This document shows positions 1-64,000 of a DNA stretch of 64,000 bases, one piece after another. Source of the DNA: Bacteroidales bacterium. Its GTDB lineage: Bacteria > Bacteroidota > Bacteroidia > Bacteroidales > Rikenellaceae. Both the position numbers and the translations under genes were made by a program. The stretch's first letter is position 1. Each line of letters begins with the position of its first letter. Location: NCBI GenBank assembly GCA_910575495.1, contig CAJTFS010000003.1, forward strand, positions 62,001-126,000, in the 5' to 3' direction. The notes beneath the pieces were generated by a model that ran no database searches, had not been told where the DNA came from, and saw nothing but the letters and a program-made list of their open reading frames with translations.

Positions 1-1099
1 ATGACGCAGGCGTTGGGCGAGATGGAGACCTCGCAGTCGGTGAAGGCGTAGAGGGCGTCGATGGTCTTGTCCGACGACTCGTCGGGAGCGACCTGGATGA
101 CGATCTCGACCTTGTCGGCCGTGTTGTCGTCGACCTTGCGGATCTTGATCTTGCCCTTCTCGTTGGCCTTGATGATCGACTCCTTGATCGACTCGGTGGT
201 GGTGGACCAGGGAATCTCCGTGATGGCGAGCGTACGCTTGTCGATCTTCGAAATCTTGGCCCGCACCTTCACGGCGCCGCCGCGCAGACCGTCGTTGTAA
301 CGGCTCACGTCGGCCATGCCGCCCGTGGGGAAATCGGGATAGAGCTGGAAGTCGCGCCCCTCGAGGTGGGCGATGCAGGCGTCGATGAGCTCCACGAAGT
401 TGTGGGGCAGAATCTTCGACGCGAGACCGACGGCGATGCCGTCCGAACCCTGGGCCAGGAGCAGCGGGAACTTGATGGGCAGCGTGACGGGCTCCTCGTT
501 GCGGCCGTCGTAGGAACGCATCCACTCGGTGGTCTTCTTGTTGAAGACCACGTCGAGGGCGAATTTCGACAGGCGCGCCTCGATGTAACGGCCGGCGGCG
601 GCTTCGTCGCCGGTGAGGATGTTGCCCCAGTTGCCCTGGCAGTCGACGAGCAGCTCCTTCTGCCCCAGCTGCACGAGGGCATCCTTGATCGAAGCGTCGC
701 CGTGGGGGTGGTACTGCATGGTCTGGCCGACGATGTTGGCGACCTTGTTGTAACGGCCGTCGTCGACGCTCTTCATGGCGTGGAGGATACGCCGCTGCAC
801 GGGCTTCAGACCGTCCTCGACATGGGGCACGGCGCGCTCGAGGATGACGTACGAGGCGTAATCGAGAAACCAGTTCTTGTACATGCCGGTGAGCTTGCGC
901 ACGCCGCCCTCCTCCTGCGTGAGGCGGTCGTACTTGCCCTTCCGGACGGGTTCGCCGGCACCTTCGGAGCCGCTGCCGCCATCGGCGGAATCCTCGGCCG
1001 CCGGAGCGGCGGCCGGGTCGTCCGCGATGCTTTCGGGCACCGGACGCTCCTCGTTGAACTCCTCCTCGGGGTTGATCATATCTTTGTCTTGGGACATCA
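1..1099 (-). CDS. parC: DNA topoisomerase IV subunit A (partial, 3' end beyond window)
   Basis: This is the strand-breaking subunit of a type IIA topoisomerase, which decatenates and relaxes DNA together with the ATPase encoded just upstream. About 366 residues are visible and the gene runs off the left edge. The breakage-reunion domain begins near residue 70. DGLKPVQRR is at about 95-103, HPHGDAS at about 130-136, and the catalytic Tyr is about residue 171 in AAAGRY. The first 50 residues form an acidic, Ala-rich extension (many Asp, Glu and Ala) that most family members lack. The start at 1099 gives MSQDKDM; a second Met at residue 7 is possible. Pairing with parE 30 bp upstream supports topoisomerase IV rather than gyrase, although GyrA cannot be fully excluded without the C-terminal domain. 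Confidence 0.93.
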
Positions 1100-1128
1100 A
1101 TTCTGGATTATGAATTGTGAATTATGAA
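1100..1128. repeat. AATTCAT/AATTCAC heptad repeat between parE and parC
   Basis: The whole gap between the two topoisomerase genes consists of near-identical 7-mers of the type TGAATTA/TGAATTG. The same heptad type reappears at 12261-12295, 12382-12412 and 50221-50242. Confidence 0.6.
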
Positions 1129-3006
1129 TTACGAAAGAGCCAGGTCCTGCTCCACGAGGTCCTCCTCGATGCGCAGGTTGTCGATGATGAAGCCCTGGCG
1201 CTCGAAGGTGTTCTTGCCCATGTAGAACTCCAGCAGGTCGTGGATGGGGTCGTCCTTGGTGATGCGCACGCGGTCGAGACGCATGTTGTCGCCGATGAAC
1301 TCCTTGAACTCGTCGGGCGAAATCTCGCCGAGACCTTTGAAACGCGTGATCTCGGCATTGACGCCGCAGCGGTCGAGGGCTTTCAGACGCTCCTCCTCGG
1401 AATAACAATAGTGGGTCTCCTTCTTGTTGCGGACGCGGAACAGGGGCGTCTGCAAGATGTAGAGGTGGCCGCGGCGGATGACGTCGGGGAAGAACTGGAG
1501 GAAGAAAGTGGTAATCAGCAGGCGGATGTGCATGCCGTCGACATCGGCATCGGTAGCGATGACGACCTTCTCGTAACGCAGATTGTCCATCTCCTCCTCG
1601 ATGTTGAGGGCCGCCTGCAGAAGGTTGAACTCCTCGTTCTCGTAGACGACCTTCTTGGTGAGTCCGAAGCAGTTGAGCGGCTTGCCGCGCAGCGAGAAGA
1701 CGGCCTGCGTACGCACGTCGCGCGACTTGGTGATGGAACCCGACGCAGAATTGCCCTCGGTGATGAAGATCATCGACCGGTCGGCCAACTCGTTCTTGTC
1801 GGTGCGGTGTATCTTGCAGTCGCGCAGCTTCTTGTTGTTGAGCGACACCTTCTTGGCCGTCTCGCGGGCCTTTTTCTGGATGCCCGAAATGGCCTTGCGC
1901 TCCTTCTCGTTCTCGACGATCTTCTTCTGGAGAATCTGCGCCGTCTCGGGGTGCTTGTGGAGGTAGTCGTCGAGGTGTTTGGTGAGGAAATCCATCACGA
2001 AGTTGCGCATCGAGACGCCGGGCTCCACCTCCTTCGAACCGAGCTTGATCTTGGTCTGCGACTCGAAGACGGGATCGGAGACTTTGACCGAGATGGCGGC
2101 GATGATGGAGGTGCGGATGTCCGACGGGTCGTAGTCCTTGCGGTAGAACTCCTTGACGGTCTTGGCGATGGCCTCGCGGAACGCGGCCTGGTGGGTGCCG
2201 CCCTGCGAGGTATACTGACCGTTGACGAACGAATAGTAGTTCTCGCCGTAGCCGGTGCCGTGGGTGATGGCGATCTCGATGTCGTCGCCCGAGAGGTGGA
2301 CGGGAGCGTAGAGGGGCTCTTCGGTCATGTTCTCGTTCAGAAGATCGAGCAGACCGTTTTTCGAGACGTAGCTGTTGCCGTTGAAATTGAACGTCAGGCC
2401 GAGGTTGAGATAGGTGTAGTTCTTCACCATCTGCTCGACGTACTCGAGATTGTAGTCGTAGGCGCCGAACACCTCCTCGTCGACCCGGAAGCGGATGTAG
2501 GTGCCGTTCTTCTCGTCGACGCCCGAATCCCACGTGTCGCTCTGCTCGAGTCCCTTGGCGAAAGTGACGGTGCGGGCCTCGCCGTCGCGCACGGAGCGGG
2601 CCGTGAACTCGCTGGAAAGCATGTTGACGGCCTTGACGCCGACACCGTTGAGACCCACGGTTTTCTTGAAGGCCGAACCGCCGTACTTGCCGCCGGTGTT
2701 CATCTCCGACACGGCCGCGGCGAGCGACTTGAGGGGGATGCCGCGCCCGTAGTCGCGGACCGTGACGACGCGGTCCTCGACGGTGATGTCGACCTGGTGG
2801 CCGGCCCCCATGATGAACTCGTCGATGGAGTTGTCGACGACCTCCTTGATGAGGACGTAGATGCCGTCGTCGGCCTGCGAACCGTCGCCCAGCTTGCCGA
2901 TGTACATGCCCGGGCGCAGGCGGATGTGCTCGCGCGGCGAAAGGGTCACGATGGCGTCGTCGCCGTAGTTGTCGGAAGGAGTCGTATTTTTAAGTAAATC
3001 TGCCAT
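1129..3006 (-). CDS. parE: DNA topoisomerase IV subunit B
   Basis: This is the ATPase subunit of topoisomerase IV, 625 residues, close to the usual ParE length. The GHKL ATPase motifs are visible: [10 protein letters not shown] near residue 55, DYGRGIP near 90, and [11 protein letters not shown] near 120. The TOPRIM domain has ITEGNSASG, a Bacteroidetes-style variant of EGDSAGG, and the metal-binding [11 protein letters not shown]. It lies 30 bp upstream of parC on the same strand. That gap is made of ATTCATA/ATTCACA-type heptads. The leader upstream of its start holds another heptad family (TGAAAAG type). The start MADLLKN follows that leader directly. Confidence 0.95.
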
Positions 3007-3013
3007 TTATACA

Positions 3014-3090
3014 AGGTGAAAAGTTAAAAGTGAAAAGTTAGAAGCGAAAGGTAAAGAGCACCTTTCACATTTCACCTTTCGGATTTCACT
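3014..3090. repeat. GTGAAAAGTTAAAA-type heptad repeats upstream of parE
   Basis: Runs of the 7-mers GTGAAAA, GTTAAAA and GTGAAAG in one orientation are followed by the complementary TTTCACC type (3061-3090), so the region can fold back. The same family occurs at 38270-38300, 53470-53512, 61928-61968 and 63969-63996, always between genes. Read on the minus strand, the TAACTTTT inside it resembles a Bacteroidetes -7 box. Confidence 0.6.
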
Positions 3091-3800
3091 TCCCGCAAGG
3101 CCGCGACCATGTCGCCGCGGACCTGCTGCGCCAGCTCGTGCACCTCGGTGGCGGCGACCCTGTCGGCCGGCACGGGAGGCAGGACGCGCACGGTGATGCG
3201 GTTGCGCCAGTTGAAAAGGAAATTCTTCTTGATGAGCGTCGCAGTCCCGTCCAGCACCACGGGCAGAATCCCGACGCCGGCCTCCTTGGCCAGGGCGAAG
3301 GCCCCGGTCTTGAAACGGCGCATCTCGCCGTCCTGCGAACGCGTACCCTCGGGGAAAACGGCGATCGAAGCGCCGCGGCGGATCCACCGGCACCCCTTGC
3401 CCACCATCTGCTCCTTGGCTTCGGCGGCACGCGCACGGTCGATGCAGATGTCGCCGTGGAGCACGAGGAACTGTCCGAAGAAAGGCACGCGGAAGATCTC
3501 GCGCTTGGAGACCCAGCGGAAATTGAGCGGGATGCAGTAAAGCGCGGGGATGTCGATCACCGTATTGTGGTTCAGCACGATGACGTAACTTTTGCGGGGG
3601 TCGGCATGCTCGATGCCGATGACCCGCTGACGCCAGAAAGGCGGAATGAAAAAGAAGATGCGGACCAACAGGCGCGACAACTCGTGCACCGTGCGGCGCG
3701 ACCTGTCGAAAGGCATGCAAACCACCAGTGCGACGGCCGACAACACCATGAAAACGGTGCACAGAACGGTCAGCAAGAGGTAATATAGAACGCTCAGCAT
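3072..3800 (-). CDS. plsC: 1-acyl-sn-glycerol-3-phosphate acyltransferase
   Basis: This enzyme acylates lysophosphatidic acid to phosphatidic acid in membrane lipid synthesis at the inner membrane. The protein has 242 residues, the usual size. Two hydrophobic stretches lie at residues 2-28 and about 42-54. The acyltransferase signature HX4D is NHNTVID (His78, Asp83), and the glycerol-phosphate-binding FPEGT is at 149-153. The exact acyl donor cannot be inferred; lyso-ornithine lipid acyltransferases share these motifs. It follows the parE leader on the same strand but has its own probable promoter about 36 bp upstream. Confidence 0.9.
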   Translation of the reverse strand: MLSVLYYLLLTVLCTVFMVLSAVALVVCMPFDRSRRTVHELSRLLVRIFFFIPPFWRQRVIGIEHADPRKSYVIVLNHNTVIDIPALYCIPLNFRWVSKREIFRVPFFGQFLVLHGDICIDRARAAEAKEQMVGKGCRWIRRGASIAVFPEGTRSQDGEMRRFKTGAFALAKEAGVGILPVVLDGTATLIKKNFLFNWRNRITVRVLPPVPADRVAATEVHELAQQVRGDMVAALREVKSER

Positions 3801-4193
3801 GAAGTTCGAAAAAACAAGATTAGTTCAATATCTTGCAAAAGTAGGAATTTTTCCGGAATAAATCATTGCAGGGCGCCGCGATTTTTTTTAACAAAGTATC
3901 GACGAAGCAGCGGGAAAACACGCCGCGAACGCAGCCGAAACACCAAGAAAGCAGAAGCCGATGCGGGCGGGCGCTGCCGCAACGAAAAAGGACCGGAGGC
4001 ATGAAAAAAAACCGGAAGCAATATCCCCTTAGCGAGGCGGAATAGTCCCGAACGGCGAAAAACGACGCAAGGAAGCCGAACCGGCACGCCCGGCGGCGAT
4101 CCGGCCAAAGCAACATGCGGCCCGATGCCCCGCCCGCTGCGGAACCCATATAAATAGGTAGTAAAAAAATTCGCAAAAATTTAGTATTATGTA
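3801..4193. other. intergenic region between plsC and TonB receptor
   Basis: This is the divergent spacer. It holds the plsC -7 box at its left end and the receptor promoter just beyond its right end. Between them is GC-rich sequence without a credible gene; the open frames on the minus strand there lack any recognisable domain. Confidence 0.5.
3836..3843 (-). promoter_or_regulatory. probable -7 box of plsC promoter
   Basis: Minus-strand TACTTTTG fits the Bacteroidetes -7 consensus TAnnTTTG and lies 36 bp upstream of the plsC start. No clear -33 TTTG is visible at the expected distance. Confidence 0.4.
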
Positions 4194-4226
4194 TTGCAAA
4201 GTATAATTATTTTAACTTATCTTTGC
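4194..4226 (+). promoter_or_regulatory. promoter of TonB-dependent receptor gene
   Basis: TTG at 4194-4196 and TATCTTTGC at 4218-4226, spaced by 21 bp, match the Bacteroidetes primary sigma factor promoter (TTTG / TAnnTTTG). The start codon follows 45 bp downstream after an AT-rich leader. Confidence 0.7.
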
Positions 4227-4270
4227 ATCGTAAGGAAATAACAAAACACAAATATTAAATACGGAAAGGA

Positions 4271-6649
4271 ATGAAACGATTTCTACTGCTTCTGATCGTC
4301 GCACTGGCGACAGCCGCCTTTGCAGCCAAAGCCGCAGCGGCACAACTCCACCCGGCCACGGGCCGCGTGGTGACCGAAGAGGGCCAGGCCGTGGAATATG
4401 CCACGGTCGTGCTGCTGCAAAACGGCGAACAGGTAACCGGCATGGCCACCGACACCGAAGGCCGCTTCACGCTGGAGGTTCCGGCGGGCGACTACACCCT
4501 TTCGGTCCTCTACCTGGGCTACGAACCGCTGACCCGGGAGGTGCGCGTGGAACAGCGCAACGACCTGGGCGACCTCACGCTGAAAAGTGCGGCGACCCGC
4601 ATCGACGAGGTGGTGGTGACGGGACAACTGATCCGGCGCGAAGCCGACCGTTTCGTGATGGACGTGGCCAACGCCCCGGCTGCGATCGGCAAGGACGGCG
4701 TCGAACTGCTCAAACTGGCGCCGGGCATCTGGATCGACGGCGAGAAAATATCGGTCAACGGAAAAACGGGCCCGAAGGTCTACGTCAACGACCGCGAACT
4801 GCACATGGAGCCCCAGCAGCTGCTCAGCTACCTGGCCTCGCTGCGGGCCGACGAGATACGCAAGATCGAGGTGGTGCCTCAGACCGGCGCCGACTACGAC
4901 GCCGATTCGTCGGGCGGCATCATCCGCATCACGCTCAAGAAACGCCGCGAACGCGGCACCGAAGGCTCGGTATCGCTGACGGGCCGCACGAGCGAACGCG
5001 AGAAGATGCTGGCGCCGCGCGTGAACGTCAACCACCATTCGGGCCGCTTCGACCTCTACGCCAGCGGATGGGGCAACCTGCGGAAGGTCTCGTTCCTCTC
5101 CGACGAACAGACCCGCTACACCACGGCCGACACGCAGATCGAAGCCCACTCCCGCAAGAAAGACCGGGGCCGCAACTTCGGTTTCAGGGCGGGCGGCATC
5201 TACGAATTCTCGCCCGCCCACAGCATCGGGCTGGAAGCCGAATACTGGTACGACCGCGACAAGGGCCCCACCGACTCCCGCACCGACTTCACGGCGGGCG
5301 GCCTTGCGACCCTCTCCGAGAGCCGCTACGACACGCGCAGCACGGCGAACGGACTATCGACGACCTTCAACTACATCTGGAAGATCGACACGCTGGGCTC
5401 GACGCTCAAGTTCCTGGCCGACTACAACTTCCGCGACTCCGACACGGACAACGACAACCGCACCCGCATCGCGGCGCCCGACCGGACGCTCGACTCGCTC
5501 TACCGCGACCGTGCGACGGCACGCTACAATGTGCTGACGGCCACGCTGGCCCTGGAAAAGAACTTCACGCCCAAAGTCTCGTTGCGCGCGGGCGCCAAAT
5601 ACACCTGCAACATCATGCACAACGACGCGCTCTACGAATATTGCCCGGCCGGAACATGGCTGCGCAACGACGCCCACAGCTTCCGCCTCGACTACACCGA
5701 GCAGATAGCCGCGGCCTACGGCATCGTCAAGGCCGATCTGGGCCGCTGGAGCGCCGTGGCGGGTCTGCGCGGCGAGTACACCCGCACCCGGGGCAAAAAC
5801 AGCACCGTGCGGCAGAACTACTTTTCGCTCTTTCCCAATGCCAATGTCTCCTATGCCCTCTCCAAGGACGGCGCCTACTCGCTCATCGCGCAATATGCCC
5901 GCACGATCGAACGGCCGCGCTTCTGGTGCCTCAACCCGCAGCGCATGCAGATTTCGGACTACACCTACCAGACGGGCAATCCCGAACTCGATCCGGCGTT
6001 CCAGCACAACGTAAGCCTGACGCTCGTGCTGGCCCACAAATACACGTTCACGGGCGGCATGATCGTCCAGACCGACGAAATCCAGCAGACGATACAGGCC
6101 GATCCCGACAACCCCGACCTGCTGCAGATCGCCTGGATCAACTACGACGCGACGAAAAACTACTACGCCACGGCCAGCATTCCGCTGCAGCCGGCCAAGT
6201 GGTGGTCGCTCAACCTCAACGCCACCTACATCCGCCAAGGACAGCGCATGGAAGCCGGCGGTCCCGAAATATACTCGAACATCGGCTATGCGAGCGTCTC
6301 GACGACCTTCACGCTGCCGGCGAAGTTCTACATCGACCTCTCCTACCGCTACCAGAGCCGCGTAAGGCTGGGCAACTGCTGGGTCGAACAGATGCACTTC
6401 AACGATGCCAGCATCAAGAAACGCTTCGGCGACAAGTTCACGGCGACCTTCACGGTGCGCAACCCCATAGCGCCGCCGATGCAGAAAGTGGGCGCCCGCG
6501 GCGACGGGTTCGTCCGCACGGTCGATACCTACCAGAACTGGACCAGCCGCAGCTACCAGCTCTCGCTGACCTACAACTTCAAGACGGGCAAAGCTTTCCG
6601 CCGCAAGAACGTGGAGGCGGGCGCTGCAGAAGAAAAAAGCCGTCTGTAA
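4271..6649 (+). CDS. TonB-dependent outer-membrane receptor (OMP beta-barrel family)
   Basis: This is an outer-membrane TonB-dependent receptor of 792 residues. A signal peptide (MKRFLLLLIVALATAAFA, cleavage near residue 24) is followed by a CarboxypepD_reg-like Ig fold at about 26-110, with GRVVTEEGQAVEYATV and LGYEPL. Next come a plug-like segment, with DEVVVTG at about 114 and SSGGIIRITLK near 215-225, and a C-terminal beta-barrel rich in alternating aromatic residues. It resembles the outer membrane beta-barrel family proteins of Bacteroidetes rather than SusC, and no SusD partner is next to it. The substrate is unknown. It stands alone behind its own promoter and ends in a hairpin overlapping the stop codon. 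Confidence 0.88.
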   Translation: MKRFLLLLIVALATAAFAAKAAAAQLHPATGRVVTEEGQAVEYATVVLLQNGEQVTGMATDTEGRFTLEVPAGDYTLSVLYLGYEPLTREVRVEQRNDLGDLTLKSAATRIDEVVVTGQLIRREADRFVMDVANAPAAIGKDGVELLKLAPGIWIDGEKISVNGKTGPKVYVNDRELHMEPQQLLSYLASLRADEIRKIEVVPQTGADYDADSSGGIIRITLKKRRERGTEGSVSLTGRTSEREKMLAPRVNVNHHSGRFDLYASGWGNLRKVSFLSDEQTRYTTADTQIEAHSRKKDRGRNFGFRAGGIYEFSPAHSIGLEAEYWYDRDKGPTDSRTDFTAGGLATLSESRYDTRSTANGLSTTFNYIWKIDTLGSTLKFLADYNFRDSDTDNDNRTRIAAPDRTLDSLYRDRATARYNVLTATLALEKNFTPKVSLRAGAKYTCNIMHNDALYEYCPAGTWLRNDAHSFRLDYTEQIAAAYGIVKADLGRWSAVAGLRGEYTRTRGKNSTVRQNYFSLFPNANVSYALSKDGAYSLIAQYARTIERPRFWCLNPQRMQISDYTYQTGNPELDPAFQHNVSLTLVLAHKYTFTGGMIVQTDEIQQTIQADPDNPDLLQIAWINYDATKNYYATASIPLQPAKWWSLNLNATYIRQGQRMEAGGPEIYSNIGYASVSTTFTLPAKFYIDLSYRYQSRVRLGNCWVEQMHFNDASIKKRFGDKFTATFTVRNPIAPPMQKVGARGDGFVRTVDTYQNWTSRSYQLSLTYNFKTGKAFRRKNVEAGAAEEKSRL

Positions 6650-6664
6650 TTGCTTACAGACGGC
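6639..6664. terminator. hairpin overlapping receptor stop codon
   Basis: A perfect 11-bp stem (arms 6639-6649 and 6654-6664) with a 4-nt loop contains the TAA stop. An A-run lies on its left, so the U-tract would be on the minus strand. On the plus strand only a short AU-containing tail follows. Confidence 0.55.
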
Positions 6665-6720
6665 CAATTCTGCGCCCGGCGGGAACACCGGCCGACGACA
6701 GATCCTTCGCTGCGCTCAGG

Positions 6721-7150
6721 ATGACACGGCCCGCAAAGCCGCCGTCAGTCATGCTGAGGAGGGCGACCGACCGACGAAGAATCCGAGACGGAATTCCGCA
6801 GCACCAGGATGACACGGCCCGCAAAGCCGCCGTCAGTCATTCTGAGGAGAGCGAACGACCGATGAAGAATCCGAGACGGAATTCCACAGCACCAGGATGA
6901 CACAACCCGCAAAGCCGCCGTCAGTCATTCTGAGGAGAGCGAACGACCGATGAAGAATCCGAGACGGAATTCCACAGCACCAGGATGACACGGCCCGCAA
7001 AGCCGCCGTCAGTCATCCTGAGGAGAGCGAACGACCGATGAAGAATCCGAAACGGAATTTCACAGCACCAGGATGACACGGCCCGCAAAGCCGCCGTCAG
7101 TCATGCTGAGGAGGGCGAACGACCGATGAAGAATCCGAGACGGAATTTCA
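6721..7150. repeat. 88-bp tandem repeat, about 4.9 copies
   Basis: Five successive units start at 6721, 6809, 6897, 6985 and 7073, exactly 88 bp apart, with a few substitutions between copies. Each unit contains GTCATnCTGAGGAG followed by GAAGAATCCGAGACGGAATT. There are no unique spacers, so this is not a CRISPR array. The GTCATTCTGAGGAG...GAAGAATC core is the same as in the composite repeats at 46, 54 and 58 kb. Confidence 0.9.
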
Positions 7151-7348
7151 CTTACGCTCGGAATGCCCCGGCCGGCTCCGCAACCGAATGCGAACGCAAT
7201 CGGCGGAACAAGCGACTGCCGATGCATGAGACAGGAGCAGGAGGATACGGGTGCGGCGGGAGAATGCAGGAGATGCGGGAAAGTACGGGTGCAGCAGGAA
7301 ACTGCACTCGCATGACTCTTCGGATGCCACCCCGACGTACGCCGCGTG
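7151..7348. other. spacer between 88-bp array and lemA
   Basis: Gene-free sequence downstream of the minus-strand lemA-type gene. It includes a purine-rich stretch (7225-7300) and has no recognisable gene or clear terminator. Confidence 0.4.
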
Positions 7349-7933
7349 TCAGAACTCCACGACGGGAGCCTGCTGCGCCTTTTCGTCGGCCTGGAAGTAA
7401 GGCTTCTGGTCGAACCCGAACATCCCGGCGATGATGACGGCCGGGAAGCGGCGCACGGAGACGTTGTAAGCGCGGACCGTCGTATTGAAACGCTCGCGCG
7501 CCACGGCGATGCGGTTTTCGGTGCCCTCCAACTGAGCCTGCAACTCCTGGAAATTCTGGTTGGCCTTGAGGTCGGGATAACGCTCGGCCACGACGAGCAG
7601 GCGGCCCAACGCGGAACGGACACCCTCCTGCGCCTGCTGGAACTCGGCCATGGTCGCGGGCGTGAGCTCGTCGACCGAAAGATTGACCGAAGTGGCCTTG
7701 GCGCGAGCCTCGATCACTCCTTCGAGCGTTTCGCGCTCGTGGGCGGCATAGCCCTTAACGGTGTTAACAAGGTTGGGGATGAGGTCCGAACGACGCTGAT
7801 ACTGCGTCTCGACCTGTGCCCAGGCGTTCTTCACCTCCTCGTCCATGCGGACGAAACGGTTGTAGGTACGGTAAACCCAGACAACACCGAGAACGGCGAC
7901 GGCCGCCACGGCGATCCAAATCCATTTTTTCAT
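7349..7933 (-). CDS. lemA: LemA family protein
   Basis: A 194-residue membrane-anchored helical protein of the LemA family, whose biochemical role is not settled. An N-terminal transmembrane helix at about 4-22 (WIWIAVAAVAVLGVVWVY) is followed by the family core with EVKNAWAQVETQYQRR and DLIPNLVNTVKGYA, and the typical end FGFDQKPYFQAD. The ATG at 7933 (MKKWIWIAV) is chosen because longer readings have low-complexity Arg-rich sequence in front that belongs to the Gly-rich tail of the upstream gene in another frame. It lies 38 bp after the TPM-domain gene, a pairing common across bacteria. Confidence 0.92.
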   Translation of the reverse strand: MKKWIWIAVAAVAVLGVVWVYRTYNRFVRMDEEVKNAWAQVETQYQRRSDLIPNLVNTVKGYAAHERETLEGVIEARAKATSVNLSVDELTPATMAEFQQAQEGVRSALGRLLVVAERYPDLKANQNFQELQAQLEGTENRIAVARERFNTTVRAYNVSVRRFPAVIIAGMFGFDQKPYFQADEKAQQAPVVEF

Positions 7934-7971
7934 TTTCTTGACGTATTTAGGTTTTTCGATAACTCTTGTCT

Positions 7972-8880
7972 CTACCAGCGCGAGCCTGCGCCGCCACCGC
8001 CGAACGAACCGCCGCCGAAACCTCCTCCGAACGAACCGCCGCCCGAGCGGCCGCCGCCGAATCCTCCGAAACCTCCGATGAAGGGGCCCCGGCCGCCGCC
8101 CAGCCCGTTGTCGCGGGGCGAGCGTACGCGTCGTTTGACGACATTGCCGCAGTTGGAGCAGACGTAGGTATATTCGATCGTCCGGTAGAGCGGCGTGGCC
8201 GCCACGAACTCCTGGCTGCGGTAAGCGAGCGTCCGTTTGCCGCATCGGGGGCACCGCTTGCTACGGCCGCCGGCCAACGCCAACAACACCAGCAAGAGGA
8301 TGGTACCGCCCACGATCAACAAAATGATTCCCAACAACCATCCCTGCTCCGACTCCGCTTCGGGGCCGAAATCGAGTTCGCCCTTTTCGAGCAGCTCCGC
8401 CACGGCCGCCACTCCGGCCACCATGCCGGCGCTGTAATCGCCCTCACGGAAGTAAGGGAGCATGTAATTGAGCTGGATGCGTTTGCAGATGGCATCGGGC
8501 AGGACGCCTTCGAGTCCCGGTCCGGTGATGAAGCGGATTTCATGCAGGCGCTCGACCAGCAGGATACCCAGTCCGTTGTCGACATCCCCGCGGCCCACGC
8601 CCCACCGGCCGAAAAGCTCCATGGCGAACGAAAAGGGCTCGCCGCCCTCGATGTCGTCGAGCGCCACGACGGCGACCTCGGCAAGGCCCTGCGCCCGCAG
8701 AGCGGCGCACAGCGAATCGATGCGGGTCACGGCGGCGGACGAAAGAATCCCGTCGGGATCGGAAACATAGCGGGTCCTGTCGGCGAACTGAACATTGGGC
8801 ACCTCGTCGGTCCGCCACGTGCGGGCGCCGGCCGAAACGGCCGCAAGCGCCAACAGGAATGTGAGGAAAAGTCGTTTCAT
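7972..8880 (-). CDS. TPM-domain protein (YgcG family) with zinc ribbon
   Basis: This is an exported, membrane-anchored TPM (Psb32/TLP18.3 phosphatase-like) domain protein of 302 residues. A signal peptide covers residues 1-19. The TPM domain covers about 33-160, with VSDPDGILS, VAVVALDD and NGLGILLV. A transmembrane helix lies near 185-205 (LLGIILLIVGGTILLLVLLA). Two CxxC pairs follow (CPRCGK, CSNCGN), which should bind zinc, then a Gly/Ser/Phe-rich tail ending GGAGSRW. It forms a two-gene unit with lemA. A possible -7 box (TATCTTCG, one mismatch) lies just upstream. Confidence 0.88.
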   Translation of the reverse strand: MKRLFLTFLLALAAVSAGARTWRTDEVPNVQFADRTRYVSDPDGILSSAAVTRIDSLCAALRAQGLAEVAVVALDDIEGGEPFSFAMELFGRWGVGRGDVDNGLGILLVERLHEIRFITGPGLEGVLPDAICKRIQLNYMLPYFREGDYSAGMVAGVAAVAELLEKGELDFGPEAESEQGWLLGIILLIVGGTILLLVLLALAGGRSKRCPRCGKRTLAYRSQEFVAATPLYRTIEYTYVCSNCGNVVKRRVRSPRDNGLGGGRGPFIGGFGGFGGGRSGGGSFGGGFGGGSFGGGGAGSRW

Positions 8881-8913
8881 ATTTCAAGCGAAGATACGCA
8901 AAACTCTGCAAAA

Positions 8914-8936
8914 AAAGCGCCCCGGCGGGACGCTTT
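8914..8936 (-). terminator. Rho-independent terminator of the sus-like operon
   Basis: On the minus strand an AAAGCG...CGCTTT stem extended by CCC/GGG pairing is followed directly by a run of T. It lies about 135 bp after the stop codon of the last amylase gene and just before the TPM gene, so it should end the 19-kb operon. Confidence 0.8.
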
Positions 8937-9069
8937 CAGTAAAAAGTGCGACCGAACGGCCTATCGGAGCCTCCGGGCGGGCGGCAAACCATGCTTCATA
9001 GCGACCGGAGCGCTTCCGGCAGCGGGCGGCCGACGAGGCTCCCCCACGGCCGGCGAACCGCAGGACGGA

Positions 9070-10974
9070 CTACGGGCGGGCGTTGCGGCGGAACTCGACG
9101 ACCAGCGACGAACGCGGAGCGACGAACGTGGAATCGCTCACGACGACCGGATTGCCGGTGAGCACATCGCGCCCCTCCGAGGAGAGCGACTCCGTGATTT
9201 CGGCATAGTGCGACCAGGGCACCGCCTTGCGGCCGCGCGAATTGTTGATGAAGACGAAGACCGCATCGCTGTCGTTGTAGCGGAAGTAAGCGTAGGTGTT
9301 GTCGCGCGACGCGAAATGGAGCGTCTGCCCGGAATGGATGACGGGCTTGGTTTTGCGCCAGTTGAAAAGACGGCTCGCATGATCGTACACCTCGGCGGCC
9401 GCGCCCTGCCGCTGAGCCGGATCGAAGAGGTCGACGGCATCGCCCTGCCAGCCTCCGGGGAAGTCGACGCGCAGGCCGCCGTGGCCCTGCGAGAGGTCGG
9501 CCGAGCGGAACATCAGCTCGTCGCCGGCAAAGAGCTGCGGAATGCCGCGCAAGGTGGCCATCAACGTCATGGCGATCTTGACCCGCCCGGCATCGCCGCG
9601 CACGACATCGGCCAGACGCTCGGTGTCGTGGTTGCCCGGGAAGATCATCATGCGCGAAAGGTCGTGGTAGACGAAGTCGTCGGAAAGGGCGTTGTAGACC
9701 CGGATCATGCCCTCGCCCCAGCGGAGCGAATCGGTGGGCAGCGCCGTGCGGACGGCGTCGAGCAACGGAAAGTCCATGATCGAGGGGAGCTGCGAATCGA
9801 AGCCGTCGCGGTTGGGGTTGCCGCCCTGCCAGTAGGCCAGCTGGGGCACGTCGGAGGTCCAGCACTCGCCCACGATGTTGAGACCGGGGTACTCGCGCAG
9901 CACGGCGGCGCACCACTCGCTCATGGGAAGCTTCTCGTTGTAGGGATAGGTGTCGACGCGCAGGCCGTCCAAATCGGCATACTCGATCCACCACACGGCC
10001 CACTGCTGGAAGTAACGCAGCACGAAGGGGTTGTCGAGGTTCATGTCGGGCATCGAACGGTCGAACCACCCGCTCTCCTGCACCCCGAGGTCGTAGCGCG
10101 AGGCATTGGGGTCCATGTTGGTGGAAAAGAGGTTGTTGGTCTGCGTATACTCGGCAAAGCGGTGCACCCAGTCGCCGAAAGGCAGGTCGGCCATCCACCA
10201 GTGGGCTCCGCCGCAGTGGTTGGTGACGATGTCCATGACCGCCTTGAGACCGTGGCGGTGGCAGGCGGCGACATAGTCGCGGTAGAGCTCGTTGGTGCCG
10301 AAACGCGGGTCGATGCGGTAATAGTCGGCGCAGGCGTAGCCGTGGTACGAACCCTCCGGCTCGTTGTCGAGCAGCAGCGGCGTGGCCCATACGGCCGTGG
10401 CACCGAGGCCGGCGATGTAGCCGAGGCGGTCGATCATGCCCTGCAGGTCGCCGCCGTGACGGCCGAAAAAGGCGCTGCGGTCGGCCTTCTCGGCGGTGTC
10501 GGACGTGGAATCGATCGAAGGATCGCCGTCGGCGAAGCGGTCGGGCATGAGCAGATAGATCATATCGGCCGTGGTGAAACTCTGCCGGGCGGCGGAGCCC
10601 TCGCGGCGGGCGGCGATGTCGTAAGGCACCTTGAAAGTCTCGCCCTCGCGCGAGAAGACCAGGTAACGCGTGCCGGGCTCGGCCGTGCGGGCCACCTCGA
10701 CATCGACGAAGAGGTAGTTGGGGCTCTCGGCCTTGTGCACGTCAGCGACGCGCAGGCCCTGCGGCCCTTCGATGCGGACGTCGCAGGCGGCAATGCTGTC
10801 GCCGTGGATCATGAGCTGTAGGGGCGTGCGCATGCCCGTCCACCACGACAGAGGTTCGACATGCGAGATGCGGGCGCCGGCATCGTCGACCGACTGCGGA
10901 TCGAACTGCGGGGCATCGTTGCAGGAGATAGCGGCCATGGCGCAGAGAGAGAGGAGGAAATGAGGAATTTTCAT
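9070..10974 (-). CDS. GH13 alpha-amylase family lipoprotein, neopullulanase-like (SusA-like)
   Basis: A 634-residue glycoside hydrolase family 13 enzyme, last gene of the starch operon. A signal peptide with lipobox (AAISC, Cys about 18) predicts a lipoprotein. An N-terminal beta domain (about 35-130), as in neopullulanases and cyclomaltodextrinases, precedes the (beta/alpha)8 barrel. Barrel motifs are DIVTNH, GLRVDTY (nucleophile Asp), GECW (acid/base Glu) and FPGNHDTERL (third Asp). The architecture fits SusA, which cuts imported maltodextrins, but a lipid anchor differs from a simple periplasmic enzyme. It starts 4 bp after the previous gene stops, so translation is probably coupled. Confidence 0.9.
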   Translation of the reverse strand: MKIPHFLLSLCAMAAISCNDAPQFDPQSVDDAGARISHVEPLSWWTGMRTPLQLMIHGDSIAACDVRIEGPQGLRVADVHKAESPNYLFVDVEVARTAEPGTRYLVFSREGETFKVPYDIAARREGSAARQSFTTADMIYLLMPDRFADGDPSIDSTSDTAEKADRSAFFGRHGGDLQGMIDRLGYIAGLGATAVWATPLLLDNEPEGSYHGYACADYYRIDPRFGTNELYRDYVAACHRHGLKAVMDIVTNHCGGAHWWMADLPFGDWVHRFAEYTQTNNLFSTNMDPNASRYDLGVQESGWFDRSMPDMNLDNPFVLRYFQQWAVWWIEYADLDGLRVDTYPYNEKLPMSEWCAAVLREYPGLNIVGECWTSDVPQLAYWQGGNPNRDGFDSQLPSIMDFPLLDAVRTALPTDSLRWGEGMIRVYNALSDDFVYHDLSRMMIFPGNHDTERLADVVRGDAGRVKIAMTLMATLRGIPQLFAGDELMFRSADLSQGHGGLRVDFPGGWQGDAVDLFDPAQRQGAAAEVYDHASRLFNWRKTKPVIHSGQTLHFASRDNTYAYFRYNDSDAVFVFINNSRGRKAVPWSHYAEITESLSSEGRDVLTGNPVVVSDSTFVAPRSSLVVEFRRNARP

Positions 10975-10978
10975 GGGT

Positions 10979-12268
10979 TCATCGGGTAAGGATCCGGTAG
11001 CTCCAGGGCGCCATGTCCTCGGCGACCTGCTCCGGAAGGTTGTATTCGGCCCCGGTCATCGCATCGGTGTAGGATCCGGCATAGATGCCGGTGCCGTACT
11101 CGGCGCGGATGGCGTAGGGCGACAGGTTCATGATGGCGACGACGCGGTTGTCGGGCGTCTCGCGGACCATCGTCATCAAGCAGTCCTCGGCGTTGTTGCG
11201 GATCTCGATCATCTCGCCGCCCAGCTCGCCCGCCGCGAGCGCGGAGTTGTCATGGCGCAAGGCGGCAAGGCGCCGGTAGAAGCGGGTGAAGCCGTTGACC
11301 TCGTAGGAAGCGATCGGATCGCGGTCGAAGAAAGCGAACGAATGGTCGTAACCGACCTCCTGGCCGGTGTAGATGAGGGGCAGGCCGCGCGGCACGACGA
11401 ACGAGAAGACGGCCATGGCCTCGCGGGCCTCGCCGAAGCGGTCGAACTCGGAGCCCGACCACGAATTCTCGTCGTGGTTGGAAGTGAACGCCAGCCGCAT
11501 GGCCGAACGGGGATAGCGCCCGCGATCGGCATAGATATAATCGCGCAGGGCGGTGACGCGGGTGCGCTGCTGCGCGACGTCGACCATCAGGTGGTGCATC
11601 TCCCAGGCGTAGCAGGCGTCGAAAGCGCCCTCGTCGAAGAGATCGGTCTCTTCGGCCTCGGCCAGCATGAAAAGGTCGGGCTTGGTGCGCTTGAGCCGCC
11701 GCACGGTGGTGTTCCAGAACTCCACGGGCACCAACATGGCCATATCGCAGCGGAAGCCGTCGACGCCGTGGTCGCGCAGCCAGAACTCCATGGCGTCGGC
11801 CTGGGCGTCCCAGACGGCGCGGTTGGAGTAGTCGAGCTTGGCCGTATCGCTCCAGTCCCAGGGCACGGCGGGGCGTCCCTCGCTGTCGTAGACGTAGAAA
11901 TCGGGATGCTCCGTGATCCAGCGTGCATCGCGCGCCGTATGGTTGGCCACCCAGTCGAGCAGGACCTTCATGCCGAGGCGGTGGGCCTCCGACACGAAAG
12001 CGTCGAAATCCTCCATCGACCCCAACTCGGGATTGACGGCGCAATAGTCGCGGATCGAGTAGTAGGACCCCAGCGACCCTTTGCGGCCCTCGGCGCCGAT
12101 GGGATGCACGGGCATGAGCCACACGACGTCGACACCCAGGTCGCGCAAGAAAGCGAGCCGCGAAGCGGCGGCGCGCAGGGTGCCCTCGTGCGTGAGCTGG
12201 CGCACGTTCATTTCGTAGAGGACGGACCGGTAACTCCAGTCGGGATGCAGCATAACGGAAGAATTCAT
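10979..12268 (-). CDS. GH13 alpha-amylase family enzyme, probably cytoplasmic
   Basis: A 429-residue GH13 enzyme with no signal peptide (starts MNSSVMLHPDW), so probably cytoplasmic. Motifs are VDVVWLMPVHP, DWVANHT, GVDGFRCDMA (nucleophile Asp), MLAEAEE (acid/base Glu) and FTSNHDENSW (third Asp). It is clearly paralogous to the next gene upstream: both share VWLMPVHPIG.EGRKG.LGSYY and the end of the barrel. The two probably arose by tandem duplication, and one copy lost or gained its export signal. Its job would be to trim imported maltodextrin so that maltose phosphorylase can act. The 141-bp gap before it contains a 23-bp inverted repeat. Confidence 0.9.
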   Translation of the reverse strand: MNSSVMLHPDWSYRSVLYEMNVRQLTHEGTLRAAASRLAFLRDLGVDVVWLMPVHPIGAEGRKGSLGSYYSIRDYCAVNPELGSMEDFDAFVSEAHRLGMKVLLDWVANHTARDARWITEHPDFYVYDSEGRPAVPWDWSDTAKLDYSNRAVWDAQADAMEFWLRDHGVDGFRCDMAMLVPVEFWNTTVRRLKRTKPDLFMLAEAEETDLFDEGAFDACYAWEMHHLMVDVAQQRTRVTALRDYIYADRGRYPRSAMRLAFTSNHDENSWSGSEFDRFGEAREAMAVFSFVVPRGLPLIYTGQEVGYDHSFAFFDRDPIASYEVNGFTRFYRRLAALRHDNSALAAGELGGEMIEIRNNAEDCLMTMVRETPDNRVVAIMNLSPYAIRAEYGTGIYAGSYTDAMTGAEYNLPEQVAEDMAPWSYRILTR

Positions 12269-12404
12269 AATTCAGAATGCACTATTCACAATTATTTTAC
12301 AAGTAAACAAGGAGACCGAAAAACGCCCCGTCATAGCACTCCTTGAAACGATATGTTCGACTCTACAGGCAGCATGGGAACTTATGAATAGTGCATTCCG
12401 AATT
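12269..12404. repeat. inverted repeat flanking the spacer between two GH13 genes
   Basis: Arms at 12269-12291 and 12382-12404 are complementary at 21 of 23 positions (both contain GAATGCACTATTCA) and enclose about 90 bp. Heptads of the AATTCAT/AATTCAC type border both arms. No target-site duplication was established. Confidence 0.7.
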
Positions 12405-12409
12405 GTGAA

Positions 12410-13750
12410 TTAAAAAGCACTATTCACCAATATAGCGTACTCCCACGGTGCGAGCGCGAACTCCTCGCCGGCGACGATCGAGCGGGGCTCTCCGGTCAGG
12501 GCGTCGGTGAAGTCGCCGGCGACCTCGACGGTGGGGATCACCGCCTGCGGCTCGGCCGAGAGGTTGAAGAAACAGACGACCTTGTTGTCGCCGAGGATGC
12601 GCGTGAAAGCCATGATGTCGGCCACGGCGCCGCCCATATAGGCCATTTCGCCGCCCTTGCCGCCCGACGCGAGCGCGGGGTTGGCATGGCGCATGGCGTT
12701 GAGCCGCGTGTAGAACTCCGTCCACTCGTTGGGCTCCCAGGCGGGCATGGGGTCTTTCTCGAAGAACTCGAAGCGGTGGTCGTAACCGACCTCCTGGCCG
12801 GTGTAGATGAGCGGCATGCTCTGCGGCAGGACGTAAGTGAGCGCAGCCATGGTTGCGGCGGCATCGCCCATGCGCTCGAACTCGGTGCCGGCCCACGAAT
12901 TCTCGTCGTGGTTGGAGGTGAACATCATCCGGTGAGCCGAGGCGAGGTAACGCTCGCTATCGGCCTGAAGGTATGCACGCAGATCGACGGCCGACTTGTC
13001 GCCCCGGGCGATGGCGTTGAGCAGATGGTGCAGCTCCCAGGCATAGGTGGCGTCGAAGCCGTCGGCATGGAACTGCGGACCCTCGGCCTCGGCCAGCAGG
13101 AACAGATCGGGGCGCACGGCGCGCAGGCGCACGAAAGCATCGGTCCAGAAGTCGTCGGGCATCTCCTTGGCGGCATCGCAGCGGAAGCCGTCGACGCCCT
13201 TGTCGGTCCAGAACTTCAGCACGTCGAACATAGCCTCGCGCACGGCAGGCGTGGCGTAGTTGAGCTTGGCGATGTCGGTCCAGTCGTACTGTACGACGGG
13301 AACTCCGGTCGAATCGCGCACGTACCACTCGGCGGGCATCTCCGTCACCCACGCATGGTCGGGCGAGGTGTGGTTGGCCACATAGTCGAGGATGACGCGC
13401 ATGCCCAGCTTGTGGGCGCGGTCGAGGAACCGCTCGAAATCGGCCATCGTACCGAACTCGGGGTTGATGGCGCGGTAGTCGCGGATGGCGTAGTAGGAAC
13501 CCAAGGTGCCCTTGCGGCCCTCGACGCCGATGGGATGCACGGGCATGAGCCACACGATGTCGACGCCCAGGTCGCGCAAGGCCGGCAGGCGCTCCTCGGC
13601 GGCGGCGAAGGTGCCGGCCGGGGTGAACTGGCGCACGTTGAGCTCGTAGATCACGGCATTGTCGCGCCACGCATCGGAGGCGGACCCGGAGGTGCAGGCG
13701 GCCGCAGCGAGAAGCAGGACCCCAAGCAGCAGGTTCAGAAGTCGTTTCAT
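12410..13750 (-). CDS. GH13 alpha-amylase family lipoprotein
   Basis: A 446-residue GH13 enzyme with a lipoprotein signal (LLLAAAACTS, Cys about 19), so anchored in the periplasm or at the surface. Motifs are VDIVWLMPVHP, DYVANHTS, GVDGFRCDAA (nucleophile), LLAEAEG (acid/base) and FTSNHDENSW (third acid). It is the exported paralogue of the signal-less enzyme encoded immediately downstream. The start at 13750 (MKRLLNLLLG) lies 4 bp after the stop of the preceding GH13 gene, suggesting coupled translation. Substrate length preference cannot be judged from sequence. Confidence 0.9.
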   Translation of the reverse strand: MKRLLNLLLGVLLLAAAACTSGSASDAWRDNAVIYELNVRQFTPAGTFAAAEERLPALRDLGVDIVWLMPVHPIGVEGRKGTLGSYYAIRDYRAINPEFGTMADFERFLDRAHKLGMRVILDYVANHTSPDHAWVTEMPAEWYVRDSTGVPVVQYDWTDIAKLNYATPAVREAMFDVLKFWTDKGVDGFRCDAAKEMPDDFWTDAFVRLRAVRPDLFLLAEAEGPQFHADGFDATYAWELHHLLNAIARGDKSAVDLRAYLQADSERYLASAHRMMFTSNHDENSWAGTEFERMGDAAATMAALTYVLPQSMPLIYTGQEVGYDHRFEFFEKDPMPAWEPNEWTEFYTRLNAMRHANPALASGGKGGEMAYMGGAVADIMAFTRILGDNKVVCFFNLSAEPQAVIPTVEVAGDFTDALTGEPRSIVAGEEFALAPWEYAILVNSAF

Positions 13751-13754
13751 GGTT

Positions 13755-15854
13755 TTATTCGGTTTTGGTCAGTATTTCGAATCCGTGGGCCGGGAGCTCT
13801 ACGACGAGCTCACCCGCGGGCGTGAGGCCGAAACCGGCCCCAAAGTTAGCTTTAAATTTCGTATTTCCGGCAAAAAGGGCGGGAAGAGCCGATGCAACGC
13901 GCTGCGGCCGGTCGCCGAAGTTGAGCGCGACGAAGACCCATTCGCCCATGTAGACGCGGGCGAAGAGCCACACGTCGTCGGTGAGGGCCAGCGTGGTCAT
14001 GTCGCCGTACAGAAGCGGCATCGACGTGCGGCGCAGGTGCGTGAGGGCGCCGGTGAGGCGCCGGACGGTCTGTTCGTCGGGCGTGTAGCCGCCGAAGCGC
14101 ATCATGCGGCGGTTGTCGGGGTCGTTGCCGCCGGGCTCGCCGTACTCGTCGCCCTGGTAGATGCAGGGGACGCCGGGAAGGGTGCAGTTGAGGGCCTCGA
14201 CCAGGGCGAGCTTGCGGTAACCCACGGGGTCGCCGACGCCTACTTCACGCGTCCAGCCGGCGAGCTTGTGGTCCTCGTCGGGCGAGAGGGCGCCGCCGGC
14301 CAGCGAGACCAGACGCGCCTTGTCGTGGTTGCCCGTGATGTTGCCCATGGTGTGGTGGGCGCCGTAGACCGCGAGCGAACGGTCGACCTCGGCGGCCAGG
14401 TCGCGTACGGAACGGCCGCGCACCGCGACGTCGAGCGCCGTATGGTAGACGTTGAAGTCGAACTGGGCGTCGATCATGCCGCTGCGGACGTAGGAGGAGA
14501 TCAGCTCGGGCGACCCGTAGGTCTCGCCGATCTGCCACAGGCTGCGGTCGGGGAAGCGGCTCTTCATCTTGCGGCCGAGCATGCGCCAGTAATTTTCGGG
14601 AATGTGCTTGCAGGCGTCGTGGCGGAAGCCGTCGAGGTCGTATTCGGCGATCCAATACAAGGCCGAATCGGTCATGGGTCCGCACACCTCCTCGCGCTCG
14701 AGGTCGAGCGTCGGGATGTGCTCGTCGAACCAGGTGGTGAGGCGCTCGTCGTCCCACAATCCGAGGTTCTTGCGGCCGTCGGCAAGGTAGAGGGGCGTCA
14801 CCCAGTCGGGATGGGCCTGCAAGACGGGCGACCGGAGATGGAGATGGTTGGCCACGTAGTCGAGGATGACATTCATGCCGCGGGCATGGGCCGCATCGAG
14901 CAACTCGCGGAACTCGTCGGGCGTGCCGAAACGGTCGTCGAGCTGCGTGGTGTAGACGGGCCAGTAGCCATGGTAACCCGAAAAACGGGTGAAAGGCTCC
15001 TTGTTGAGTCCCCAGGCGTCGCGCGGGTTCTGCGTGACGGGCGAAATCCAGAGCGTCGAGATGCCGAGCGAATCGAAGAAACCGGCCTCGATCCGGTCGG
15101 TGATACCGCGCAGATCGCCGCCCTGGTAGTCGACCTGCGGCAGCACGTCGGACCGGCGGAGGGGCGCATCGTTGGCAGGATTGCCGTTGTCGAAACGGTC
15201 GATCATCAACGAATAGAGCACCTGCGCCTGCCGGTCGCGGCGGTTGAGCCGTGCGGCGTCGGAGACGGGCCGCCCCTTATCGAGCGGGAGGAGCAGGTCG
15301 TTGAAGCGGGCGTCGTCCGAAGCGGCGAAGACCCGCAGCCACGAACGGTCCGCATCGGCGGCATCGGCGGGCAGCAGGACCTCTGCCCCCCTGTCGCTTA
15401 TGGAGACATACTCGTCGGGCAGGCGGCAGTTCTGCCACAAAGCCACGACCTGCCGCGGCGCCTGCGAAGTTTTCACCTGTATTCTTGAGCCGTCGCATCC
15501 CTCGGAGAAGGCCCAGGCATCGGACACCCGCTCGCCGCCGAGGGCGACGACGGAGAGACAATGGCCGCCGGTCCATGCCTCGAAAGTGGCGACGAACGGC
15601 CCCTCGGGCGCGGTGACGACGAATTCGGCCCAGCCGTCGGCAGCCGGCTCGATGCCGAGCTCGGACGAAGTGACCGAATCGGCCCGCTCCCACTGCGGGA
15701 GGTAGTCGGTCAGAAACAACCGGTTGGCGCCGGGCTGCAACCGGGCCGGCACGATGGGCTCGGCATTGCCGGCGGCAGGCGCATCGGCGAAGCTATGCGA
15801 GCGGCAGCCGCCAAAGGCAGCGGCAGCCAACAGAAAAAGGAAAATCCGTTTCAT
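13755..15854 (-). CDS. GH13 alpha-amylase family lipoprotein with N-terminal beta domain
   Basis: A 699-residue GH13 enzyme. Residues 1-19 form a lipoprotein signal (AAAFGGCRS). A beta-rich domain of about 170 residues precedes the catalytic barrel, which starts near VLYSLMIDRFDNGN. Motifs are DYVANH, DGFRHDACKH (nucleophile Asp), IGETYG (acid/base Glu) and TGNHDKARL (third Asp). A C-terminal beta domain ends the protein. The ATG at 15854 (MKRIFLF) is preferred over a TTG nine bases upstream, and it leaves 9 bp to the stop of the SusG-like gene. It probably acts on starch or pullulan-type chains outside the inner membrane. Confidence 0.9.
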   Translation of the reverse strand: MKRIFLFLLAAAAFGGCRSHSFADAPAAGNAEPIVPARLQPGANRLFLTDYLPQWERADSVTSSELGIEPAADGWAEFVVTAPEGPFVATFEAWTGGHCLSVVALGGERVSDAWAFSEGCDGSRIQVKTSQAPRQVVALWQNCRLPDEYVSISDRGAEVLLPADAADADRSWLRVFAASDDARFNDLLLPLDKGRPVSDAARLNRRDRQAQVLYSLMIDRFDNGNPANDAPLRRSDVLPQVDYQGGDLRGITDRIEAGFFDSLGISTLWISPVTQNPRDAWGLNKEPFTRFSGYHGYWPVYTTQLDDRFGTPDEFRELLDAAHARGMNVILDYVANHLHLRSPVLQAHPDWVTPLYLADGRKNLGLWDDERLTTWFDEHIPTLDLEREEVCGPMTDSALYWIAEYDLDGFRHDACKHIPENYWRMLGRKMKSRFPDRSLWQIGETYGSPELISSYVRSGMIDAQFDFNVYHTALDVAVRGRSVRDLAAEVDRSLAVYGAHHTMGNITGNHDKARLVSLAGGALSPDEDHKLAGWTREVGVGDPVGYRKLALVEALNCTLPGVPCIYQGDEYGEPGGNDPDNRRMMRFGGYTPDEQTVRRLTGALTHLRRTSMPLLYGDMTTLALTDDVWLFARVYMGEWVFVALNFGDRPQRVASALPALFAGNTKFKANFGAGFGLTPAGELVVELPAHGFEILTKTE

Positions 15855-15863
15855 GGAGTACAA

Positions 15864-18155
15864 CTATTTCAACAGGAGAACGACCGACGCATAGCCGCCC
15901 AGCCGCACCGACGAAGCGTCGCCGAATGAACCCGAAACGCTGTTGAGCGTGGCGACGGCCTTGTCGACGGCATCGGTGAGCGGAAGGCTGACGGAAGACG
16001 ACGAAAAATTGTGAAGCACGAGCATGCGCTGGTCGCCCTCGGTGCGGTACCAGGCGGCGATCTGCCGGTACTGCGTATTGTCGGCGTTGTAGACCAGATG
16101 CTCGGTCATAGCACCCATGGCCAAGGCGGGATAGGTGTTGCGCAGGGCGCCGAACGTGCGGTAGACGTGCAGGATCGACTCCGCATCGGCCTCCTGCGCC
16201 GCAACGTCGGCCACCGCCTTCATGCCGGCGAAGACCTTCGCAGCGTCGACAGGCTCGGGGGTATGGGTGTCGCCCCACTTCATGGGATGACGGACATACT
16301 CGTCGCCGCTCTCCTTGGTGCCGACGAAACCCAACTCTTCGCCCTGATAAACGTAGGGCGAACCGCACGAAGTGAGGAGCACGGCACCGGCCAGCTTGGC
16401 TTTGGCGACGGAGCCCTTCAACTCCGAAAGGGCGCGGTCTTCGTCGTGGTTGGAGAGCTTGGTGGCCTCGATGAAGTCGGGCCGCACCTTGGCGTAGAGC
16501 TCACGGTAAGAGAGGATGTCGCGGGCGAAATAACACCCGGTGGAGGTGTTGAGCGCATCGCGGAGCCGCCACCAGTAATCGAACTCGAAAAAGGCGGGCA
16601 GTCCGAGGTAATAGGGCGCCACGCGGTCGTGGCTGTCGTACATCTCGCCCACCATGTAGATGTCGCCGTCGGGATGGAGGGTGCGGTAACGGGCGTTGAC
16701 CTCGTCGTAAAAAGCTTTCCAGAACCGGGGGTTCTCGTCGGAATAGGCATTGTGATAGACGTGCTTGGCGCCGTCGAGACGCAGGCCGTCGATGCCCAGG
16801 CCGATCCACTTGGCGGCCGACTTGCAGACGGCCTTGAAGGCGGGCGACTCGGCGCACGCATCGGCCGGACCGTAGTTGAGATCGGCGAACCACGAAGTCC
16901 AGAAATGGGAGTGGTACATGACCGACGACATGTAGGGCATCAGCACGTCGGCGGGATCGGCCGAAGCCGTGTTGGCGACGAGCGTCATAGGCTCGCCCCA
17001 CGCGATCGTATTGCTGCCGGCGGCGGCGCCGAACTTGGTGCCGGCGGTCCAGGCCGTGGCGGAGGTGCGGATGAGGAAGCCCCACGACGAATCGAATGCG
17101 AGAGACAAGGTATAGAGGCCGCTGCCGGCATCGTAGAACTCGACGCACCGGCCCGGGTCGCCGAGAAAGAGATATTTGCCGCTCGACGGCGTGCCGGAAT
17201 TCTCGACGGCGCCGACCTGCTCGACCGTGACGGTCTTCCGGTTCCAGTCGAGCGTGAACTTCACGTTGGGCGTCGCGTCGCCCCCGCAGACGGCCGTGAA
17301 CCACTGGCCGGCATCGTAACCGGCGGCGCCCTCGGAAGCAATCGTCGGAATCTTGCCGTCCCGGATGTCCTGCCGGGGGTTGTCGGAGAAGACGTAATAG
17401 TCGCGGCAGGGGCTGTCGGGATTGCGCACGGCATCGAGGAACCACGGATGCTGCTTGCCGGTATGGTTGATGACGTAGTCCATGTAGATCCTGATGCCGC
17501 GGGCGTGGGCAGCGTCGATCAACGCCTTGAAGTCGGCCTCGGTACCGAAACGCGGATCGAGAGCCTCGTAGTCCTCGACGTCGTAGCCGTGGTAGGAAGC
17601 AGCGGGATGGGCAGGCGAGAGCCACAGGGCGCCGACACCCATGGCATCGAGATAATCGAGCTTGTCGGCGATGCCGCGGAAGTCGCCCACGCCGTCGCCG
17701 TCGGAATCGGCGAAGGCGTAGATCAGAATCTGGTAAGTGATGTCGGCGCGTTTGCGGCCGTCCCACGGCTCGGGATCGACGGCGAGCTGCTCGGCGGCCA
17801 TGTCCGACTGAACGACGGAGACGACGACCGGCTCGGCGCCCTCGGCGCTGAGGGTGAGCTGGGTGGAGCGCGGAGCGCCCGAGGTGTTGGCAGCAACCGA
17901 GACCCGCACGCTGCGGTCGCCCGAGCCCGACGACACGTCGGTCTGGCACCAGGCATCGGCGGCGGCGATCATCCATTTAGAGGCGGTGGATTTCACTTCG
18001 AGCGACTGCACGTCGCTGTCGGCGAAGAACTCCAGGCCGGCGGGCGAAGCCGAGAGGACGACGGAGCCGCCGTCGGAACCCGCCGGGTCGCTGCTGCAAG
18101 CGCCGGCGAAGCCGAGCAGGCAGAGCACGAGCAAAAAGGCGAAGAAACGTTTCAT
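15864..18155 (-). CDS. susG: SusG-like surface alpha-amylase with BACON and CBM58-like insert
   Basis: A 763-residue GH13 lipoprotein (lipobox FAGAC, Cys20). Residues about 33-117 form a BACON-type Ig domain, which B. thetaiotaomicron SusG lacks. The barrel starts near residue 133. Nucleophile Asp461 is in GIDGLRLDGAK and acid/base Glu504 in VGEMYDS; the third Asp is in LSNHDEDRA. Between DYVINH and the nucleophile, about residues 290-405 form a beta-rich insert with aromatic residues in the same place as the CBM58 of SusG. Its position directly after susE fits the surface starch-cutting enzyme. The start at 18155 (MKRFFAF) is preferred because residues further upstream do not resemble a signal peptide. 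Confidence 0.88.
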   Translation of the reverse strand: MKRFFAFLLVLCLLGFAGACSSDPAGSDGGSVVLSASPAGLEFFADSDVQSLEVKSTASKWMIAAADAWCQTDVSSGSGDRSVRVSVAANTSGAPRSTQLTLSAEGAEPVVVSVVQSDMAAEQLAVDPEPWDGRKRADITYQILIYAFADSDGDGVGDFRGIADKLDYLDAMGVGALWLSPAHPAASYHGYDVEDYEALDPRFGTEADFKALIDAAHARGIRIYMDYVINHTGKQHPWFLDAVRNPDSPCRDYYVFSDNPRQDIRDGKIPTIASEGAAGYDAGQWFTAVCGGDATPNVKFTLDWNRKTVTVEQVGAVENSGTPSSGKYLFLGDPGRCVEFYDAGSGLYTLSLAFDSSWGFLIRTSATAWTAGTKFGAAAGSNTIAWGEPMTLVANTASADPADVLMPYMSSVMYHSHFWTSWFADLNYGPADACAESPAFKAVCKSAAKWIGLGIDGLRLDGAKHVYHNAYSDENPRFWKAFYDEVNARYRTLHPDGDIYMVGEMYDSHDRVAPYYLGLPAFFEFDYWWRLRDALNTSTGCYFARDILSYRELYAKVRPDFIEATKLSNHDEDRALSELKGSVAKAKLAGAVLLTSCGSPYVYQGEELGFVGTKESGDEYVRHPMKWGDTHTPEPVDAAKVFAGMKAVADVAAQEADAESILHVYRTFGALRNTYPALAMGAMTEHLVYNADNTQYRQIAAWYRTEGDQRMLVLHNFSSSSVSLPLTDAVDKAVATLNSVSGSFGDASSVRLGGYASVVLLLK

Positions 18156-18187
18156 GTTTTTGGACGAATAGCGGTTGGAGGTCGGAA

Positions 18188-18261
18188 GAGGAGCGGGCCG
18201 CACCCGGATGGGAACGGCCCGCTCCTCCGCAGCGACCGGAGGGTCGGTCAAAACCCTCCGG
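18188..18261. promoter_or_regulatory. two strong hairpins between susE-like and susG-like genes
   Basis: A 13-bp perfect stem (18188-18200 with 18215-18227), extendable inside its loop by CCC/GGG, is followed by an 8-bp stem (18236-18243 with 18254-18261). Neither has a clear U-tract. They could stabilise the upstream mRNA or reduce read-through between the binding-protein genes and the amylase genes. Confidence 0.65.
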
Positions 18262-18303
18262 CCTGTATGGCGACGGCGCGAAGCGGCCGTCGGAAGATGC
18301 TCG

Positions 18304-19404
18304 TTACTCGGTCGGCTCGGGCTGGCCGTACATCTTCTCGTTGAAGACGATTTCCGACTTGTTCAGGTCGAGATAGACGCGGTAGTTGCCGGCCTTGACG
18401 GCGATGTTGCCACCACCCTGAGCACAATCGGCACCCCAGTTGAGACCCCAGGCCGCATCGGCGCGGAACTTCATTTCGGTATCCGCAGGCGCTTCGATGT
18501 CGGCGTAGAAACGCACCTTGACGGGGTTGTACTCCATGACGATGTCGTTATTCCAATCGCCATTGAGACCGATGATGCCGATCTGGTCGGCACCCCACTG
18601 CTGGGTGAACTTGAGCGTCGACTTGTTGAACGAGAAGGAGTAGAAACGCTTGGAGTAAGCTGCGATGTTGCCGCTGCCGCCGCTGTCGATCAACGTTATC
18701 TCCTTGGCCTCGGCATCCGGAGCGGCGGCCCCGCCGTCGGTACCCCAGTTGCCGTTGTTCCAGTCGGCCGCCCCCGTGAGCTTGAATCCGCTGGCGGCCT
18801 TGGCACCGAAGTCGACGACGCCGGTGAAGACGCCTTTCTTGTCGTAGTCGTAGAGGAATTGCGAATTTGCGAAATCCCAGCCGCAATAATCGCCGATGAT
18901 CCACACGTGGTTGTAGAGGTCGACGTCGAGCACTTCGGCGTTATAGGGCGTGAAGAGAGCGCTGATGATGTTGGAGAGGCTCTCCGTACCCTCGATGGCG
19001 GCGCCCTTGCTGTCGATCATCGAGAAACCGATCTGCAGGTAGACCGCAGTCTCCGTGCCGGGCTCGCCGCCGGCATTGATCAGAGCGGCGTTGAGGTCCT
19101 TGGCCGTGGCGGTCAACACCTCGGGACCGGCCGAAACGGCCACCGGCTGGCGGTCCTCCATGGTCTCCGAAAGCGCCGCATAAAGCGTACAGGCGGTAGC
19201 GGCCTGCCAGCCGAAATCGGGCTGCGTATAGGCCACCGTCACGGCGGGGCCGTCGACGGCGAGGGCTCCGGCACCCGTCACCTCGCCCGCCACGGGCGCC
19301 ACGACGCTGCCGGGAATGTACTGCGCATCGATATGATCCTGTTCGCACGCGGTCAGCGCAAGACCGGCCCATGCGAAGAGTGCTATGCTCAATAACTTTT
19401 TCAT
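18304..19404 (-). CDS. SusE/SusF-like outer-membrane starch-binding lipoprotein
   Basis: A 366-residue lipoprotein (LALTACEQD, Cys20). An N-terminal SusE-type Ig domain lies at about 30-165, with SLSNIISALFTPY. It is followed by two repeated beta-sandwich modules, each beginning with a WIIGDYCGW- or IGIIGLNGDW-like strand and ending in an YSFSFNKST- or YRVYLDLNKS-like strand. These resemble the starch-binding modules of SusE and SusF. It has no catalytic motifs. Two binding modules make it SusE-like rather than SusF, which has three. It is the fourth component of the surface starch-binding set after SusC and SusD. Confidence 0.85.
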   Translation of the reverse strand: MKKLLSIALFAWAGLALTACEQDHIDAQYIPGSVVAPVAGEVTGAGALAVDGPAVTVAYTQPDFGWQAATACTLYAALSETMEDRQPVAVSAGPEVLTATAKDLNAALINAGGEPGTETAVYLQIGFSMIDSKGAAIEGTESLSNIISALFTPYNAEVLDVDLYNHVWIIGDYCGWDFANSQFLYDYDKKGVFTGVVDFGAKAASGFKLTGAADWNNGNWGTDGGAAAPDAEAKEITLIDSGGSGNIAAYSKRFYSFSFNKSTLKFTQQWGADQIGIIGLNGDWNNDIVMEYNPVKVRFYADIEAPADTEMKFRADAAWGLNWGADCAQGGGNIAVKAGNYRVYLDLNKSEIVFNEKMYGQPEPTE

Positions 19405-19442
19405 TGTAGTCGATTGTTAGGTTTGGTAAATGCGGAAAAGGA

Positions 19443-21035
19443 TCAGTAACCCGGATTCTGCGTCAGCTTGCCGCTGGCGTTGATGTCGGCGGGAACCAGC
19501 GGCATCAGATTGCGGTGATCCTCGACGGCGCGGCCCTCCTTGACGGCGCCCTTCCACTGCCAGCAGTAGTCGCCCGTGGTGAACTGGCCGAAGCGGATGA
19601 GGTCCTGACGGCGCGTGCACTCCCAGTAGAGCTCGCGGGCGCGCTCGTCCAGCACGTCCTGCAACGAATAGGCATCCAGCGGGTCGAGACCGGCGCGTAC
19701 GCGCACATCGTTAAGTGCGTTCAGACCATCGGCCTCAGCAGCACCGCCGCGCTTGGCGCACTCGGCCAGCATCAGGTAGGCATCGGCCGAACGGAACATG
19801 GGGAAGTCGGTATCGACGAACGTACCGTCCTGACCGGGCGTGCCGTCATGGTTGAGATTTTTGAATTTCAAAGACTTGTAACCGCCTTCGCCCTCGGAGG
19901 GATCGTACGAGGAAACGTTGTCGACGCTCATGCCGTACTTGGTGTAGAACATGGCGCGGGCGTCCTTGGCCTGGTCGAACTTCTCGGAGAAATCCTTGGT
20001 GAGCGACAAGCCGCCCCAGCCCGAGGCGGAAAGGCCAACGGTGGACATGTCGAAACCCGAAGCGGGCAAAGCGGCCGAGATGATGAAGTTGGTGCAACCG
20101 TACGAACGCACGTTGATGCCGTCCTGCGGAACGACGAAGATGATTTCATCGCCGTTGTGGGTTACATTGTTGGTCCAAAGGTGATTGTCGGCCATGAAGA
20201 GCTCGGCATACTTGGCATGCAGCGGATAATCAGCCATAATCTCCTTGCAAAGCGCAGCGCACTCGGCGTAATGGTCGCCGCATCCCCACACCTCGGCGTT
20301 GAGGTAGACCTTGGCCAGAATCATGCGCACCATGCCCTTGTCGCCGCGGCCATAGACATTCTGACCGGCCTCGGCCAGGTCGGAGCCGTCCAGCAACTCG
20401 GTGCACTCCTTGACGAGCCAGGCGTAGAGGTCGGCGCGCGAAATCTGCGCGGGGCCCTCGGCGCCCACGAGGTTGCCCTCGGTGGAGAAAGGCACGTTGC
20501 CGAAGATGTCGATGGCGTGATAGTAACTCAGCGCACGCAGCGCACGGGCCTCGGCCACGAACTCGGCACGCTTGGGAAACTCGGAAGCGGCGAGCGCGGC
20601 GCTGTTGGCGCGGCGGATGAACTCGTTGCAGAGACTGATCTGGTAGAATACACGGTAATACATCGAAGTGATGAACTGGTTGGTAGTGGTCCAGTTCATG
20701 TTGTGGATGTCCTGCATGCCGGTATCGCCCCAGCAGCAGGTAGCCTCATCGGTGGTGAGCACCTGCATGTTGAACAACGCACGGACATACTGTCCGAAAC
20801 CGCCGTCGACGCCCGAGATGTCGGGGTCGCCGTTGGGACCGTGCGACGAACTGACGGCCAGCCCCTGGTAGCACTTGGCCAGCAGCGACTCGTAAGCATC
20901 CTGCGAATTGAGCACCTCCTCCGGAAGCTGGATGTTCTCGTCGATGGGCGTAGTATCCAGATCGCCGACGCACGAACCCAATCCTATCGAGAAGGCGGCC
21001 GCGGCGGTCATCAACAACACTTTATAGCTTTTCAT
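19443..21035 (-). CDS. susD: SusD/RagB family starch-binding lipoprotein
   Basis: A 530-residue SusD-family outer-surface lipoprotein with lipobox LGSCVG (Cys22). Helical SusD/TPR-like segments include SLCNEFIRRAN, RALRALSYYHAIDIFGNVPF and ILAKVYLNAEVWG. The C-terminal part has AYLMLAECAKRGG and ARELYWECTRRQDLIRFGQ, hallmarks of the family. It should cap the SusC channel and bind glycan. It begins 24 bp after susC stops, the canonical order. The neighbourhood of amylases indicates an alpha-glucan ligand; specific contact residues cannot be assigned by eye. Confidence 0.94.
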   Translation of the reverse strand: MKSYKVLLMTAAAAFSIGLGSCVGDLDTTPIDENIQLPEEVLNSQDAYESLLAKCYQGLAVSSSHGPNGDPDISGVDGGFGQYVRALFNMQVLTTDEATCCWGDTGMQDIHNMNWTTTNQFITSMYYRVFYQISLCNEFIRRANSAALAASEFPKRAEFVAEARALRALSYYHAIDIFGNVPFSTEGNLVGAEGPAQISRADLYAWLVKECTELLDGSDLAEAGQNVYGRGDKGMVRMILAKVYLNAEVWGCGDHYAECAALCKEIMADYPLHAKYAELFMADNHLWTNNVTHNGDEIIFVVPQDGINVRSYGCTNFIISAALPASGFDMSTVGLSASGWGGLSLTKDFSEKFDQAKDARAMFYTKYGMSVDNVSSYDPSEGEGGYKSLKFKNLNHDGTPGQDGTFVDTDFPMFRSADAYLMLAECAKRGGAAEADGLNALNDVRVRAGLDPLDAYSLQDVLDERARELYWECTRRQDLIRFGQFTTGDYCWQWKGAVKEGRAVEDHRNLMPLVPADINASGKLTQNPGY

Positions 21036-21059
21036 AACTAAGATTCGTTTTAGGGTGGA

Positions 21060-24000
21060 TTAGAAATTGAACTTCAGACCGAGCATGTAGGTGCGCGGAC
21101 GGGGATAGAAGTTGTTGTCGATGCCCGAGAAGATTTCGGGATCGATGCCCTTGTAACCCGAGATGGTGGCGACGTTCTGCACGGTGCCGAAGATACTCAG
21201 GTTCATGGGGCGCTTCGACGACTTGCGGAGGTCGAACCGGTAGCTCAGCGTAATGTTGTCGAGCTTGAGGAACGACGCGTTGCGCACGTAATAGTCGGAG
21301 AGGTATTGAGCTTCGGTGAAACCGGTCGCCATGGCCGAAGCATGACGGTTGCAGACGAAATTGTTCAGCCAGAGGTCGCGCAGCGAACCGCCGTTGGATT
21401 CCACGTTGGCATAGACGTAGTTGCCGACGTTGGCATGGGCCGAGACAGCCAGCGTGAGGGCGCGCCACGAAACGGCGGTGTTGAAACCGAACGTTACGTC
21501 GGGAGCGGCCTTCTTGTAACAATACTTGTCCTTGGAATCGACCTTGCCGTCGCCGTTGCGGTCGACGTAGACGCCCTCCATGGGAAGGCCGTTCTCATCG
21601 TAGACCTGCTGGTAGACGTAGAACGAATTGAGCGGCTGGCCGGTCTGCTGCACCTGGCAGGTGACGCCGACGCCGCCCGAGATGCCGCCGGTATCGACGC
21701 CATAGTAATCCTCGCGCTCGTCATCGGAAGTCAGACGGGTGATCTTGTTCTTGTTCCAGGCGGTATTGAATCCGATGGTCCACGTCCAATCCTTGGTCTG
21801 GATGGGCACGGCATTGATCTCGAACTCGACGCCGGTGTTTTCGAGGTCGCCGATGTTGGCATTGAGGTAGTTGGCAAGGTTGGCGCCGGCAGCAATGGGC
21901 GTCCAGTTGAGCAGGTCCTTGGTCTTGCGCTTGTAGAAGTCGATGCTACCGTAGATGCGGCCGTCGAGGAAACCGTAGTCCAGACCGGCATTGTAGGTGG
22001 TGGTGGTTTCCCACTTCAAGTCGGCGTTGTAGCCGGCCGGCGTGATGGGAACGATCACGTTGGAGCCGAAAGGATAGTAGCTGCCCAGCTCGTTATAGAT
22101 ATAAGTGGCCAGCGTGGGATAGTCGCCCGCGTTGAGGTCCTGCTGACCGGTCTGGCCCCAGCTCAGGCGGAGCTTGAGGTTGGAAACGGCGCGGACGTCG
22201 CGCATGAAGGGCTCGTTGGAGATGTTCCAGCCCAGGGCCACCGAGGGGAAGAGACCCCATTTGTTCTCGGAGAAACGCGAGGTGCCGTCGTTACGCACCG
22301 TGGCGGTAATCATGTAACGGCTGTCGAAAGCGTAGTTGACACGGCCGAAGAACGAGACGAGGTAATATTCGGTCTTCGAGGTTTTGGGGTTGGAGATGTA
22401 GTATCCGGGAGCGTCGGGAGCCGTACCGTCGGCCTTGTAAGTCTCGCCGAAAGACGATTTGTAGAAGTGCTGCCACGAATAACCGGCCATGACGTCGAAC
22501 GTATGACGGCCGATGGTCTTGTTGTAGTCGGCGTAGAACTCCAGGGTCTGGTCGCGGCGGCGCTGCGAATAGTTGCGGTGGTAACCCGAACCCGACTGGG
22601 TCTTGTCATGCATGGACTGCTCGGTATTGGACGCCACATCGACCGTGCCGGTCGACTCGACATAGTCGAGACCGAGGTTGAGGTTCAGGCGCAGGTCTTC
22701 GAGACCGTGGATGCGGTAGTCGACCTGGGCGTTGCCGATGAAACGCTTGGCGTTGGACTCGTCGCGCTTGTCCTTGAGCAGCGCCAGGGGATTCTGCGTC
22801 GCCATGGTGTTGCTGTTGGCAACAGTATGGTCGGGACGGCCCTCGGCATCGACACGGCCGTTATTCCACCACCAGTAGCCGTTCAGACCGTCGGGGTCGT
22901 AGACCGGCTGCGTGGGGTCGAACTGCACGGCCTGGCCCACGGCATCCTGGTTGGCGAAGCGGCTGTCCATGTTCATGCCCTTCGCGTTGAGGCTGATGTT
23001 GAGGTGGTTGTCGAGCAGGATGGGATTGAGATTGACGGTGAGCGTCTCGCGCGTCATGTTGTCGGTGCGGAGCGTACCGTCCTGGTTGATGTAGCCGAAC
23101 GAGACGCGGTAAGGCATGCGGTTCTTCTCGCCCATCTTGACGTTGCCCGTCAGACTGATGTTGGTGTCGTAGGACTGGGCCAGCTGGTAGATCTGCTTCT
23201 GCCAGTCGGTATTGGCCGTGCCGAGAGCACGGTAGGCGTCGTTGTCGGTGCCGCCCATGAACTGCTCCATGGCCGCACGCATCTGGTCGCCGGTCATGAC
23301 GTCGACATACTTGGCATTCTGGCTCAGCGAAGCGGTGAAGTCGACGGCCACGTGAGGAATGGCCGAATCGGTGCCCGAACCCTTCTTGGTGGTGATGATG
23401 ATAACGCCGTTCGAAGCGCGCGAACCGTAGATGGCCGTGGCCGAAGCATCCTTGAGGATGGTGAACGACTCGATGTCGCTGGGATTGATCGAAGCCAGGG
23501 CGCTGCTGACGCCGTCGATGCCGGAATTGGAGACGGGCAGACCGTCGACCACGATCATCGGGTCCTGCTGGGCGCTGAGCGACGAAGCACCGCGCACGCG
23601 GATCGTCGCGGCGCTGCCGGGCTGGCCGGTGCCGGGCGTGACGACCACGCCGGCGCTCTTGCCGAGCATCAGATCGGCGGGCGAGGAGACCAGACCCTTG
23701 TTGAGCTGGTCGGCCTTGACGGTGGCCACCGAACCGGTCATGTCGTTCTTCTTGACGGCGCCGTAGCCGATGACGACCACTTCGTCGAGGGCCATAAGGT
23801 CCTCTTCGAGCACCAGACGGGCAAGATCGGTCGACGAAGCCACGCGCTGGACCGTCTTATAACCGATGTAGCTGACTTCGACAACCGACTGCGGGCTCTT
23901 CACCGTGATGGCGAAAGCGCCGTCGATGTCGGTCGTTACACCGTTGACGGTGCCCTGTTCGACGACGGAAGCGCCGATGATGGGATTGCCGGAGTTGTCA

Positions 24001-24107
24001 ACGACAACGCCGTTGACCGTGTACTTCGCCTGAGCGAAGACTCGGAGGGGGGGGGTGCAGACGCATAGGATCATGACACCCAAACACATAGCTAAAACTT
24101 TCTTCAT
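21060..24107 (-). CDS. susC: SusC/RagA family TonB-linked outer-membrane importer
   Basis: A 1015-residue SusC-type TonB-dependent transporter. An unusual signal region (MKKVLAMCLGVMILCVCTPP, with Arg before the FAQA cleavage site) is followed by a CarboxypepD_reg-like domain at about 28-110. Then come the TonB-box-like DEVVVIGYGAVKK, a plug domain (LMLGKSAGVVV, IRVRGASSL, ATAIYGSRASNGVI) and the barrel ending in MLGLKFNF. Codons 18-21 contain nine consecutive C, a slippage-prone tract that could switch the frame. At nine the gene is in frame. It should import maltooligosaccharides together with SusD. Confidence 0.94.
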   Translation of the reverse strand: MKKVLAMCLGVMILCVCTPPLRVFAQAKYTVNGVVVDNSGNPIIGASVVEQGTVNGVTTDIDGAFAITVKSPQSVVEVSYIGYKTVQRVASSTDLARLVLEEDLMALDEVVVIGYGAVKKNDMTGSVATVKADQLNKGLVSSPADLMLGKSAGVVVTPGTGQPGSAATIRVRGASSLSAQQDPMIVVDGLPVSNSGIDGVSSALASINPSDIESFTILKDASATAIYGSRASNGVIIITTKKGSGTDSAIPHVAVDFTASLSQNAKYVDVMTGDQMRAAMEQFMGGTDNDAYRALGTANTDWQKQIYQLAQSYDTNISLTGNVKMGEKNRMPYRVSFGYINQDGTLRTDNMTRETLTVNLNPILLDNHLNISLNAKGMNMDSRFANQDAVGQAVQFDPTQPVYDPDGLNGYWWWNNGRVDAEGRPDHTVANSNTMATQNPLALLKDKRDESNAKRFIGNAQVDYRIHGLEDLRLNLNLGLDYVESTGTVDVASNTEQSMHDKTQSGSGYHRNYSQRRRDQTLEFYADYNKTIGRHTFDVMAGYSWQHFYKSSFGETYKADGTAPDAPGYYISNPKTSKTEYYLVSFFGRVNYAFDSRYMITATVRNDGTSRFSENKWGLFPSVALGWNISNEPFMRDVRAVSNLKLRLSWGQTGQQDLNAGDYPTLATYIYNELGSYYPFGSNVIVPITPAGYNADLKWETTTTYNAGLDYGFLDGRIYGSIDFYKRKTKDLLNWTPIAAGANLANYLNANIGDLENTGVEFEINAVPIQTKDWTWTIGFNTAWNKNKITRLTSDDEREDYYGVDTGGISGGVGVTCQVQQTGQPLNSFYVYQQVYDENGLPMEGVYVDRNGDGKVDSKDKYCYKKAAPDVTFGFNTAVSWRALTLAVSAHANVGNYVYANVESNGGSLRDLWLNNFVCNRHASAMATGFTEAQYLSDYYVRNASFLKLDNITLSYRFDLRKSSKRPMNLSIFGTVQNVATISGYKGIDPEIFSGIDNNFYPRPRTYMLGLKFNF
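24047..24055 (-). repeat. C9 homopolymer in the signal-peptide codons of susC
   Basis: Nine G on the plus strand (C9 on the coding strand) span the codons for Thr-Pro-Pro-Leu about 20 residues into SusC. A one-base length change would truncate the protein. Confidence 0.95.
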
Positions 24108-24145
24108 AAAGCCGTTTGTGTTGGTTAATAATTAGGTTGGTTGTG

Positions 24146-26419
24146 CTATTTCAAGTTTCGAGAAACCGTGCCGTCGACCGTGAGCCGTTCGCCGGCGAGC
24201 ATGATTTCGATCGCTTCTCCTTCGCAAGTGATTTCCACGGTGCCGCGCATGATCCTCACCGAGATGACGCGCCCCCGGTAGTCGATGCGGAACGCCAGGT
24301 GGCGCCACGCCTCGGGCAGATGGGGCTCGAACGAGAGGAGGCCGTCGCGGACGCGCATGCCGCCGAAGCCCTCGACCACCGAGAGCCACGAACCGGCCAT
24401 GGAGGTGACGTGGCACCCCTCCTCGACCTCGCGGTTGTAGTCGTCGAGGTCGAGCCGCGACGTACGCAGGTACATCTCGTAGGCCTTGTCCATCAATCCG
24501 AGCTTGGCGGCCAGGATGGCATGGACGCAGGGCGAGAGCGACGACTCGTGGACGGTGCGCGCCTCGTAGAAATCGAAGTTGCGGCGCAGCGTGGCGTCGT
24601 CGAAATCCTCCTGGAAGAAATAGAGGCCCTGCAGCACGTCGGCCTGCTTGATGAAACACGAACGCAAGATGCGGTCCCACGACCATTTCTGGTTGATGGG
24701 CCGCTCGGCGGGATCGAGGTCCTTCACCAGAAGCTGCTCCTTGTCCAGATAACCGTCCTGCTGGAGGAAGATGCCCAGATCGCGGTCCTCGCCGAAGAAC
24801 ATGTTGCGGTCGATCTCGAGCCACACGGCCGTCTCGGCCTGCTCGTCGAACGCACGGCGCGCGCACATGGCGGCATAGGCCTCGGGATTGTTCTCGCGCA
24901 CCCACTTCACAGCCTCGGCGGCATAGCGCAGGCACCAGCAGGCGATGTAGGAGGTGTACCAGTTGTTGTTGACGTTGTTCTCGTACTCGTTGGGGCCCGT
25001 GACGCCGAGCATGACATACTTCTTGCGGGCTTCGGACCAGGTGATGCGCCGGGCCCAGAAACGCGCGATGGAGAGCAGCACCTCGGCGCCCCCCTCGGCG
25101 AGGTAGGAGGTGTCGCCCGTGTAGCGGATGTAGTTGAAGATGGCGTAGGCGATGGCGCCGTTGCGGTGGATCTCCTCGAAAGTGATCTCCCACTCGTTGT
25201 GACACTCCTCGCCGTTGATGGTGACCATGGGATAGAGCGCCGCGCCGTCGCGGAAGCCGAGTTTGGCGGCGTTCTCGATGGCCTTGTCGAGCTGGTTGTA
25301 GCGGTAGACGAGCAGTTCGCGCGCCACCTGCCGACCGGCGGTGGCCATGTAGAACGGCAGGCAGTAGGCCTCGGTGTCCCAATAGGTGACGCCGCCGTAC
25401 TTCTCGCCGGTGAAACCCTTGGGCCCGATGTTGAGGCGCGTGTCGACGCCCGTATAGGTCTGCAAGAGCATGAAGATGCAGAAGCGGATGCCCTGCTGGG
25501 CCGCATCGTCGCCCCCGATCTCGATGTCGCAGCTGTGCCAGCGGGCGGCCCAGGCGCGCTCCTGCTCTTTGAGCAGCGCATCGAACCCGGCCTCGGCACC
25601 GTCGGCCGCCACGGCGCGCGCGGCGGCGATCAACCCGTCGGCCTTGTGGTTGAGCGACGAACAGATGCCGACATACTTGCAGAGCGTGGCCCACTCCCCT
25701 GCCTCGCGGCGGACGACAGCGGTATGGCGCACCTTCTCGGGCACGGTTTCGCAACGGAACCCGGCGCCGTCGAGGAAGACGCGCTGCGCCCAGGCGACGT
25801 CGAAACCGCTTTTCTTGGTACGGCTCTGCACGGCGTCGCCGTCGGTGGCGACGGGCTCCCAGAACTTCTCGTCGTAGTTGGCGTCGGTGTTGCGGACGTC
25901 GGCGTCGATATAAGGCGAAAAAGTCACCTCGGCGGCCCTGTCGAGCGGCCGGACGGCATAGCGGATGACACCCAGCTCGCGGCGCTCCAACGAGAGGAAG
26001 CGCACGGCCTCGACCTCGACGCGCAAACCGGACCTCATGCGCACGGTCATGCGGCGCGTGAGCACCGAACGGCGCATGTCCATCTCGCGGCGGAACGATT
26101 CGACCTCGACGGCGGCCAGGTCGAGCGCCTCGCCGTCGACGAAGACGTCGACCCCGATCCAGAACGCCGAATTGAGCACCTTGGCGAAATACTCGGGATA
26201 GCCGTTCTTCCACCACCCCACGCGTGTCTTGTCGGGATAGTAGATGGCGCCTATGTAATTGCCCTGGAGCGATTCGCCCGAATAATGCTCCTCGAAATTG
26301 GCACGGCCGCCCATGACGCCGTTGCCCAGGGCGAAGAGCGACTCGGAAGACTTGACCCGCGCGGGGTCGAAGCGCTCCTCGACGAGCATCCAGGGGTCGG
26401 TCTTGATAAACTGGTTCAT
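24146..26419 (-). CDS. GH65 maltose phosphorylase-like enzyme
   Basis: A 757-residue glycoside hydrolase family 65 protein, predicted to phosphorolyse maltose to beta-glucose 1-phosphate and glucose in the cytoplasm; it has no signal peptide. The catalytic Glu is about residue 478 in TGPNEYENNV, the family's GP(D/N)EFEN site. KQADVLQG at about 591-598 lies in the phosphate and substrate region. It starts 2 bp after the stop of a beta-phosphoglucomutase gene, whose substrate is exactly beta-glucose 1-phosphate. This strongly favours a phosphorylase over a hydrolase. Specificity for maltose rather than kojibiose, nigerose or trehalose is inferred from the starch operon. The start at 26419 avoids overlap with pgmB. 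Confidence 0.9.
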   Translation of the reverse strand: MNQFIKTDPWMLVEERFDPARVKSSESLFALGNGVMGGRANFEEHYSGESLQGNYIGAIYYPDKTRVGWWKNGYPEYFAKVLNSAFWIGVDVFVDGEALDLAAVEVESFRREMDMRRSVLTRRMTVRMRSGLRVEVEAVRFLSLERRELGVIRYAVRPLDRAAEVTFSPYIDADVRNTDANYDEKFWEPVATDGDAVQSRTKKSGFDVAWAQRVFLDGAGFRCETVPEKVRHTAVVRREAGEWATLCKYVGICSSLNHKADGLIAAARAVAADGAEAGFDALLKEQERAWAARWHSCDIEIGGDDAAQQGIRFCIFMLLQTYTGVDTRLNIGPKGFTGEKYGGVTYWDTEAYCLPFYMATAGRQVARELLVYRYNQLDKAIENAAKLGFRDGAALYPMVTINGEECHNEWEITFEEIHRNGAIAYAIFNYIRYTGDTSYLAEGGAEVLLSIARFWARRITWSEARKKYVMLGVTGPNEYENNVNNNWYTSYIACWCLRYAAEAVKWVRENNPEAYAAMCARRAFDEQAETAVWLEIDRNMFFGEDRDLGIFLQQDGYLDKEQLLVKDLDPAERPINQKWSWDRILRSCFIKQADVLQGLYFFQEDFDDATLRRNFDFYEARTVHESSLSPCVHAILAAKLGLMDKAYEMYLRTSRLDLDDYNREVEEGCHVTSMAGSWLSVVEGFGGMRVRDGLLSFEPHLPEAWRHLAFRIDYRGRVISVRIMRGTVEITCEGEAIEIMLAGERLTVDGTVSRNLK

Positions 26420-26421
26420 GG

Positions 26422-27078
26422 TCAATCTATTTGGTTGCAAAGTTTCTCGAACGTGAAGCCCTCGAAGGTGGGCAGCTGCATGGTGGCCTTGGCCAGCAGG
26501 GGGCTGCCGCCCACACCGACCGACCGCATGCCTGCACGCGTAGCGGCCTCGACCCCGGCGGCGGCATCCTCGAAGACGACGCAGACGGCGGGCTCCATGC
26601 CGGCGAGCTCGGCCCCCTTGGCGAAGACCTCGGGATCGGGCTTGGCCTTGGAGACCAACGTGCCGTCGACGATGCGGTCGAACAAGGCGCGCAGGCCGCA
26701 GCGGTCGAGGATGACCCCGGCGTTCTTGGATGCGGAACCCAGCACCACGCCCACCCCTTTGGCCTTGAGCTCCTGCAGGAACGGCAGGACGCCCGGCAGC
26801 ACCTCGTCGGCGGTCATGCGGTTGACGTAATCGAGGTAGCGGGCATTCTTCCCGGCGGCCATCCGCTCCTTCTCCTCGGCGGAGAAGCGGTTTTCCATGC
26901 CTCCGGCGCGCAGCACGATGTCGAGCGACGCCATACGGCTGACGCCCTTGGTGGCCTCGCCCTGCTCGGGCGTGAACTCGAAGCCGAGTTCGCGGGCCAA
27001 CGCGGCCCAGGCGAGATAATGATACTTGGCGGTGTCGACGAGGACCCCGTCGAGATCGAAGATGCAGCAGGAGATCAT
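26422..27078 (-). CDS. pgmB: beta-phosphoglucomutase
   Basis: A 218-residue HAD-family enzyme converting beta-glucose 1-phosphate to glucose 6-phosphate. DLDGVLVDTAKYHY at about 8-21 contains the nucleophile Asp and the acid/base Asp two residues later, with the His/Lys-type cap signature of beta-PGM. TKGVSR is the substrate-loop motif. GSASKN and KAKPDPEVF (Lys) form motifs II and III, and VFEDAAAGVEAA motif IV. It sits between the MFS transporter (10 bp) and maltose phosphorylase (2 bp), completing a maltose-to-glucose 6-phosphate route that spares ATP. Confidence 0.94.
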   Translation of the reverse strand: MISCCIFDLDGVLVDTAKYHYLAWAALARELGFEFTPEQGEATKGVSRMASLDIVLRAGGMENRFSAEEKERMAAGKNARYLDYVNRMTADEVLPGVLPFLQELKAKGVGVVLGSASKNAGVILDRCGLRALFDRIVDGTLVSKAKPDPEVFAKGAELAGMEPAVCVVFEDAAAGVEAATRAGMRSVGVGGSPLLAKATMQLPTFEGFTFEKLCNQID

Positions 27079-27088
27079 AAACTGAAGA

Positions 27089-28384
27089 TTATTTGTCCTT
27101 GACGAAAGCGACCGACACGGCGGCCGACAACATGAAAACGGCGGCCAGGGCGATCATAGCCATGGGACGACCGCCGAACAACTGCGTGACGATCAGACCG
27201 CCGGAGAGTCCGACGACGATCTGCGGAACGGTGATCGTGAAGTTGAAGATACCCATGTAGACCCCCATGCGGCGCGCCTCGACGGCCCGCGAGAGGATGG
27301 CGTAGGGCATGGCCAGGATACCGGCCCAGGCGATGCCGATGCCCACCATGGGGATCATGAGCGCATATTTGTCGGAGAGGAAGCACAAACCGGCGAAACC
27401 GGCGGCGCCGAACAACAGGCAGAGCGCGTAGACGAGCTTGTTGCCCCACCGGCCGGCGATGCGCGCGATGAAGAGCGAAGCGATGCAGGCGGGAACGGGA
27501 TAGGTGCCGTTCAGCACGCCGACCCACGTTTGGGCCTCGCCCTCGGAGAGCACGGAGCCCCCGCTGGCAGCCACACCGGTGATGGCGGGCTTGAGGTAGG
27601 TCCACATGAGGAACAGCGCGGCCCACGAGAAGAACTGCACGACGCCGAGCTGCCACATGACCCGGGGCACGTTGCGCATCAACTCCACGAACGAGAGGCG
27701 CTCGGGCGTCTCGCCGGCCGTCTCGTCGTTATACCTGGCGAACTCCTCGGGCGGATACTCGCGGGTGCGGAAGGCGGTGACGAGCACCGTGGCGAGCAGA
27801 ATGGCGCCACCTATATAATAGGACCATGCGATATGCTGGGCGACCTGCCCGGGGACGACCTCGTCGGAGACGCCGCAGCGCGTGAGGATCAACGGCAGGA
27901 CGGCCCCGACGACGGCGCCGAGATTGATCAGAAAGGTCTGGACGACGTAACCCTTGGTCTTCTGCGAATCGTCGAGCATGTCGGCGACCAGAGCGCGGAA
28001 CGGCTGCATGGTGACGTTGAACGACAAGTCCATGAACAACAAGATGAAAGCTCCCATGGCCAACGGCGCGAAAGCGAGCAGCAACGGGGCGTTGGGCATC
28101 AGAGCCAGGGCCAGGGCCGAGACGATGGCGCCGCCGAGGATGAACGGGACGCGGCGGCCCAACCGGGTCCAGGTGCCGTCGGAAAAGAGCCCGACGATGG
28201 GCTGGATGACCAGGCCGGCGACGGGAGCGGCCAGCCAGAAGTAGCTCAGGTGCGAGAGGTCGGCGCCCAGCGACTCGAAGATGGTGGAGGTATTGGAGTT
28301 CTGCAGCGAATAGCCGATCTGAACCCCGAGGAAGCCGAAGCTGAGGTTCCATATCTGCCAAAAGGACAGTTTCGGTTTTTTCAT
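27089..28384 (-). CDS. MFS maltose/maltodextrin transporter (SLC45-like, SusP/MalT type)
   Basis: A 431-residue major facilitator with about twelve hydrophobic segments. The motif after helix 2 is GLFSDGTWTRLGRRVPFI, as in the glycoside-pentoside-hexuronide/SLC45-like sugar transporters often paired with maltose phosphorylase in Bacteroidetes. The NSNTSTIFESLGA segment in helix 1 is typical of that group. It is the first gene of the 19-kb operon and should carry maltose or small maltodextrins across the inner membrane, probably by cation symport. Substrate identity is inferred from the neighbours. The region upstream is AT-rich but lacks an unambiguous -33/-7 pair. Confidence 0.9.
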   Translation of the reverse strand: MKKPKLSFWQIWNLSFGFLGVQIGYSLQNSNTSTIFESLGADLSHLSYFWLAAPVAGLVIQPIVGLFSDGTWTRLGRRVPFILGGAIVSALALALMPNAPLLLAFAPLAMGAFILLFMDLSFNVTMQPFRALVADMLDDSQKTKGYVVQTFLINLGAVVGAVLPLILTRCGVSDEVVPGQVAQHIAWSYYIGGAILLATVLVTAFRTREYPPEEFARYNDETAGETPERLSFVELMRNVPRVMWQLGVVQFFSWAALFLMWTYLKPAITGVAASGGSVLSEGEAQTWVGVLNGTYPVPACIASLFIARIAGRWGNKLVYALCLLFGAAGFAGLCFLSDKYALMIPMVGIGIAWAGILAMPYAILSRAVEARRMGVYMGIFNFTITVPQIVVGLSGGLIVTQLFGGRPMAMIALAAVFMLSAAVSVAFVKDK

Positions 28385-28682
28385 GGATCAGGCGGTAGTT
28401 TTGGTTTTCGGTTTATAAAATTAAAAATAAATATCCGGAAAACGGAACGTCCGCACGACGAACGGCACGATAAAACCGACGAACGGCAACTTCCGGGAGA
28501 CGAAAGCGGAAAAACCCTGAAGGACGACCCGGGAGAAACGGAACGCGGAAAACACCGGCCGGGACGAAAGCGGACGACGAACCGAAAACCGGCGAAGGAG
28601 AAAGGCGGAAGAGCGGGTCAAGAAAACGGCGGCGGCACGAGAAACGAGCAATGGCAGACAGCAGGCCGGGAGCGGGCGGCGG
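28385..28682. other. upstream region of the starch operon
   Basis: This is the presumed promoter region of the operon. An AT-rich block at 28414-28434 lies 30-50 bp before the MFS start, with minus-strand TAATTTTA only loosely like a -7 box. The rest, to 28680, is GC-rich and purine-biased with no gene recognised. Confidence 0.45.
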
Positions 28683-28734
28683 GGCTCGTGCCTTTGAGGC
28701 GCGAGCCGGTCCCGGGCGCAAGGTCAGAGACCTT
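28683..28734 (+). repeat. dispersed double-hairpin element, copy 1
   Basis: Hairpin 1 pairs 28683-28693 with 28697-28707 (11 pairs including one wobble, 3-nt loop). Hairpin 2 pairs 28720-28725 with 28729-28734 (AAGGTC/GACCTT). The linker contains CCCGGGCGC. A second copy with altered but still paired stems lies on the minus strand at 53929-53978. Confidence 0.6.
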
Positions 28735-28845
28735 GAAATATGATTTTTCGATGAAAGCCTGCACCCCGGCTAAAAGATCGGAGCCGGGCAGGGGAAAGTA
28801 AAGAAAGGTACAAGAGAAATCGGCCGCAGGAGCGGAACCGGCAGC

Positions 28846-29631
28846 CTACGCCTGCTTGTCCTCCAGCCAATTCATGAAGTCGGCGGTGCGCGAACGGCTG
28901 ACGAAGACCTCGAAATCGGGCCGCGGCTCGAGCGACACCTTAAGACGGTTGCTCGAATGGCGGGAGATGCCGGCGATGGAAGCGATGGCCGCCGTGCAGT
29001 TGCGCGACAGGCGGAAGAAGAGCCGCGGATCGAGCTGGTCGGCCACGGCATCGAGCGAAGTGTCGAGAATCAGACGCCGGCCGTCGGCGGTCACGAGGTA
29101 GGTGTACTTGTCCTCGGCATAGAAATAGGCGATCTGCTCGGTGTTCACCACCGTGATCTTGTCGCCCAGACGGACGACGAAACGCTTGCGGTACTCGCGC
29201 CCCGAACCGGCGAGCAGGCTGCGCAGCAACGCGGCGTCGGGCGCCGGCGCGGGATTTTCCGACAACAAGGCCTTGCGGCAGCGCTCCACCGCGGCCTGCA
29301 ACTCCTCGGGCACGACGGGCTTGAGCAGGTAGTCGACGCTGTTGACGCGGAAAGCCCGGATGGCATAGTCGTCGTAAGCCGTGGTGATGACCACCTTGCC
29401 GCGCACCTCGGTCCGGGCGAAGATGTCGAAACACATGCCGTCGGAGAGCTGCACGTCCATGAAGATGATGTCGGGCCGGTTGGCCGGGTCGCGCAGCCAT
29501 TCGACGGTGCCGACCACCGAACTCTGCACGCCCGCGATGCGCAGGTCGTCGAAATGCTTCTCGATGATGCGCCGCAGGTTGGTCTGGGCCGGGATTTCGT
29601 CTTCGACGATCAGTACGTTGTAGGTTTTCAT
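28846..29631 (-). CDS. LytTR-family response regulator
   Basis: A 261-residue two-component regulator. The receiver domain has Glu10/Asp11, the phospho-acceptor Asp59 in IIFMDVQLSDG, a Thr in ITTAYDDYA and Lys in DYLLKPV. A LytTR DNA-binding domain follows from about 150, with KITVVNTEQIAYFYAEDKYTYLV and FFRLSRNC. Its start overlaps the stop of the kinase gene by 4 bp (ATGA), so they form a unit. It lies 461 bp upstream of the starch operon on the same strand. Control of that operon is possible but not shown. Confidence 0.93.
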   Translation of the reverse strand: MKTYNVLIVEDEIPAQTNLRRIIEKHFDDLRIAGVQSSVVGTVEWLRDPANRPDIIFMDVQLSDGMCFDIFARTEVRGKVVITTAYDDYAIRAFRVNSVDYLLKPVVPEELQAAVERCRKALLSENPAPAPDAALLRSLLAGSGREYRKRFVVRLGDKITVVNTEQIAYFYAEDKYTYLVTADGRRLILDTSLDAVADQLDPRLFFRLSRNCTAAIASIAGISRHSSNRLKVSLEPRPDFEVFVSRSRTADFMNWLEDKQA

Positions 29632-31001
29632 AACAGCGGCAGTTGGACGCGGAAGGCGGCATCGCTCTGTTCGACGGCGATCGGCCGGCCCGCGAGGTCG
29701 AGGTATTGTTGACGTATGTTGCTCAGCCCCACACCTGTGGAGGAGGGGACATGCAGACGGAGCTGGAGGTTGTTGCTCACCGTCAGCCGGTCGCCCGAGG
29801 TCTCGATGAGGATGCGGAGCGGCTTCTCGGGGCTCACGACGTTGTGCTTGGTGGCGTTCTCGATGAGCAGCTGCAGCGAACAGGGCACCACGTGGCGCCG
29901 CATGGCCTCCTGCGGAATGCGGATCTCGACATGGAAGCCAGCGGTGAAGCGCTCCTGCAACAAGTCGATGTACTTGCGGGCGAATTCCACCTCCTCGGCC
30001 AGCGGCACCAGCTGCTCCTCCTCCCTTTTGAGCATGTAGCGGTAGGTGTCGGCGAGCTTATGAATGAAAGCGCTGGCGCGCTGGGTCTCCTGCTCCTGCA
30101 CGAGGTAGTCGAGGATGTTGAGCGAATTGAAAAGAAAATGAGGATTGATCTGCTGCTTGAGCCGCTCGTAGTGGAACTGCGCCCGATGCTTCTTCCCGCG
30201 CTCGGAACGCAGCTCGAACTCCGACTCGACGACGTAGGCCACGAGCTGGATCACGGCGTAGACCACGATGTCGACCAGCAAAACGATGGTGTAGAGCCGG
30301 AAGAAAGGCCGCTCGGCGAGCACGGCGCCGTTGCCCCAGGGCAGCCCGAAATAGACGGCCGCCGTGAGCAGGAAGACGAATCCGAACGTGAAGAACGCCG
30401 AACCGACCAGCCGCAATCCGCGGCGCCGCAGCATCCGGGCCCGGATGTTGACGAAGATGAAGTTGCCGCAAAGCATGGTCAGCAGAGCCAGCGTATTGCC
30501 CAGCAGACGGTCGAACTCGTAATGCACGCCCTGCTGCTCGAAGTAGGGCGAATTGAAGAAAGTGGTGTAGAAGATGCGGAAGAGGAGAATGGCCGCGACG
30601 ATGCCCACGATCAGCCGGGTGGACGGCGACCAGTACATGCGGCTGCCGGTCTGCGAACCGCGCGACCGGGCGAAAAGAAACGTGAGCCACCCGATCCCTT
30701 CGGTGACGGCCACGGTGGCGATGACGGGGGCGAGAACGCCGTCGTCGATGACCCGGCGGATGGCCAGCGCCCCGTAGATGCCGAAGAAGTAGGCAACGAA
30801 GATGCAGATGAGCGACAGGGCGGCGACGAACTCGGCGCGCAAATTGCGGCGGACCGTGATGATCAGGATCATCGAGAGCGTCAGCACGGTGAGCGGCACG
30901 TCGTCCACGTAGTCGAAGACACGGCTCACCGCAACGACGGCGGCGTGGGCCGCGGCGAAGAGGTGGATGAGGAGAGGCGTACCGATCGAAAGGCGTTTCA
31001 T
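29628..31001 (-). CDS. LytS/YehU-type sensor histidine kinase
   Basis: A 457-residue membrane kinase. About eight hydrophobic segments fill residues 10-270. They are followed by the His_kinase domain with KQQINPHFLFNSLN (phospho-acceptor His) and a degenerate HATPase region with LLIENATKHN and STGVGLSNIRQQYLDL. Such kinases pair with LytTR regulators, as here. No extracellular sensor domain is obvious, so the signal may be sensed in the membrane. It has a promoter just upstream. Confidence 0.92.
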   Translation of the reverse strand: MKRLSIGTPLLIHLFAAAHAAVVAVSRVFDYVDDVPLTVLTLSMILIITVRRNLRAEFVAALSLICIFVAYFFGIYGALAIRRVIDDGVLAPVIATVAVTEGIGWLTFLFARSRGSQTGSRMYWSPSTRLIVGIVAAILLFRIFYTTFFNSPYFEQQGVHYEFDRLLGNTLALLTMLCGNFIFVNIRARMLRRRGLRLVGSAFFTFGFVFLLTAAVYFGLPWGNGAVLAERPFFRLYTIVLLVDIVVYAVIQLVAYVVESEFELRSERGKKHRAQFHYERLKQQINPHFLFNSLNILDYLVQEQETQRASAFIHKLADTYRYMLKREEEQLVPLAEEVEFARKYIDLLQERFTAGFHVEIRIPQEAMRRHVVPCSLQLLIENATKHNVVSPEKPLRILIETSGDRLTVSNNLQLRLHVPSSTGVGLSNIRQQYLDLAGRPIAVEQSDAAFRVQLPLL

Positions 31002-31026
31002 GGTGTCGGGGATGCGAAAAGCAATT

Positions 31027-31058
31027 TAAAGGTAACGATTTTCGTGTTTCCGTCCAAA
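31027..31058 (-). promoter_or_regulatory. promoter of the kinase/response regulator pair
   Basis: On the minus strand TTTG (31058-31055) and TACCTTTA (31034-31027) are separated by 20 bp, one base from the Bacteroidetes consensus. The start codon lies about 25 bp downstream. Confidence 0.6.
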
Positions 31059-31331
31059 TTTACGGTCCGAAAAATCGCCGCCCTCCCGCACGAAGCACTC
31101 CGGAGGGCGGCGAGGGACGACGGCACACAAATAAAATTTCCCATCTATATATTTTGATGTACCAGCGTCCTTGGACCTGCATCCTGAATCCGACCGCTGC
31201 AACTCGCGGCTATGGCCGCGTATTCAAGTTCCGCCCCCAAGCCCCCGCCTCAAACAGGGGCTTCTGTCGGGAATCCGTAAGAAAACAAATTACAACATTG
31301 TTGATACAACAAGGTATATAATCGTGTAAAA
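31059..31331. other. spacer between divergent promoters
   Basis: Intergenic sequence with an AT-rich stretch at 31125-31160 (plus-strand TATATATTTTGATG) and no gene recognised. The minus-strand open frame over 31210-31515 is produced mainly by the octamer array. Confidence 0.5.
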
Positions 31332-31363
31332 TTTGGCAGTCAGCAAGGGTTGTATTAACTTTG
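31332..31363 (+). promoter_or_regulatory. promoter upstream of M23-dxr-rseP genes
   Basis: TTTG at 31332-31335, 20 bp, then TAACTTTG at 31356-31363 is an exact match to the Bacteroidetes promoter. Transcription should start near 31370, so the octamer array that follows would lie in the 5' leader of the mRNA. Confidence 0.8.
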
Positions 31364-31376
31364 CAGGAACCAAACC

Positions 31377-31511
31377 CCCGGAAGCCCGGAAGCCCGGAAG
31401 CCCGGAAGCCCGGAAGCCCGGAAGCCCGGAAGCCCGGAAGCCCGGAAGCCCGGAAGCCCGGAAGCCCGGAAGCCCGGAAGCCCGGAAGCCCGGAAGCCCG
31501 GAAGCCCGGAA
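31377..31511 (+). repeat. GAAGCCCG octamer array, 16 perfect copies, in the 5' leader
   Basis: Sixteen exact tandem copies fill 31381-31508, with partial units on both sides (CCCG before, GAA after). All three frames are open through the array, so the encoded GSPEARKP- or GLPGFRAS-like peptides are spurious. The array starts just after the predicted transcription start and ends 60 bp before the ATG. Confidence 0.97.
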
Positions 31512-31571
31512 ACACAAAACCGAAACGAACGGCGACACGACGTTGCGCCGAAAAAACAGAGACGAACGAAG

Positions 31572-32444
31572 ATGAAACTTTTACGGACCATACGCGACCG
31601 ATGGCGCGACCTTTTCCGCAAGCGCCGCTTCAACATGCTCAACGCCACGACCAACGAGGAGGAGTGGCACATCCACCTTTCGCCGGCGAGCATCTTCGCC
31701 GGTCTGGTGTCGTTCGTACTGCTGCTTTTCATCCTGGTGCTCACGCTGGTGGCCTACTCGCCGCTGCTGGAGTTCCTGCCGGGCTACCGCACCGAAGCGG
31801 GCCGCTCGCGCGAAAGCCTGGTGCAGAACATCATCCGCATCGACTCGATCGAACGCATGGTCAACGACATGATGACCTACAACGAGAACATCGGCATGAT
31901 CATGGACGGCAAGACGCCCGTCGTGCGGACCTTCACCAACTCGGACAGCACGCGCACGAGCAAGGTGCTGGTCATGCCCTCGGCCGAAGACTCGCTCTTG
32001 CGCGCCCAGATGGAGGGCGACGGTCCCTACTCGCTGGTCCAAGGAGGCCGGGCCGCCTCGCGGCGGCAGATCCGCGAGGCCATGGAGCTCGTAACGCCCG
32101 TCGAAGGCATCATCACCGACCGCTTCAACATCCGTGAAGGAAGTTTCGGCGTACGGGTCGCGGCGGCAGCCGGCAGCCCCGTCACGGCCATCGATGACGG
32201 CACGGTGGTAATCAACCGCTGGACGCCCGAAGCGGGGCACATCATCGAAATACAGCACACCAACAACCTGCTCTCGATCTACCGCCACCTGTCGCAGCCG
32301 CTCGTGACCAAGGGCGACCGCATCCGTTCGGGCGAACTGATCGGCTACAGCGCCGAGGTGCAGAACGGCATGGTGCAACCTTTCGAATTCGAACTGTGGA
32401 ACAACGGCAAGCCCGTCGATCCCGAAGGCTACATCATCTTCTGA
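31572..32444 (+). CDS. M23 (LytM) family protein, probably catalytically inactive
   Basis: A 290-residue protein with a basic cytoplasmic N-terminus, one transmembrane helix at about 39-63 and a periplasmic LytM-like domain at about 174-285. The fold markers are present (GSPVTAIDDGTVV, GHIIEIQH, YRHLSQPLV, SGELIGYS). The zinc site is broken: the usual HxGxD is replaced around 190-196 by SFGVR, and the usual HLHFE by QPFEFE at 269-274. His239 of the YxHL motif remains. It is therefore likely a non-catalytic LytM factor that binds or activates peptidoglycan amidases. It is followed at 1 bp by dxr, an arrangement I recall in other Bacteroidales. Confidence 0.85.
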   Translation: MKLLRTIRDRWRDLFRKRRFNMLNATTNEEEWHIHLSPASIFAGLVSFVLLLFILVLTLVAYSPLLEFLPGYRTEAGRSRESLVQNIIRIDSIERMVNDMMTYNENIGMIMDGKTPVVRTFTNSDSTRTSKVLVMPSAEDSLLRAQMEGDGPYSLVQGGRAASRRQIREAMELVTPVEGIITDRFNIREGSFGVRVAAAAGSPVTAIDDGTVVINRWTPEAGHIIEIQHTNNLLSIYRHLSQPLVTKGDRIRSGELIGYSAEVQNGMVQPFEFELWNNGKPVDPEGYIIF

Positions 32445-32445
32445 C

Positions 32446-33597
32446 ATGAAACAGCGCCTGGTCCTTCTGGGATCGACCGGATCCATCGGCGTGCAGACGC
32501 TCGACATCGCACGCGAGAACCCCGACCTTTTCGAAGTGCGCGTACTCACGGCCCGCCGCAACTGGGAACTCCTGGCGGCGCAGGCCCGCGAATTCGACGC
32601 CGACGCGGTGGTCATCGCAGACAAAGAGTGCTACACGCCGCTGCGCGAAACGCTTGCCGACACCGACATCAAAGTCTACGCCGGCGAAGAAGCCGTGGAA
32701 CAGGTTGCCGGAGCGGGCGACACCGACGTGGCGGTCAACGCCCTGGTGGGCTACGCGGGGCTGGCTCCCACGGTGGCAGCGCTCCGCGCCGGCAAGAAAC
32801 TTGCGCTGGCCAACAAGGAGTCGCTGGTGGTAGGCGGCGAAACGGTGATGAAACTCGCCGAGGAACACCGGGCGCCGATCCTGCCGATCGACTCGGAGCA
32901 CTCGGCCATCTTCCAGTGCCTGGCCGGCGAGGAGTCGCCCGTGCGGCGGCTGATCGTCACGTGCAGCGGCGGATCGCTGCGCGACTTCACGCCCGAACAA
33001 CTCGAAACGGTCACCGTCGAACAGGCGCTGCGCCACCCCCAATGGCGCATGGGCGCCAAGATCACGATCGACTCGTCGACGCTGGTCAACAAGGGATTCG
33101 AGGTGATCGAGGCCCACTGGCTGTTCGGCACCCCGGCCGACCGCATCGCGGTGCTGCTCCATCCGCAGTCGATCGTCCATTCGATGGTCGAATTCGAAGA
33201 CGGCGCCATCAAGGCCCAGCTGGGCACGCCCGACATGCGCATGCCCATCAGCTACGCCCTGATGTTCCCCCGCCGGGCCTTCCGCCCCGACGAACGCTTC
33301 GACTTCCTGGCCCACCCCACGCTCTCTTTCGCCAAGGTCGACCGGACCAAATATCCGGCCCTCGACATCGCCTACGACTGCCTGCGGCGCGGCGGCACGG
33401 CGGCCTGCACGATGAACGGCTCCAACGAAGTGGCCGTGGCGGCCTTCCTGGGCGGCAAATGCCGCTGGAAAGAGATCGTGCGCGCCATCGAATACGCCCT
33501 TTCACACGCCCGGTTCGCCGCGCAGCCCTCGCTCGACGACTACGCCGCGGCGAACGCCGAGTCGCGCCGGCTGGCGGCCGAATACCTCCGTCTGTAA
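32446..33597 (+). CDS. dxr: 1-deoxy-D-xylulose 5-phosphate reductoisomerase
   Basis: The committed step of the MEP isoprenoid pathway, converting DXP to MEP with NADPH. The protein has 383 residues, the typical length. The Rossmann motif GSTGSIGVQTL is at about 7-17. ALANKESLVVGGE, LPIDSEHSAIFQC and the CSGGSLRD substrate loop are visible, along with LVNKGFEVIEAHWLFG. The C-terminal domain contains GTAACTMNGSNEVAV. It is one base after the M23-like gene and 27 bp before rseP, so the three are probably one transcript. Confidence 0.97.
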   Translation: MKQRLVLLGSTGSIGVQTLDIARENPDLFEVRVLTARRNWELLAAQAREFDADAVVIADKECYTPLRETLADTDIKVYAGEEAVEQVAGAGDTDVAVNALVGYAGLAPTVAALRAGKKLALANKESLVVGGETVMKLAEEHRAPILPIDSEHSAIFQCLAGEESPVRRLIVTCSGGSLRDFTPEQLETVTVEQALRHPQWRMGAKITIDSSTLVNKGFEVIEAHWLFGTPADRIAVLLHPQSIVHSMVEFEDGAIKAQLGTPDMRMPISYALMFPRRAFRPDERFDFLAHPTLSFAKVDRTKYPALDIAYDCLRRGGTAACTMNGSNEVAVAAFLGGKCRWKEIVRAIEYALSHARFAAQPSLDDYAAANAESRRLAAEYLRL

Positions 33598-33624
33598 CGC
33601 ATTTCCCCGACACCCCCTCCGATC

Positions 33625-34932
33625 ATGGAACTTTTCATCAAAATCATCCAGTTCTTCCTCTGTTTCACCATCCTCGTGGGCATCCACGAGCTGGGGCACT
33701 TCCTCATGGCGCGGGTTTTCCGCATCCGCGTCGAGAAGTTCTACATCTTCTTCGACCCGTGGTTCTCGCTCTTCAAGTTCAAGCGCGGCGACACCGAATA
33801 CGGCGTCGGCTGGCTGCCGTTGGGCGGCTACGTGAAGATCGCCGGCATGATCGACGAGTCGATGGACAAGGATTTCCGGAGCCAGCCCGTGCAGCCGTGG
33901 GAGTTCCGGGCCAAACCGGCCTGGCAGCGCTTTCTGGTGATGATCGCCGGCGTGGTGATGAACGTCCTGCTGGCCATCGTCATCTACTGCGGAGTCTGCT
34001 ATACGTGGGGCGACACCTACTTCTCCAACGACGATGCCCGCTGGGGCTACGCCTTCAACGAGTCGGGCCACCGCCTGGGCTTCGAGGACGGCGACCGGTT
34101 CGTATCGGTGGACGGCGAGCCCGTCGACGACCCGATGGCGCTGCTCAACGCTCTGCTTATCAACGAAAACGGCCGCACCGTGGTTGTCGAACGCCGCGGC
34201 GAGGAAGTGATGCTCGAACTCTCGCTCGAATCCCTTATCGCCATGCGGCAGGAAAAGGGCTACGAGAATCTGTTCCGCCTGCGCGAACCGTTCCTTGTGG
34301 ACAGCGTCGTCACAGCGACGGGCCTGCAGAAAGGCGACGAGATCATCGCCATGAACGGCTACCGCAATCTGGAATTCTTCGACTACAAGGCACAGCTGCA
34401 GCTCCATGCCGGGCAGGAAGTACGCGTCGAGGTGCTGCGCGGCGCCGACACGCTGGAACTGACGCTTCCCGTAAGCGACGAGGGCCGTCTGGGCGTACTG
34501 GCAGCCACCCCCTACACTCCGCGCACGCGCTACTACACCTTCCGGGAGTCGATCCCTGCGGGATTCCGCAAGGCTGGGCGCACGCTGGCCTCCTATTGGG
34601 AGCAACTCAAGCTGATCGTGCAGCCGAAAACCGAACTCTACAAGGAAGTCGGCGGATTCCTCTCGATCGGCAGCATCTTCTCCGCCACGTGGAACTGGCA
34701 CGACTTCTGGCTCAAGACGGCCTTCCTGTCGATCATCCTGGCGGTGATGAACATCATCCCCATCCCGGGGCTCGACGGCGGACATGCCATCTTCACGCTG
34801 TGGGAGATGATTACGGGCCGCAAGGTGAGCGACAAAGTGCTGGAAGTGGCGCAATACGTAGGTCTGTTCCTGATTCTGGCGCTGCTGATCTACGTCAACG
34901 GCAACGACTTCTACCGCTTCTTCCTCAAATAA
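33625..34932 (+). CDS. rseP: RseP-type site-2 membrane metalloprotease
   Basis: A 435-residue intramembrane zinc protease. HELGH (about 20-24) in the first helix supplies two His ligands and the Glu, and NIIPIPGLDGGH near 380 supplies the Asp ligand. Two PDZ-like segments lie between, around 125-200 (DGDRFVSVDGEPVDD) and 205-290 (KGDEIIAMNGYRN). Four hydrophobic helices are visible. It cleaves membrane-bound anti-sigma factors or remnant signal peptides; no anti-sigma gene is nearby. The order dxr-rseP is common in bacteria. Confidence 0.95.
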   Translation: MELFIKIIQFFLCFTILVGIHELGHFLMARVFRIRVEKFYIFFDPWFSLFKFKRGDTEYGVGWLPLGGYVKIAGMIDESMDKDFRSQPVQPWEFRAKPAWQRFLVMIAGVVMNVLLAIVIYCGVCYTWGDTYFSNDDARWGYAFNESGHRLGFEDGDRFVSVDGEPVDDPMALLNALLINENGRTVVVERRGEEVMLELSLESLIAMRQEKGYENLFRLREPFLVDSVVTATGLQKGDEIIAMNGYRNLEFFDYKAQLQLHAGQEVRVEVLRGADTLELTLPVSDEGRLGVLAATPYTPRTRYYTFRESIPAGFRKAGRTLASYWEQLKLIVQPKTELYKEVGGFLSIGSIFSATWNWHDFWLKTAFLSIILAVMNIIPIPGLDGGHAIFTLWEMITGRKVSDKVLEVAQYVGLFLILALLIYVNGNDFYRFFLK

Positions 34933-35168
34933 TCCGCCACGCCTGCGGCATTGCATCCCGGACTGCGCCTCGCAAGCAACCGAAGATGAACTACCGGTAA
35001 AAACGCGTCGGGCCCGGATGCGGAGCCGACGAGACGCAGCACGGCGAACGCTCCGGCAACACGCCCGGCTACCGGGTATATCCCAGCCGGGGAAGTTTCC
35101 GCCATACCGGAACCGGTCTCGGCCGGACGCAGAGCGCCGCCCCGAACGACACGAAAACTACGCTGACC

Positions 35169-36533
35169 ATGGCCAAAATCAAGAAAGCCTACTTCTGCAA
35201 GAACTGCGGATTCGAAGCCCCCAAATGGCTGGGCAAATGCCCGTCGTGCGGCGAATGGAACACCTTCGCCGAGGAGATCATCGCCAAGGAAAGCGGTCCG
35301 GCGGCGGCTTCGGTGGCCGGGGTGCTCCCCGCGTCGAAACCCCGCCGGGTGAGCGAAATCGGCGAGAGCGACCAGCGCCGCATCCACCTGGGCAATGCCG
35401 AGATCGACCGCGTGCTGGGCGGCGGACTGGTGCCGGGCTCGCTGATCCTGCTGGGCGGCGAACCGGGCATCGGCAAATCGACGCTCTCCTTGCAGATCGC
35501 GCTGGCGCCCAACGGACTGAAGACGCTCTACGTCTCGGGCGAGGAGTCGGCCGAGCAGATCCGCATGCGGGCTACGCGCCTGGGCATCCGCAACGAGGAG
35601 TGCATGGTCTATGCCGAGACGCTGCTGGAAAACATCGTGGCGCAGATCGCCGAGCAGAAGCCCGACGTGGTGATCGTCGACTCGATACAGACCATCTACA
35701 CCGAACTGCTCGACTCGTCGGCCGGCAGCGTCTCGCAGATACGCGAATGCGCCGCCACGCTGCTCAAATATGCCAAGTCGACCGCCACGTCGATCTTCAT
35801 CATCGGCCACATTACGAAAGACGGCGCCATTGCAGGCCCAAAAATTCTTGAACACATCGTCGACGTGGTGCTCCAGTTCGAGGGCGACAGCAACAACGTC
35901 TACCGCATCCTGCGCGGCATCAAAAACCGTTTCGGCGCTACGTTCGAGATCGGGGTTTTCGAGATGCTCGACGACGGGCTGCGCGGCGTGGACAACCCCT
36001 CCGAAATCCTGCTCACCCACTATGAGGAACCGCTGAGCGGCATTGCCGTGGGAGCCTCGGCCGACGGCGTACGCCCCTACCTGATCGAAGTACAGGCCCT
36101 GGTGAGCGGCGCCGCCTACGGCACGCCCCAACGCACGGCCACGGGCTTCGACGCCCGCCGCATGAGCATGCTGCTGGCCGTGGTGGAGAAGCGCATCGGC
36201 CTGAAGATGTTCCAGAAAGATGTGTTTCTGAACTTCGCCGGCGGATTCAAGGTCGCCGATCCGGGACTCGATCTGGCCGTCGTGGCGGCGGTCGTCTCCT
36301 CCTACTACGACCGCCCGGTGAGCACAGGCGTGTGCTGCGCCGGCGAAATAGGCCTTTCGGGCGAAGTGCGCCCCGCGCCGCGCACCGAACAACGCATCAG
36401 CGAGGCGGCCCGGCTGGGATTCAAACGCATCATCGTCTCGGGCTACCTGGCCAAAGGGAAGCGCCCGAAAGGAATCGAGATCGTGCAGATCAACAGCATC
36501 GACCAGCTGCCCCGGGCGCTCTTCGCAGAATAA
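35169..36533 (+). CDS. radA: DNA repair protein RadA
   Basis: A 454-residue RecA-like ATPase that promotes branch migration in recombinational repair. The N-terminal zinc ribbon is CKNCG...CPSCGEW (about 11-31). The Walker A motif is GGEPGIGKST, and the KNRFG motif typical of RadA follows the Walker B strand. The C-terminal Lon-protease-like domain contains NFAGGFKVADPGLDLA. The length is normal. No promoter box was found in the 236 bp separating it from rseP. Confidence 0.96.
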   Translation: MAKIKKAYFCKNCGFEAPKWLGKCPSCGEWNTFAEEIIAKESGPAAASVAGVLPASKPRRVSEIGESDQRRIHLGNAEIDRVLGGGLVPGSLILLGGEPGIGKSTLSLQIALAPNGLKTLYVSGEESAEQIRMRATRLGIRNEECMVYAETLLENIVAQIAEQKPDVVIVDSIQTIYTELLDSSAGSVSQIRECAATLLKYAKSTATSIFIIGHITKDGAIAGPKILEHIVDVVLQFEGDSNNVYRILRGIKNRFGATFEIGVFEMLDDGLRGVDNPSEILLTHYEEPLSGIAVGASADGVRPYLIEVQALVSGAAYGTPQRTATGFDARRMSMLLAVVEKRIGLKMFQKDVFLNFAGGFKVADPGLDLAVVAAVVSSYYDRPVSTGVCCAGEIGLSGEVRPAPRTEQRISEAARLGFKRIIVSGYLAKGKRPKGIEIVQINSIDQLPRALFAE

Positions 36534-37156
36534 GACCCGAGGATTCGGCAGATCGGACAACAAGGATTCCGGCCGTCACTCTTGGAATAGAGCGGTCGAG
36601 GGCTGGGTGCGCATAAATTCTTGGATCGAGCAAGGGTTCGAAAAAATTCCCGGGCCGAACCGGCACCCAGCCGAATGCCGGATTCTGCAGTTGTTTCCCC
36701 GGGCGAAGTCAGTGCCTGCCGAACGCCGGATTCGCAAGAATTTTCGGGGCGGAGCCTGCGGGGCACGCTTGCGGGCCTCCGCCGGGGGAGGCTCCGGCCC
36801 GCACAAGGAAGATTCCCGACTCTTTACGAGCGAATGCCTGACCGCGATGCTCTTGTCGCTTTCTTGCCCGCCGTTTGCATCGGCCCGGCATCCGCCGCAG
36901 CTGCCTACTGCGGTCCGCACAGCACCGAATGTGATTCCGGCAACAAGGCCGGTCATCCTCACACAATTTTTTGCATTCCGGCAAATCATAAGCAATCATT
37001 TAGTGCCGCCCCGGCAAAAAACAGCCGCACAGGACCGCTGCGGACAGCCACAAAAAAACAGCCGCGAAATCGCGCTGCCCACCCTGCCGCCCCAGAAGCA
37101 ACGGACCTCCATTTCCGGAACAGATTTTGCACCTCTCCGACCAAAAGGAACAAAAG
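36534..37156. repeat. intergenic region with dispersed repeat E
   Basis: No gene was recognised. About 36660-36830, read on the minus strand, matches 50750-50900 on the plus strand. Both contain GAGTCGGGAATCTTCCTTG, then a GC-rich hairpin-prone core with GCAAGCGTGCCCCGCAGG, then CGCCCGGGnAACAACTGC and ATCCGGCnTTCGGC. The core also occurs at 54230-54300 and 58395-58450. Confidence 0.7.
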
Positions 37157-38125
37157 ATGCAAAAAAGAGTCGTCATACTGGGAGGTGCAGGGTTCATCGG
37201 GGCCCATCTGTGTCTGCGCCTGCTCGAAGCGGGCCATCGGATTTTCTGCGTGGACATACGCGATGCGGCCGATTCGCCGCTGCTGCGCAGCGCGTTGCAG
37301 AACCCCTCGTTCCGCTTCGTGCGCCACAACATCGTCAGCCCGTTCGGCATCCGCTGCGACGAAATCTACAACCTGGCATCGCCCTCGATGGTGCGCTACA
37401 ACAAAGCGCTGCCCGTCGAATCGCTGAAAACGAGCATGACCGGATCGGTCAACGCCCTCGATACGGCCCGGAACGAGCATGCACGCGTGCTTTTCGGGTC
37501 GTCGGGAGGCGTTTACGATATCGACCGCGCCACGGCACGCACCGAGGGCCGCGACAACTGCTCCACGCACCGCATGCTGGCCGAAGGCAAACTGGCGGCC
37601 GAAGCGCTGCACCGCGCCTACCGCAACGAATTCGACGTCGACACGCGCATAGCCCGCATATTCAACACCTACGGCTCGGGCGCCGACCTGATGGACCAGC
37701 GCGTGGTGATGAAGATGATCTCGGCGGCGCTGCAGAACCGCGACATCGCGGTGAACGGCAACGGCGAACAGGCACGGACCTTCTGCTGGGTGGAAGACAT
37801 CGTCGACGGACTCGTGAGCCTGATGGAGGCGCCGCGCACCGAGTACACCCGCACGCTCGACCTGGGCAGCAACCACGAGATGCCCATCCGCACGCTGGCC
37901 GAGAAGATCATCGCCCTGACCGGCAGCCGCTCGCGCATCGTCCATCTGCCGGCACGAGCCGACGACACGCCACGCCGCTCGCCCGACATCTCGGCCGCGC
38001 GCCGCGAACTGGGCTGGCTGCCCCGCACGCCGCTGGTCGAGGGGCTGCGCCGCACGATCAGCTATGTGGAAAAGGAACTCGCCGGCAACCACTACGCCCG
38101 CATGACCTGGGCCGAAATGAACTGA
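37157..38125 (+). CDS. extended SDR epimerase/dehydratase-like protein (UXS-like) lacking the catalytic Tyr
   Basis: A 322-residue extended short-chain dehydrogenase/reductase resembling UDP-glucuronate decarboxylase. The NAD-binding GGAGFIGAHL is at 8-17. NLASPSMVRY, ARIFNTYG and RTFCWVEDIVDGL match that family. The YxxxK pair is altered: in this family's YDEGK, the Tyr is replaced by Leu141 (LAEGK), while Lys145 is kept. TSSEVYG has become GSSGGVYD. The enzyme may be inactive or use a different mechanism. No other nucleotide-sugar genes adjoin it. The ATG at 37157 (MQKRVVIL) is chosen because the fold begins there. Confidence 0.82.
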   Translation: MQKRVVILGGAGFIGAHLCLRLLEAGHRIFCVDIRDAADSPLLRSALQNPSFRFVRHNIVSPFGIRCDEIYNLASPSMVRYNKALPVESLKTSMTGSVNALDTARNEHARVLFGSSGGVYDIDRATARTEGRDNCSTHRMLAEGKLAAEALHRAYRNEFDVDTRIARIFNTYGSGADLMDQRVVMKMISAALQNRDIAVNGNGEQARTFCWVEDIVDGLVSLMEAPRTEYTRTLDLGSNHEMPIRTLAEKIIALTGSRSRIVHLPARADDTPRRSPDISAARRELGWLPRTPLVEGLRRTISYVEKELAGNHYARMTWAEMN

Positions 38126-38306
38126 CGACCGCAAATCGGGTCTTCCCCGGGCCGCGGGAACAACAGCCCTCACCTTGTTAAAACGCTCGCAGCCGCAAAT
38201 CCGTTCGGGATAACCACCCCGGCCGGAAACGTAAAAGCGAACCGCGCGAGCGAAGACCGGACAGCGGCCATTCACCTTCAACCTTTCACTTTTAACTTCT
38301 ATAGAA

Positions 38307-38633
38307 ATGCAGGATTTGGATAAGATTATCTGGCGGGACGCGCTGACCTTCGTCGACTTTTTCGCCACCTGGTGCGGTCCGTGCCGGATGATGCACCCCG
38401 TTGTCGACCGCTTCAAGCAAGAGATGCAGGGCCGCATCGACGTCTACAAGGTCGATGTCGACGACCGCAGCACGAGCGACTTCGTCGCCCGCTACCGCAT
38501 TGCATCGGTGCCAACGCTGATCTTCTTCCGCCGCGGCGAAATCTTGTGGCGCCAGAGCGGCGTAATCGCCTACGAAGACCTGAAAAAGGTGCTCGAAAAG
38601 CTCGAAAAGACCGAACGCATCGAGCAGAGCTAA
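38307..38633 (+). CDS. trxA: thioredoxin
   Basis: A 108-residue single-domain thioredoxin. The active site WCGPC lies at about residues 22-26, after DFFATW. The cis-Pro motif is ASVPTL, followed by IFFRRGE. It has no signal peptide, so it should be cytoplasmic and act as a disulfide reductant. Its stop codon overlaps by 4 bp the stop of the convergent DNA-repair-like gene. Heptad repeats of the TTTCACTTTTAAC type sit directly before the start (38270-38300). Confidence 0.93.
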   Translation: MQDLDKIIWRDALTFVDFFATWCGPCRMMHPVVDRFKQEMQGRIDVYKVDVDDRSTSDFVARYRIASVPTLIFFRRGEILWRQSGVIAYEDLKKVLEKLEKTERIEQS

Positions 38634-39304
38634 GGCTCCCAACGCCACGCCAGCTCCTCGCGGAGCGTTACGGCGGCAGGAGCGTCGCCCAACGAATCGG
38701 CAGCACGGAACACCGCCTGCCGATTCGCTGCGTCGTGCTCTCCGATGGCTGCCAGCAAAGCGGTCGCCCCCTGCACGGCCAAGCGCTCGGCCCAGGCGGC
38801 CAGGCGGCCGGCGGCGACCTCGCCGCCCATCCGACGCACCGCACCGACGGCCCGGAAAGCCCACTCGGCCGGCGGCCCGGACCACCGTGCCGCCGCCATC
38901 AAGGCGGCGTAGACGAGCAGCGGTTCGTCGGACTCGCACCAACGCTCGAAGATAAGCGGGAGAACCGGCGCACGGCCCAAAAGCGCGAAAGCGGCCTCAC
39001 CGGCCACTTCCGAATTGATGATCCCGGCCGCCCAGGCGGGCAGCTCGTCGATCGTAAGAGACGAGGGGGAAGCGAGGTGCAGGGCTGCCAGACGCAGCTC
39101 CCGCACCTCCTGGCGATAGAGCATGCGCGCGAAAGCATGGTCGGGCTCACAGGCACGGGCAATCGCCCGCACCGTGGGCAGGCTCACGCCGTAATTGAGC
39201 CCGTAGTCCGCGCCGTACCAGCGCATGCCGTCGGCCACGGCGCCGTTGCGCTCGCGGCGCATGGCGGCCAGCAGCGCGACCATCCGCGAAGTGTGGTTCT
39301 CCAT
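38630..39304 (-). CDS. DNA alkylation repair-like HEAT-repeat protein
   Basis: A 224-residue all-helical protein resembling the AlkD/DNA alkylation repair superfamily as found in Bacteroidetes. The start is like family members: short helices with VALLAAMRRERNG and LNYGVSLPTVRAIAR. A run of amphipathic helix pairs follows, rich in Ala and Trp. AlkD glycosylases use Trp/Asp/Arg residues; the equivalent ones cannot be fixed by eye, so the catalytic status is open. It lies 3 bp downstream of the DUF4831-like gene, probably in one transcript. Confidence 0.75.
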   Translation of the reverse strand: MENHTSRMVALLAAMRRERNGAVADGMRWYGADYGLNYGVSLPTVRAIARACEPDHAFARMLYRQEVRELRLAALHLASPSSLTIDELPAWAAGIINSEVAGEAAFALLGRAPVLPLIFERWCESDEPLLVYAALMAAARWSGPPAEWAFRAVGAVRRMGGEVAAGRLAAWAERLAVQGATALLAAIGEHDAANRQAVFRAADSLGDAPAAVTLREELAWRWEP

Positions 39305-39307
39305 CGC

Positions 39308-40204
39308 CTATTTGCGGCGCGGAACCGCCACGCGGATCGAACGGCCGAACTCGTAGATCGGGAGCACGACGCGGTCGAGCTCACGACCGGCGCAGATCAC
39401 CGTGCAGGTCGAGAGATCGGCCAAACGGCACATCGTGTAACTCTGCTCCTTGGGGCCGGCTTCGACGGCCGAAGCGTCCTTGCCCGAAGGCTCGATCTGC
39501 AGGAGCACCATGTCGCCCGAGAGGTCGCTCTCGGGGAGCAGTCCGTCGGTCGAGCTGAACCGGCAGACGATATATTGTTTCTTGTCGGTCTGAGGATAAA
39601 CCACATAGCGGCGCGTCTCGGTGGTCACGATGCGCTTGCCGAGAAAGAGTTCCAGGTAGCTCTGCTCCAGGCGCGCGATCTCGTCGAGGGCGGCCTTCAA
39701 CCCTTCGCCGAAGACGTTCTCGCCGGCCTCGCCCGTGATGAGCTCCACGCGGTGGCGGCGCAACGAAAAGATGGCGTTGGCGGCATTGCGGGCCGCCTCG
39801 TCGAGGGGCGGCATCGACATCGACGTCTTGTCGGGCTGGATGCGCGCGAAACCCTCCTCGGAAACGGAATAATCCGTCACTTCCAGCTCTCCGGCAGCGG
39901 GTTCGGCATCGAGGTAGAGCATGGCGGGCTCCATGAGCGCCACCGAAGCCGAACGCACGCTCCAGGCGCTCTTGTCGGTCAAGGGGGCGCGTACGCCCAG
40001 GTATTTCTGCGCATAACGGGCATAGGGCCCTGCCAACGTCCGTTCGCACTCGACCGTCACGTCGACGGCCAGCGTGGTGCGCGGATCGGAGACGACGACA
40101 CCGCCGGCCCCTTCATAGGCGCCCAGCGGGGCGATGTAGGGATTCTGCGCCGCAGCGCCCGCGGCCCACAGCAAAAGGGCGGCAGCCAAGGTTCTGAGTT
40201 TCAT
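39308..40204 (-). CDS. DUF4831 family exported protein
   Basis: A 298-residue exported protein of the DUF4831 type, conserved in Bacteroidales and of unknown function. A signal peptide covers residues 1-17 (MKLRTLAAALLLWAAG), with cleavage near AAAQ. The body is mixed alpha/beta, with VVVSDPRTTLAVDVTVE, LRRHRVELITGEAGENVFGE and KRIVTTETRRYVVYP. No catalytic motif is apparent. The ATG at 40204 is chosen because it begins a normal signal peptide; a longer reading adds an unlikely leader. A promoter lies 30 bp upstream. Confidence 0.8.
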   Translation of the reverse strand: MKLRTLAAALLLWAAGAAAQNPYIAPLGAYEGAGGVVVSDPRTTLAVDVTVECERTLAGPYARYAQKYLGVRAPLTDKSAWSVRSASVALMEPAMLYLDAEPAAGELEVTDYSVSEEGFARIQPDKTSMSMPPLDEAARNAANAIFSLRRHRVELITGEAGENVFGEGLKAALDEIARLEQSYLELFLGKRIVTTETRRYVVYPQTDKKQYIVCRFSSTDGLLPESDLSGDMVLLQIEPSGKDASAVEAGPKEQSYTMCRLADLSTCTVICAGRELDRVVLPIYEFGRSIRVAVPRRK

Positions 40205-40233
40205 GGTTTGCGATTTTATGATTCTCCTATTAA

Positions 40234-40241
40234 CAAAGATA
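40234..40241 (-). promoter_or_regulatory. -7 box of the DUF4831/alkD-like genes
   Basis: Minus-strand TATCTTTG matches TAnnTTTG exactly, 30 bp upstream of the DUF4831 start. The -33 element is not clear. Confidence 0.55.
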
Positions 40242-40320
40242 GGAAGAATATTCATTATTACATTATTCGAGCAAGTGTTTTTGGAAAAAACGTGTTAATT
40301 ATTGTGGACACGAAGACTGA

Positions 40321-40461
40321 TATACTGCCTTTGAACCCGAGAGAGTCCGAAACGATCTTCACGAATTGGTCGGACTGATTCGTGAAGAGACAAGGGATGA
40401 TGTGTGCCCACAAATCGAACAGCTCTGCAATACAAAGCAAAAGATAAATGCGTTATACCGA
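40321..40461 (+). pseudogene. possible C-terminal gene remnant before a terminator
   Basis: One plus-strand frame is open from just after a TGA at 40318 to a TAA at 40459-40461 and reads naturally (HELVGLIREETRDD, then KQKINALYR), but has no ATG. A strong terminator follows at once. It looks like the tail of a small decayed gene; its family was not recognised. Confidence 0.35.
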
Positions 40462-40462
40462 T

Positions 40463-40493
40463 AAAAACCACGAGGATCAACCTCGTGGTTTTT
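40463..40493. terminator. bidirectional Rho-independent terminator
   Basis: A perfect 13-bp stem (40463-40475 with 40481-40493) has a 5-nt loop. Five A on the left and five T on the right make it work on both strands. Confidence 0.85.
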
Positions 40494-40525
40494 ATTAAAA
40501 ATAGCAAAAGCTATCAAAAAAATAT

Positions 40526-40533
40526 TATCTTTG
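40526..40533 (+). promoter_or_regulatory. possible -7 box of orphan lipoprotein gene
   Basis: TATCTTTG matches TAnnTTTG in an AT-rich region, but lies about 108 bp before the start codon and lacks a clear -33 element. Confidence 0.4.
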
Positions 40534-40640
40534 ATAGCAACACAGATTAAACGGTGCCATTTACGATTATTACAACAATATAAATTAATATGAACTAAAA
40601 AAATAAACCAACAGTTTCTATATTAAAAAACTTATTTTCT

Positions 40641-41093
40641 ATGAAAAAGATTGTTTTCATATGTGCGATTGCGCTAATCAGCACGTCGTGCGACCCCTCG
40701 AAATGGATAGACACACATGCGACTTCTTGGTATGCAAAAAACAATACCGATCAAATCCTAATCATAACGACGTCGCCGTTCATTGAAACCGACGCAGTTG
40801 TAAGTCCCGGAGATTCGGTATTAATTCATATATTCAATCCATTTCAGTATTTAGGCACCCCTTCTTTTGATATATTTTACGATGCATGGGACGGACAAGA
40901 AAAGAATATAAGTCTCTTTTCCGAAGATAAACTTTTACTAAAAACATGGAAATATGTAGACCGGAACGCAGCTGACAGACAATTATTCAACGAATCCTAC
41001 TGGCGGCTATATATCAAAAAATCCGAGCGTTATCAAGAACAAACATACACATGGATTTTTGATATTATTCCGGAGGACATTACTCCATTGTAA
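40641..41093 (+). CDS. hypothetical lipoprotein in an AT-rich islet
   Basis: A 150-residue protein with a lipoprotein signal peptide (MKKIVFICAIALISTSCDPS, Cys17). The mature part has alternating hydrophobic beta-like strands (DQILIITTSPF, DSVLIHIFNPFQYLG, TYTWIFDIIP) and no recognisable domain. Codon use is strikingly AT-rich compared with every neighbour, which suggests recent acquisition. It stands alone, between a bidirectional terminator and a repeat array. I do not recognise a family. Confidence 0.7.
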   Translation: MKKIVFICAIALISTSCDPSKWIDTHATSWYAKNNTDQILIITTSPFIETDAVVSPGDSVLIHIFNPFQYLGTPSFDIFYDAWDGQEKNISLFSEDKLLLKTWKYVDRNAADRQLFNESYWRLYIKKSERYQEQTYTWIFDIIPEDITPL

Positions 41094-41403
41094 CTTCTTT
41101 GTTGTTGCATCATGTTTCGCATTGACAAACTGAGCACGACATCGTATTTGCCGTTAAACATGTTATACCCGTAATGACAAGCGACTGGATTTCATGAATT
41201 GCCTTTCATGTAAAAAAGACTTTGAAAGTACTGCTGTTGCAGTTCCCTAAAAGGATCAATTTTGCAGTTGGATTAGGAGTCGTTTGAAATCGTGAAAATG
41301 AAGTGATCTTACGCACTTTCCACTTACTTATCCATTGCCTTTTTCACGATAATTTTCTCATATCGCTTGCAGTCAAGCAATTATCTCCCGTTGCATTAAA
41401 AAT
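41094..41403. other. AT-rich gene-free stretch
   Basis: Sequence after the orphan lipoprotein, AT-rich like that gene. Only short open frames are present. No terminator, RNA gene or known element was recognised. Confidence 0.4.
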
Positions 41404-41620
41404 ACGAATAAGCGAGGGCAAAAGCAAGCTTGCTTGCATTTTGCCGAGCGGGAGTATCTTGGGCGAAGCCAAAGATACGAATAAGCCAAGAACAAAAACC
41501 TGCTTCCTTGCATTTTGCCGAGCGAAGTGTCTAAGACGAAGCCAATGTACGAAAAGTCGGGCGCAAAAGCAAGCGCATGCTTGATTAGCCGAGACGGAAG
41601 TGACTGAGCCGCAAGTCGAA
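41404..41620. repeat. 72/73-bp imperfect tandem repeat, three copies
   Basis: Units begin at 41404, 41477 and 41549. Each contains CATTTTGCCGAGCG (diverged in the third) and GCGAAGCCAAAGATACG-like sequence. The array lies directly downstream of the minus-strand methyltransferase gene. The open frame that reads through it on the minus strand is a by-product. Confidence 0.8.
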
Positions 41621-41642
41621 TATAACGTATTTTGACGAAGTA

Positions 41643-42344
41643 TCAAAATTTGAGGTAGAAATCGCGCGTGAGGGCCCGGTATTCGGGCGTAAAACATTCG
41701 TGCTCGCCCGTGCCGATGACCAGTTCGGAACACCGGGGCGCCTGCGGGGCAGAGGTGCCCAACTCCAGCAGCACGCGCTTGACCGGCCGCCGGGGCGCGG
41801 TACGCACGTTGGTACGGCGCACGAGAAAAAGCAGCCCGTCGCAAAGAGCGATGAAGCGCTCGGCGGCATCGGCCGGCAATATCGCGGCGAACCGACCGCC
41901 CGGCTGCAAAAGCCGTACCGCCGCATCGCGCAGCTCGGCGAAAGGAAGCCGCACCGCATGGCGTGCCGTGGTGCGCCCTGCATCGGGACACGTGAGCGAA
42001 TCGACGAAAAACGGCGGATTGGAGACGATCAGATCGAACCGCTCCTTCGGCTCGAACTCCTGCACGGCCGTGCGCACCATCCGCAGCCGTGCGGCCCACG
42101 GCGACGCAGCGGCATTGGCGCAAGCCTCGTCGACCGGCTCCACGTCGATGCCCGTCACCCGAGCCTGCGGGGCCCGCTGGGCCAGCATCAAGGCGATGAG
42201 CCCCGTACCGGTGCCGACGTCGAGCAGGCGCCGGTCCGATGCTTCGACCGAGACCCAGGCCCCGAGCAACACACCGTCGGTCCCGACCTTCATCGGGGTG
42301 AGGTCCTGCCGGACGTCGAACTGCTTGAAACGGAAAACGGACAC
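41643..42344 (-). CDS. tRNA1(Val) (adenine(37)-N6)-methyltransferase-like
   Basis: A 233-residue class I SAM-dependent methyltransferase of the TrmN6/YfiC type. FRFKQFDVRQD and MKVGTDGVLLGAW at the N-terminus match that family. The SAM-binding motif is LDVGTGTGLIALML, and the N6-adenine methylation motif is SNPPFF. The GTG at 42344 (VSVFRFKQF) is chosen by family alignment; a TTG 18 bp further upstream is possible. It follows the TIGR02757 gene closely. A short palindrome overlaps its stop codon. Confidence 0.85.
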   Translation of the reverse strand: MSVFRFKQFDVRQDLTPMKVGTDGVLLGAWVSVEASDRRLLDVGTGTGLIALMLAQRAPQARVTGIDVEPVDEACANAAASPWAARLRMVRTAVQEFEPKERFDLIVSNPPFFVDSLTCPDAGRTTARHAVRLPFAELRDAAVRLLQPGGRFAAILPADAAERFIALCDGLLFLVRRTNVRTAPRRPVKRVLLELGTSAPQAPRCSELVIGTGEHECFTPEYRALTRDFYLKF

Positions 42345-42365
42345 GCTGCTGCCAAAAATCAAGAA

Positions 42366-43136
42366 TCAAACATGGCCTGCCGGGTCGATCCCGACCCCGA
42401 ACAAGGCGAAATCGAACCGCACGGGGTCGCCGGCATCGAATCCGCGGAGCACGGCCGTAATCTCCTCCACTGCGCGCCAGTCGTTCTGCCGTCGGATCAG
42501 CAACCCCAGCGCACGCCCCGTCTCGCCGGTGTGGAGATCCAGGGGCAGGTAGAGCGCCGACATGGGGATGCGGCGCCATTGGCCGAAATCGACGCCCCGG
42601 TCGTCGTGCCGCACCATCCAGCGCAGAAACATGCAAAGACGCTTGCAGGCCGCCCCCTTGTCGATCGACGAGAGGTGTTTCTCGCAACGCGGCGCATGGT
42701 CGCAAGCGAAAAACTCGCGCCGGAAATCGGACAACGTCTGCGGCAGCGACCCCGTAACCTCGTAACGGCTCTCGAAGAAAGCGCCGAGGCTCCCGAACTT
42801 CGCGCAGAGACGTCTCAGCGCCAAGATGAAATCGCGCAGATCGCCGCCGTTGAACGTACGGTGCGCATAACTGTCGAGCGCGGTCAGCTCACGGTCCGAC
42901 GCGTTGCGCACGAAGTCGGCCGGCGCATCGTCCATGACCCGCATCATGCGGTGGCCGCTGCGCACGATCGCCTTGCGGTTGCCCCAGGCGATGGTGGCAG
43001 CCAGGAAACCAGCCACCTCGCGGTCGGCGCAGTCGGTGAAGCGGTGCGGCACCGAGATGGGATCGGCCTCGATGAATTCGGGGCGGTTGTAGCGGTCGTG
43101 CAGCCGCTCCAGCAGGTCGCGCAACGAATCGTCCAC
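42366..43136 (-). CDS. TIGR02757 family protein
   Basis: A 256-residue protein of the TIGR02757 family, conserved in Bacteroidetes and without a firm function. Family hallmarks are visible: DPISVPHRF near the start, VAGFLAATIAWGNR, AHRTFNGGDLRDF, and the DKGAACKRLCMFLRWMVR segment. The latter resembles helix-hairpin-helix DNA glycosylase proteins, so a link to nucleic acid repair is conceivable. The GTG at 43136 gives a normal family N-terminus and leaves 4 bp after the stop of the ABC transporter gene. A longer ATG-like start would overlap that gene. Confidence 0.85.
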   Translation of the reverse strand: MDDSLRDLLERLHDRYNRPEFIEADPISVPHRFTDCADREVAGFLAATIAWGNRKAIVRSGHRMMRVMDDAPADFVRNASDRELTALDSYAHRTFNGGDLRDFILALRRLCAKFGSLGAFFESRYEVTGSLPQTLSDFRREFFACDHAPRCEKHLSSIDKGAACKRLCMFLRWMVRHDDRGVDFGQWRRIPMSALYLPLDLHTGETGRALGLLIRRQNDWRAVEEITAVLRGFDAGDPVRFDFALFGVGIDPAGHV

Positions 43137-43140
43137 GGGG

Positions 43141-43791
43141 TCAGAGAATCTTGCCGTCCGACATGACGATTTTACGGTCGGCCATGGCGGCGAGGCCCTC
43201 GTCATGAGTCACGATGACCGTAGTCTGCCCCAGCCGTTCGCGCAGGTCGAAAAAGAGCCGGTGTATCTCGTCGCGGTTGCGCGTATCGAGGTTGCCCGAA
43301 GGTTCGTCGGCCAGCAGCACGGCCGGAGAATTGATGAGCGCCCGGGCGATGGCCACCCGCTGCTGCTCGCCGCCCGACAACTGGTTGGGCTTGTGCCCGC
43401 GGCGCCCGGCGAGCCCCATCAGCGTCAACAACTCGTCGGCCCGGCGCTCCACCTCGGCACGCGGCCGGCGGCCGATGAAACCGGGGATGCAGACATTCTC
43501 GAAAGCCGTGAACTCGGGCAGCAGATGGTGGAACTGGAAGACGAAGCCGATTCGCTCGTTGCGAAAACGCGACAACTCCCTGTCGCCCAAAGCGAAAGGA
43601 TCGACGCCATCGATCGTCGCACGGCCGCCGTCGGGCCGCGAAAGGGTGCCCAGAATCTGCAAGAGCGTCGTTTTGCCGGCCCCGCTGGCCCCCACCACGG
43701 AGACCACCTCGCCGCGCGCCACATCGAGCGTCACGCCCCGGAGCACCTCCAGATCGCCGAAGCGCTTGCGTATGTCGGTAACATGTATCAT
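43141..43791 (-). CDS. LolD-like ABC transporter ATP-binding protein
   Basis: A 216-residue ABC ATPase of the LolD/MacB type. Walker A is GASGAGKTT near residue 37, the Q-loop [12 protein letters not shown], the signature LSGGEQQR, Walker B VLLADEP, and the switch His is in VTHDE. It would energise lipoprotein release to the outer membrane or a related export step. The partner LolC/E permease is not encoded here. Its ATG overlaps the folP stop by 4 bp. Confidence 0.9.
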
Positions 43792-44603
43792 TGTCGGAAC
43801 TTGTTGAAAATACGGACCGTATCGACGGCCTCCCGCACGTCGTGGACCCGCAGCACCGTGGCTCCCTGCCGCAGGCACTCCCATCCGAGCGCGACGGTGC
43901 CGGCGAGCGACTCGGCGGGAGAAGCATCCAACACCTTGTAGATCATAGACTTGCGCGAGACACCCGCCAAGACAGGAAAACCCAGCTCGCAAAGCCTGTG
44001 CAGCCCGGAGAGCAGCTCGTAGTTCTGTTCGAGAGTCTTGGCGAACCCGAAGCCGGGGTCGAGCACGATGTTCCCGCGCCGGATGCCGGCGGCAAGCATC
44101 GTCTCGACGCGCCGCCGGAAGTAATCGCACACCTCGGTGACGATGTCGCGGCGGTAGTCGGTCAACGACTGCATGGTGCGCGGATCGCCCTTCATGTGCA
44201 TGGCAACATAAGGCACGCCGAGCTGCGCCACCGTGGGCAACATCTCGGCGTCGAGCTCGCCGGCCGAGATGTCGTTGACGATCACCTTGCCGAAACGCCC
44301 GACGGCCGACCGGACCACCGAAGCCCGGAACGTATCGACCGAAACGGGCAGACCGGGCGCCAGCCGCCGCACGACCTCCAGGCCCGCCGCCACGCGCCGC
44401 CACTCCTCGGCGGGCGACACCTCGTCGGCCCCGGGACGCGACGAATAACCGCCCACGTCGATGATGGCGGCACCCTCGTCGAGACACGCGCGCACGCGCC
44501 GCTCCACGGCCCCGGCATCGGGCGTACGGCTGCCGGCGTAGAACGAATCGGGCGTGACGTTGAGAACGGCCATCACGCAAGGCTGCAAAAAATCAATCTG
44601 CAT
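43788..44603 (-). CDS. folP: dihydropteroate synthase
   Basis: Folate biosynthesis enzyme joining p-aminobenzoate to the pterin pyrophosphate; 271 residues. Motifs are NVTPDSF near residue 15, the [16 protein letters not shown] loop, [29 protein letters not shown] and GVSRKSM. The ATG at 44603 (MQIDFLQ) overlaps the 3' end of coaE by 11 bp, so the genes are translationally coupled. Confidence 0.95.
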
Positions 44604-45198
44604 GCTGCAAGGTATTGCTTTCGAGGCGGAAACGGCGGTCGAGCTCGGCGACCGCGGGTTCCAACTCCTCCTCCAGGATATTGACGATCGCAAAGTCGGC
44701 CCGGGCGCTGAGCGCATCATCGTCCGACTGGGCGGCGATGCGGCGCCGCACGGCCTCGGGATCGCTGCCGTCGCGCCGGCAGGTGCGCCCGATACGCAAT
44801 CCGACGGGCGCCAACACGGCGACCGTGCGGTCGACGAGACGGTCGAACCCCGACTCGAAGAGGATGGCGCTCTCCAAAACGACGTAATCGCCCTGCTGCG
44901 CGGCGGCCCAAGCCACGAAATCGGACTTGACGGCGGGATGGACCAACGCTTCGAGATCGGCCAACGCTTGGGGATCGGCGAAGACGGCCCCGGCCAAAAA
45001 AGCCCGGTCGAGCTCGCCGTGGCGGTAAGCCGCAGCGCCGAACCGGGCAACGATGGCCTTGCGCAAAGGCGCGTCCTGCGACATCAACCGCTTGGCAGCG
45101 GCATCGGAGTCGTAGACGGCGGCGCCGCGCTGCGCGAAGAGCCGGCAGACGGTGCTTTTACCGCTGCCGATACCCCCGGTGATGCCGACCTTCATCAT
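44593..45198 (-). CDS. coaE: dephospho-CoA kinase
   Basis: Final step of coenzyme A synthesis; 201 residues. The P-loop GITGGIGSGKST is at 5-16, with YDSDAAAKRL, the HPAV motif in ALVHPAVKSD, and ESAILFESGFDRLVD. It overlaps its upstream neighbour by 4 bp (ATGA). The order YbbR-like gene then coaE is one I associate with Bacteroidetes genomes. Confidence 0.95.
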   Translation of the reverse strand: MMKVGITGGIGSGKSTVCRLFAQRGAAVYDSDAAAKRLMSQDAPLRKAIVARFGAAAYRHGELDRAFLAGAVFADPQALADLEALVHPAVKSDFVAWAAAQQGDYVVLESAILFESGFDRLVDRTVAVLAPVGLRIGRTCRRDGSDPEAVRRRIAAQSDDDALSARADFAIVNILEEELEPAVAELDRRFRLESNTLQHAD

Positions 45199-45590
45199 TT
45201 TTTCTGGGGTTTGTCGATCTCAAGCACGCCGTCGATCGAAAGCACCTTGATGTCGCTCAGCTGCACGGCGATGGCGCTCTGCAACGACTTCGAATCGAGG
45301 ATGATCCTACCCTCGTGGCCCTCCTCGCGCGAAGGCCGGTAACGGAGACTCGACAAGGGAATGCGCAGCGTCTTGTTGGAATAGACCTTGTAACCGAAAA
45401 GGTTGGTGCCGACCCCCTCGACGACGCACGTGACCTCGAAAAGCACGCCGTCGACATCGACCATGACATCCTGGCGCGTACTGTAGGTATAGCTGAGCTT
45501 GGCGATATACCAGAAGATGAACGCCGCGACGAACATGGCCAGAAAGACCGGCTGCACGTAGCGGTGCATCCATTGCATGAATTTGTCCAT
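45195..45590 (-). CDS. YbbR-like membrane protein
   Basis: A 131-residue protein with one N-terminal transmembrane helix (about 12-31, VFLAMFVAAFIFWYIAKL) and a small beta domain. The domain has VDVDGVLFEVTCVVEGVGTN and IRIPLSSLRYRP, resembling a single divergent YbbR repeat. In Bacteroidetes such a gene often precedes coaE, as here, though the usual version is longer. The ATG at 45590 (MDKFMQW) sits just before the transmembrane segment. Function unknown; CdaR-type regulation of a diadenylate cyclase is only a guess. Confidence 0.7.
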   Translation of the reverse strand: MDKFMQWMHRYVQPVFLAMFVAAFIFWYIAKLSYTYSTRQDVMVDVDGVLFEVTCVVEGVGTNLFGYKVYSNKTLRIPLSSLRYRPSREEGHEGRIILDSKSLQSAIAVQLSDIKVLSIDGVLEIDKPQKK

Positions 45591-45807
45591 AGCGCAGGGA
45601 ACTTTGCTGCGAAGATAGTGCAAGCCGGCGGCAAAACAAAATTAATCGGGAATTTTCCCACCCTCGCCCTGCTCCCGGCCCAACAGCTCCGGACTTCCGG
45701 GGCCCGGGCATGCAGCAGAGCATATCCGGAAAGGGAACCGGACACAGAACGGCGCAGGGCCGAACAGGTCCGGACACGAAACGGGGCCCGGTCGGCAAAA
45801 GCAGCCT
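45591..45807. other. leader region upstream of YbbR-like gene
   Basis: Gene-free, GC-rich sequence between repeat A and the YbbR-like gene. No clear promoter match was seen. Confidence 0.35.
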
Positions 45808-46040
45808 GGCAGATGCTTGGACGCAGCGCACGGAAAAGGAGCAGGAACGATGCCACCCATGCATGGGCGTCAGGTCGCCATCGAAATAACGTAGCCAGGA
45901 AGCATGATCGGAACCCGCCCCGAAAGAAGATGAAGACCAATAACCCAAGTGCAGGCCGACATACGTCAAGTCTCCCGTCGACTCGTGGCGGTAGCCCGTA
46001 GCAGGCGCTGAAAAGCAGTCGCTCAAAGGAATGCGGCGGA
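45808..46040 (-). pseudogene. start-less DUF1566/FISUMP-like domain fragment A
   Basis: The frame is open well beyond both edges. It reads LRRIPLSDCF, then PATGYRHESTGDLTYVG, then GYWSSSS, a divergent stretch, and SFSVRCVQASA. That is the C-terminal pattern of the variable DUF1566/Fibrobacter-major-domain-like proteins of Bacteroidales. No start codon or N-terminal domain precedes it. Confidence 0.6.
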
Positions 46041-47042
46041 GAGGGAAACAATTCACAACTTTACGATTAAGCGAGAGTAAAGACCGTTCACGGGCTTTAC
46101 CGAGCAAGAGTAAAGTCAAGACCCCGTAGGGGGATTAATGCAAAATGCACAATTTATCATTCTGAGCGAAGCAACGAACGCAGCGAGTGCAGCAGCCGCT
46201 TGCGGACTATGCCGAGCAAGGAGGAGAAAGACAAACGAAGTGCAGTCAAGAATCTATTCTGGGCAAGGTTACAGATGTTTCGCTGCGCTCAACATGACGG
46301 TTGCAGCGGCTCTTCGCAAAGAAGTGAACGACAAACGAAGTGCAGTCAAGAATCTGTCTACGTATACTTTTATACAGATTCTTCGTCGCTCTGCTCCTCA
46401 GAATGACAAACTACTGAATTGTTCGCAAACTCCGCAGCAGACTGGAATATGCAACTGGCGGCAACGCGGAAAGGTGGAAGGAAAAGATGTGCGATTTGTT
46501 CGCAAATCTACCAACGTCGAATGCAAGCCGAATTCATAGAATCCGGAGCTCTTAGACGGGTAATTGCAGTTTACAGAGCTAAACATCGGCTTCAGCCGTG
46601 CGAGCCGAAGCCCCGCCCTGCGGAGGCTCGCAGACACTCGCCCCGCTGGCTTCGGCACGAAAACAACACAGCGCCGACCGAAGCAGAGCTTGCGAACTTA
46701 AACAGCGTGCGCTTTTTCTGAACGAAGCGAACGCTGCCTGCAGAGCATGTCCGGCGACAACCGAAGTGGCGAGCCTCCGCGCCGGGAGGCTGCGGCCCGC
46801 GCAACACTGCGAATTACAAAACCGCAGAACCACAGAAACCAGCAATCGAACAACCGTCCGCAAACAACTATTCCTTATCAATCCTCCTGCGCCATTACGC
46901 TGCCAGCGGACTGCTGAATCTACCGGCCGCGCTGACGAGACCGTTTCCCCAAAAACTGCGCGCAGAGTCAAGCAAACATGCTTGAATTTGCGGAGGCGGG
47001 AAGACGTGCCTGCAAGGAACCGTGGTCCCTGTCACTCCGGGC
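45808..47042 (-). repeat. composite dispersed repeat, copy A
   Basis: On the minus strand the element starts with CCCGGAGTGACAGGG near 47042. It runs through a block shared inverted with 53.6-53.9 kb (46430-46930, containing CAGCAGTCCGCTGGC and GCCAGTTGCATATTCCAG), then a block with GTCATTCTGAGGAG...GAAGAATCTG (about 46155-46410). It ends in a GYR...SVRCVQ domain fragment at 45808-46040. No complete gene lies inside. Confidence 0.75.
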
Positions 47043-47071
47043 CGTAAAAGCTGCTTTCCGAAACCCAAAAA

Positions 47072-47100
47072 GAAAGCGCACCCGCCGGGGGCACGCTTTC
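47072..47100 (-). terminator. terminator of secDF
   Basis: A 7-bp GAAAGCG/CGCTTTC stem (47072-47078 with 47094-47100) has a GC-rich loop and, on the minus strand, a T-rich tail. It lies 23 bp after the secDF stop. Confidence 0.65.
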
Positions 47101-47122
47101 CTGTTCCGAACGACCGGGAAGG

Positions 47123-50100
47123 CTACTGCTTCTCGATCTTCTTTTTGTCGGCCCGGGCCATGAGATCGTAAGCCACGGGAGTGGCGATGAAGATCGTGGC
47201 GGCAGTACCGACGACAACGCCGACCGTCAGCGCGAAGATGAATCCGCGGATGGTCTCGCCGCCGAAGAAGAAGATGGCGAGCAAGGTGACGAGCGTGGTA
47301 CCCGACGTATTGATCGTACGCGACAGGGTCGAGTTGATGGCGTTGTTGACATTCTCACGCAACGAACGCTTGGGATAGAGACCCAGGTACTCGCGGATGC
47401 GGTCGAAGACCACCACGGTGTCGTTGATGGCGTAACCGATGATCGTGAGGATGGCAGCGATGAAAGCCTGGTTCACCTCGAGGTTGAAAGGCATCAGACC
47501 GTAGAACATCGAGAAAAGACCGATGATGAACAACGAATTGACGGCCAGAGCCAGCGTAGCGCCCGTAGCCCACTGCCAACGCTTGAACCGGAAGGTGATG
47601 TAGAGTCCGATGGCGATGAGCGAGAAGAGCACCGAATAAATGGCGTTCCACGTCATGTCCTTGGCGATCGAAGGACCGATCTTGTCGGCATTGAGGATAC
47701 CGTTGACGTCGGTCTGCGTATTGCGGAACTGCTCGAAGGTGATGTCGTAGGTGTAGAGCGGGCTGACGGCATCGTAGATGATGCGCTCGACCTCGGCCGT
47801 AGCCTCGTCGGAGGTGTCGTCGTAGCGATACTGCGTGACGATGCGCATCTGGTTCTCATTGCCGTACTGCTTGACCTCGGAGCTGACCGAAGCGGCGTCG
47901 GCACCGGCCTGTGCGCCGAAAGCCTGCTCGATGCGGCTGCGCACCTCCTCGGCCGAAACGGCCCTGTCGAAACGGACGACGTAGGCGCGGCCGCCGGTGA
48001 ACTCGGCACCGAGGTTGAGCCCGCGCACGGCGAACGACACGCACGAAAGAACGACGATGACGCCCGTCGCGATGTAGGCGATCTTGCGCTTGGCGATGAA
48101 GTCGATGCGGGTGCTGTTGAGGAAGTTCTCCGACCACGAACGCGAGAAGGAGATATGGCCCCACTTGGAGACGATCCACTCGATGAGCAGACGCGTGACG
48201 AAGACGGCGCAGAAGAACGAAGTGACGATACCGATGATCAACGTGGTGGCGAAGCCCTGCACGGGACCGTTGCCGAAGATGAAGAGGACGATACCGGTGA
48301 TGATGGTGGTGAGGTTACCGTCGATGATGGCCGAATAAGCCTTCGAGAAACCGTCCTTGATGGCGAGCGAAAGGCTCTTGCCGCCGCGCAGCTCCTCCTT
48401 GATGCGCTCGTAGATGATGACGTTGGCGTCGACGGCCATACCCATCGTCAGCACGATACCGGCGATACCGGGCAGGGTGAGGACGGCGCCGAACGAGACG
48501 AGCACGCCCATCAGCAGGAAGACGTTGGTCAGCAAAGCGATGTCGGACATCCAGCCTGCGGTCTTGTAGAAAAGACCCATGTAGAGCAGGACGAGAACGA
48601 AGGCGATGAGGAACGACAACATACCGGCGTTGATCGACTCCTGGCCCAGCGAAGGGCCTACGACCGTATCCTGGATGATCTTGGCGGGAGCGGGGACCTT
48701 GCCCGAGCTGAGGACGTTGGCGAGGTCCTGCGCCTCCTGGATGGTGAAGTCGCCGGAGATCTCGGACGAACCCTTGTCGATCTTGGTGCGGACGCTGGGT
48801 GCCGAATAGACGTAGCCGTCGAGCACGATGGCGATGCACTTGCCGATGTTGTCGCCCGTGAGACGCGACCACTCCTGGGCGCCCTCGGCGTTCATGGTCA
48901 TCGAAACGACGGCCGAAGCGCCGCGCTCGGCATACTGCTCGTGAGCCTCGGTGATGACCGAACCGTCGAGCGGAGCCTTGCCGTCGGGCGAGGTGACGCG
49001 GATGGCGTAGAGCATGTAGCGGCCGTCGATGCGGTCGTCGCCCTTGACGCCCCACTTGAACTCGATGTCGGCGGGGAAGAACTCGCGCACGGCGGGATCG
49101 TTGAGATAAGCCTCGACGGCAGCCATGTCGGCCTTGTAGGCGGCACCGATGGCGGCTCCGCCGGCGAACGAAGGATCGAGCACGGCGAAGAGCGGATTCT
49201 GGGCGCGGTCGTAACGTGCGGACTGCACGGCGACAGGCTCCTCGGTCTGGCCGATCTCGGCGATCAGATCGCTGGTCTCGCCGGCGGCGGCAGCGTCCTC
49301 CGTTTTCTCGGCGACGGGCTTCCCGACGGACTCGCCCGAAGCGTTAGCCTCGGTCTGGAGCGAACGCAGATACTTGTCGGCGGTCATCATCGAAGAGAGG
49401 ATCTCGTTGGCGTTGTAGGTGGTCCAGAACTCGAGCGAAGCGGTACCCTGCAGGAGGTCGCGGACACGCTGCGGCTCCTTGACGCCCGGCAGCTCGACCA
49501 GGATGCGGTGCGAATTGGGCAGGCGGATGATGTTGGGCTGCGTGACGCCGAAGTGGTCGATACGACTGCGGAGCACGTTGTGGGAAGCCTCGATGGCGGC
49601 CTCGGCCTCACGCTTGAGGATCTTTTCGACCTCGGCGTTGGTGCTCTCCAGCGTAATGTCCTTGCGGTCGGGGCTGACGAAGACCGTGGCGAGGGAGCCG
49701 CCGTTGGTCTGACGCTCGTAAGCCTTGACGAACTCGCCGATATAATCCTTGGACGTACCCTCCTTCATGGCTTCGTTGGCCTCGGCCATGGCGGCGATGA
49801 AGGCGGGATCGTTCTGGCTCTGACCGGCCAGCGCCTTGACGAGGTCCTCGACCTGCACCTCCAGCATGACGTTCATGCCGCCCTTGAGGTCGAGACCGAG
49901 GTTGAGCTCCTTCTCCTTGCAGTCCTTGTAGGTGTAGGAGATGAAGCCCAGGTTGTAGACGGGCAGGTTCTGGACCGAATCGAGGTAGTGCTGCTCGGCC
50001 TCGGCCTGTTGCTCGAGCGGGAACTGCGCGGCATAGGCGGCCGCGTGCTTCTCGACGTTCCGCGTTTTGAACGTGAACGAGAGCTGGAAAACGCACGCAA

Positions 50101-50146
50101 GCGCCAGGAGCGCCGCGATGAGTTTGATGAAACCTTTACTTTGCAT
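47123..50146 (-). CDS. secDF: fused protein translocase subunit SecDF
   Basis: A 1007-residue fusion of SecD and SecF, which uses the proton motive force to pull exported proteins from the Sec channel. An N-terminal helix (about 7-25) precedes the SecD P1 domain with NLGLDLKGGMNVMLEV. Then come LRSRIDHFGVTQPNI and VELPGV, a second periplasmic part with TMNAEGAQEW, and six helices with MGMAVDANVIIYERIKEE. The SecF half begins near 700 and contains NLGAEFTGGRAYVV and GYAINDTVVVFDRIRE. An Ala/Glu-rich low-complexity insert lies near 275-320. It has its own promoter. Confidence 0.96.
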   Translation of the reverse strand: MQSKGFIKLIAALLALACVFQLSFTFKTRNVEKHAAAYAAQFPLEQQAEAEQHYLDSVQNLPVYNLGFISYTYKDCKEKELNLGLDLKGGMNVMLEVQVEDLVKALAGQSQNDPAFIAAMAEANEAMKEGTSKDYIGEFVKAYERQTNGGSLATVFVSPDRKDITLESTNAEVEKILKREAEAAIEASHNVLRSRIDHFGVTQPNIIRLPNSHRILVELPGVKEPQRVRDLLQGTASLEFWTTYNANEILSSMMTADKYLRSLQTEANASGESVGKPVAEKTEDAAAAGETSDLIAEIGQTEEPVAVQSARYDRAQNPLFAVLDPSFAGGAAIGAAYKADMAAVEAYLNDPAVREFFPADIEFKWGVKGDDRIDGRYMLYAIRVTSPDGKAPLDGSVITEAHEQYAERGASAVVSMTMNAEGAQEWSRLTGDNIGKCIAIVLDGYVYSAPSVRTKIDKGSSEISGDFTIQEAQDLANVLSSGKVPAPAKIIQDTVVGPSLGQESINAGMLSFLIAFVLVLLYMGLFYKTAGWMSDIALLTNVFLLMGVLVSFGAVLTLPGIAGIVLTMGMAVDANVIIYERIKEELRGGKSLSLAIKDGFSKAYSAIIDGNLTTIITGIVLFIFGNGPVQGFATTLIIGIVTSFFCAVFVTRLLIEWIVSKWGHISFSRSWSENFLNSTRIDFIAKRKIAYIATGVIVVLSCVSFAVRGLNLGAEFTGGRAYVVRFDRAVSAEEVRSRIEQAFGAQAGADAASVSSEVKQYGNENQMRIVTQYRYDDTSDEATAEVERIIYDAVSPLYTYDITFEQFRNTQTDVNGILNADKIGPSIAKDMTWNAIYSVLFSLIAIGLYITFRFKRWQWATGATLALAVNSLFIIGLFSMFYGLMPFNLEVNQAFIAAILTIIGYAINDTVVVFDRIREYLGLYPKRSLRENVNNAINSTLSRTINTSGTTLVTLLAIFFFGGETIRGFIFALTVGVVVGTAATIFIATPVAYDLMARADKKKIEKQ

Positions 50147-50206
50147 CGGTGTTAAATGTATTTGTTATAATTCGTTGTTGTTTTTATTATTGCGCATGAT
50201 AGCATG

Positions 50207-50237
50207 CAAAGATATGAAAAACAATTCGGAATTCACA
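50207..50237 (-). promoter_or_regulatory. promoter of secDF
   Basis: Minus-strand TTG (50237-50235), 20 bp, then TATCTTTG (50214-50207) matches the Bacteroidetes promoter. The leader to the ATG is about 55 nt. Confidence 0.7.
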
Positions 50238-50461
50238 ATTAAAATGGCAATTATATGCGTCACAGCGCGAAAATCGTGCTCATCGCTCCGGCGGGCGGAC
50301 GCATTTGCCCATGCTGCCGTTAGCGCGTCGGCCCGGGTTTCCGTGCTCAGGCACTCCGGCATCGCGGCACGGCCCGAATCGGCGGACTTGCCTAACCGCA
50401 AAAAGGGCTCCCGGCCGTCGGGTGCTGCTCCCGGGACCGCATGCCATGATCTCCATCCATA

Positions 50462-50925
50462 ACTTCGTCATTCTGAACGAAGTGAACCGGTGTTCGCCGC
50501 AAACGCAGAGACCGCTGGCGGACTTTGCAGAACGGACAAGGCGGCGCAGCCAAGTAAACAGCGCATACAGATGTTTGACTGCACTGCGTTTGTCTCTCTC
50601 CTCCTTGCTCGGAAGAGTCCGCAAGCGGCCTCTGCGCTCGCTGCGTTCGTCGATCCGATCCGCTCGACATGTCATTTGCGGCAGGTGCAGAACCGATGCA
50701 GGCACCTCTGCCAAGCAAGGAGGAGAGCAGCGCGGACAAACATCGGTTCAGGCAGAGTCGGGAATCTTCCTTGTGCGGACCGGAGACTCCCCGGGCGGAG
50801 GTCCGCAAGCGTGCCCCGCAGGCTCCGGTCCGAAAATCATTGCGAACCTTGCCTTGGAATACCACAGGCTCCGCCCGGGAACAACTGCTGCATCCGGCGT
50901 TCGGCAGAGTGCAGAGTGCAGGGTA
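50462..50925 (+). repeat. dispersed repeat D
   Basis: It begins with TCGTCATTCTGAACGAAGTG, close to the core of composite repeats A-C. It continues through CTCCTCCTTGCTCGG and CCGCAAGCGG motifs shared with A and C. Its second half (50750-50900) matches region E at 36.7 kb in opposite orientation. It contains no gene and lacks the GYR-type fragment. Confidence 0.65.
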
Positions 50926-51126
50926 CGACCCAAGAATCGTCGCACTCCTTTTGGCCGGGCAAAAATTGCAGAACCCGCCCTGCAACTACGGCCGCGGCCC
51001 ATACGAACATCGACCGGATGCGAGCAGAGGTGTCCGATAACGGAATCGCCTGCGACACGATCGATTCCGCACATTGCCTACGGAAAGCGCAGCCCCGGGA
51101 AACCGGAACTGCGCTGAAAGAAACGG
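50926..51126. other. spacer downstream of dnaK
   Basis: GC-rich sequence between repeat D and the dnaK terminator. No gene recognised. Confidence 0.4.
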
Positions 51127-51127
51127 A

Positions 51128-51147
51128 ACGGCGGGCAAATGCCCCGT
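51128..51147 (-). terminator. probable terminator of dnaK
   Basis: An ACGG(C)GGGCA / TGCCCCGT hairpin lies 19 bp beyond the dnaK stop and is followed on the minus strand by a pyrimidine-rich CGTTTCTTTC tail. Confidence 0.5.
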
Positions 51148-51165
51148 CCCGAAAGGGAACAGGAA

Positions 51166-53082
51166 CTATTTCACCTCTTCGAACTCGACATCCTCGGGCT
51201 GGTTGCCGTTGGAGGCGTCCTGCTGACCGCCGCCATTGGCCTGCTGGCCTGCGCCCTGCGCACCGGCCGCACCCTGGGCCTGCTGCTGGGCGTAGATGTC
51301 CTGCGAAGCGGCCTGCCAAGCGGCGTTGAGCTCGGCGATGGCGCCGTCGATAGCAGCGATGTCGGCATTCTTGTGCGCCTCCTTGAGCTTGCCGAGCGCC
51401 GTTTCGATGGCCGACTTCTTGTCGGCGGGCAACTTGTCGCCGTACTCCTTGAGCTGCTTTTCAGTAGCGAAGATATTGGAATCGGCAGCGTTGATCTTGT
51501 CGATGCGCTCCTTCTCCTCCTTGTCCTTGGCTTCGTTGGCCTTGGCCTCGTCGCGCATGCGCTGGATCTCCTGCTCGGTCAGACCCGACGACGCCTCGAT
51601 GCGGATCTTCTGCTCCTTGCCGGTGCCCTTGTCCTTGGCCGAAACGTTGAGAATACCGTTGGCGTCGATGTCGAACGTCACTTCGATCTGCGGCACGCCG
51701 CGCGGAGCTGCGGGGATGCCGTCGAGGTGGAAACGGCCGATCGACTTGTTGTCGCGGGCCAGCGGACGCTCGCCCTGGCATACGTTGATCTCCACCGAAG
51801 GCTGGTTGTCGGCCGCCGTGGAGAAAGTCTCCGACTTGCGGGTGGGGATGGTGGTGTTGGCGTCGATGAGCTTGGTCATCACGCCGCCCAGGGTCTCGAT
51901 GCCGAGCGACAGCGGCGTGACGTCGAGCAACAGCACGTCCTTGACCTCGCCGGTGAGCACACCGCCCTGGATGGCGGCGCCGATGGCCACGACCTCGTCG
52001 GGGTTGACCGACTTGTTGGGCGCCTTGCCGAAGAACTCCTCGACGATCTTCTGGATGGCGGGGATACGCGTGGAACCGCCCACGAGGATCACTTCGTCGA
52101 TCTGCGAAGCCTGCAGACCGGCATCCTGCAACGCCTGCTTGCAAGGCTCGACGGTCTTGCGGATGAGGTGGTCGCACAACTGCTCGAACTTGGCGCGCGT
52201 GAGCGACATGACGAGGTGCTGCGGAATGCCGTTGACGGGCATGATATAGGGCAGGTTGATCTCGGTCGTGGTGGACGACGAAAGCTCGATCTTGGCCTTC
52301 TCGGCGGCCTCCTTCAGACGCTGGAGGGCCATGGGATCCTGGCGCAGGTCGATCTGGTGTTCGGCCTTGAACGCCTCGGCCATGTAGTCGATCAGCACGT
52401 GGTCGAAGTCGTCGCCTCCGAGGTGGGTGTCGCCGTTGGTCGACTTGACCTCGAAGACGCCGTCGCCCAACTCGAGAATCGAAATATCGAACGTACCGCC
52501 GCCGAGGTCGTAGACGGCGATCTTCATGTCGCTGTCCTTCTTGTCGAGACCGTAGGCCAGTGCGGCGGCCGTAGGCTCGTTGATGATGCGGCGGACCTTG
52601 AGACCTGCGATCTCGCCCGCCTCCTTGGTAGCCTGGCGCTGCGAATCGGAGAAGTAGGCCGGCACGGTGATGACCGCCTCGTCGACCTGCTGTCCGAGGT
52701 AGTCCTCGGCCGTCTTCTTCATCTTCTGGAGGATGATGGCCGAAATCTCCTGCGGCGTATACTGGCGGCCGTCGATGTCGACGCGGGGCGTGTTGTTGTC
52801 GCCGCGGACGATGCTGTAGGGCGCACGTTCGATGTCGGAAATGACCTGGTCGTAACGCTCGCCCATGAAACGCTTGATCGAGAAGACCGTGCGTTTGGGG
52901 TTGGTGATCGCCTGGCGCTTGGCCGGGTCGCCCACCTTGCGCTCGCCGCCCTCGGTGAACGCCACCACCGACGGCGTGGTGCGGTGACCCTCCGAGTTGG
53001 GAATCACCACGGGTTCGTTGCCTTCCATGACGGACACGCAGGAGTTCGTCGTGCCCAAGTCGATACCGATGATCTTTGCCAT
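51166..53082 (-). CDS. dnaK: chaperone protein DnaK (Hsp70)
   Basis: A 638-residue Hsp70. The nucleotide-binding domain begins [29 protein letters not shown] and [13 protein letters not shown] are the phosphate and adenosine motifs. The substrate-binding domain contains [14 protein letters not shown], and the end is a Gln/Gly/Ala-rich tail closing with EDVEFEEVK. It is cytoplasmic and assists folding with DnaJ and GrpE, which are not in this window. The ATG at 53082 is fixed by the family N-terminus. A 15-bp palindrome lies in its upstream region. Confidence 0.97.
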
Positions 53083-53521
53083 AATGCTATTAGGTTTAAT
53101 TGATTGTTCTTTCTGTTCGTGCCGGTCGTCCGGCGGGGCCTTTTTCTGCAACGTGACGTTGCGTCGGCCGAAGCCGCCCCGCCCGACTGCGCGGCGCCCC
53201 TCATCGCGGGACTCGCCCTTGGTGTGTTCAAAGGTTATACCAAACGCCGCTGCCTGCCAAATTGACAGCCTTTTTGACAATTCCGCCATTTTTCCGATTT
53301 TCGCATGTGCTATTTTGGCAGAAAGTCGCCAGAATGGCTTTGGTTCCACGACCGTTCACCCGGTTTTTCCCGGCGTTCGGTGTGCCGTCTTTCTGAACGC
53401 AGCAAATCGACAGCCGTTGTGGGGTGACTCGGAAAATAGCGCTATGTATTTCTTCGCTTAAACTTTTTGTTTTCAACCTTTCCCTTTTAACCTTTCATTT
53501 TTACCTTTGAAAAGGCAACTT
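53083..53521. other. dnaK upstream region
   Basis: This contains the palindrome at 53148-53162, AT-rich sequence near 53225-53300 with minus-strand TATAAC that may be part of the dnaK promoter, and TTTTAACCTTTC-type heptads at 53470-53512. No gene recognised. Confidence 0.45.
53148..53162. promoter_or_regulatory. palindrome upstream of dnaK, possible operator
   Basis: GCAACGTGACGTTGC is a perfect 7-bp inverted repeat around one base, 66 bp before the dnaK start. It is not a CIRCE element. A TTGACA direct repeat with a 12-bp period lies near 53262-53279. Confidence 0.4.
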
Positions 53522-53928
53522 CACACCCGGAGTGACAGGGGTCACGGCTTTTGTCAGCGTGGTTTGTAGATTCAGCAGTCCGCTGGCGGCGTAATGGCGC
53601 GAGAGGATTGATAAGGAATAGTTGTTTTTGGGGCGGGTTTTGCGCCGGTTTCTGTAGTTCTGCGGTTTTTGCAATTCGTAGAATTGCGCGAGCCGCAGCC
53701 GGTTCTCGGTTTTAATAGTGGTACAAGAAATATTCTCGTGCCGAAGCCAGCGGGGCGAGTTTTGCGAGCCTCCGCAAGGCGGGGCTTCGGCTCGCACGGC
53801 TGAAGCCGGTGTTTAGCTCTGTAAGCCGCGGCCGCCCCGAACATCTTTTCTCTTTACCTCCTGCGTTGCCGCCAGTTGCATATTCCAGTCTGCCGCGGAG
53901 TTTGCGAACAATGGGTAAATAGTGTTTC

Positions 53929-53978
53929 AAGGTCTGCGACCTTGCGCCCGGGGCCGGCTCGCATCGGAGATGCGACCC
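53929..53978 (-). repeat. dispersed double-hairpin element, copy 2
   Basis: Read on the minus strand, hairpin 1 pairs 53978-53970 with 53964-53956 (8 of 9 pairs). Hairpin 2 pairs 53943-53938 with 53934-53929 (AAGGTC/GACCTT). The linker has CCCGGGCGC. The stem of hairpin 1 differs from copy 1 at 28.7 kb on both sides, keeping pairing. Confidence 0.6.
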
Positions 53979-54357
53979 CCGCAGCCGGCCCGGGCGAGCA
54001 CTTGAATGAGTTCCCGAAAGGAAATGATTCAATGCAAAGACAACATTGTCATTCTGAGGAGATCGGAAGATCGACGAAGAATCTGTATAGAAGTATACGT
54101 AGACAGATTCTTGACTGCACTTCGTTTGTCGTTCACTTCTTTGCGAAGAGCCGCTGCAACCGTCATGTTGAGCGCAGCGAAACATCTGTAACCTTGCTCA
54201 GAATGACAAAGTAGGGCTTGGATTCGGTTGCAGCCTGCGGGGCACGCCTGGCGACAGCCGGATGCTTGCGGGCCTGCGCCGGCCAAGGCTGCGGCCCGCA
54301 CTGAAGAACCGCACGACGCGTCGGCATTCATTGCGAAAACCATTGTTCCGCACCCTC

Positions 54358-54588
54358 CGCGTCATTCCTCATAGCGATTGCTTTTTACTCCTGCTGCGGG
54401 CTACCGCGACCGCGTGTCGGGAGCTTTGGTCAACGTCGGTACGGGAGGCTCCTACTCTGCTGCCGCCTCGCTTTCCGCCACGAATAGCCGCGGAAGCATC
54501 CTTTGGTTCACGCTTCACGAGACGAGTCCCCTGTACGCCGGCTATCGGGCCAATGCCCGCACCGTGCGCTGCGTCCAAGCATCTGCAC
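54358..54588 (+). pseudogene. start-less DUF1566/FISUMP-like domain fragment B
   Basis: TLRVIPHSDCF is in one frame. After a run of five T the frame shifts to TPAAGYRDRVSGALVNVG, followed by a divergent middle and NARTVRCVQASA. The GYWSSS motif of the other copies is replaced by SYSAAAS. There is no start codon or N-terminal domain. The apparent one-base shift suggests decay or absence of selection for translation. Confidence 0.6.
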
Positions 54589-54933
54589 GTGAAGTTTGCC
54601 ATTCGCGCTGTCGCCGATGCCGACAGCGCGATGCTTTTCATCCGAAAGGACCCGGAATGCGCGGAGAGCCAATCAACCGACGGTTCCCGTTACACCCCAA
54701 AAGAAGCCCCGGGTCGCCCGAGCGCCCAAACTTTCAAAGGAAACCAACACCCCAACCAAGGAAACATCCCAAACGGCGCGCACACCCGAATCGTCCGAAC
54801 GCAGAACACACAAATACACGGAAATCCCCGAAACATCCACCCGCCCCGGACAGCATGGACCCGAGAACCCGCCGGGCTACCGGAACGCCGCCCCGGACAG
54901 AGGGCACCCGAGCCGTCCGGAACAGCACAAAAA
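54589..54933. other. spacer downstream of the small HTH gene
   Basis: Sequence rich in C and A on the plus strand with open but domain-less frames (Pro/Thr/Arg-rich). I see no gene or element in it. Confidence 0.4.
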
Positions 54934-54959
54934 AGCGCGAACGGTCACCCGCTCGCGCT
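54934..54959 (-). terminator. terminator of the small HTH gene
   Basis: An AGCGCGA/TCGCGCT stem (54934-54940 with 54953-54959) is followed by six T on the minus strand, 38 bp past the stop of the gene at 54997-55239. Confidence 0.65.
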
Positions 54960-54996
54960 ATGCGGAAGAAGCCGCCCCTTCCGCCGTTCGTCCGGC

Positions 54997-55239
54997 TTAC
55001 TTCTGCTCGCCGAGGATACGCATCGCCGCGTCGAGAATGGCGGTGTCGTCCAACGTGACCACGCCTCCGTCGGGTCCGGGCTCGAAATGGACGCCCACGC
55101 ACTCTTTGGCTTCGTGCTTGCCGCCGAAATAGTTGCGCACGGTTTCCACGTCGATTCCCAATTCGTCTGCAATGCGCTGCGAGCTGCCGCTGGGCAGCTT
55201 GTCCTTGATACGGCGCAGTTCGTTAAAGGTGATGATCAT
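54997..55239 (-). CDS. small helix-turn-helix DNA-binding protein
   Basis: An 80-residue protein. Residues about 4-38 look like a helix-turn-helix (ITFNELRRIKDKLPSG, QRIADELGIDVETVRNYFGG), similar to the AsnC/LacI-type recognition helix pattern. The C-terminal part (EPGPDGGVVTLDDTAILDAA, ending RILGEQK) is typical of a conserved Bacteroidales small DNA-binding protein. It is monocistronic, with its own promoter and terminator. The ATG at 55239 (MIITFNEL) is preferred; two longer starts would read into the promoter leader. Targets are unknown. Confidence 0.75.
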   Translation of the reverse strand: MIITFNELRRIKDKLPSGSSQRIADELGIDVETVRNYFGGKHEAKECVGVHFEPGPDGGVVTLDDTAILDAAMRILGEQK

Positions 55240-55271
55240 ATCCGTTGATTTTAAGTTATGGTTCTGCACAA

Positions 55272-55303
55272 CTAAGTTACGACAATTTTGTCAAACCGCC
55301 AAA
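55272..55303 (-). promoter_or_regulatory. promoter of the small HTH gene
   Basis: Minus-strand TTTG (55303-55300), 20 bp, TAACTTAG (55279-55272) is one base from consensus. The leader is about 25-30 nt. Confidence 0.65.
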
Positions 55304-55663
55304 TTTATCCCGGGAAAAATAAGTGTCCGAAAGACCCGCTTCCCGATTCGACGCACAACGCCCCGCATCCGGAGAGGAAACGGGGCGTAGTGAGGTCGGC
55401 TGCAAGGCCGCAAACCGCCGGTATCGGCATCCGCCGGCCTTGCAATGTCCGGACAGATGCGGTGCTACAACTTAGCAAAATCGGGATACAAAACCGAAAA
55501 TCGGAACACCGAACCGCCTTGCGGAACCGGGCAGAACCGAGCCGGAACGCGGAGACAAAACCGGAGTGCGAACGGAATCATGTTACGAGATGAAACCGAA
55601 GCCGCCGAACCGGAACCGCAGCGCAAAAACCGGACGGAGAGCGGAACCCGGAGGAAGAAAGGG
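55304..55663. other. spacer between FKBP-like and HTH genes
   Basis: It holds an 8-bp stem ACGCCCCG/CGGGGCGT (55358-55365 with 55381-55388, 15-nt loop) without a U-tract, and otherwise purine- and C-rich sequence. No gene recognised. Confidence 0.4.
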
Positions 55664-57238
55664 TTACTTTTCCTCCTCGGGCTCGATGTAGATCTGGAAC
55701 AGGAGCGGCGTGAAAGGCAGGATTTCGGTATAGACCTCGGTGGTCACCGTCGTCTCCGACTGATCGGGAACGGACGGCGTGCCATAGTAAGGATTGCCGT
55801 AGTAGCCGTTCATGTAATTGCCGTAGTAACCCGGGTAATAACTGCCGTATCCGCCACCGTAGCCATAATAGCTGTTGATGTAGTTCAGATAGTTGAGATA
55901 ATCCAGATAACTTGCCGAATAACCGTTCGAGGAAGTTTGGGTCGAGGTCGAACCCGTCTTGCCGGCCGAACCGTAGGCGCTGGTCGAAACGGTGACGAGC
56001 GAAGCCCACTGGCCGAATTTCATGCCGGGAATCGCATAATACCAGGCCTGGATCATGCCGCCCTCCTCGGGGGTATAGGAGAGGGCTTCGCCCTTCTTCT
56101 TGACCTCGCCGTAGATGATCTGCTTCACTTCGTCGATGTTGGTGTCGAAGATGAAACCGTCGAGGAAACGGCCGATATACCAGATCTTGGCCTTGCCGTC
56201 CATGCCCACCGAATCGGCCTTGAGGTCCTTGATATGGGTATAGGAAGGTTCTCCGAAACGCTCGACGAGCGCCTTGCTGATACGCCGGTCGATCTCGTCC
56301 ATCGAAGCCTCGCTGACGAAAGGCGCGACGCCCGCCGCATAAGGTTTGCCGAAATCGAACGGCGCTTCGTCCGGACGATAACGGAGGTTGACATAGACCT
56401 GCGGCACCGAGTCGCAGGCGCTCACCCACCTTTTGTCGGGCAGGTTGTAGGGATGGGTGGGATCGTCGGGACCCGACGGCATGGGCAGCGTACCCTCGGC
56501 GAGTTTCTCCGCCGAACTGTAAATCTGCAACTTGCCGTTCTCCTCGCAGAAACGGTCCACGGCCGTGCCCTCGGCTTCGACCGGATTCTTGACCGTGGAG
56601 GAGATCTTCATCTCGATGCGGATCGGCTTGCCCGATTCGAGCGAAAACTGCCCCTCGTAACCGCCGTCGCCCAACATGTTGCCGACGATGCGCGACGGAC
56701 AATAGAGCACGACTTCGGAACCTGGGCGCAGCAACAACTCGCGCGACTCGAATCCCCGCTCGGCGGCGTACTTCTCGAAATACGTCTCGCCGAGTTTCTG
56801 CACGTTGCGCATGGCCAGGTAGGTGCCTTCGGACAAACCGGTGTTCGCGGTGCCGCAATAACGGTAGAACGGCACATAATGGGTGTACTTGGTGAAGGTT
56901 CCGACGAAACGGGCCTCGGGCGCACGGCGCGTGAGGACGATACGGTGCCCCAGGTCGCGGGCCGAGAAATCGAACGTCACCCAGCAAGCCGTGTCGTTGA
57001 TGGGCAAGGCACCGGGATCGCCGGGATCGATGACATCGATGTAGTAGCCCGCGTCGCCGAACTCCTGGTAATTACCCGCCAGATCGGGACAGTGCTGGGC
57101 GATCCATGCCTCGAGCGACATGTCCTCGAACGTGTCATAGGAATCGCTCTGCCTCTCGGCGCAGGCCGCCAGCGAAAGCGCGGCGACCAGGGCGGCAAAA
57201 CCCGGACGGAATCTACGTATCATATTCATTATTTGCAT
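55664..57238 (-). CDS. FKBP-like lipoprotein with Tyr/Gly/Asn-rich insert
   Basis: A 524-residue lipoprotein (AALSLAACAER, Cys about 26). Two beta-rich regions are visible. The second, about 375-520, has FKBP prolyl isomerase landmarks: IWYIGRFLDGFIFDTN, GGMIQAWYYAIPGMKFGQWA, then SAYG and finally EILPFTPLLFQIYIE. Between AYG and ILPFTPL there is an insert of about 80 residues rich in Tyr, Gly, Asn and Ser (YGYGGGYGSYY type), which a normal FKBP lacks. Several aromatic active-site residues seem changed, so activity is doubtful. It starts 1 bp after the paralogous gene stops; Met residues at 57229 and 57223 are alternative starts. Confidence 0.75.
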   Translation of the reverse strand: MQIMNMIRRFRPGFAALVAALSLAACAERQSDSYDTFEDMSLEAWIAQHCPDLAGNYQEFGDAGYYIDVIDPGDPGALPINDTACWVTFDFSARDLGHRIVLTRRAPEARFVGTFTKYTHYVPFYRYCGTANTGLSEGTYLAMRNVQKLGETYFEKYAAERGFESRELLLRPGSEVVLYCPSRIVGNMLGDGGYEGQFSLESGKPIRIEMKISSTVKNPVEAEGTAVDRFCEENGKLQIYSSAEKLAEGTLPMPSGPDDPTHPYNLPDKRWVSACDSVPQVYVNLRYRPDEAPFDFGKPYAAGVAPFVSEASMDEIDRRISKALVERFGEPSYTHIKDLKADSVGMDGKAKIWYIGRFLDGFIFDTNIDEVKQIIYGEVKKKGEALSYTPEEGGMIQAWYYAIPGMKFGQWASLVTVSTSAYGSAGKTGSTSTQTSSNGYSASYLDYLNYLNYINSYYGYGGGYGSYYPGYYGNYMNGYYGNPYYGTPSVPDQSETTVTTEVYTEILPFTPLLFQIYIEPEEEK

Positions 57239-57239
57239 G

Positions 57240-57887
57240 TTATTCGACTTTATCCACGCGGAAGAAGACCGCTACGGGGGTCTGCACGGGAATCATATAC
57301 ATGTAATTCTTATCCCCGTAGGCCATGTTGTAGGTCATGTAGGCCTCCACCCGATCGCCCTCGCGGCAACCAAGTAACGCGGCCTGCAACCCTTTTATTA
57401 TGCCGCCCTTGCGCATATCGATCCGCAACGGCTCGAAATCCCAGGCTCCGGGCGTGAGTCCGGCCATGCGGAAATAGGGCTCGAAGGATGGATCGTTGGT
57501 GTAGAACGGGGGCGTGACGCTCGAAAAATTGCTCTCCGTAAGGCCGCCGTCGGGAAGTCCCCGGATGACGGTATTGTTGAAAACATAGGAGCGGAACGTG
57601 ACGGTCACCCACGAATCGGCCGTCACTTCGGGACGCTCCGGGCGGGCGGGATTGTAATAATCCTCGATGTCGATATAGCGGTAGACCGCATCGCCCGACA
57701 CGGTGTAGAAAGCCGCCGGAGTCCCCTCCTCGACCTGCTCGCCGGGAACGAGCCGGGGCTGGTGGGAGCGCTCGAGAAACGAGACGAAGTCGCTCTTCTG
57801 CTTGCCGAGCACGTCCACCGGGTCGGAACAACCTGCCGAGAGGGTGCACAGCACGGAAAAGAGCAGCGATATGGAAAACTTTTTCAT
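57240..57887 (-). CDS. FKBP-like lipoprotein
   Basis: A 215-residue lipoprotein (TLSAGCSDP, Cys about 21) whose C-terminal half resembles an FKBP-type prolyl isomerase: WVTVTFRSYVFNNTVI, GGIIKGLQAALLGCREGDRVEAYM, YGDK and PVAVFFRVDKVE. It is probably periplasmic or outer-membrane anchored and pairs with the larger FKBP-like gene downstream. The ATG at 57887 (MKKFSISL) gives a normal signal peptide. A second ATG six bases upstream lies almost at the predicted transcription start. Confidence 0.75.
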   Translation of the reverse strand: MKKFSISLLFSVLCTLSAGCSDPVDVLGKQKSDFVSFLERSHQPRLVPGEQVEEGTPAAFYTVSGDAVYRYIDIEDYYNPARPERPEVTADSWVTVTFRSYVFNNTVIRGLPDGGLTESNFSSVTPPFYTNDPSFEPYFRMAGLTPGAWDFEPLRIDMRKGGIIKGLQAALLGCREGDRVEAYMTYNMAYGDKNYMYMIPVQTPVAVFFRVDKVE

Positions 57888-57902
57888 CGGCATGGAATCG
57901 TG

Positions 57903-57910
57903 CAAATTTA
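57903..57910 (-). promoter_or_regulatory. -7 box of the FKBP-like gene pair
   Basis: Minus-strand TAAATTTG matches TAnnTTTG exactly, followed by C. It is only 16 bp upstream of the chosen ATG, implying a very short leader. The -33 element is weak. Confidence 0.55.
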
Positions 57911-58104
57911 CAAAAACAATCCGGATTATACCATAACCGGCGGCAAAAACTTCGGCACCCGGCACAAAAGCGCTTCGGGCGGAGCGCAGCTATCCGGACC
58001 GAACCCTCCGACCGGACGATTCCGAACCCGCCGACGGCATGAAAGCGACATCCTGCCCCGACGGACGATTTTCCGCCGGAGCAGGAGTCGCCGGAACAGC
58101 TTCC
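57911..58104. other. spacer upstream of the FKBP-like pair
   Basis: Between the promoter and repeat C. GC-rich, no gene recognised. Confidence 0.4.
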
Positions 58105-58336
58105 GCAGATGCTGGACGCAGCGCACGGACAACGCGTTGGACCGGTTGTCCGAGTTCAAGGGGTTCACGTTGGTTGTTCTGAACCCGATGTCGCCCGCGT
58201 TCGGATGGTCGGCCGCAAAGGACGACGAAGACCACCACCAACCGCCGTCGCCGACGGCCGTCAAGGCTCCCGACGCGTTGTGGCGGTAGCCCGAAGCAGG
58301 CGTTGTGAAGCAATCGCTGGAATGAATGCGGCGGAG
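58105..58336 (-). pseudogene. start-less DUF1566/FISUMP-like domain fragment C
   Basis: One frame reads TLRRIHSSDCF, then TPASGYRHNASGALTAVG, GGWWWSSSSF, a divergent middle and ALSVRCVQ. One base fewer than in copies A and B then turns QASA into QHLRK. No start codon or N-terminal domain. Confidence 0.6.
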
Positions 58337-58827
58337 AGTCGGAACAATGGTTTTTGCTGCGAATGTCGATGCGTCGGGTGGCTCTCCAGTGCGGGCCGCA
58401 GCCTCGCCCGGCGGAGGCCCGCAAGCGTGCCCCGCAGGCTGCGCCCGAATCCAAGCCCTACTTTGTCATTCTGAGCGAAGCGAATCGACAAACGCAGCGA
58501 GCGCAGAGACCGCTTGCGGACTATGCCGAGCAAGGAGGAGAAAGACAAACGAAGTGAAGTCAAGAATCTATAGAGACTATCAGGAACCAGATTCTTCGTC
58601 GATCTTCCGATCTCCTCAGAATGACAAAACGGAAAGAATTGCGATCCGCACAACGCGTTGGAATCGTACTATTCATTGTTCGCAAACTCCGCGGCAGACT
58701 GGGATGAAAAACTGCCGGACAAGACTCCTGTCCCGCTGGTCGGGAAAGCAGACGGGCCGGCAGCGGACTGCTGAATCTGCATTGCCGCGCTGGCGCGAAC
58801 CGTAGCAGGCGCCACTCCGGGCATGAA
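58105..58827 (-). repeat. composite dispersed repeat, copy C
   Basis: On the minus strand it starts with ATGCCCGGAGTGGCG near 58827. Then come a shortened version of the first block (CAGATTCAGCAGTCCGCTG and GCGGAGTTTGCGAACAAT, 58680-58770), the GTCATTCTGAGGAG...GAAGAATCTG block (58465-58640), and the GC-rich core with CTGCGGGGCACGC (58395-58450). It ends in a GYR...SVRCVQ fragment at 58105-58336. Copies B and C share the junction from core to domain almost base for base. Confidence 0.75.
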
Positions 58828-58929
58828 GCTGCGAGATTACAAGACACCAAGGCAGAACGCACGCGTTCGTCCCGGGCCTTTCTCGTTAAACCGGACCGTT
58901 CCGGACACAGTCTTTCGTTGGGAAACGGC

Positions 58930-59050
58930 CCCAAAACACGGGCGCTCGCATGGAAACGATGCCGTTCAAAACACGACCTTTCGCTTCGCCCGGAACCGGG
59001 TCCCTTCAAAACACAGGCTTTCTCATGAAACCGGGTCCCTTCAAAACACG
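58930..59050. repeat. short imperfect repeats with TTCAAAACAC
   Basis: TTCAAAACAC occurs three times (58966, 59006 and 59040, approximately), twice preceded by CCGGGTCCC. Spacing is about 35-40 bp. They lie just beyond the terminator of the zinc-ribbon gene. Confidence 0.55.
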
Positions 59051-59051
59051 A

Positions 59052-59074
59052 CCGGAGTCCTCAACGGACTCCGG
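59052..59074 (-). terminator. terminator of the zinc-ribbon protein gene
   Basis: A perfect 9-bp CCGGAGTCC/GGACTCCGG stem has a 5-nt loop, 25 bp past the stop. The minus-strand tail TCGTGTTTTG is moderately U-rich. Confidence 0.65.
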
Positions 59075-59098
59075 CCACATTGTTACTCGGCAACATGC

Positions 59099-59860
59099 CT
59101 ATTCCTGCGTCTGCTCGGGATCGGCCACCAGGATGCGGCCGCAATACTCGCAGATGATGATTTTCTTGCCCTGGCGGATGTCGACCTGGCGCTGGGGCGG
59201 GATGCGGTTGTAGCAGCCGCCGCAGGCGTCGCGCTTGACCGTCACCACGGCAAGTCCGTTGTGGACGTTGCGACGAATACGGTCGTAGGCCGTCAGCAGA
59301 CGCTCGTCGATCTTGGCCTTGACGGCCTCGGCCTGGGCGCTGAATTCGGCAACCTGGGGTGCGGTCTCGGCCTCGATGCCCTGCAACTCGTTCTTCTTGG
59401 CATCCAGATCGGCGGCACGCTCCTGTCCGAGGTTCTCGGCTTCCTCCAGCTGCAGTTTCTTGCCCTTGACGGCGACGGCGTACTCCTTGAGGCGCTTCTC
59501 GGCCAGCTCGATCTCCAGCTCCTGGTACTCGATCTCCTTGGTGATGGCGTCGAACTCACGGTTGTTGCGCACGTTGTTCTGCTGCTCCTTGTAGTTGGCG
59601 ATCATGATCTTGGCCTGATCGGTCTCGCGCTTGCGCTGCTTGGTCAGCGCATTGAGCTCGTCGATCTCGCTGTTGATCTTGTCGATGCGGGTCTGCATGC
59701 CCGCCATTTCATCCTCCAGGTCCTGTACCTCCAGCGGCAGATCGCCCTTCACCTTGTTGATCTCGTCGATCTTGCTGTCGATCCGCTGCAACTCGTAGAG
59801 TGCCAGGATCTTCTCCTGCATCGAATAGTCAACCTCGGCGGTCTTCTTCTGTGTAGCCAT
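59099..59860 (-). CDS. coiled-coil zinc-ribbon protein (C4-type, zf-RING_7)
   Basis: A 253-residue cytoplasmic protein. Residues about 15-180 are a long coiled coil rich in Glu, Lys, Ala and Leu (LYELQRIDSKIDEINKVKG onward). The C-terminal zinc ribbon has CGGC...CEYC, with the family sequence YNRIPPQRQVDIRQGK between the pairs. The family is widespread and usually lies next to a Nif3-like gene, as here (18 bp). Its molecular function is unclear; nucleic-acid binding has been proposed for relatives. Confidence 0.9.
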   Translation of the reverse strand: MATQKKTAEVDYSMQEKILALYELQRIDSKIDEINKVKGDLPLEVQDLEDEMAGMQTRIDKINSEIDELNALTKQRKRETDQAKIMIANYKEQQNNVRNNREFDAITKEIEYQELEIELAEKRLKEYAVAVKGKKLQLEEAENLGQERAADLDAKKNELQGIEAETAPQVAEFSAQAEAVKAKIDERLLTAYDRIRRNVHNGLAVVTVKRDACGGCYNRIPPQRQVDIRQGKKIIICEYCGRILVADPEQTQE

Positions 59861-59878
59861 ATAATGATGTCGTATAAT

Positions 59879-60670
59879 TTAGTCCCGAACCCAATAGTTC
59901 ACCGGATTGCGCGAGCACTCGCTCCTGCGGAGCGCAAAGGTAATCAAATTTTCCGATAATATATCAAACAGCAGCCGAATTGCGCAATATTCGCTCTCGA
60001 AGTGCCCCACATCGGCCACCGTCAGCGCACCGTCGGGCGTCATGAAATCGTTGTACTTCAGATCGGCCGTGACATAGACGTCGGCCCCCGCCGCCCGCGC
60101 ACGCCCGATGAGCGAAGCGCCCGCACCGGTGCAGACCGCCACGCGGCGCACGCTCTCGCCCGCAAAGGCGCTGTGGCGGATGACCCGCACGCCCAGTTCG
60201 CGGCCGAGCAGCCGCATGAACTCTCCGGTCGGCATCGGCTCCGGCAGATCGCCCACCACGCCGAAGCCCACCCGGCCGTCGGCATCGGCGGGCTCGAGCA
60301 CCTGCAATCCGCCCACGCCCAGCATTTCTGCCAGGTACCAGCTCATCCCGCCCGGCGCGCTGTCGAGGTTGGTGTGGCAGGCATAGAGTGCAATGCCGCG
60401 GCGGATGGCCCGCTCGACGCAGCGCTGCACCATGTCGGCCGAATTGAACCGCTTGAGCGGATGGAAGACGACGGGATGGTGCGCGATGACCAGATCGCAG
60501 CCTTCGCGCTCGGCTTCGTCGAGCACTTCGTCCGTCACGTCCACGGCCAGCAGGGCCGCGTGCACTTCGTCGTCAGGGCGGCCGACGATCAGGCCCGCAT
60601 TGTCGTAGGAAGCCTGCCACGCGAGCGGCGCGAAGCGCTCGATGACATCGGTTATATCCTTGATTTTCAT
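59879..60670 (-). CDS. Nif3-like dinuclear metal center protein
   Basis: A 263-residue member of the Nif3/YbgI family. Metal-binding His are in DLVIAHHPVVFHP (about 60-72), with Asp in TNLDS and the closing motif DVGHFESE (His and Glu). The length equals the short YbgI form, without the PII-like middle domain of the 360-residue versions. It may be a hydrolase or GTP cyclohydrolase I-type paralogue; the function is unsettled. It lies between the MerR-like and zinc-ribbon genes. Confidence 0.92.
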   Translation of the reverse strand: MKIKDITDVIERFAPLAWQASYDNAGLIVGRPDDEVHAALLAVDVTDEVLDEAEREGCDLVIAHHPVVFHPLKRFNSADMVQRCVERAIRRGIALYACHTNLDSAPGGMSWYLAEMLGVGGLQVLEPADADGRVGFGVVGDLPEPMPTGEFMRLLGRELGVRVIRHSAFAGESVRRVAVCTGAGASLIGRARAAGADVYVTADLKYNDFMTPDGALTVADVGHFESEYCAIRLLFDILSENLITFALRRSECSRNPVNYWVRD

Positions 60671-60724
60671 AGGATGCTATTTTCTTGCAGGTTCCGGCCC
60701 GCAGCGCCGGTGCCGCTTTTCGGA

Positions 60725-61882
60725 TCAGAAAAGCGATTGTTCATAAAAGGCGAAGAGTTCCTTGTTCTCGTCGTCGCCGGATTTGCGGCGCGAACGTCGC
60801 GGTGCGCCCGAGCGCGGTTTCGGCGCTCCGGCGGCCGGCCGGGGTGTATCTGTAACGGAGTCGTCCGATTCGGCGCGGGGCGCATCCGCAGCAGGGTCGT
60901 CCGATTCGGCAGCCGCGGACTGCGGCACTTCCGGAGCTTGTGTTTCTTCGCAGGGTTCGGCTCCCATTACAAGGTTTGCAGCAGATTCGGTCATGCTCTC
61001 TTTTTCTATAGGTTCGGCGGCGAATTCGTCTTCGTAAGCCTCGGCCTCCGATTCTTTTTCGCGAGATTCAACTACGGTTTCTCTTTCGGAAAGGCCGGCA
61101 GCGTTTTCATGCCAAGAATCGCGGGCTGTTATTTCGGTCTCGGGCACCGGGGCGGCGGATTCTTCTTCGACAACTGCATCTTCTTCGCCGGGCATCCCCG
61201 TTGCAACAACTCCTTCGGATGCGGATTCTTCCGCGGACGCTTTATCTGCTACGGACTCTGCGGCAGCCCACCCTTCGCCAGCAGGCGATTCGCAGACCGA
61301 TGCTGCGGCTGCAAAGGGTTCGCCGGCCGGTGCTTCATCGCGGGATTCGGTCACGGGCTTCTCCTCGCCCCGCATCACGGGCGTTGCCGCTTCCTCGCGC
61401 GCGGGTCCTTCGACAACGAGCGCTTCCTCGGCCGGTTCGATCCTCACCACGGGCTTGGTACGGCGCCGCGCAGGCACCGTGTCGGAATGCGAAGCGGACG
61501 CCGGCTCCGCCAGCGGTTCCTCGTCGGCGATGATTCCCTCACCGCCGCTCTTGAGGTCTTCGCGCACCTCGACCAGCAAGGCGCGGATATGCTTCAGACG
61601 CGTCATCAGTTCGGCCTCGCGCTTCATCTCGCCGTCGGGACCGTCGGCCGCCCGGCGTTTCATGGCCCGTTTGGCTCCCTCCAGCGTCATGCCGCGCTCC
61701 TTGACCAGATGGTAGATCACCTTAAGGTGCTCCACGTCCTGCGGTGTGAACATGCGGTTGCCGCGCGCCGTGCGCCGCGGTTTCAGCACGCTGAACTGCG
61801 ACTCCCAATGACGGATGAGCGACCGTTTCACGTCGAACATCTCGGCCACTTCGCCCATCGAATAATAAAGTTTCTCAGCCAT
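60725..61882 (-). CDS. MerR-family regulator with long acidic tail
   Basis: A 385-residue protein. Residues 1-75 are a MerR-type winged helix (LYYSMGEVAEMFDVKRSLIRHWE, KPRRTARGNRMFTPQDVEHL), as in the Bacteroidetes MerR proteins encoded near Nif3 and RsmF genes. A helical segment to about 115 may dimerise. The remaining 270 residues are low-complexity and acidic (Glu, Ala, Ser, Pro), then a basic patch (RRSRRKSG) and the end KELFAFYEQSLF. No effector-binding Cys or sensor domain is seen. The tail is far longer than in ordinary MerR proteins. Confidence 0.85.
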   Translation of the reverse strand: MAEKLYYSMGEVAEMFDVKRSLIRHWESQFSVLKPRRTARGNRMFTPQDVEHLKVIYHLVKERGMTLEGAKRAMKRRAADGPDGEMKREAELMTRLKHIRALLVEVREDLKSGGEGIIADEEPLAEPASASHSDTVPARRRTKPVVRIEPAEEALVVEGPAREEAATPVMRGEEKPVTESRDEAPAGEPFAAAASVCESPAGEGWAAAESVADKASAEESASEGVVATGMPGEEDAVVEEESAAPVPETEITARDSWHENAAGLSERETVVESREKESEAEAYEDEFAAEPIEKESMTESAANLVMGAEPCEETQAPEVPQSAAAESDDPAADAPRAESDDSVTDTPRPAAGAPKPRSGAPRRSRRKSGDDENKELFAFYEQSLF

Positions 61883-61927
61883 ATTCCATTCAATCGCTTT
61901 TATGCCGGCTCCACCGGCCCATGCCGC

Positions 61928-61968
61928 TTTTCACCTTTCACCTTTCACTTTTCACCTTTCACCTTTCA
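61928..61968. repeat. CACCTTT/CACTTTT heptad repeat
   Basis: About six tandem 7-mers of the form TTTCACC/TTTCACT fill most of the 69-bp gap between the RsmF-like and MerR-like genes. Open frames through it encode an artefactual FHLSPFTF peptide. Confidence 0.75.
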
Positions 61969-63334
61969 GAATCCTCAACGAATTGGGGTACAAGTTGTTC
62001 ACCCGGCCGCCGATCCGCTTGGCGAAACCCAGCGCACGCCCTTCGCGGCACACCAGGTTCATCCCTTCGGCCAGCGCATCGGCCCGAAGCTCCTGCCGGC
62101 GCAGGTAGTCGACCGCCTCGTCGTGCCCCACCTCCGCCACGGGCAGGGCCGAACGGTCGAGCCCCGTGAAGAAAGCCAGGGCCGGATCGGGTTTCAGACG
62201 CCCCTTGAAGACCTGCCCCATCGCCACGCCCGAACAGATCACGGGCAGCGCTTCGGAAAGGGCACGCACCGCATCGGCCTGCGCCCCGACCCATCCGTAG
62301 AGCGTGTCGGCCACCCGGGCGAAGCGCATACTCGCGGGTTCCTCGACCCAGCGCTCCAGCTCAGCGACCGTAGACTTGTCGGCCGAAGCAAAGAGCGGGC
62401 GCCGCCCTTTCGGCGTACGCATCCGGCCGCCGCAGTCGGGAGCCTTGCAGGCCACGGCGGCGAAAAAGCCTTCGCCGCATGTCCGGTGCGGATAGAAACG
62501 GTAGGTATGGAAAGCCCCGACCCGTCCGCAAACGATGCCCCAACTCGTCTCCACCTCGGGAACGTCGGCCTCGACGACCGCCTCGCCCACATGGGACAGC
62601 AACCGTTCGAGCGAACCTTCGTCCTCGTCGCGGTTGAAGGTGCATGTGCTGTATATCAATCGCCCGCCGGGCTTCAACGCCCGCCAGGCTTCGGTCAGAA
62701 TCGCCTCCTGCCGGGCCGCGCACATACGCACGTTGTTCTCGCTCCACTCGGCGCGCGAGGCGATGTCCTTGCGGAACATGCCCTCGCCCGAACAGGGAGC
62801 GTCGACGGCCACCACGTCGAACCATCCCTCGAAATCGCCCAAGGCCCGCGGCTCGCAGGCCGTGACGGCCACGTTGCCCGTCCCCCACTTGCGGACGTTG
62901 TCGGCCAGGACCGAAGCCCGGCGCCGGTCGATCTCGTTGGCGACGACCAGCCCGTCGGGCCCGACGAGCGAGGCATAGAGCGTGGTTTTGCCGCCCGGCG
63001 CAGCGCACAGATCGAGCACCCGCCGCCCGACGACATCGCCGACGAGCCGTCCGACGAACTGCGAGGAAGCCTCCTGCACATAGTAGGCCCCGGCATGGAA
63101 CGCCGGGTCGAACGTGAACTGCGGGCGGCGGGCCAGATAGTGTCCGTCGGGACACCAGGGCACCTGTCCGGCAGCCTCCGCCCGCTGCAACAACGCTTCC
63201 GCATCGCCGCACTTGGCCGGGTGGAGCCGCAGGCTCACGGGGGGCACGCCGTCGAGCGCCGCACAAAGCGCGGCGCCCTCCTCCGGACCGAGGTCGCGAA
63301 CAACGCGCCGAACGAATGCATCGGGCAGCTCCAT
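61952..63334 (-). CDS. RsmF/NOL1/Nop2-type RNA (cytosine-5) methyltransferase
   Basis: A 460-residue rRNA m5C methyltransferase. The N-terminal segment has VSLRLHPAK. The SAM-binding motif is VLDLCAAPGGKTT. The two catalytic Cys are in VDAPCSGEGMFRKD and YSTCTFNRDEDE. The C-terminal part (about 300-460) resembles the RsmF extra domains, with LPLFASADKS-like and GVAMGQVFKGRLKP stretches. The ATG at 63334 (MELPDAF) is 4 bp after the stop of the kinase gene. It probably modifies 16S rRNA. Confidence 0.92.
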   Translation of the reverse strand: MELPDAFVRRVVRDLGPEEGAALCAALDGVPPVSLRLHPAKCGDAEALLQRAEAAGQVPWCPDGHYLARRPQFTFDPAFHAGAYYVQEASSQFVGRLVGDVVGRRVLDLCAAPGGKTTLYASLVGPDGLVVANEIDRRRASVLADNVRKWGTGNVAVTACEPRALGDFEGWFDVVAVDAPCSGEGMFRKDIASRAEWSENNVRMCAARQEAILTEAWRALKPGGRLIYSTCTFNRDEDEGSLERLLSHVGEAVVEADVPEVETSWGIVCGRVGAFHTYRFYPHRTCGEGFFAAVACKAPDCGGRMRTPKGRRPLFASADKSTVAELERWVEEPASMRFARVADTLYGWVGAQADAVRALSEALPVICSGVAMGQVFKGRLKPDPALAFFTGLDRSALPVAEVGHDEAVDYLRRQELRADALAEGMNLVCREGRALGFAKRIGGRVNNLYPNSLRILKGER

Positions 63335-63338
63335 GCCG

Positions 63339-63953
63339 CTAACGCTTAGCACCGAGGGCATCGATGCGGGCGCAGATTCGTTCGAAAACAGCCTCGTCGG
63401 TGACGAAATCCTCGTGGTCCTTGTCGACGACGAGCATGTCGCCCTCGTAAATATCGTCGATCCAATGATTATACTTGTCGTTGAGCCGCCGGAGGTAGGC
63501 CTCGTCGATGTTCATCTCGTACTCGCGGCCGCGCTTGCGGATCTGCGAAATGAGCGTCGGCACACCCGCCTTGAGGTAGATCAGCAGGTCGGGCCGGGGA
63601 ATGAGCGAGGTGATCAGGCGGAAAATCTTCATGTAGGTCTCGATGTCGCGCGTGGACATGAGGCCCATCTGATGAAGGTTGTCGGCGAAGATGTGGGCGT
63701 CCTCGTAGATCGTGCGGTCCTGGAAGATGACGCCCGACTTGCTGTCGGCCAGCATCTCCATGGTCTGCTGGATGCGGCTTCCGAGAAACGAGATCTGGAG
63801 GTTGAACGACCAGCGGTTCATGTCGTTGTAGAAGTCGCCGATGTAGGGGTTGTCGCTCTCCTCGTAATAGGCTTTGGCGTTGTAACGCTGGGTCAGCATG
63901 CGGGTCAGTGTGGTCTTACCGCTTCCGATGTTACCGGCAATGGCGATATACAT
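63339..63953 (-). CDS. deoxynucleoside kinase
   Basis: A 204-residue dNK/dGK-family kinase. The P-loop is GNIGSGKTT (7-15). YYEESDNPYIGDFYNDM and DRTIYEDAHIFA (the DR(S/T) motif binding the nucleoside) follow, and the LID Arg are in RKRGREYE. It phosphorylates deoxynucleosides for salvage; preference for dA, dG or dC cannot be read from sequence. It is the first gene of the last cluster. AAGGTGAAAGG-type heptads lie just upstream (63969-63996). Confidence 0.92.
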   Translation of the reverse strand: MYIAIAGNIGSGKTTLTRMLTQRYNAKAYYEESDNPYIGDFYNDMNRWSFNLQISFLGSRIQQTMEMLADSKSGVIFQDRTIYEDAHIFADNLHQMGLMSTRDIETYMKIFRLITSLIPRPDLLIYLKAGVPTLISQIRKRGREYEMNIDEAYLRRLNDKYNHWIDDIYEGDMLVVDKDHEDFVTDEAVFERICARIDALGAKR

Positions 63954-63968
63954 GATTCCCGATTTTTT

Positions 63969-63996
63969 AAGGTGAAAGGTTAAACGTGAAAGGTCT
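63969..63996. repeat. GGTGAAAGGTTAAAC heptads before the kinase gene
   Basis: Four 7-mers of the GTGAAAG/GTTAAAC type at the right edge of the window, the same family as at 3014 and 61928. Confidence 0.6.
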
Positions 63997-64000
63997 CTTC

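What the first reader, a model, noticed from the sequence alone, without database searches (positions are those of the whole stretch)
45808..58827. Three composite repeats that each end in a start-less GYR...SVRCVQ domain cassette
Copies A (45808-47042, minus), B (53522-54588, plus) and C (58105-58827, minus) share a module order. The order is a CCCGGAGTG left end, a block with CAGCAGTCCGCTG, a GTCATTCTGAGGAG...GAAGAATCTG block, a GC-rich core in B and C, then an open segment coding for a DUF1566/FISUMP-like C-terminal domain. Edges of that domain are conserved in DNA (AGCGA.TGCTT..., CGGGCTACCGC, GTGCGCTGCGTCCA), while the middle is highly divergent. None has a start codon or an N-terminal domain. 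This is what silent donor cassettes for recombination into an expressed surface protein would look like; a degraded mobile element carrying the domain is the main alternative.
Basis: partly seen in the sequence, partly recalled or inferred. Interest (0 to 1): 0.8.

Follow-up and report, generated by a model that had tools for sequence, protein, structure and literature searches.

The report
One mutating gene, ninety scattered templates
The three repeats belong to a set of 88 cassettes spread over an Alistipes (gut bacterium) genome, from which a reverse-transcriptase system likely rewrites the end of one predicted pilus-like surface protein with errors at template adenines, so that the cell would both switch among templates and mutate them.

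Summary
Copies A, B and C are three of 89 places in this Alistipes genome with the exact edge GTGCGCTGCGTCCA (reversed-pattern control: 0). One is the 3' end of a single full-length gene for a predicted pilin-like lipoprotein; an Avd-like gene, 14 tandem cassettes and a reverse transcriptase follow it, and 74 cassettes are scattered. The gene's variable region (VR) matches one remote cassette: 6 of 6 differences inside the edge lie at template adenines (next-best same-length cassette: 36 non-adenine mismatches). A second species gives 22 of 22, again from another contig. Related full-length proteins match other cassettes; one is window copy B plus one N>Y change. Most cassettes carry a structured RNA leader (36 pairs, 22 with double compensatory change) before an open ~180-nt template; 24 of 55 testable dispersed ones have a promoter-like motif. 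This is best read as a diversity-generating retroelement (DGR) with many templates acting in trans. The donor-cassette idea is right; plain recombination and a decayed mobile element fit poorly. Nine literature searches listed no such system, but key papers were not held.

The parts
46904..47041 (-). Copy A: 5' half of the RNA leader, from CCCGGAGTG to AGATTCAGCAGTCCGCTG (CAGTC arm of the long-range helix at 46909-46913)
   Evidence: Read; covariance model R1 matches only weakly here (46843-46973, E 0.003)
46016..46020 (-). Copy A: GACTG, 3' arm of the long-range helix, pairing with CAGTC (compensatory to CAATC/GATTG of other copies)
   Evidence: pair counts over 76 cassettes
45818..45997 (-). 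Copy A: template core (C3_107818). It has no Asn codon, so few adenines to mutate
53502..53509 (+). Copy B: promoter-like TACCTTTG just before the leader
   Evidence: motif enriched in 24 of 55 dispersed cassettes. Promoter role recalled and untested
53526..53585 (+). Copy B: 5' half of the RNA leader, CCCGGAGTG to AGATTCAGCAGTCCGCTG
   Evidence: model R1 match 53515-53668, E 3e-14
54376..54380 (+). Copy B: GATTG, 3' arm of the long-range helix
54398..54577 (+). Copy B: template core (C3_116577); the variable region of homologue P0004 equals it except N>Y
58761..58821 (-). Copy C: 5' half of the RNA leader, CCCGGAGTG to AGATTCAGCAGTCCGCTG
   Evidence: model R1 match 58661-58832, E 1e-17
58311..58315 (-). 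Copy C: GATTG, 3' arm of the long-range helix
58113..58292 (-). Copy C: template core (C3_120113), 7 Asn codons

Best explanation
A, B and C are trans-acting template cassettes of a diversity-generating retroelement (DGR): its reverse transcriptase likely copies a cassette RNA with errors at adenines, and the copy likely replaces the 3' variable region (VR) of one surface-protein gene. The genome has one such target gene and 88 cassettes, 14 in tandem between the Avd-like gene and the RT and 74 elsewhere. A complete cassette is a structured RNA leader, a ~180-nt open template and a conserved 3' edge; 24 of 55 testable dispersed ones have a promoter-like motif. Variation would come in two layers: which cassette is used, and adenine mutagenesis of it. 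SHOWN by sequence: the cassette set, target gene, RT and Avd-like gene, covarying leader, adenine-only relation between certain VRs and particular cassettes, and different cassettes matched by different related proteins. INFERRED: transcription of cassettes, leader function, reverse transcription and retrohoming, pilus location, binding benefit. UNKNOWN: how cassettes spread.
For: VR of the target differs from cassette C7_97321 (other contig) at 6 positions inside the edges, 6 of 6 at cassette A; next-best same-length cassette has 36 non-A mismatches. G007: 22 of 22 inside the edges, other contig. Homologues: P0001 9/9, P0003 9/9, P0004 1/1 (window copy B), P0005 7/7 residue changes reachable by A-only changes, from three cassettes; A. 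muris relatives P0009 9/9, P0008 7/8. Yardstick: A-only share in 4074 non-parental pairs averages 0.195, maximum 0.61. Single-template relatives L245 16/16 and L267 14/14 validate the test; Paludibacter array 9/9. Leader: 36 pairs, 22 with changes on both sides, 0 of 500 shuffles. Avd-like gene and RT at the locus. 88 of 89 cores open. Promoter-like motif 24/55 against shuffle mean 0.68.
Against: P0002 has a near cassette but only 1 of 5 changes is A-only; P0007, P0010, P0011 and P0013 are unassigned; P0012 (1/3) and P0017 (9/14) carry non-A changes in their first 12 residues, and A. muris 4 of 21 in the first 36 nt. Avd and FISUMP scores are below their cut-offs. The RT was not placed by phylogeny. 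11 of 87 cassettes lack a recognised leader 5' half, and copy A matches the leader model weakly. The leader model found nothing in the Paludibacter array. Codon positions 1 and 2 are not the most variable over the whole set. No expression data; draft assemblies.
Confidence: 0.9

Rival explanations
1. Gene conversion from silent cassettes by homologous recombination (as in pilE or vlsE systems, recalled), without a reverse transcriptase.
For: Many donors, one recipient with matching edges. Homologue P0012 runs past the edge into cassette-like flank (HLR), which recombination would explain easily, and some VRs are mosaic at the 5' side.
Against: Differences inside the edges lie at donor adenines only, 6/6 and 22/22, while gene conversion copies faithfully or in blocks; an Avd-like gene and RT sit between target and donors.
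Confidence: 0.04
2. The cassettes are products, not templates: cDNA copies of VRs or of an unseen master template inserted around the genome, a graveyard of past variants.
For: Dispersed cores have fewer Asn codons than array cores (mean 3.7 against 7.9); C1_60598 looks like an adenine-mutated copy of C1_61019 (15 of 20 at A, 0 of 20 in reverse); sites differ between species.
Against: In the assigned pairs the adenines are in the cassette and the changes in the VR, the direction of a template; open frames, a covarying leader and promoter-like motifs are kept. Some cassettes may be both product and template.
Confidence: 0.04
3. A degraded mobile element that happens to carry the domain.
For: Copies are dispersed and vary in presence between species: the A site lacks the cassette in G007 (122 bp between flanks against 1505) and in G009. 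Other repeats sit inside A, B and C.
Against: 88 of 89 cores open in one frame, conserved codons varying only at silent positions (for example R49), covariation of the leader, cores found at the end of full-length genes.
Confidence: 0.01

Closest known systems
Classical DGR of Bordetella phage BPP-1 (avd, TR, bRT; described in PMC12875486, passages seen)
   Same: RT plus Avd-like protein, adenine-specific differences between template and VR, VR at the 3' end of the target gene, a structured RNA next to the template.
   Different: One template in cis there, with the structured spacer 3' of it; here 88 cassettes, most of them away from the RT, with the structured RNA 5' of the template and only about 45 nt between the last template edge and the RT start.
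DGRs with several VRs or TRs (PMC6642488, section 13 read)
   Same: More than one TR per DGR has been reported: 271 of 948 DGRs have several VRs and 79.9% of these one TR; Pseudomonas costantinii has 6 TRs and 91 TR-VR pairs.
   Different: That paper stresses one TR feeding many VRs, and its extreme case has few A-to-N changes; here many templates feed one VR, with adenine changes, as leader-bearing units.
Bacteroides DGRs acting on tip pilins (Macadangdang et al., known to me here only through a passage and reference in PMC12632263)
   Same: Bacteroidales, pilin-like target.
   Different: Paper not held, so its template arrangement was not checked.
Silent-cassette antigenic variation (pilE, vlsE; recalled)
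   Same: Many donors feed one expressed surface gene.
   Different: No RT and no adenine-specific change there; here donors carry an RNA leader and often a promoter-like motif.

Membership tests
Diversity-generating retroelement | Template-VR differences confined to template adenines | tested here: met
   6/6 and 22/22 nt inside the edges; 17/21 in A. muris with the rest in the first 36 nt
Diversity-generating retroelement | DGR-type reverse transcriptase encoded at the locus | tested here: inconclusive
   RVT_1 60.4 bits over cut-off; GLPIGNLTSQ motif is DGR-like by recall; NCBIfam gave nine RT families, all below cut-off; no phylogeny made. Relatives with 49-60% identical RTs include single-template DGR loci
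Diversity-generating retroelement | Accessory protein Avd | tested here: inconclusive
   NF033474 E 1.2e-14, 54.4 bits (cut-off 80); PF22296 bAvd 38.8 bits (cut-off 40): clear similarity, below both cut-offs
Diversity-generating retroelement | VR at the 3' end of a target gene, in a C-type-lectin-like domain | tested here: inconclusive
   Position met. Fold not shown: FISUMP 20.6 bits, below cut-off 41.65; C-terminal part of the model has pLDDT under 50
Diversity-generating retroelement | Fixed 3' boundary with variable 5' junction | tested here: met
   Base after the edge keeps the recipient letter in G000 and G007; non-A changes lie only at the 5' side in A. muris and its assigned relatives
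Diversity-generating retroelement | Mutagenic retrohoming through RNA | not testable with these tools
   Needs culture, RT removal and sequencing
Silent-cassette gene conversion | Recipient segments are faithful copies or block mosaics of donors | tested here: not met
   Scattered adenine-only changes
Known RNA family of the leader | Match to an Rfam 15 family | tested here: not met
   In window, L034 and L036 only a cobalamin riboswitch and two tRNAs reached gathering scores

The most novel reading that the evidence does not exclude
A DGR grown into a heritable repertoire: a genome-wide library of template-RNA genes feeds one pilus tip in trans, and mutagenic copying also runs between cassettes. 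On this reading the adenine-rich array is the mutable stock, and the adenine-poor dispersed cassettes are an archive of formerly used binding variants that can be called back.
Probability: 0.35. Interest if true: 0.96.

Novelty: new variant of a known kind. Interest (0 to 1): 0.9.

Why it matters
DGRs are usually pictured as one template feeding one or a few targets nearby. Here one target is fed by many templates across the genome, each tied to a covarying RNA leader, so the template RNA looks like a separable, trans-acting module. It would combine the two ways microbes vary surface proteins, donor switching and targeted hypermutation, in one gut commensal. The leader (no Rfam 15 match in the three sources searched) gives a defined RNA for asking how a DGR reverse transcriptase picks its template, and a cultured species, Alistipes muris DSM 112343, carries the system.

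Tried and rejected
Plain silent-cassette recombination: disfavoured by the adenine-only pattern. Degraded mobile element: disfavoured by open frames and covariation. A second full-length target: the 727-codon frame upstream of cassette C3_16907 is an arginine-rich reading of other genes, and the protein search finds one full-length copy. Codon-position signature: mean diversity 0.41/0.35/0.45 at positions 1/2/3 of 63 same-length copies, so the simple DGR signature does not show over the whole set; parent-offspring pairs carry the argument. Cassettes inside genes: 20 of 88 lie in an ATG-started frame of 200 aa or more on either strand, uninformative in GC-rich DNA. Hairpin plus T-run after the 3' edge: 37 of 89, no control, not claimed. 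Insertion ends at the empty A site: flanks too diverged to show a target-site duplication. Variable-domain structure: not confident. No VR template could be tested for the A. senegalensis MAG (its VR reads partly N) and none was found for genome G063 among 8 distinct cores in hand, the VR included, of 13 edge matches.

In one search, eight loci were tested for A-only pairs: L263, L245 and L267 gave one each; L237 and L241 gave none; in L238 only one segment and in L232 and L234 no segment was found by the pattern.

Literature: nine searches listed no paper on dispersed trans templates that I could recognise from titles and abstract starts. Seen: passages by term in PMC8144416, PMC6642488, PMC3521204, PMC4891356, PMC10907252, PMC12632263, PMC8867640, PMC12875486, PMC4159848; none of my terms occurred in PMC10053308; section 13 of PMC6642488 in full. 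Not held: doi 10.1093/nar/gkx1150, PMC12787319, doi 10.1038/s41564-017-0034-2, so a prior description there is not excluded.

Full report
WHAT IS THERE. The window is C3:62001-126000 of a 2.22-Mb draft genome in 22 contigs. The genus is Alistipes: same-genus genome G012 has the contig that one search lists as Alistipes sp. (L224). The three repeats contain cores of 180 nt, A 45818-45997 (-), B 54398-54577 (+), C 58113-58292 (-), from GGGCTACCGC to GTGCGCTGCGTCCA. The edge occurs 89 times in the genome, the reversed control 0 times. 88 of 89 cores are open in the SVRCVQ frame, and edge distances are 163-175 nt in steps of 3; the one without an open frame is C2_488642. Contig C14 (3.3 kb) has a core at each end, so the number may include an assembly duplicate.

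THE LOCUS. On contig C1, minus strand, one core is the 3' end of a 792-codon open frame (C1:65479-67857). I tested it as a 753-aa protein: PF06321 FimA and PF16249 DUF4906 match above cut-off, FISUMP (TIGR02145) below it. A search with this protein finds one full-length copy in the genome. Then follow an ORF of unknown kind, an Avd-like gene (L034:13297-13707), 14 tandem cassettes (C1:57255-62894, steps of about 400-450 nt, one of 660) and a 397-aa reverse transcriptase (C1:56017-57210) with the motif GLPIGNLTSQ. RTs at least 85% identical occur in 4 of 37 genus genomes searched, this one included. A model of homologue P0001 has mean pLDDT 58.9 and is unreliable over the C-terminal part; its best Foldseek matches are fimbrial and cell-adhesion proteins of Bacteroidales (4rdb, 4gpv, 3r4r, 5dhm).

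DONOR AND RECIPIENT. The target's VR and cassette C7_97321, on another contig, differ at 6 positions inside the edges, all A in the cassette; the base just after the edge also differs. The next-best same-length cassette has 36 non-A mismatches. In G007 the VR and a cassette on another contig differ at 22 positions inside the edges, all A in the cassette (20 are A>G), and at the same base after the edge. In Alistipes muris DSM 112343, 17 of 21 differences lie at A of a cassette on another contig; the other four are in the first 36 nt, as a variable 5' junction and a fixed 3' edge would give.

DIFFERENT CASSETTES IN RELATED PROTEINS. A homologue search with the target found 215 proteins and listed 120; I read the best 17. 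Of the first seven, four VRs are A-only derivatives of G000 cassettes: P0001 9/9 and P0005 7/7 from C1_62234, P0003 9/9 from C1_58087, P0004 1/1 from C3_116577, which is window copy B. P0002 has a near match that is not A-only (1 of 5), P0006 is truncated, P0007 is unassigned. The other ten are 71-94% identical to the A. muris target: P0009 is 9/9 from an array cassette, P0008 7/8 from a dispersed one, P0012 (1/3) and P0017 (9/14) fit one dispersed cassette except in their first 12 residues; P0010, P0011 and P0013 are unassigned; P0014-P0016 have shortened VRs and were not assigned. P0121, picked by eye from six further proteins, is 12/12. Among 4074 non-parental cassette pairs the A-only share averages 0.195, maximum 0.61.

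THE LEADER IS A STRUCTURED RNA. Twenty-two compact leaders, taken from the 50 copies then in hand, align over 207 columns. The consensus has 36 pairs; 94.6% of cells pair and 22 pairs have changes on both sides; none of 500 shuffles reaches this, and sliding partners by 1-3 columns drops pairing to 25-45%. A long-range helix, CAATC with GATTG, closes the 3' half: 63 of 76 cassettes pair there fully, including CAGTC/GACTG (3) and CGATC/GATCG (2). Where the unit is stretched by insertions, hairpin-5 arms still pair better with their own partner than with swapped ones (mean -14.9 against -13.2 kcal/mol, 0 of 300 swaps as good, 22 cassettes; compact ones -19.2 against -15.2, 23 cassettes; in 31 of 76 the arm was not located). 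A covariance model finds C (E 1e-17), B (3e-14) and, weakly, A (0.003) in the window. It finds matches in 26 of 34 related sources, two contigs being present twice, and in 7 of 15 further ones. In the relatives L123, L238, L243, L244 and L245 the match ends about 15-20 nt before an RT-proximal template. So the leader belongs to this branch of DGRs, and what is new is its multiplication together with the template. No Rfam family was matched by cassettes in the three sources searched.

TRANSCRIPTION UNITS. Of 87 cassettes, 76 have the leader's 5' half within 1.4 kb. Among 55 dispersed ones with a readable start, 24 have TAnnTT[T/C]G 10-40 nt before it; shuffles give mean 0.68, maximum 4; an upstream control window and the reverse strand give 0; the array gives 0 of 13, as one shared transcript would. 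Copy B has TACCTTTG at 53502-53509. That this motif is the Bacteroidetes promoter is recalled; transcription is untested.

DISTRIBUTION AND ORIGIN. Edge copies: G000 89, G012 87, A. senegalensis MAG 49, G009 36, A. muris 24, G007 21, one more Alistipes sp. 13; controls 0. In G007 one of the 21 is no open core. G012's array is assembled twice on one contig, perhaps an error. The A site is empty in G007 and G009; the B site holds a different core in G012 and an inverted one in G009, so sites change between species. In the array C1_60598 looks like an adenine-mutated relative of C1_61019 (15 of 20 differences at A, 0 of 20 in reverse; the other five are not explained), so cassettes may receive mutagenic copies too. 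Dispersed cores have fewer Asn codons than array cores (3.7 against 7.9, p 5e-5); copy A has none. Paludibacter sp. 221 (RT 48% identical) has an array of 8 cores and its VR derives from the second, 9 of 9 at A, although the leader model found nothing there. How dispersed copies arose is not known.

READING. Best explanation: a DGR with many trans-acting templates. Direct: sequence relations, counts, covariation. Inferred: transcription, leader function, retrohoming, pilus location, binding function. Against it stand the unassigned VRs, sub-threshold Avd and FISUMP scores, no RT phylogeny, draft assemblies and no expression data. It belongs to the DGR kind by its adenine-specific template-VR relation and fixed 3' edge; it departs from the known plan in number and place of templates and in the 5' position of the structured RNA (3' in BPP-1 according to PMC12875486).

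Noticed in passing
window 53927-54001: A GC-rich stretch inside copy B matches many places of genome G012 at 91-99% identity over about 75 bp: an interspersed repeat nested in the cassettes.
   Followed up: no
window 46407, 54048 and 58625 (start of the motif in A, B, C): The GTCATTCTGAGGAG...GAAGAATCTG block lies between the two halves of the leader in all three copies, like an insertion that the RNA fold tolerates.
   Followed up: partly
L118 (G012:C85:7000-25000): The cassette array appears twice on one contig, 7657 bp apart, with the target's variable region running into the first copy: a misassembly or a recent recombination.
   Followed up: no
L263 4518-9880 (Paludibacter sp. 221); L231-L234 (Rikenella), L237 (Prevotella), L241 (Mediterranea): Small template arrays outside Alistipes: 8 cores in L263, and 3 to 5 leader-model matches per locus in the others.
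   Followed up: partly
P0012, P0014, P0015, P0016 (homologues of the A. muris target): P0012 runs past the edge into cassette-like flank (HLR); P0014-P0016 have variable regions shortened by about 18 residues.
   Followed up: partly
L034 13694-15178 (-): An ORF between target and Avd-like gene has no Pfam match above cut-off; its C-terminal end VECLLFVADLKKEIDGYL recurs in G012 and G007.
   Followed up: no
L034 2816-3024 (-): Cobalamin riboswitch (RF00174, E 4e-22) a few kb from the DGR locus.
   Followed up: no
G000:C5:150473-151300 (L001, L003): A second reverse transcriptase in a 607-aa frame, not at the cassette locus.
   Followed up: no
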